Shown piece after piece: positions 1-24,992 of a stretch of DNA of 24,992 nt. Below the pieces are notes generated by a model that had not been told where the DNA came from, ran no database searches, and saw only the letters and a program-made list of their open reading frames with translations. Made by a program: the position numbers and the translations under genes. The stretch is from NCBI GenBank assembly GCA_002224055.1, contig AZLU01000370.1, positions 1 through 24,992 on the forward strand. Reading direction: 5' to 3'. The stretch is from Pezizomycotina sp. ARF18. Its lineage: Eukaryota > Ascomycota. The stretch's first letter is position 1. Every line of letters starts with the position of its first letter.

Positions 1-218
1 TGGATGAGGCGCTTGCCGGTGGACTCTTTGTCGTAGTAGCGGAAGGAGAAGAAGCGACGCCACGGATGACTAGTTTTTTGCTCTTTGGCTCGGCTTGTTG
101 ATCTTGAGGTCGTGGGACGGGTAGAACCAGCCGGAACCTGCGACGCGACGGTGGTATCCTCATGCTGGACCTTGGTGTTATTGGAAGTTTCGGAGACTTG
201 CCCGAAACTTGGGATCTC
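1..218 (-). CDS. unidentified protein, internal or C-terminal fragment cut by the left window edge
   Basis: An open frame of about 72 codons on the minus strand runs from just after an in-frame TGA (complement of 219-221) off the left edge. It has no Met, so this is probably an exon preceded by an intron. The first two thirds is rich in Ser, Thr and Arg (for example VPAGSTRPTTSRSTSRA) and looks disordered. It then becomes compact and aromatic/basic (HPWRRFFSFRYYDKESTGK), which looks like real protein rather than chance. A second minus frame across 70-170 is also open for a while, so the frame choice is not certain. I do not recognise the family. The plus-strand open frame at 85-366 is best explained as its shadow. 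Confidence 0.4.
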
Positions 219-366
219 TCATAAGGAGTTGACCTATATGCGTCGACTTCGCTTGGAGACAAGAGTAACAACCTGGTTATTAGAAGTAACGCGGCGCTCT
301 ATCCTGCCACCTATTTCTGTCGTCCATCATCGCTATAACCTATATTTATGGAAAATCAAGTTTTAG

Positions 367-3300
367 GACAATGTAAATTTGAGCAAGAAGTATACGCGAT
401 GATATTCTTAAATAAGCTCGAATTACGGTCCAGGCTTAGAACTTAAGGGGAAGTATGGTAACATAAATAAAGGTCAGCAGATAAATTATTAAATATTATA
501 ACTAACTCTAAATATTTTCTTACCCTAGCGCTCGTTGAAGAGACCCTTTTTTTTTCAATATATTAAAAAATCCTTGTAAGAAAAAAAAAGAGGGACAACT
601 AACTACGACTACCATGCCATGACCGCACAAACAAACAATACTAAAAACCCGTATTAACCACACATACTACTCCATTTCAAATCTGAAGATGCAAAATCTA
701 TCCAGAGGCTAGTAAATTCGATTCCAACATACCTGTTCTTGTATCGCCTCAAACTATAATCATTTCAAGAAGCACAAACGTTAATCAGTATAGGTTATGC
801 GCTAGTCAGCACTGCTAGCTCTGAGTCCAGTTCTATCTTAAACATTACATAATTTACTCTAACGTCCAAGCGTCTATCTTGTCCATATTATCAACCTAGA
901 GATAAGTTTGAATACTAAGCAGTGACGGGATCTCTTAAATATAGTATAAGCTATGATACTTGAACTAGAACATACAACAGTGACGATGGAGGATACTTAC
1001 AGGAGTGTTAACGTTAAGATCTTTAGCGATATTTCGTCGTCGTACCCCTATGACGATATGAAATCAAGAATCTTTAGGAAAGATATAGTACTTTATATCG
1101 GTTGAATCTATATATTAAGTTTAAACAAGCAGACCACTGATATTTTAAGATTAGCAAAGTCCTAGCCCCGTCAGAATTTATTCAAAAAGCCCAGTAGGAC
1201 TGGCATAGATGACTCAAATTTGGAAACACCAGCTCCGTAGACCAACAAACAACCTATAAGCACCAAACCAACCCACCCTCGCTATGAAAGTTAGTTAGTA
1301 CGATATTCTACGGTAGAAGAGACACTTCTGACCCATATTCTTCATATCACTATAAACGACTTACACGCTGCCTATATATCTTTTTTTCTATGGCGCGTCT
1401 TGGTTTGAGTATAGACTCACCTTCAAAGGGAAGATTAGGATATCTAAGAGAGTAAGCTCTACAGACTATAAGCTACCAAAAATAGTTTTGCTTAATTCTC
1501 AAAAGTATTTGATCCAGCCTCTTCATACTACTAAATCCTTACAGCGCAGAAACGTATAAATATATGTGAGTCGCCGAGCGTAGTAATCGAAGTTCCGTCT
1601 TTTTCCGCGGTCTGTAAGTCGTACGAATAGACCGAGAGCAAACCGTGACGATATCAAAGGCTATAACGGATTAACGATACCGGACGCGCTAATAATACGC
1701 TAGAGATAAATCAGATAACCATCAGCTATTTTTACTTCTAGCTATTAGGGATCCGAATCAATTATCTACCGGTATTGTATATATCTGCCACAGACAAAGA
1801 ACTCCGGAAGCCAACTCACCAGGAAGCTTGCGGCATACAAACTACCCAATCTGGGTAAACATGGGGCGGAGCTGATATACTTCTCAAGGCAGCGTAATCA
1901 AAGATCTGGCTTCTTGCGCATCCTCTATAGGAATTATGTCGTGCCATATCGAACTATAAATAATCGTATTCTCACTTTGTATGAAAGATACTCGGCCATT
2001 AAAGATATCTTTGTCTGTTAATCCGCAAGTAACAACGGATAGTCGGGTAGGCAGAATTTTACTTGACATGCAAAACTTTGTCCGCGCCGTACGCCCACCG
2101 TTTCTCACTTTGCAATAAGCTCACGTATCTCGCTTGTGAATCTTTCCTTTTGCCACTACATATCCTATCTGCAGATCATAGCTTTGAATAATTAGGAGTG
2201 ATGAATCAATCTAGTAAAAACACCCGTTCCCGCGGCCGGGATAAAGTTTACGAGTTACGGACCCCGAGGGGGATATAACGGGAGAAATCAAATGCTAGAT
2301 TTAGCGTGGTTCGATATGAGAGCGAGTAAGGACCAGCGCACAGCGATCGTTCTCTGGATAACCATTAAATTTTGTTGTAATCTGGGGGACGTAATTAATT
2401 CAACATCGAACTTTTCAGCGAGAGAGATTTCCCGGATATCATCTGCTCCAAAGACATTATGAGCTTGTTTGGACTGCTTATCATTTTTTTGAATCCGATT
2501 GGGGCTCGGAGAAACCGCAAACACGTACTGAGTATCAGCAAAAGTCATAGCTACATGTATATGTTACAGGGGTTATCGATACACCAACTGATCGCTGCCT
2601 TCAATGTCTATACCTGTGTACACTGATCACACCAAAAAGTCTACTAAAAATCAGCATCCTCGAACCGCGATCGCCGGATATTATTACATCACTCAACTGC
2701 GCTTCTAGAAGCATGATAGATGAGTCCTTGAATCCTCGTCGCAACTACTCTATATGAAAATCGTCTGCCAATTTTGAAAATCCACCGGCAACAAAGAACA
2801 GCCCTATATAGCATGCCCTTCTACAGGTTATATAATAGGTGCACGCAGATACTCGTGAGGATCGCCTTACATAGGTTCAAGAGAAAAAGAAAGAGCGAAA
2901 CAAAAGATAAGCTAGTAATCATTCGTAGGGTAACCTTGGAGCGGGTCATAGCCCAGAAGTGGCCTGAACATTACGGAAAGAGAAACATATAGCTGTATCG
3001 CGATGTCAAAGTCTTCGATAAAGGCGTTCTTCGGCCTAGGGTTTGATATTTCTACAACAGATTCTGCGAGCATCTATAATAATTCTATTAGTGAAGGAGC
3101 ACATAACTTCACCATATAAATCTGCAAAAGGCTAGCAGATGAGGAGATACTTAGCCACAAGGCCCGTTAATTGGAAAGGTGTAGCAATACCTCGCACACC
3201 AGAAAGAACATAGAATAATAAGATCAAACTCTTTGGGTGTGTCATCCATACCTCCAGAGCATGAAAAAATGCACAACGCTCACGGTAGTCCCTAAAGCTT

Positions 3301-5721
3301 ATAACCGCACGTGGTCCGGAAAATAGAAAAGGATTATAGAAGAGGCTCATAAAACAGATCTGGTTATTGGACCCGTTCTCTGAATCTTGTAATACTGTCA
3401 TACTGAACGGAGAATGTTAAAAGTATCGATAAATCAAACCTCGTGGAGGAGAAATACTTTAACCAAACAAAAGCAGCTACGCGTTGCAATCCTTTGCGAA
3501 TGTCATGGTTCATCGCTGGATAATCCATTTGTACCAAAACACCACCTACAAACGATATGTCCCCACAGCCACTGAATGGTCATCATGGATATGATAGAGA
3601 ATGTGGGCGTAGGTGGGATTGAATTTTGTATAAATTTAGGTATCTCTGAAAGCTAACACTGCGTATAATGGTTTTCCTGCAAACTTTTGTGAAAATCCTT
3701 CCTTGCTCTGGCCACAGCCGAAAATGTACGGAAAGTGGATCGCCCCACGGAAACACACGATATATGGCAATATCCGTTAGAACTGTAATACGGAAGAAGA
3801 ACCGGACGATAACATTTAATCGCCCTTGTATACCATCTGATGCCCGCCCTCATATTGCAATAACTGTCCTGTCTCTCGGTCCTCACAACGACGCGCAGCA
3901 TAAAGCAACTGGATAAGGAGAACCGTAGCATACATCACTATTACACAAACACGCCCTCGTATAAGGCGCTGAGGTTATACGTACGTTATTTGAAGCAGTC
4001 CCGCCTCCCGCACCCGGATAAGTACGTTTGAAATCCTGGTTACGACAAGGACTATACTTTTCTAGAATTGAGAAGATGTTACTGACTACGCTGTAATATA
4101 ATCGATTTAAGAAGACAGCAGAAACAATCTGCTGCTGCCGCTTCGACGTCCCTACCGCTGCACTTTAACACTATATCCGCGCCGGACACTCTGCCCTCGA
4201 AGGAAGATAAGGTACGCGCATGAAGCTTATAAAGAAGGCTTCGGATCTCGGATTGTGTTAATAAAGCTGGAGACGTGTACGACTGTATATTCGCGTACTA
4301 CGATAGGATTAGGATGTAAGCTGAGGAAGTTGAAGAAGTATCGTATGGCGTTAGAGGGATTACGAACGGTGTATTTAAAACGAGGAAAAGATACACGGAA
4401 AGGAGATGGCGAGGAAGATTAGGGTTATTAAGGCCAAACTAGAAGTGGTTGACGGGCTTTTGAAAGAGACGAGACCGCGTCGGCGAGTTCGATTTCCCTC
4501 GGTTTGGGCAGTATGAAAGCGAACGATAAACGAGTTTTGTGAAATCAACTACTCCGGCTCTCAGCAGTAGTGTTCACGAGGATACATAGCGTGGGGTGAC
4601 GGAGCACAAGACAACAAGAACAATGTCTAGACTAAAATTTCATAGAGACACTCTCCGGTAAGGCGCTCACGCTACTTGAAGCCTTCCCGTCCATACGCTA
4701 ATCTTAATACATTTAGAAACTAAAGGCTTAAAAGGGATAGCAGGTAGGTGCTTCCTAAATCAAAAAATGCCTTGTTTCTGCGCTGCAGCTAGACAGCCAT
4801 ACCATTCTAATAACAACAACGACTTCTTCGGCGAGAAATATAGATGGTACACACCCCGGAGGTTGTGCAGTTATGCAGTATAAGTTATTCGGAGATCTTG
4901 CGTCTCTTTTTGATATCGCCTAGACGGCTATAGCAAAACACAGGTCGCATTGTATAGCTAGATTGAGTTTCCTCGGCGCCTCTGGGCCGATAGATCGAGT
5001 TTAACAACCCAACACCAGGCAGCTCTCGGTTATATATCTGCGATGGCGTCTCCAAACACCAGAAACAATTTATTCTGGGGGAGGATTCTCACTTCAGATA
5101 AACGACCCGACCTTCGAGATCCTGGATCATGTATTTTGAATTGAAGAGACGGGGCGACCGCAAGATAATTTAGGTCGAAAAATGATAAACAATCTTGTCA
5201 CTTCATCCGAATAGTCCGAATGCACCGCTCAAAAAGAAAAAAAAAAAAAACATTAATTAGTTAAGCTTGTTAAGTGCGTTATATACATTACGTGACCACT
5301 CTTCGGAGAATCTCAATACAACTGGCAATGGCTGTATCGCGCGGAGTTTTGAGACCGTAGCGTAAATATATAAGCAAGCACTATATAATAAACACGAAAC
5401 TTTTAAACATAAGAAATTTCCAAATAAAGATGAATGTAAAATATGTGCTATGAAGTGATTTTGATTACATGAACTGATATGTAGAAGCGTTAAGATTGTT
5501 GAAATATCAAAATGGTATCTTTCTAACTTTTTGTTTCTTTGAAGACTCCGCTAATAGTGCAGTGAATGTATCCTTTTTCCTTTTTTACTTTTTTTGAAAT
5601 GTAAGATTATACGTTTTTTTATTTTTTTATTTTTTGGTTTGTAATAAAATCGACTGCGAAAACGTAATGAAGAGTTCGTAAAAGTGAGTGAATATTCGTG
5701 ATAAACATTCGTAATGAACGA
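367..5721. other. gene-poor region without a credible intact gene
   Basis: About 5.3 kb with stop codons in all frames. The short open frames here start with non-ATG codons or lack protein-like composition. The DNA is rich in TA steps and contains poly-T/poly-A runs (for example an A run near 5236-5250 and a T-rich stretch at 5570-5640, which lies downstream of the transporter gene on its own strand). TA-richness is milder than in the right-hand RIP tract, because CA and TG dinucleotides are still present. I found no RNA gene, terminal repeats or array. A possible coding relic at 4320-4560 is listed separately. Confidence 0.6.
4320..4560 (+). pseudogene. possible decayed coding relic
   Basis: This purine-rich stretch reads, in one plus frame, as a basic helical-looking peptide (LRKLKKYRMALEGLRTVYLK and onward) interrupted by stops near 4420, 4430 and 4450, after which the same frame reopens. 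The contrast with the surrounding TA-rich, stop-dense DNA suggests an old gene or transposon fragment. No domain is recognisable and no terminal repeats were seen, so this is only a suggestion. Confidence 0.2.
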
Positions 5722-5750
5722 CTATCGCCTGGCGAAATTCAAGTAACGAC

Positions 5751-5813
5751 CTGCAATGAAACCATTAGTAAAACACTCCCTATTCCAAAGAAGCAGGTTA
5801 GAAGAATACTTAC
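5751..5813 (-). other. spliceosomal intron 3 of the ABC transporter
   Basis: On the minus strand it runs from GTAAGT to ACTAATG...TTGCAG, 63 nt, close to the C-terminus. It follows a hydrophobic stretch (GSNVILLLLA, the last membrane segment) and precedes a short final exon. Confidence 0.75.
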
Positions 5814-8800
5814 AGCAAGAAGTAGTAATATCACATTACTACCAATGAACGCCGCCAATATCCCCAAATCCCTCCACCTGTTGCTATAACTCAAGCTCAA
5901 GCCGTTGTAAAACTCATCCCGACGCTATACGCGCAGTAGCCGCACTCCGACGTCGCGTTGGGGTTAACAAGGTAACCCGTCGCAGTCTTCATGAACTCCG
6001 CCGCGTAATCTCCGCACGTCTTTCCGCTAGGCGGGTCGAAAATATTCAGCTCCGATTGTCTGCAGTGTACCTTTGTCCCGTGCAGTTCCGTCACCAGCAT
6101 ACCGCCGACGAGCGTGAACGGGTTGAGCTGATACAGCCAGTGCCAGAAGCCGACGATCTGGTTAATCGGCGTAGTAACACCGCAGAACAGCGCGAATGTG
6201 ACGATAATAAACGGGTTGAGTAGACCTGAAATAAACGAGTTCGGGTAATAGCTGCGATTAACTGTCCCAGCGTCACGCTGAACATTTCCGTAATTATAAC
6301 GACGAGAATTGGTATCCCGCCGCGTCAGTAGCGTTTGCAATCCGGGATGTAGTAGATCGGCAGGAAGAAAACGACGGCGCAGAGAATACTGTAGGGTATC
6401 TCGGCGATGATCATAGATACGCAGAAGGGGACGCGCGGAATATATCTTCGAGAAGTTTTCGCGGTAGAAGACCATTCTGGCCATGTCGTACTTCGGTTCG
6501 ACCTGTGCGATAATCAAGACAGGCAGGACGGTAACCTGGAAGATAACGAAGACGCGGTACTGCAGGCTAGACCTAGAGTCGTCCAAGCTCATGAAGATCA
6601 AACCTGTAAGGAAAGCAACGATGAAATGGTTGAACAGCCTCGTGAAGCCGTAGTTCGGACTTCTCCAGAAGCTCTTCTGGGCACGTGCGGTGACGACCTT
6701 GATCTGGTACCAGAGCGGAGTAGCGTATTCAAGATCGAGAGCCTTATTCACGTCTTCGCCCGCAGCTTCCTTCGCACGCGTTTCGCGAAGGTTTGCGACA
6801 GCTTCCTTGGTGTTCTTGTATTCCGGAGAGTCCTTCCATATTTCGTGCCAGTCCTTGTTTCCGATTCGAGGCCTGGCCGGCGCCGATGGCATCTAACATG
6901 TATTCAGCAGCGTTCTGATCCGGTGGGCAGTCTGCGCCGTGTCTCTTGAAGTATTCGCGGAGTACAGTGGCGTCCTTGCCGATGTCGCCAAAGTAGATCG
7001 TTTGTCCGCCGGCCTGGAGAAGTAGAAGACGGTCGAATTGCTCGAACAGACTCGCGTTAGGCTGGTGCACAGTACACAAAATAGCTTGACCGGCAGCGGC
7101 CAACTTTCGCAAGAACCTAACAATGTTGAAAGCGCTTGACTGTCGAGACCAGAGTAGGTTCATCAAGAAGAGCAAAAGCTGAGGACGGGCAGCGAGTTCG
7201 ACACCGATAGTAACCCTCTTGCGCTGCTCCACCGTGAGACCAACTTCGTGCGTTCCAATCACGGCATCCGCGATCTCATCGAGTTCCAATAAGCCTATGA
7301 CTTCCTCGACGTACTTATCCTTCTCTTCAACCGAAACATCGTAAGTCTGACGGAGGTATGCGGAAAACCTAGCGCCTCCCTCACAGTTTGCATCGGCTCG
7401 TGAACGTCCAATTGTTCGGCGTAAGCTGTATCACGGGCGAACGATGCACCGGGCTTCTTTGAGTCTATAAGAATATCCCCGAAATGACACCGACGTTCTT
7501 CCTTGCTGCCAGCACGTCCAAAAGCGTTGTTTTTCCAGCTCCAGACGCTCCCATGAGGGCGGTGAGCTCACCGGGCTTAACATATCCGAATACGTGGTCG
7601 AGAAGCCTGCGTTGGCCGCCTGGAACGGGAACATCGTAGCACAGGTTCTCCCATGTAAGAACGGCCTTGGAATTAATCTTGATGTCAGAAGATTCAGCCT
7701 CTGAGCCGGCACTGTGAGTATCGTAGCGCTTTTGACGAGCGGCGGCTCTCTTTGTAGCCAAGTTCTCGTTCAATTTCTTCCTCTCCTTGTTTTCGGGAGT
7801 GTAGACGGCAATCTTCCTCGAAAATACACCAAATTCGATGACATCGCCGAGCCAGGTGTTGAGAATAAGGAAAACACGGACCAAACGACCAAAGCCCAAA
7901 GTTCCTCCACTGGTCCGAAGGACTGTACGAGAATTGCGTCTCAATGTATCGACTTCGGAGATGACATTGAACCCGTAGCGTTCCGGGAAGCGTGCACACC
8001 TGGTGCGCAGGGTCGTTGTACGTCGGACCCGAAGGGACGAGTTGAGAGTTGACGCACTTCAGGTCGATGCCGCGGAATTCGTTATCCATCAACGCGCTAA
8101 ACCGAGACCTAAAGCCGTTGACCAGAATAGCCATCGCAACCAGACTGGCGTCGATTGGTACGGAATCAAGTACCCACAAGTTACAACAAAGATAGTAATC
8201 AGTGTCGCGACAAGTTTAATCGCGTAGTCGTAGTCTATCGAGATGACACCAAGCGTACGAAGAACAGCGTCAACTTCAAAAATCCCAAATGATGATAATC
8301 AGGAACGAAAAGAACGCTCCGGCGTCGTATCGTAGGCCGGACATGAAATAGACGATAAGTGCGAATGCCAGGATGTGAGCGAAGGCGAAATCATGTCGAC
8401 GGCGAGCTGAGCGAGCCACAGAGCGGAGGGACGATGGAAAGCGTATGCTGCGAAAGGTTAGCAGACTACTCCCGGGGGATACCTTTGGTGAACATACCTT
8501 TGTGCTTCGACATGAGCCACGGCCATCATAGTCGCCGGCAGTTCCGAAAAAGCGGACAGCGAATTGAACAGAAAACGTAATAAAGAGACAACCGCCTCTT
8601 AAGAACGCACCAGCTGACGTCGCCGGCATCTTATAAATAAACTCCCTGTAATCAGGCAATGATAATCTGTGTAGCCCATTTGACCTTTAAATTGAAAGTA
8701 TCCTGTAGCTTCAGAAACATCTGTCTCTTAAACAGCAACTTGATCTGAGCCGGATAGGAAATAGTGTACACTGACTTCTTCGCGTGAGGGTTCGTTTTTC

Positions 8801-9686
8801 CTCGCGGACTGCCGCTTTAAAGTCTTCGTGCTGGTGTCTGAGATCCTCGAGCTCCGCTTTGTAAGCGTCTATATCCTTCTCGAGATCCCTCCAGAATGGT
8901 GACTTGCGGAATTCCGCTTCCAAATCCTCCGGGGAAGACGGCGCGTTCGTGTGATCCCTTCCTTCGGCGTAATCCGCTCGAACTCATCCGTGCACCCAGT
9001 CAAGTAATCCGGCGTCGTCTGTCGCGGCTTCGGCGCAAATCCCAAACCTTCAAAGTACGCACGAGCCGTACTAGTAGGCCGAAGTAAACCTCCCTCCCCG
9101 AATCGATAACCAAAACCTTGTCAAACTGTGCGTAAATGTTCTCCGATGCCTGGTAGAGCGATACAAATGTAGTAGTTTGGTACAGATCCGTCATGATACG
9201 CAACGATTTTGCGAAATCGAGGCTGTCGAAGCATCCAAGCCGCGTGTGCTGTTGTCCCAGCTGTACACCGTCCCCCTCGTCGCCATCATTTCCGCGATCG
9301 AAACACGCTTCCTTTCACCTCCGGATATACCTCTGATGGTCGGAATGCCACCGACGAGCGTATTGCGGGTGTGCTCGATGTTGAACATTTTAAGCAGCGT
9401 GTCCACGACCCTGTTGCTGAACTGCTCCCTCGTCATGCTTCCCGGCAGCTTCCTCGGCGTTTTCGTGTCGATTGCGAACTTGAGCGTCTGTGCGACAGAG
9501 AGCGCGGGAAGGTGCATGTCTCCTCCGCGTTATAGCATGCCTCTCCGCGGTACAGCCGGTCGAACGTCTGCGCGTCGAAAGGTCCGTACATGACTTCGCC
9601 ATCGACGCTCGTGTAATCTTTACGTTGGTTAGAGATTGCCTTGAGGAACGTGGTACAGCCGCTACCAGGTTTACCGAGTACCAGAC

Positions 9687-9738
9687 CTGCAAACCGTTAG
9701 CGAAACAACGACCAATATAAGAGAAATTTTGAACGTAC
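9687..9738 (-). other. spliceosomal intron 2 of the ABC transporter
   Basis: On the minus strand it runs from GTACGT through a GCTAAC branch motif to TTTGCAG, 52 nt. It sits between RPGEM and the Walker A strand, exactly where the family reads through without a gap. One missing base after the acceptor (GTC-C-TGG) still breaks the frame. Confidence 0.8.
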
Positions 9739-9924
9739 CATTTCTCCTGGCCTCACTACGCCCGGAAATCCTGAGGATTTCGACTTCGGTGCCGCCGGTA
9801 TGGCCGGTGAGCTGTTTGAACTGCCCGTATACGTTGACGAAATCGACGAAGGCCTCGGGGAAGACCTTGACCTTTGTTTTATCCCTCCCCATCCTTTGAC
9901 CGTGAGGTTATTGAACAAAAACGC

Positions 9925-10075
9925 CTGCGGTGGGAAAATTGGCATGTTAGCGATTTGAAGGGACGAAAAATTGGTGATGTTCGTTTATTTGTGTGGTCGT
10001 ATGAAGCTTGGGAGGAAGTGGCGACAAATGAAAAACATTACCACACCAAGCAAAAAGCATTACCACTTTACTCAC
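9925..10075 (-). other. spliceosomal intron 1 of the ABC transporter
   Basis: On the minus strand it begins GTGAGT (complement of 10070-10075) and ends with a CTAAC branch-like motif and CCGCAG. It is 151 nt long. Removing it joins the codons for RPKRIG to the conserved FNNLTV region of the first nucleotide-binding domain. Confidence 0.8.
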
Positions 10076-10435
10076 CAATTCTCTTTGGCCGAATTCCGGC
10101 ATCCCTATCGGCATCGACATTCCCTCGCAGGACGCCTTCGAGATCGAATTGCTCACGTTCCTCGTCCGCTTGCGTGGTGCTGCCGTCTTCCACGTGTGGC
10201 CCCCGGCCTCTAAATCCTTTTCGGAGATCGCCTTTATATCCTTGCCGCCACTTTTTCATGGTGTTCCGCAGGCCTGCTCGCCGTCCGCGATAAATTCGAC
10301 AGTTCCCTCGACAATGCGATGAAATCTTCCTCGGCCGTGGCCACATCTATCCGGGAATTGGAATTGCGTTGTTGCCGTGGCTCGTTGCTGGTCGCAGGGA
10401 AGTATGCGAAGGCACTGGGGTTAAGCGGTGGGCAT

Positions 10436-12128
10436 CGCGGGAGTCGCTAAGGTCTAACCTGCGACGTTCGACATCGTTTACGGTGTGCGCGATTTCTTGA
10501 TTTACTTTCTAACCTTTTTTTTTTAATGTCCTCCTTCTATCGTCCCCTTTTGGTTTTTGCTAGCAGTTGAAGAGCACAGGAATTGACAGGACTGCAGCTT
10601 GAAGGATTGAAAGGGTATTTCTTTTCTTTCTTTGGCGGGCCGTGTGGACCATGGTCCTCTTTTAAAGCCCCAGCGAGCCCTCCCTCTGCCGGAACACGGG
10701 AAAGTCGAAAGTCAATTCTGGCTCATGGTTGGCTGGGAGAGTTTCGCCACGGCGGAGTTTGTCTGCAAGGAAAGGCTATATCGGGGGGCGACGAATTCAA
10801 ATTACTAATTGAGCTCTAGCCCCCTCCTCTCCTCATCCTCCTTAGGTTCCACACCGCTGGGCAGCGAAAATGCGGTGGGGATAGGCCGGCCCTCCTTAAC
10901 GCCATGATCGACAAATTCGTGCTCGCAGAGTCTTTACTCCAACTGAACCTCAAGCGAGTTCTTCCGCAGTCTTTCCACACCAACATTCGAGCCATGAATG
11001 CTTGAGTCATTCACTGGACTCATTTCGAATTCTCAGGAAGCGAGGACAAGCCCTACTTGCATGCATCTGGAGGGGAAGCGCTAGGAACTGCCTGCGATTC
11101 CGTTTGGTTGGAAGAAAAAGATGTGCAAACGGTTTCTGGGGTATCCACACTTCACTTTTGAGCACAAAATGCAGGAAGGTTTTTTGGCGGCAGTTGTCCG
11201 GATTTCCGGGTGGGATCTCAGGTGCCGGAGGGATCCCGGCCATCACATTCCCGGGGGAGTCGCTGGATATTCGCGATACTAGTATCTGCAAAGCACCTTC
11301 TCAATTGCTTATAGTGATTAGATACTTGGGCAACTGCTACTGAGAAACATAGAAACAGAAAAGAACAAAGTATCCGGCGGTTTCAATGACATTGCGACTG
11401 CGACGTTTCCTTTTTTTTCTGCGGCAGAGTTGAATTTCCTTATCCGCGATTGCTATCCGTTCAAACTTCAACTTCACTTTTCCTTCGGTCTTCCCGAATC
11501 AGTAAAGTATCATCCACGCGGCATAAAAAAAAAACTATTCTCGCAAGGAGGAGCGTGGTAATTTTAAAAAGAGAAAATATTTCCGATTCCAAGGGTCTGC
11601 CCGGTTAAGGAATCTTTTAGTCAAAGTCCTGGAAATCGTCAGAGCTCCGATCCTGGTCGAGGCGAAAAAAAAAAAGAACATGGGACAAATAACAAAGGAT
11701 ATTCGTGATTCAACATGGGTATTGAAGCAATATAACTCTTTGGCTCTTTGACCCATTAGTGACTCAAGCTCGCGTGAGTCTAAAAATTCAATTGTAACGG
11801 TCGGCCACCGATTCACCGATGAAGCTCATGACGTCTGAGAGTGTTCGTAGGAGCATGGAGCAGAAGTAGGAAGTAGGTACGAGATTACCACTTGCCCTAG
11901 CAGGGGGAAACCTGGCCCAACCGGGCGAGAGAATAGGGTTAAACACAACTCTCAGGCACTGTTTCGAGTAACGCCTGTCTCTTATTTTCCCAGAGAAATT
12001 TGCTCATCACGACTGCGAAAAAAAAAAAAAAAAAAAAAAAAAACTTTATACACTTTCCAAGCTCACAGCCTCTCTTAGGAAGATATAGCTCTTTCCTGTC
12101 TCGGATCTTCAACCAATAGCAAGCCAAT
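10436..12128. other. intergenic region between the transporter and the tRNA-Lys array
   Basis: This region is fairly GC-balanced up to about 11340 and may hold the transporter promoter and 5' leader. Open frames on both strands overlap (for example 10583-10819 + and 11007-11291 -), but none shows a protein-like pattern I trust. A 26-base A run lies at 12018-12043 and shorter A/T runs at 11410 and 11525. No consensus drug-response element is clear enough to call. Confidence 0.5.
12084..12088 (+). promoter_or_regulatory. TATA-like element upstream of tRNA-Lys copy 1
   Basis: A TATAG element sits about 41-45 bp before the tRNA. The same ATATAG-like motif occurs about 36-40 bp upstream of the two other units (about 14038-14044 and 13191-13196), inside 5' flanks that align with each other and share a CTTCA-rich stretch. 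It may position the Pol III initiation factor. The role is inferred only from shared position. Confidence 0.4.
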
Positions 12129-12165
12129 GCCCGGTTAGCTCAATCGGTAGAGCGTGAGACTCTTA

Positions 12166-12206
12166 ATTGTAGTACACACGCATCGTGCACGCAGTCATCT
12201 TAAGAT
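12166..12206 (+). other. canonical pre-tRNA intron at 37/38 of tRNA-Lys copy 1
   Basis: This 41-nt insert sits at the standard eukaryotic position one base 3' of the anticodon. Its 3' part (CTTAAGAT) can pair with the anticodon loop, giving the anticodon-intron helix that the tRNA splicing endonuclease recognises. Confidence 0.8.
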
Positions 12207-12235
12207 ATCTCAAGGCTGCGGGTTCGAGCCCCGCA

Positions 12236-12300
12236 GTATGTGAAATCCCTTCCTTTGAACTTCAGAATTTATCTGAAACATCTAACTAACCGTTTAACAG
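12236..12300 (+). other. spliceosomal-type (GT-AG) intron in the acceptor stem of tRNA-Lys copy 1
   Basis: The 65-nt insert begins with the strong donor GTATGT, has overlapping branch-like motifs CTAACTAAC at 12282-12290, and ends TTTAACAG. It interrupts the tRNA between positions 66 and 67. Its removal recreates A66-TTGGGC, which pairs with GCCCGGT. Copy 2 has an insert at exactly the same position whose middle has diverged while the donor, branch region and CAG end are kept. Confidence 0.8.
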
Positions 12301-12330
12301 TTGGGCTGTAGCTTCAATCCACTAGGACAT

Positions 12331-12339
12331 TTTTTTTTT
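12331..12339 (+). terminator. Pol III terminator of tRNA-Lys copy 1
   Basis: A run of about nine T starts some 20 nt after the restored 3' end of the tRNA, and it is the first T run of four or more after the gene start. A T run in the non-template strand is the RNA polymerase III stop signal. Its placement after the distal acceptor piece supports the transcript including the 65-nt insert. Confidence 0.65.
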
Positions 12340-12522
12340 CCGCTACTTTCGCTATTTTCACTTTTTACATCTTGACGAGTGGAACCAGGAAGCGGCACAG
12401 CTTCTTAAGGCTTATGATATTACTTTGATTGGCTTTATGTTATTTATTTTTCTCATCTTCATATTCATATATTTATTTTTGAGCCTGTCGTTGAGGGGTC
12501 GAGTTGAACTTCGTGATATTGG

Positions 12523-12578
12523 ATCTTGGTGGTTTTAGTTTTTTGCAAAAAATTTTCATACCCTTGTCGCGCCAAGAT
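12523..12578 (+). repeat. inverted repeat hairpin ATCTTGG ... CCAAGAT
   Basis: A perfect 7-bp inverted repeat (12523-12529 with 12572-12578) encloses about 42 nt. The related block at 13336-13388 keeps CTTGG and CGCCGAG at the same spacing, so part of the pairing is retained. It could be a structured RNA, a transposon relic or chance within the duplicated unit. Confidence 0.3.
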
Positions 12579-13048
12579 CATTTAAACCACTCCAGAAACA
12601 TTCTTCAAGGGTCTAAAAAAATATCCGAAAATATTCTTTGAAATATAAGTGTATATATGGATATATATATACACACACATATATATATCTATAGAGATAC
12701 TATATATTCTATGACCTACTCATATTCTCCACCGACCGGTTCTTTTTCAAGAATAACACAGCGTCGTGCTGATATAGATTGTACTTTTGTTCTTATTAGA
12801 GCTCGCTGGGTGCTATGAGTAGTGTATATACTGACAAGTATTTGTCTTGGAGATATTATACACCAATATTTGGGTATAAAAAAACATGAAAATATAAACG
12901 GCTCGAGGTGATTATCTCAATAGCACCGGATTTCGCGGTGCTACTGTAATGCTGCACGGAGCCGAACTAAAGCGAATGCCTTTATCACCGTCGGATGGTA
13001 TAATTTCATCCATTATATGAGCCTATAGCCTCATTCTTTTTCGGACGT

Positions 13049-13074
13049 CTTTTTTTTTTTTAAAAAAAAAAAAG
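13049..13074. repeat. perfect T12A12 palindrome
   Basis: Twelve T (13050-13061) are directly followed by twelve A (13062-13073), with flanking C and G extending the symmetry to 26 bases. It may be an inverted duplication of a homopolymer or a replication-slippage product. No function is visible. Confidence 0.6.
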
Positions 13075-13230
13075 TATTATTATGTGAGTATTTGTATATT
13101 CTTTTATATTTGTAGCGTTAGTGAATTTTTCATCTAAAATATTTGCGCCCTTGTCAGCGAACTGAAAAGAAGTATTAACCAAGAAAGAATATATAGTTAT
13201 CTCAACCCTTGTTCTTCAACCAACTACAAA

Positions 13231-13260
13231 CACCTGGCTAGCTCAACCGGCTTAGAATCC
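13231..13260 (+). pseudogene. tRNA-Lys relic (5' portion only)
   Basis: The stretch around GGCTAGCTCAACCGG matches the 5' part of the two tRNA-Lys genes (GGTTAGCTCAATCGG), with homologous upstream DNA including a TATAG box and CTTCAACCAAC. The match fades after about 30 nt and is followed within about 12 nt by a T10 run (13272-13281). There is no anticodon arm or T arm, so this is a truncated third member of the array. Confidence 0.55.
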
Positions 13261-14110
13261 CACATTTACTCTTTTTTTTTTGTGCTATATTAAATATATT
13301 CATCCGTTCTTGGACCCGACGATACGCGATCTTCGACTTGGTGTTTTAGACCGAGTTGAAAGACATTTCAAAATCCTTGGCACGCCGAGACTTTTGAATG
13401 ATATTGTTGAAACTTCACACGCGCTAAAAAAAAAAAGCAGGGAAAATTTTTACAGATAAATTTGTGAAACATCTTTAAGATGCTATATATCGATATATAT
13501 ATTCATAGTAATGTACGAGGATCTGAGACCGAGTAATCTAGTACCCTATCGCGTTTACACATTCGAAACAATGAAAGCGATTGCACCTTGCATATATTAT
13601 TCAATAATAATCATTAAAAATATTCAAAAGATCGATAAAAAAGGTTGATAGGTTTGTCCACCTCGACTATATAAGCGCGACCTTTTGATTTTAAGCTTTA
13701 AAAAAATACTGAACAAAGAGAGAGAGGTGGTTGTCCATCATAGCCCTTTTTTATTTGTTTGCTTTTTATTTATTTATTTTTATTTTGGTGATTTTGCTGG
13801 AGAAACGGATGTAAACTGAAAGGAAGTTTGAACTTGCGGCATATCATATAAGTATACGCCGCTATTACAAGGCCCTGTGCTGAGCTAGCTATTACAATTG
13901 TACAAGCCCGATGTCCGGTTGCTTCATCGACCGCACTAAACCTTCCTTGATAGGGCCCTATACTAACTACGTATTCATGAGAGTGGTTTTTCCCATATTT
14001 AATTACACAGCTTCGAGCTCGATAACTCATGCAATAATATATAGTCATTTCGAAGCTTGCGGCCTTCACCCAACAGCGAGCCCGGTTAGCTCAATTCGGC
14101 AGAGCGTGAG

Positions 14111-14174
14111 GTAATTTAAAATGCCAAATTCCCTAATTCGTCCAGATCTAGTGCTAACCAATCATTGCTCTTAG
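14111..14174 (+). other. spliceosomal-type intron A in the anticodon stem of tRNA-Lys copy 2
   Basis: A 64-nt insert, GTAATT at the 5' end, GCTAACC branch-like motif at about 14152-14158, and CTCTTAG at the 3' end. It splits the anticodon stem after TGAG; joining restores TGAGA pairing with TCTCA. Copy 1 is uninterrupted at this site, so this is a gain in copy 2 or a loss in copy 1. Confidence 0.75.
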
Positions 14175-14181
14175 ACTCTTA

Positions 14182-14203
14182 CTATAAGCGTAGCCTTTAA
14201 GAT
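14182..14203 (+). other. canonical pre-tRNA intron at 37/38 of tRNA-Lys copy 2
   Basis: A 22-nt insert directly after position 37 containing TTTAAGA, which can pair with the anticodon loop TCTTA. It corresponds in position to the 41-nt intron of copy 1 but differs in length and sequence. Confidence 0.75.
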
Positions 14204-14223
14204 ATCTCAAGGTTGCGGGTTCG

Positions 14224-14282
14224 GTAGGAGTTCCACTCCCACCTGTCAATGGTTCGAATACATTACTAACTCTCTTCAATAG
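14224..14282 (+). other. spliceosomal-type intron B in the T loop of tRNA-Lys copy 2
   Basis: A 59-nt insert beginning GTAGGA, with the near-ideal branch motif TACTAAC at 14264-14270 and ending TTCAATAG. Its removal rebuilds TTCGA of the T loop. It also contains GGTTCGAATAC (14251-14261), close to the Pol III B-box consensus, which may stand in for the B box it interrupts. Confidence 0.75.
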
Positions 14283-14291
14283 ACCCCCGCA

Positions 14292-14358
14292 GTAAGTACA
14301 CTTCCGCCCAGTACTAAAGTCTTGAATAATCATCAATAGCTAACCAACCATCCAACAG
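14292..14358 (+). other. spliceosomal-type intron C in the acceptor stem of tRNA-Lys copy 2
   Basis: A 67-nt insert beginning with the consensus donor GTAAGT, with CTAACCAACC near 14340-14350 and ending CCAACAG. It occupies the same site as the intron of copy 1, and its 3' end (CTAACCAACC...CAACAG) aligns with CTAACTAACC...TAACAG there, while the interior has diverged. Confidence 0.8.
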
Positions 14359-14378
14359 TCGGGCTTTCCAAATGCAAA

Positions 14379-14390
14379 TTTTTTTTTTTT
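14379..14390 (+). terminator. Pol III terminator of tRNA-Lys copy 2
   Basis: A T12 run beginning 14 nt after the restored 3' end at 14365. It is the first run of four or more T after the gene start at 14080, so a Pol III transcript should include all four inserts. Confidence 0.7.
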
Positions 14391-15337
14391 GAATTCTGTT
14401 ATAGACTTTTTATAATGCCTAGAGATTTAACGTAATGTTAAATATATTCGATTTTGATCTCGGGGAGGTTTTCCTTTATATATCCCGTTGATTATACTTA
14501 AACCTCTAAAGATGGTCTTGCTATTTACTTCATTTCACGTTAGCATTGAATAAAACTATCTTAGAATAAGTACAGCCGGCCTCAAAGTAAGGTCCGAATC
14601 TAAGTAACATGTCGTTTTGGCAGGAAAGACGACGCTATTCTTAGCTACTTGAGTAGATAAGGCTTTATATAAGCTAAAAACTTTTTATATGCTCCACAGT
14701 AAACTCTTTCCCTCACATGAAAAAGAACGAAAGAAAGGTATAAACACACAGAAATCCCTTTTTGCCTGGTTCTTTGTGGGCTGTAATGACCTCTCATCTA
14801 TTGAGCGATAATCGGAGGATAAACTTTGTGAGCTCGTCTTTACTCAGGTATTTCTTTCCAACTCCCTGTGGCTTTCCTCCTCCGACTTTCCTGGTGTTTA
14901 TCCAACTTTCACCCGCTTCTGTGTCTCCTCACAACCAGTGCTAGAAGACTTGGTGGATTTGATGGAGATGGTAGCTCCGGTGGCTCCGGTGGTAGTCTCA
15001 AGCGGTGTTCGACTGTAGCTGACAGTTAAAAGGTGCCTATTTTAGTTGCCAACTTTTGCTACACCTATTTTCGTTCCCTAGCTTCTCCGTCCCTTGGATT
15101 TGACTTCATTTCATCTTTCCCTTTTGTACCTCTTGTTACCGCTTCTCTTTAACTTATCAAGTGTTTGCTTAATTTTTCGTCTCTTCTCGGTATATTATTG
15201 CTTTGACTACTTCAAAGATTTGTCTATTGATAAAATCTGCTATGATTAAAGTTCGAACGATGGTAGGTGTTCTTCCTCTATCTCCATTTATATTTCAGAT
15301 CCTGTTTGTCTTCTCCTCAAAAGAGGTCAGGTGATGA
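14391..15337. other. intergenic region, possibly with a short Gly/Ser-rich coding end
   Basis: Mostly T-rich and pyrimidine-rich sequence. A plus frame ending at a TAA near 15029 reads GGFDGDGSSGGSGGSLKRC, with a possible acceptor (AACCAG) just upstream at about 14940. This could be the last exon of a small gene, but no matching upstream exons are clear, so I do not call it a gene. Confidence 0.3.
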
Positions 15338-15765
15338 AGCCGGGAACACAGAAACGGGATAGGAGACGAATACGGTGGAGAAAATGGAGAAGGGGGAGAA
15401 GATGAGGATGAGGATTTCGACTTCGATGACGAAGAGAATAGGAAGTTGAAGAAGCAGAAAGGAACTAGTGGTTGCCTCTTCCTTCTGCTTATTTTCACGC
15501 ATTTGTTTTTTTACAAGTACGTTAAATAATTGTGTCACGTCAAGTTACGGCAGAACTGGCTGAGGAATCTCCCCGAGCATGTAAGAGAGAAATGGCTCTC
15601 TCAATCGACGAATGGATCATCCAGATAACCAGGAAATTCTTCCCCATGAGAGAAGAACTGCTAATGGAAGCAGACCGCGAAGAATACGCCGAATGGCAGA
15701 AGAGGTCACCAACGGATTACTGGCAAAATATATCCTCAGATGGTTCTTTTAGGAGGGTGTGGTAG
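15338..15765 (+). CDS. weak hypothetical gene: acidic segment plus helical C-terminal segment
   Basis: Two plus-strand open stretches may be exons. The first (15338-15526) encodes a very acidic tract (GGEDEDEDFDFDDEENRKLK). The second, open from about 15532 to the stop at 15763-15765, includes MALSIDEWIIQITRKFFPM and EREEYAEWQKRSP-like amphipathic sequence (read as ADREEYAEWQKRSPTDYW). A GT...AG segment at about 15469-15542, starting GTGGTT and ending GTCAAG, would join them in phase, but its donor is poor. ATG at 15592 is the first Met of the second part. The minus-strand frames opposite the acidic tract (15295-15538) are its low-complexity shadow. I recognise no family; it may be a partial or degraded gene. 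Confidence 0.3.
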
Positions 15766-18700
15766 CTGATTTGGCGTTCAAATCTCAAGGGTGCTATGGA
15801 AATAGGAATGAAAATGGAAAAGTTACTAAACATCACTCTGCGATGCTCGCTGAAGAGCCGAACTTAATATAGCTACTGGCGCACGGAAATGTTTTGCAAC
15901 AAACATAAAAATATATCCTTCAGTAAATCAAATATATTTGACTCTGCCCTTCACGCTATTACCACGACTTGATTATTTAGATATATAAAGCAAGCCCTTT
16001 CTTTTCCTCCAGGCTGTCGCTTTGAGATGCGGCGGTATTCTACTTAGCCTCTACTTACTTAGAAGTCTATGCAATGTAATAGAGAGTAATAATAATTCTA
16101 AATGAGAGTGAAGTTACCTTCCACTCGTATATTCATGAGGACTTGAAATGAAAGTAGAGAAGGAAACAGCAAGAAGGGTATTATCTGTGTCCGAACTTCT
16201 ACCTCATTTCTTCATTCTCATGAAGAATGATCTATAGGAGGGGCTTTCTTCTCTTATTGCCATGTGTTAGTACAGCGCCATATCGCCACTTATGGCATTG
16301 ATACTGTGAGGTTCCAAGCAATTTTTTTGGGAGCGTCCTTAACATTAATCTGGACACCTCTCAAGGAGCTCTAGTCTACTTACCATTATCACTCATTTAG
16401 AGCTAGTCGAACGTTCCAAAATTCGAGACTCAAGGAACGGAATTATAGATATTCCCTTAAACTGGAAGTCCTTTCACTTGTTGCATTTGTTGATTTTTGA
16501 TAAATCGGCCGAAGCTCCACGTGGTAGTCGAGTCAAACCCCGGAATTCTGAATCGTGCCATATACCAACATTGCTAAAGGCCGAAAGCCATACGATGCAT
16601 CCAATGAAGGCTTGTCTATTGGATATAAGTGCACGATGAAGTATCCTAGTGCTTTTTAATTTTTGGGAAATTGAGTGGTTTTCTTGATCCTATTATCGAA
16701 GTTGGATATGCAATAGTATACCAATTGAGTCATAGCAACAACCCTTCGAATGCATTAACTTCTTATTATTGTTCCATGTTCTACTGTAAGATTATTATCT
16801 TCATAAATCAAAATCTCCGAGAGAAGGCCCGTGGGGAAGGATTATATGTCCGCGTAATGAGACTTGGCATATTCCGAAGGAGCCGATCCTGCAGATTTTA
16901 TCTTGGCTAGATTTACTAGGGTATGACTCAGCGTACTTGGATTCCGTATCATGCAGGATCGAGAGAAAAAAAAAGAAATTGATATTGACTTGGTTATTGA
17001 AAACAGCGTGCTATTTCAACGGAGTTCTACATGACTCATTGTTGCTAAATGTTACAGAACGGGAAAAATCACATTAGGTATGGACCGTGGACCCGAGTTT
17101 TACTAGAGTAAGGACTCCGACTCGATCGGATTGTAATCTAGAGCAAAAAGCAGGATTAAGTCGTGAAAGAACAACGAAAGCATTTGATCCGGCTTTGTGA
17201 CTTTGGCAGCGGTGATGAGAAGGTGCGAGGATTTGAATCCCCAGGTTTAACCCGTACACCGTTTGAGATTTTAACAAATTCGCGAGTGATGTATCGTTGA
17301 ATCTAAGAACCAGACGTGCGGGTATTCCGACGGCGCGGACAAGCGTATATAGCCAGACCTGGTTGAGTACTACATCGTGATAACTGTCCATAGATTAAAC
17401 AAGATATGACAACGGAATGAGTGATGACCAAGTATACAAAATTTGCATTTCACATGTGAACTATCCCTTCCGGCCGTTCCCTTACGAACCGTGGGAAGCA
17501 CAAACTATAATTCCTGATACTGTTGATTTTACGAATTCACAGAACTAGGGCTGTCCCTCGAAATGAATCTTGTGCAGGAAACCGAATCTTGAACCTACCT
17601 GTCCTAAAAAGAGGCAGGCATCAGATATCCGCGTATACGAGCAAAGCCATGAGAGTTTTTGGGTAAGCTCCTTGAATTTTCAAGCCAGAGCTGTGCGGGG
17701 TTATTACCTAATCCGCTAAGTGAATCATAAGAAAATTACGTTGAAACTAAGTAGGAAATGTCATACATTAAGGTGATAGAAGCAGCCACAAGCGGTACTA
17801 TATCTTTTGGTTTGGGGTTTTAGATATATCGCGTTTTTTTTCTAATGAGCGCGTTCTCTGGTGTATATGAAGAAAATGCCCATGTTCCGGCTGCTAGTGC
17901 TAAACGCATTAGTATCTGGTATGCACAATGCGTTTGTATTACAAAGGATCTGACTTCAGAAACCTGCGTAAATGATATGTATCGATTATATATCGCTGAC
18001 CAACAAATCGGGGTAGTCTATGAGCAAAAGTGTTCATATAAACTAGACTCCAAACATGCTGAGGTCTAGTTACAAGTTGATCATTTGTGGATACATGTAT
18101 TATAGATAATCCTTAAGCTTAAAAACGGTAAATAGCAAGGAATCCGAAGAAAGTAATAAGAACTCTGCCCTAGCTTCAAGATGTACCGAGTGCCTAAACG
18201 GATTTTCTAGGAAAGTTATGAGGTTGGGACAACGCCCCGGCGCCCTCCGATGCGGTTTGGCGACAACACCAGAAGATTCACATCGCCAACACGATTGCCT
18301 AACGTCATAGATACCATTTCTTAATATTCATGATTTGACTCAACTTTTTATTCGGTATAAATATTGAAATACTGAGAAAACCCGTTGAGAGCCGATATAA
18401 CTGGGGTTATTCGGCAGTAGATAGGGATCTGTGGCTATGTCAAACAGGTGGTGGCAGGGAAGCGAGAGGAAAAGAACATTACTCACGAAATTTTGTTTTG
18501 ACGAAGATCGGAACTATCCGATACGTAGAGATCTATGGAAATAGCTAATAGGCGAATTTCAGCTGCATTTTTGCAATTGCGATAAGTAAAGAGCAGTGAA
18601 TTTGGGTAGGTCTGCCTCAGCTCGGCTCCTGTACCCCATCTTATTTCTACTGTGAACGATATACTACGCCTCATTGCATAATTTATATCTCCACCGATAA

Positions 18701-18985
18701 CCGAAACTAGATAGACTGGAGGGGTTGTATAGACTAGAAAGGTTGTTTATATATTCAGATTGACGCTCTGATTCTAGAAATAGAATTTAAATGGGTTCAA
18801 TACATTAATTTCGAGGCATTAGCAAGAAATCGTTCTAGAATTTCTCGAGTTTCGATAAATACACCGTACCATCTCCCACCAAAATTTTAGAGCGGTTACT
18901 ATTCTTTCCATTTTTAATCTCTGGTCTTTTTGTGGCACAAAAGCAATCGGGGGGAAGAATTCGAACCTAGACCATCGTTGTATAC
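15766..18985. other. intergenic region without a recognisable gene
   Basis: About 3.2 kb of mixed composition. The longest open frames (16671-16910 +, 17074-17391 -, 17845-18069 +) start mostly at non-ATG codons, have no visible domain, and are no longer than chance would give. A B-box-like GGATTTGAATCCC near 17231 has no matching tRNA arms. No repeats of note were seen. Confidence 0.5.
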
Positions 18986-19990
18986 ATGTCACCATGCAGT
19001 TGTATGCGTAAACCCATCGAAGGCCAACAGATCATCGACGAATTCGCCTTCGATGGCCTGCTCCGCGACCACAAATACGACAACCTCGCCGCTATCCTCG
19101 ATGTTTCACGCATATTCCAGCTAACAATCACCGACATAATGGAAGCGAAAGAACGCATGGCTCGAGGAGAACTCGATGGCTTCGTTATGCTGGAACGTGG
19201 TTACAAATACGCTCCAACGGGATCGGCGTCAGACTAATAAGCATGCTTGCCCGGCATATGCGTCAGTACGCAAAACTACACGACCCTATAAAACGACGCG
19301 TTATCACGAAAGAGGCCGCTCTGAATCGAATAGAAACTTTCATCATTCCTGCTATTACTTTTTGCTTGTGGGAGGCTGCAGCGTGGTTTAACGAGTACTT
19401 TGAGACGGATCAGTTTCAAATTCAGGATTATGAATCGCTGGAAAAGACGGCCATAAGTGTAGCACCGATGGAAAATAATGCGAGTGCAAGTCTATGGCCT
19501 GTCATGGAGCCGCCAGAGCAACCTATAACGAGTGTAACGCCGATACGATCGTTAGGAATGAATGTAACGGGATTGACGCCAGTTGAATTGCTAGAGCAAG
19601 CAGTTATGGACCTTTCCACTCGACGATGGTTAAGATATGACGCTGAAGGTATATTGCGAAGCGATCCAGCCATAGCGCTTGTATCTACAGATATACTCCA
19701 TATACATCTCTTCTTCTTCTTTTCCTCTACTTCTTCTTACACCTCCCTCCTCACGCACACGCAAAAATACACACACACACACACACACACTCTCTCTCTC
19801 TCTATGTTCCTTTCCCTCACTCACTTTCCTTTCCCTTCAACTTTGTAATTCACTTGGGTGGTTCTTTGCAGCGATTTACCAAAATCTATTTCGTTCATTT
19901 TTCTTGTACATGTACATTGGCATTATTAGCGCAGCATACCATTTAATCTCGATCCCTTCACTAAGAAATATATATATCTACCCACATTAA
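18986..19990 (+). CDS. hypothetical protein, probably one gene with a 1-nt frame break at about 19220
   Basis: The first frame (ATG 18986 or 19004, stop 19235-19237) encodes a soluble helical segment with IIDEFAFDGLLRDHKYDNL and ITDIMEAKERMARGELDGF. The second frame, from just before 19243, continues with MLARHMRQYAKLHDPIKRR, FIIPAITFCLWEAAAWF and LLEQAVMDLSTRRWLRYDAE. Adding one G to the GGG at 19219-19221 fuses them as ...KYAPTG-IGVRLISMLARHM..., so they are likely one protein of at least 220 residues. After about 19680 the frame enters a CT-rich microsatellite, so a donor near GTATCT (19681) is likely. TTTGCAG at 19865-19871 could be the acceptor for a short last exon ending at the TAA near 19988. 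I recognise no family. Codon choice and hydrophobic pattern look protein-like. Confidence 0.45.
19769..19803 (+). repeat. compound microsatellite (AC)11(TC)n
   Basis: Eleven AC units (19769-19790) are followed directly by about six TC units, embedded in a pyrimidine-rich stretch (19705-19845). It probably lies in an intron or 3' region of the hypothetical gene. Confidence 0.9.
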
Positions 19991-21559
19991 TGACATGTTG
20001 ACATTTAAGAGAACATTTTTCCTTATTTAAGATAAGGAACACATTTATTGCGGTGTTCTAAAGGCTAGTCACAGTGACATTTGTCTCGTAGTTCCATTTA
20101 TTATCATATGTAAAAGATAACCAAGTATCTTCTCTTCTTTTAAGCTTTATTCCTACTGCACCGCAAGCCGTGCAGAAGATTTAATACTATAATGCCGTCA
20201 TTTGGATATGTATGCATATGCTACGACCATCTTACCTTACTCATGCCGCAGATAGTCAATGATGAGTAATTACTACCTACTACTCGACGGTTAATATTGA
20301 ACTTCCGTAATCTCTTGAAACTATTAGAATTAGCTTAAATATTCCGATCCTCTTCTCAATACCAACTCACCTTCGATATATTCTCATGTGATGAACCAAT
20401 TCTACAATTTTTCTGATATGCAAGAGTATTCAGAATGTGCCACCACTCAAAATATACGCCTTACTTCATTATTCCGGGCAGTGCATAGAGTAAGCAAAAG
20501 CAGTGACTATGAAACTAATAAGCTACTTCGCGTTACAACGCCATTAGCTTTTAGACGAGACGGAGCAGCGAAGAAGTAACAACAGTTCGCCACTATTTTC
20601 TATAATCCTGTTGCGAACTCCACGTTCTTGAGATCAAATGGGTACTATCCGAGCCGATTACCATGAGTTGTAATCAGCGCGTACGCTGCGGGCTGCGCAG
20701 CACCAGCGATTTATATCAGTTTAATAATCAGAGTTATTCGCGCCATTTCTCTCTAGATCTTTGACCCGTATACCCAAGCGCTGCACCGCAGCTGAGACTA
20801 TACGTCGCCTTAGGCGTGATGCGAACTACAATGGTGTCGTTCAGCGGGCTCAGTTTTGGAAATACTAGCGAATCGCGGAGAGTCGGCCGTAATTCACACC
20901 GCCGCTGTTAACCGCTACGGCAACAATCCTGAGAACAGTTCAAACACGCCCACATATTCTGAAGTTGATCTAACTGCGCAGAGCGAACGAGGGCTGTACT
21001 TCAAACGTTCAATATAAATCTAAAGCCACGGCATATCTGTACAAAACGGAAGAAGAATTCCGTATCATGGCTAGATATCACCATCCCTGAGTCGCTTTGC
21101 CCACAAGAGCGCTCTAGCTACAAAATTGTTGTTCTTATAGAAGCTTTATAATACTCCATATTTCAGCGAAGTTACAGGTTGAAAAGCTAGCTCTGGATTC
21201 AAACCTAGCGCCAGCGAATCCTCTTAGTAGATAATAGCCCTAGGTGGCGGTTAGAAATATAATTGAAACGGTAACATTTACATAGCCATGGTTCATTACA
21301 ATGGCGGGGTAATCACGAGGACGGTAGCTCTGGATCTTGTATTTACTTGATGAGAAGTACATTGGAGAGTATTATCGAGAAGGTTCACAACAGCTAAGCC
21401 ATGGAACAACCTCCGAATGTATCTACAAAACACCAAGTCCTTCGAATCCTTTATTGGATGTAAGTAGTAAGGAACATCAAACGACACGAATACATCGAGA
21501 ATACCCGTAGCGCTATACATCGACCGACCTCGGCCGAGCTCTATAATAACGGCATGCAT
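19991..21559. other. intergenic region without a recognisable gene
   Basis: Mixed-composition DNA. The short open frames (20388-20579 +, 21296-21562 -) lack a clear protein pattern. CCAGCGAATCC near 21212 resembles a piece of 5S rRNA but has no supporting context. Nothing else is seen before the sharp change in composition near 21560. Confidence 0.5.
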
Positions 21560-22343
21560 CAATACGAGATATAATATTATAAAGATTCGTTTTATATAGA
21601 ATTCCTTTTATATATAAACGGTAGGATACTACCCTTAATAGATAGTTTATTTTATATAATTAATAATTTTAATTTATCCTATAAGTAGTAATAAACTATA
21701 TAAAAAGTAATAGCTATATCCCGCGCTATCTTAAAACGGCAATCTAAATCTTAGATAGTAACGTCGCGAAGCTTATAACGTAGTACTTCTTAAGAAATAA
21801 CTCTACTTTATCTCGCCGCTTATCGCGCTGTCGCGAGGTATTATGATACGCTCGGCTATAGTAGAGTAAATAATCTAATATTATACCCGCCGATTCTAAT
21901 AGAAGATACCTACCGTATAGCGCCGAGTATACCCGAGCTATCTAGTATCGTATAATAAGCGATTCGCTATAATCCTATCCCGCTACTTAAGTAGAGTAGC
22001 GACTAGCTACTTTAGGAAAGGCGTAACTTAAAACTATGTATATCGAAGCTCGCCGATACTATCGTAAAATCTAAGACCCCGATAAGAAGCTTAGTAAAGA
22101 CGAATAGGCTTATTACGATACGGTAATGTACTTATTACTTTTACGGTAGGAATTAAGTAGATTTATTACTTTAACGCTAATAAATAAGGTATAAGCCGTT
22201 TAGATAGCTCTTAAATCTATAAACTTTATAAATAACGAGGTAAATTAATAAATATTAGAACTTTAGCTAATAAGTATATACTAAAAGACGACGATACTAT
22301 ATATACGTATATTAACCGCGTAAAGGATAGTAGTAGTGTTCGA

Positions 22344-22462
22344 TGCCGGGCGGGTTCGGGCGGGTTTTCAAGGCTCCGGCCCGCCCGCGGGGTACCCTAA
22401 TGGTTTTAAGCCCGCCCAGCGGGTAACCCGGCCCAACCCTACCCGGGCTAGGTTACCCGCCA
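22344..22462. repeat. GC-rich repetitive island inside the RIP block
   Basis: About 120 bp of C/G-rich sequence with repeated GGGCGGGTT units followed by inverted counterparts (GCCCGCCCG, AAGCCCGCCC) and GGGTAACCC/GGTTACCC motifs. It retains CA and TG that RIP has removed on both sides, so it inserted later or was too short to be targeted. It can form hairpins and has closely spaced G tracts. Confidence 0.7.
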
Positions 22463-22779
22463 AGACATTTATCTACGCCAAGAATATCTATTTATAGTAT
22501 ATATATATATTATTATAACTTTATTTCTTAATTATATACCCTATATATTTATCTCTTACTTATATCTTAATATTAACGATATTATTACTAGATTATTCCT
22601 AAGTTTATTTAATCTAGCTAATATTCTTTTATATATAATAAATTTAAAAGAAAAATAAAAATAAATTACTATATTATTACTTAGTAGATCCGTACTATCC
22701 TTTATTTTTTATAATATATTATCTAAATCGTTTAAGAAATTACGCTCGTTAAATCGGGTATATCTAAAAAAAAAAGTCT

Positions 22780-22791
22780 GTCTCATGAGAC
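22780..22791. repeat. 12-bp perfect palindrome GTCTCATGAGAC
   Basis: This lies just after an A10 run, in a 90-bp stretch that keeps CA and TG within the RIP block. It may be a relic terminus of a younger insertion; no partner end was found. Confidence 0.5.
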
Positions 22792-24992
22792 GGTCGAGAA
22801 AATCAACGTCTTACACGTCTCAAACTCTTAGGAAATATCGCTAATATAAATCCTTTTGGGTTAGCTTAATAACGCTTAGAGAAATACGTTATCTTATAAA
22901 ACTTTTAAGAATATCTACTCTTTTAATATCTCTACTTAGATTAGAGAAATTATATAGTTTAATTAAAGTCTTAGATATTATTAAAAATTCTAATTATTAA
23001 AACTTTTCTTTTACTTTAAAATAAATTTTTAACTCTATAAATAAGTATATTAACTCTTAAGATTATATTAGTAGATTAAGTTAAAAGTTTCTAGATTAAT
23101 ATATAATTATCTAGTATATTTTATTTTTAGAATCTACCGTTTTAGGTATGATCTACGTCGCTCGAATAAGATTTCCGACTAAAAGAATAATTCTTTACGT
23201 AAAGGTATAAACGCGTTAAGTTAACGATATTAATACTAAGTTACTTATAATAATAACTTATTTTTACTAATTTATAATTTTATCTAGTTTCCTATATCTA
23301 AATAATTCGTCGTTAAAATAAAGGCGAGACGGTAAGATTTATTTTCTACGAATATTAAAACTTAAAGAGTAGACGCGTTAATATTAGATATTATCTTAAC
23401 TCTATCTATTTATATTAGTAACTTAAAATAAACCTAAGCCTAATTATTAAGGTAGTTTATCTTATTAATTAGCCGACTAGGTATAGCGTATTTAATAGAT
23501 ATCGATATATTTTTTATTTTTAAAGGAAATTAATTAAAATTTTTAGTTAATTATAAATAGTAATAGGTTTCTAACGTAGCCGCTTATAAAGCTTATATAT
23601 TTTAAAAGTTAACCTCTAAATTACTAAAGTAAGCGTAATTATCGCGAAAATTATATAATTAAAAATATTAGATCTATAAACGCTTTTCTTAAATAATATC
23701 TTTAAAGGTTAAAAAATCTTACTTAATATAAGACCCTTAAAAATTATATATTAACTTTAAAAGTTTATATTATAGGCTTAAAGGTTAATAGCTTAGAGTA
23801 TTTTTTTTATTAATTCTTAGATTAATATTTAATCTAGAAAAAAATAAAAATTAGCGCGCCGACGTTAATAGTTAAAAACGCTATAATAACTACCTACGTA
23901 TTTTATAAACGGAGAGATTAGATTACCTCTATTAATAATTTCTTTTTTTATAATTAATTTAGATTAAATCGCGTATATAAAATACGTACTAACGACGGTT
24001 TATATTAATAATTTAATCTTTAAATAATAAAGCTTTTTTATTAAAGTTTTCCTATGGCTTTTTAACTAAGTTAATATATATTCTTTTAGAAGTTTCCGTT
24101 AATTATTAAAGAATAATACCGTAACTCTTTATACTATTAGAATAATATTATAAAAGCATAGTTTATAATCTTAAAGTAAATATATAATTATCTAGTTTTT
24201 TTATTATCCGTTTATCTTTTTTAAAGCGGTTTTTTATTTTTATCGTCTAAGATAATAATTCTCTTTTACGTTAACTAAATCCTCTTTATTAAAAGATAAA
24301 GTTACTCTTTATCTATATCGGAATTTTTCTTACTCTATAATAATCTATAATTAAGGCTATAAAATATTAGTTAATTAATATATAAGTAATTAACTCTAAC
24401 TATTTATACTAATCTACAGGAAATATCATCACGCCTATCTACTTCTTTAGTCGGCTAAGCTTCCGCTTTTTACTAATTAAACGATATTTAATAAATAATA
24501 TTTAGCGATAAAACCTTCTTAAATAATTATCTATTATTTAAGCGTCGTCTTATTATAAAAGGGGTTTAAATATTAGCGTAAACCTAATAATAGACTATAC
24601 GTAAATAATTATTTATCATAAAAATATTAACTTATATAAATAAAAATTCTTTAAATAATTACTATATAAATTACTATAATCTATTAAACTTTTTAGTTTT
24701 GAGCCTTATTATTATTAACCTCGTATACGCCTCTTTATATATAAACTCTAAAATAGACTAATAAACGCTTTTGACTTTATAATAACTTTTAAAATATTTA
24801 TAATATTTAAGAAAAAAATCTAACTAATTAAAAATATATTTAAAAAGTCTAATAAATAGTATATAATTATTTAACTTTTATAAATTTAGAATATCTACTT
24901 ATTAAAAAGCTAAAATATTCTAAGATAATTTAATCTAGAGTTTTTAATTATCCTTTACCTAGAGTCTCTATTAAAGAACTTTATCTAAAGAG

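Follow-up and report, generated by a model that had tools for sequence, protein, structure and literature searches.

GT-AG inserts, probably spliceosomal introns, interrupt nuclear tRNA genes in the fungus Pezizomycotina sp. ARF18

We identified 22 nuclear tRNA genes in Pezizomycotina sp. ARF18 that are interrupted by 29 GT-AG introns on 19 contigs, a curated set from a non-exhaustive survey. Several of the interrupted sites recur across unrelated isotypes, and a single gene holds up to three such introns. The anatomy of the genes, the junctions, the splice signals, the promoter and terminator context, the recurrence and the presence or absence of inserts among paralogues are directly observed. 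We propose that the inserts are U2-type spliceosomal introns in tRNA genes transcribed by RNA polymerase III (Pol III), excised by the spliceosome before ordinary tRNA processing, a reading to which we assign a probability of about 0.9. The window analysed here is the whole of one 24,992-nt contig (C370) of the 46.4-Mb, 408-contig genome. The preliminary description of this window had interpreted one nuclear tRNA gene as split by spliceosomal-type introns and had called for a scan of the tRNA genes of the same genome for such inserts. The scan produced the set given above; the interpretation is supported and extends to 22 genes, from which the introns would be removed by splicing.

RESULTS

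Lys-CUU genes in the window

Gene A, one of two Lys-CUU genes in the window (Table 1), carries three GT-AG introns as well as an ordinary anticodon-loop intron. The inserts of 64, 59 and 67 nt given in the preliminary description, with their donors, branch motifs and acceptors, are letter for letter correct. It had located them in the anticodon stem, T loop and acceptor stem, and hand numbering from the anticodon and T loop, used for all sites reported here, places them at 30/31, 57/58 and 66/67. All three contain CTAAC, with its A lying 13-17 nt before the intron end. The joined exons form a 96-nt precursor, from which removal of the 22-nt intron leaves 74 nt; ARAGORN names both tRNA-Lys(ctt), in agreement with the 74-nt Lys CUU cloverleaf that had been described. 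The unspliced genomic stretch of gene A gave no ARAGORN call, ARAGORN found no tRNA in the window as a whole, and the sole Rfam match at gathering scores over the whole window covered part of the neighbouring tRNA copy (12129-12242). No group I or group II catalytic core was found by the Rfam scan of the window, which covers its four GT-AG introns, and a length of 50-76 nt is too short for a self-splicing intron of either group.

The insert of gene B reads GTATGT..CTAACTAAC..AACAG and occupies the acceptor-stem site of gene A intron 3, while gene B is uninterrupted at the sites of gene A introns 1 and 2. A third Lys-CUU copy, gene C (L103, on C193), carries the same 66/67 insert as gene B; the two introns differ at 5 of 65 positions, none of them in the donor, branch motif or AG. 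For gene A intron 1 taken alone, cuts other than GT-AG received higher ARAGORN scores, and its junction therefore rests on the gene B paralogue together with the two Tyr genes interrupted at the same site. The anticodon-loop introns of genes A (22 nt) and B (41 nt) are located at 37/38 and are complementary to the anticodon (by eye), a trait of introns removed by the tRNA splicing endonuclease (TSEN).

Table 1. Lys-CUU gene features in the window (window coordinates) and sites of the GT-AG introns in the curated tRNA genes (hand-numbered tRNA positions)
Feature	Position	Strand	Details
Lys-CUU gene B	12129..12307	+	41-nt anticodon-loop intron and one GT-AG intron
Gene B intron, 65 nt	12236..12300	+	at 66/67; GTATGT..CTAACTAACC..AACAG; 92% identical to same-site L103 intron
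10-T run after gene B	12330..12339	+	
Gene A exon 1	14080..14110	+	acceptor 5' strand, D arm, start of anticodon stem
Gene A intron 1, 64 nt	14111..14174	+	at 30/31; GTAATT..GCTAACC..TTAG; gene B uninterrupted there; site shared with Tyr L105, L112
Gene A exon 2	14175..14223	+	anticodon CTT; houses ordinary tRNA intron
Gene A ordinary anticodon-loop intron, 22 nt	14182..14203	+	intron TAAGA complementary to exon TCTTA (by eye)
Gene A intron 2, 59 nt	14224..14282	+	at 57/58; GTAGGA..ACTAACT..ATAG; splits B box; gene B uninterrupted there; site shared with Tyr L113
B-box-like GGTTCGAATAC in gene A intron 2	14251..14261	+	possible substitute; 12.6 bits; 0/500 shuffles
Gene A exon 3	14283..14291	+	
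Gene A intron 3, 67 nt	14292..14358	+	at 66/67; GTAAGT..GCTAACC..ACAG; same site in genes B and C
Gene A exon 4	14359..14365	+	acceptor 3' strand and discriminator
12-T run after gene A	14379..14390	+	Pol III terminator-like
5'-side sites	6/7; 7/8; 9/10		Tyr C; Leu-AAG B; Leu-CAA
D-loop inserts			Leu-AAG A and B, Leu-CAA, Glu-UUC
Anticodon-stem sites	28/29; 30/31; 31/32		Pro B; Lys A, Tyr A and B; Pro A, Glu-CUC, His
Variable-loop insert			Val (doubtful, 50 nt)
T-arm sites	52/53; 53/54		Arg A and B, Pro A, Val; Asp A and B, Ile
T-loop sites	57/58; 58-60		Lys A, Tyr C; Ser A and B
3' acceptor-stem site	66/67		Lys A, B, C

Interrupted tRNA genes across the genome

The survey combined the Rfam tRNA model, a B-box plus poly-T pattern, two D-arm patterns, a DNA search with three mature tRNAs and a CTAAC-to-T-arm pattern, after which the stretches were read. 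All matches on C50 (taken as mitochondrial) and two AT-rich matches on C257 (L023, L024) were excluded before counting. Counts are non-exhaustive, the Rfam scan having missed intact genes such as L091 and L109. The curated genes are Lys-CUU (three), Arg-ACG (two), Glu-UUC, Glu-CUC, Leu-AAG (two), Leu-CAA, Pro-AGG (two), His-GUG, Asp-GUC (two), Tyr-GUA (three), Ile-AAU, Ser-AGA (two) and Val-UAC. Isotypes were assigned by hand, and ARAGORN agrees for 18 of the 22 spliced genes, reading the Ile anticodon as gat; its calls differ for Leu-CAA (Ala), Tyr A (Asp), Val (Gly) and, with both introns out, Tyr C (Thr). Spliced exons form cloverleaves in 21 of the 22 genes, and Tyr C does so as well when its second intron is removed. 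Another 30 tRNA loci have no such insert, 28 of them with an ARAGORN call and two (L085 and L110) recognised by eye. Both Asp copies and all three Tyr copies found are interrupted, as is the only Leu-CAA copy found; the DNA search returned only interrupted copies of these three, yet it missed the diverged Tyr copy L112.

The inserts are distributed over the acceptor stem, D arm, anticodon stem, variable region, T arm and T loop, and by reading none of the 29 lies at the 37/38 TSEN position, one base 3' of the anticodon. The same sequence occurs with and without an insert among paralogues of Lys, Leu-AAG (A/B), Tyr (A/B/C), Glu-CUC (L030 vs L116), Ile (L108 vs L109) and the Pro T arm, and it is these pairs that fix the junctions. 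A second His gene (L091) is uninterrupted. The introns of Asp A and B align at 79% over 58 nt and retain GTAAGCG, GCTAAC and AAAG. Conservation of the GT, branch motif and AG, which the preliminary description had proposed to check in relatives, was followed here in paralogues, where Lys B/C and Asp A/B keep all three. A further intron was expected in Tyr C (L113), which started after GCTAAC..AAAG without a 5' acceptor strand; the upstream DNA, fetched later, held the missing CCGACC followed by GTGAGT and with it a 68-nt intron, an expectation that had not been recorded beforehand.

Some copies depart from this picture in detail. Three (L028, L118 and L103) lack one G after or near splicing, and Asp B (L124) lacks one C. 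These deficits are probably consensus errors of the kind seen in the actin gene L120 (C382:14500-16050), which carries four single-base errors, some or all of which are homopolymer losses. The actin is otherwise close to that of Pezizomycotina, agreeing at 39 of 39 C-terminal positions, which makes a filamentous ascomycete the probable source. In the Val-UAC gene (L097, C118:106050-106540) a long variable loop remains after removal, and intron 1 has no branch motif. This 50-nt insert repeats the gene's own TTCGATCCCTGGAG and may be a tandem duplication that acts as, or is turning into, an intron. The last ~35 nt of a Pro-AGG gene recur immediately behind it as a near copy that has a separate poly-T run (L083, C37:136883-136999). 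In 192 kb of genome DNA searched for introner-like copies, only one 20-nt match was found outside the introns' own or paralogous sites, the end of the Arg A intron, in L027 outside its gene.

Five loci were not counted, as GT-AG removal did not resolve them (L081, L088, L089, L090 and L102). In the tRNA family of L081, L088, L089 and L090, roughly 105-200 nt (by eye) separate the anticodon-stem strands, longer than the other anticodon-loop introns here. Two related loci, L053 (C3:405199-405250) and L127 (C77:141640-142030), share CTACTAAC..CAG, a T-arm-like 3' exon and a poly-T run; no 5' half was recognised in either and both were left out of the counts. They may represent a Pol III RNA of another kind or a multi-intron tRNA. 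The CTAAC-to-T-arm pattern was noisy, with 41 matches vs 49 in a reversed control. Five of the 41 fall in L053, L097, L104, L028 and L124, nine others were fetched and 27 lay outside the reading. No tRNA was accepted among the nine, of which only L127 looks related to L053. One of the nine (L130) gave a single low ARAGORN call (101.9) with two segments removed, which we took as chance. The B-box pattern marked 59 places, of which all but four (on C44, C104, C142 and C222) were fetched; about 15 of the fetched had no recognisable tRNA.

Splice signals and control cuts

A GT donor is present in 28 of 28 introns by construction of the curated set. The donor begins with GTA in 24 of the 28 and has G at +5 in 20; the ends are TAG (12), CAG (10) and AAG (6). 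A YTAAY branch motif is found in 28 of 29 introns, and 25 of the 29 have CTAAC close to the 3' end. In 24 of 28 introns the A of CTAAC lies 9-20 nt from the end, compared to a mean of 0.83 and a maximum of 5 in 2000 shuffles. Leaving out the doubtful 50-nt Val insert, the introns are 58-76 nt long. The two aligned introns of the actin gene L120 have GTATGT/GTAAGT, CTAAT/CTAAC and CAG, but they are longer (109 and 99 nt), and 23-24 nt separate the branch A from the intron end.

In a blind cut test, every segment of 45-85 nt was removed from 40 of 72 loci, those without an unspliced call (555,141 cuts), and a locus was scored as restored once ARAGORN called it at 110 or above; the 40 probably include some loci that are not tRNA genes. 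GT..AG ranked first of 256 end pairs, restoring 11 loci compared with a mean of 3.2 and 6 for the next best. The 11 comprise ten curated genes and L090, which was not accepted. When all cuts were scored by ARAGORN regardless of their ends, the curated product was top or joint top in only 10 of 27 introns; for the remainder another cut outscored it or ARAGORN gave an unexpected isotype. GT-AG products make up about 0.2-1.2% of all products in this comparison. When the anticodon-stem intron is retained, ARAGORN still predicts a tRNA in six of seven genes, now with one anticodon intron of 70-103 nt; the isotype changes in all six, and compared with the spliced form the score is lower in five and slightly higher for Tyr A. 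The anticodon-stem sites are argued from paralogues and the branch motif.

Pol III context of the interrupted genes

A poly-T run of at least seven begins no more than 22 nt after the end of each of the 22 genes. Within the tRNA introns, TTTT occurs in one of 29, where shuffling expects 7.7 of 28 (P 0.0005), and runs of five or more T are absent, compared to 2.3 expected (P 0.08). For comparison, five actin-family genes gave 14 proposed intron gaps, some probably wrong and most longer than the tRNA introns, and 9 of these gaps contain TTTT. An exon holds the whole B box in 11 genes; in seven others (Arg A and B, Pro A, Asp A and B, Ile and Val) it is completed by the G or AG that ends the intron.

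The B box is split in the remaining four genes, Lys A, Tyr C, Ser A and Ser B. Native B boxes score 8.9-17.8 bits (29 genes), and good substitutes are present in the introns of two of the four, GGTTCGAATAC in Lys A (Table 1) and AGTTCAATTCC in Ser A (12.5 bits, 0/500 shuffles). No convincing substitute was found in the Tyr C intron, where the best B-box-like stretch has 6.0 bits (2.6% of shuffles), or in Ser B, where the intron reaches 5.8 bits (8.6%) and a stretch spanning the exon-intron border reaches 8.5, slightly below the native range. Among introns that do not split the box, 4 of 24 (Pro B, His and both Val introns) have a B-box-like stretch at P <0.05, about one being expected. A special role for these stretches is weakened, since they also occur in introns that do not need them.

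Further Pol III genes were inspected in the same genome. The U6 snRNA gene L059 (C4:72236-72350, minus) has a GT-AG intron between the 5' stem-loop (..GGGACATTTGGTC) and ATTTTGAAACGATACAGAG (by eye). The span of the Rfam match had suggested an intronless gene; reading the sequence showed the intron, Infernal having aligned a wrong 5' part. Less than 1 kb away is another U6-like gene (L060, C4:71422-71530), which is more diverged and altered in its 5' part. Of 18 matches to 5S rRNA, 15 pass the cut-off; by span these measure 116-123 nt each and none is split.

DISCUSSION

Proposed processing and alternative explanations

From the features described above we infer transcription by Pol III, removal by the spliceosome and the order of steps. 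Pol III would transcribe an interrupted tRNA gene from its internal A and B boxes. The B box would mostly remain readable, either with the intron beside it or with the intron's terminal AG supplying its first bases, and in two genes with a split box the intron would hold a spare. Transcription would stop at the poly-T run, and the nuclear spliceosome would then remove the GT-AG introns, allowing the cloverleaf to form. RNase P, tRNase Z and export would follow, with TSEN removing the ordinary anticodon-loop intron last. Splicing is placed at the start because RNase P, tRNase Z and TSEN require a folded tRNA body, which the GT-AG introns break. To our knowledge, Tyr and Asp each have one anticodon in eukaryotic nuclear genomes. 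Since all Asp and Tyr copies found are interrupted, the introns have to be excised in the cell, unless the searches overlooked intact copies, and protein synthesis in this fungus appears to require the mRNA splicing machinery for tRNA production. Whether three elements hold jointly is a more tentative matter, for which we would offer slightly less than even odds: that the supply of at least the Tyr and Asp tRNAs is spliceosome-dependent, that two splicing systems act in a fixed order, and that introns breaking the B box bring their own, the intron thereby serving as promoter of its host.

Four other explanations have to be weighed against spliceosomal introns in Pol III genes. The precursors might be spliced by the spliceosome and yet originate from RNA polymerase II (Pol II), to which spliceosomal splicing is usually coupled, and T-loop introns do split the B box in four genes. 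The avoidance of T runs within introns, the poly-T run after all 22 genes, B boxes that are intact, completed or replaced in 20 of 22, and the interrupted U6 gene in the same genome, U6 being a Pol III gene, argue against a Pol II origin, and we consider it improbable. It is still harder to view the inserts as ectopic or long tRNA introns cut by the tRNA splicing endonuclease, as in archaea, Cyanidioschyzon and the Guillardia nucleomorph. The same genes do bear ordinary anticodon-loop introns, six of the seven anticodon-stem introns are absorbed by ARAGORN as one long anticodon intron (with the wrong isotype), and tRNA introns at unusual sites have been described, in Guillardia often without a defined BHB motif according to the part of the source available (PMC3978253). 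The GT..AG ends, the CTAAC motif and the narrow range of 58-76 nt are, however, foreign to such introns, and those in the acceptor stem, D arm, T arm and T loop cannot be absorbed as an anticodon intron, making endonuclease cleavage very unlikely.

Also very unlikely is that the interrupted loci are dead genes or insertion relics, with the tRNAs supplied by intact copies elsewhere. The survey could have overlooked such copies, given that it is non-exhaustive and that Rfam missed the intact L091 and L109, and the four copies that look one G or one C short could be taken for decayed genes. Against this, the spliced exons give cloverleaves (21/22, and Tyr C with its second intron out), the two intron pairs compared between paralogues drift yet keep their signals, T runs are avoided in the introns, and for Asp, Tyr and Leu-CAA the DNA search yielded only interrupted copies, even though it missed L112. 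An assembly artefact can be practically dismissed: the assembly does contain single-base errors, four of them in the actin gene on C382, but losses of single bases could not have produced, on 19 contigs, 29 inserts of 50-76 nt that lie at tRNA junctions and carry splice signals. Spliceosomal introns in Pol III-transcribed tRNA genes thus remain our preferred explanation.

Relation to known introns and significance

The U6 intron is a known precedent for a spliced Pol III RNA, and the rDNA of lichen fungi contains short mRNA-type spliceosomal introns in non-coding RNA genes. The inserts described here resemble the introns of fungal U6 snRNA and U3 snoRNA genes, U6 being transcribed by Pol III, in having GT-AG ends and branch motifs within small structured RNA genes. 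They differ in their hosts, which are tRNA genes of many isotypes with internal promoters, up to three introns per gene and often a TSEN intron in addition. The lichen introns, in contrast, reside in rRNA genes transcribed by Pol I. Ordinary TSEN introns are present at 37/38 in some of the same genes (22 nt in Lys A, 41 nt in Lys B), whereas the GT-AG introns are found in the acceptor stem, D arm, anticodon stem, T arm and T loop and have spliceosomal signals. In Cyanidioschyzon, the Guillardia nucleomorph and the Thermoproteales, tRNA genes are also broken at unusual sites, sometimes repeatedly; the available parts of two sources describe these introns as BHB-type or undefined and not as GT-AG introns with a branch site (PMC3978253, PMC8450103).

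The preliminary description knew of no described class of such introns in nuclear tRNA genes, and among the matches listed in the open literature we likewise found no report of spliceosomal introns there, subscription journals and preprints being outside the scope of the search. A review of 2026, in the part accessible, treats tRNA splicing as spliceosome-independent (PMC13149111), and spliceosomal tRNA introns go unmentioned in the accessible parts of three reviews on tRNA (PMC4090602, PMC3978253, PMC4033280). The noncanonical-intron search of tRNAscan-SE 2.0 is aimed at archaeal BHB introns, and the string 'spliceosom' is absent from the main text as available (PMC8450103). Standard tRNA finders miss genes interrupted in this way, and the same introns may be concealed in other fungal genomes whose annotation shows too few tRNA genes. 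If our reading is correct, Pol III tRNA transcripts are regular substrates of the spliceosome. This would open to study splicing without a cap and without coupling to Pol II, the entry of introns into non-coding genes, and the action of two splicing systems on one precursor.

Other features of the window and genome

At 5897-9752 of the window, on the minus strand, Pfam ABC2_membrane and ABC_tran matches lie in separate frames (searched in pieces), pointing to an ABC transporter remnant or an intron-rich gene. The G+C content falls to 0.30 and 0.22 in window positions 22001-24000, compared to 0.34-0.53 in the other 1-kb steps. Elsewhere in the genome, the 231-kb contig C50 has 33 tRNA matches in one orientation and is probably an unusually large mitochondrial genome.
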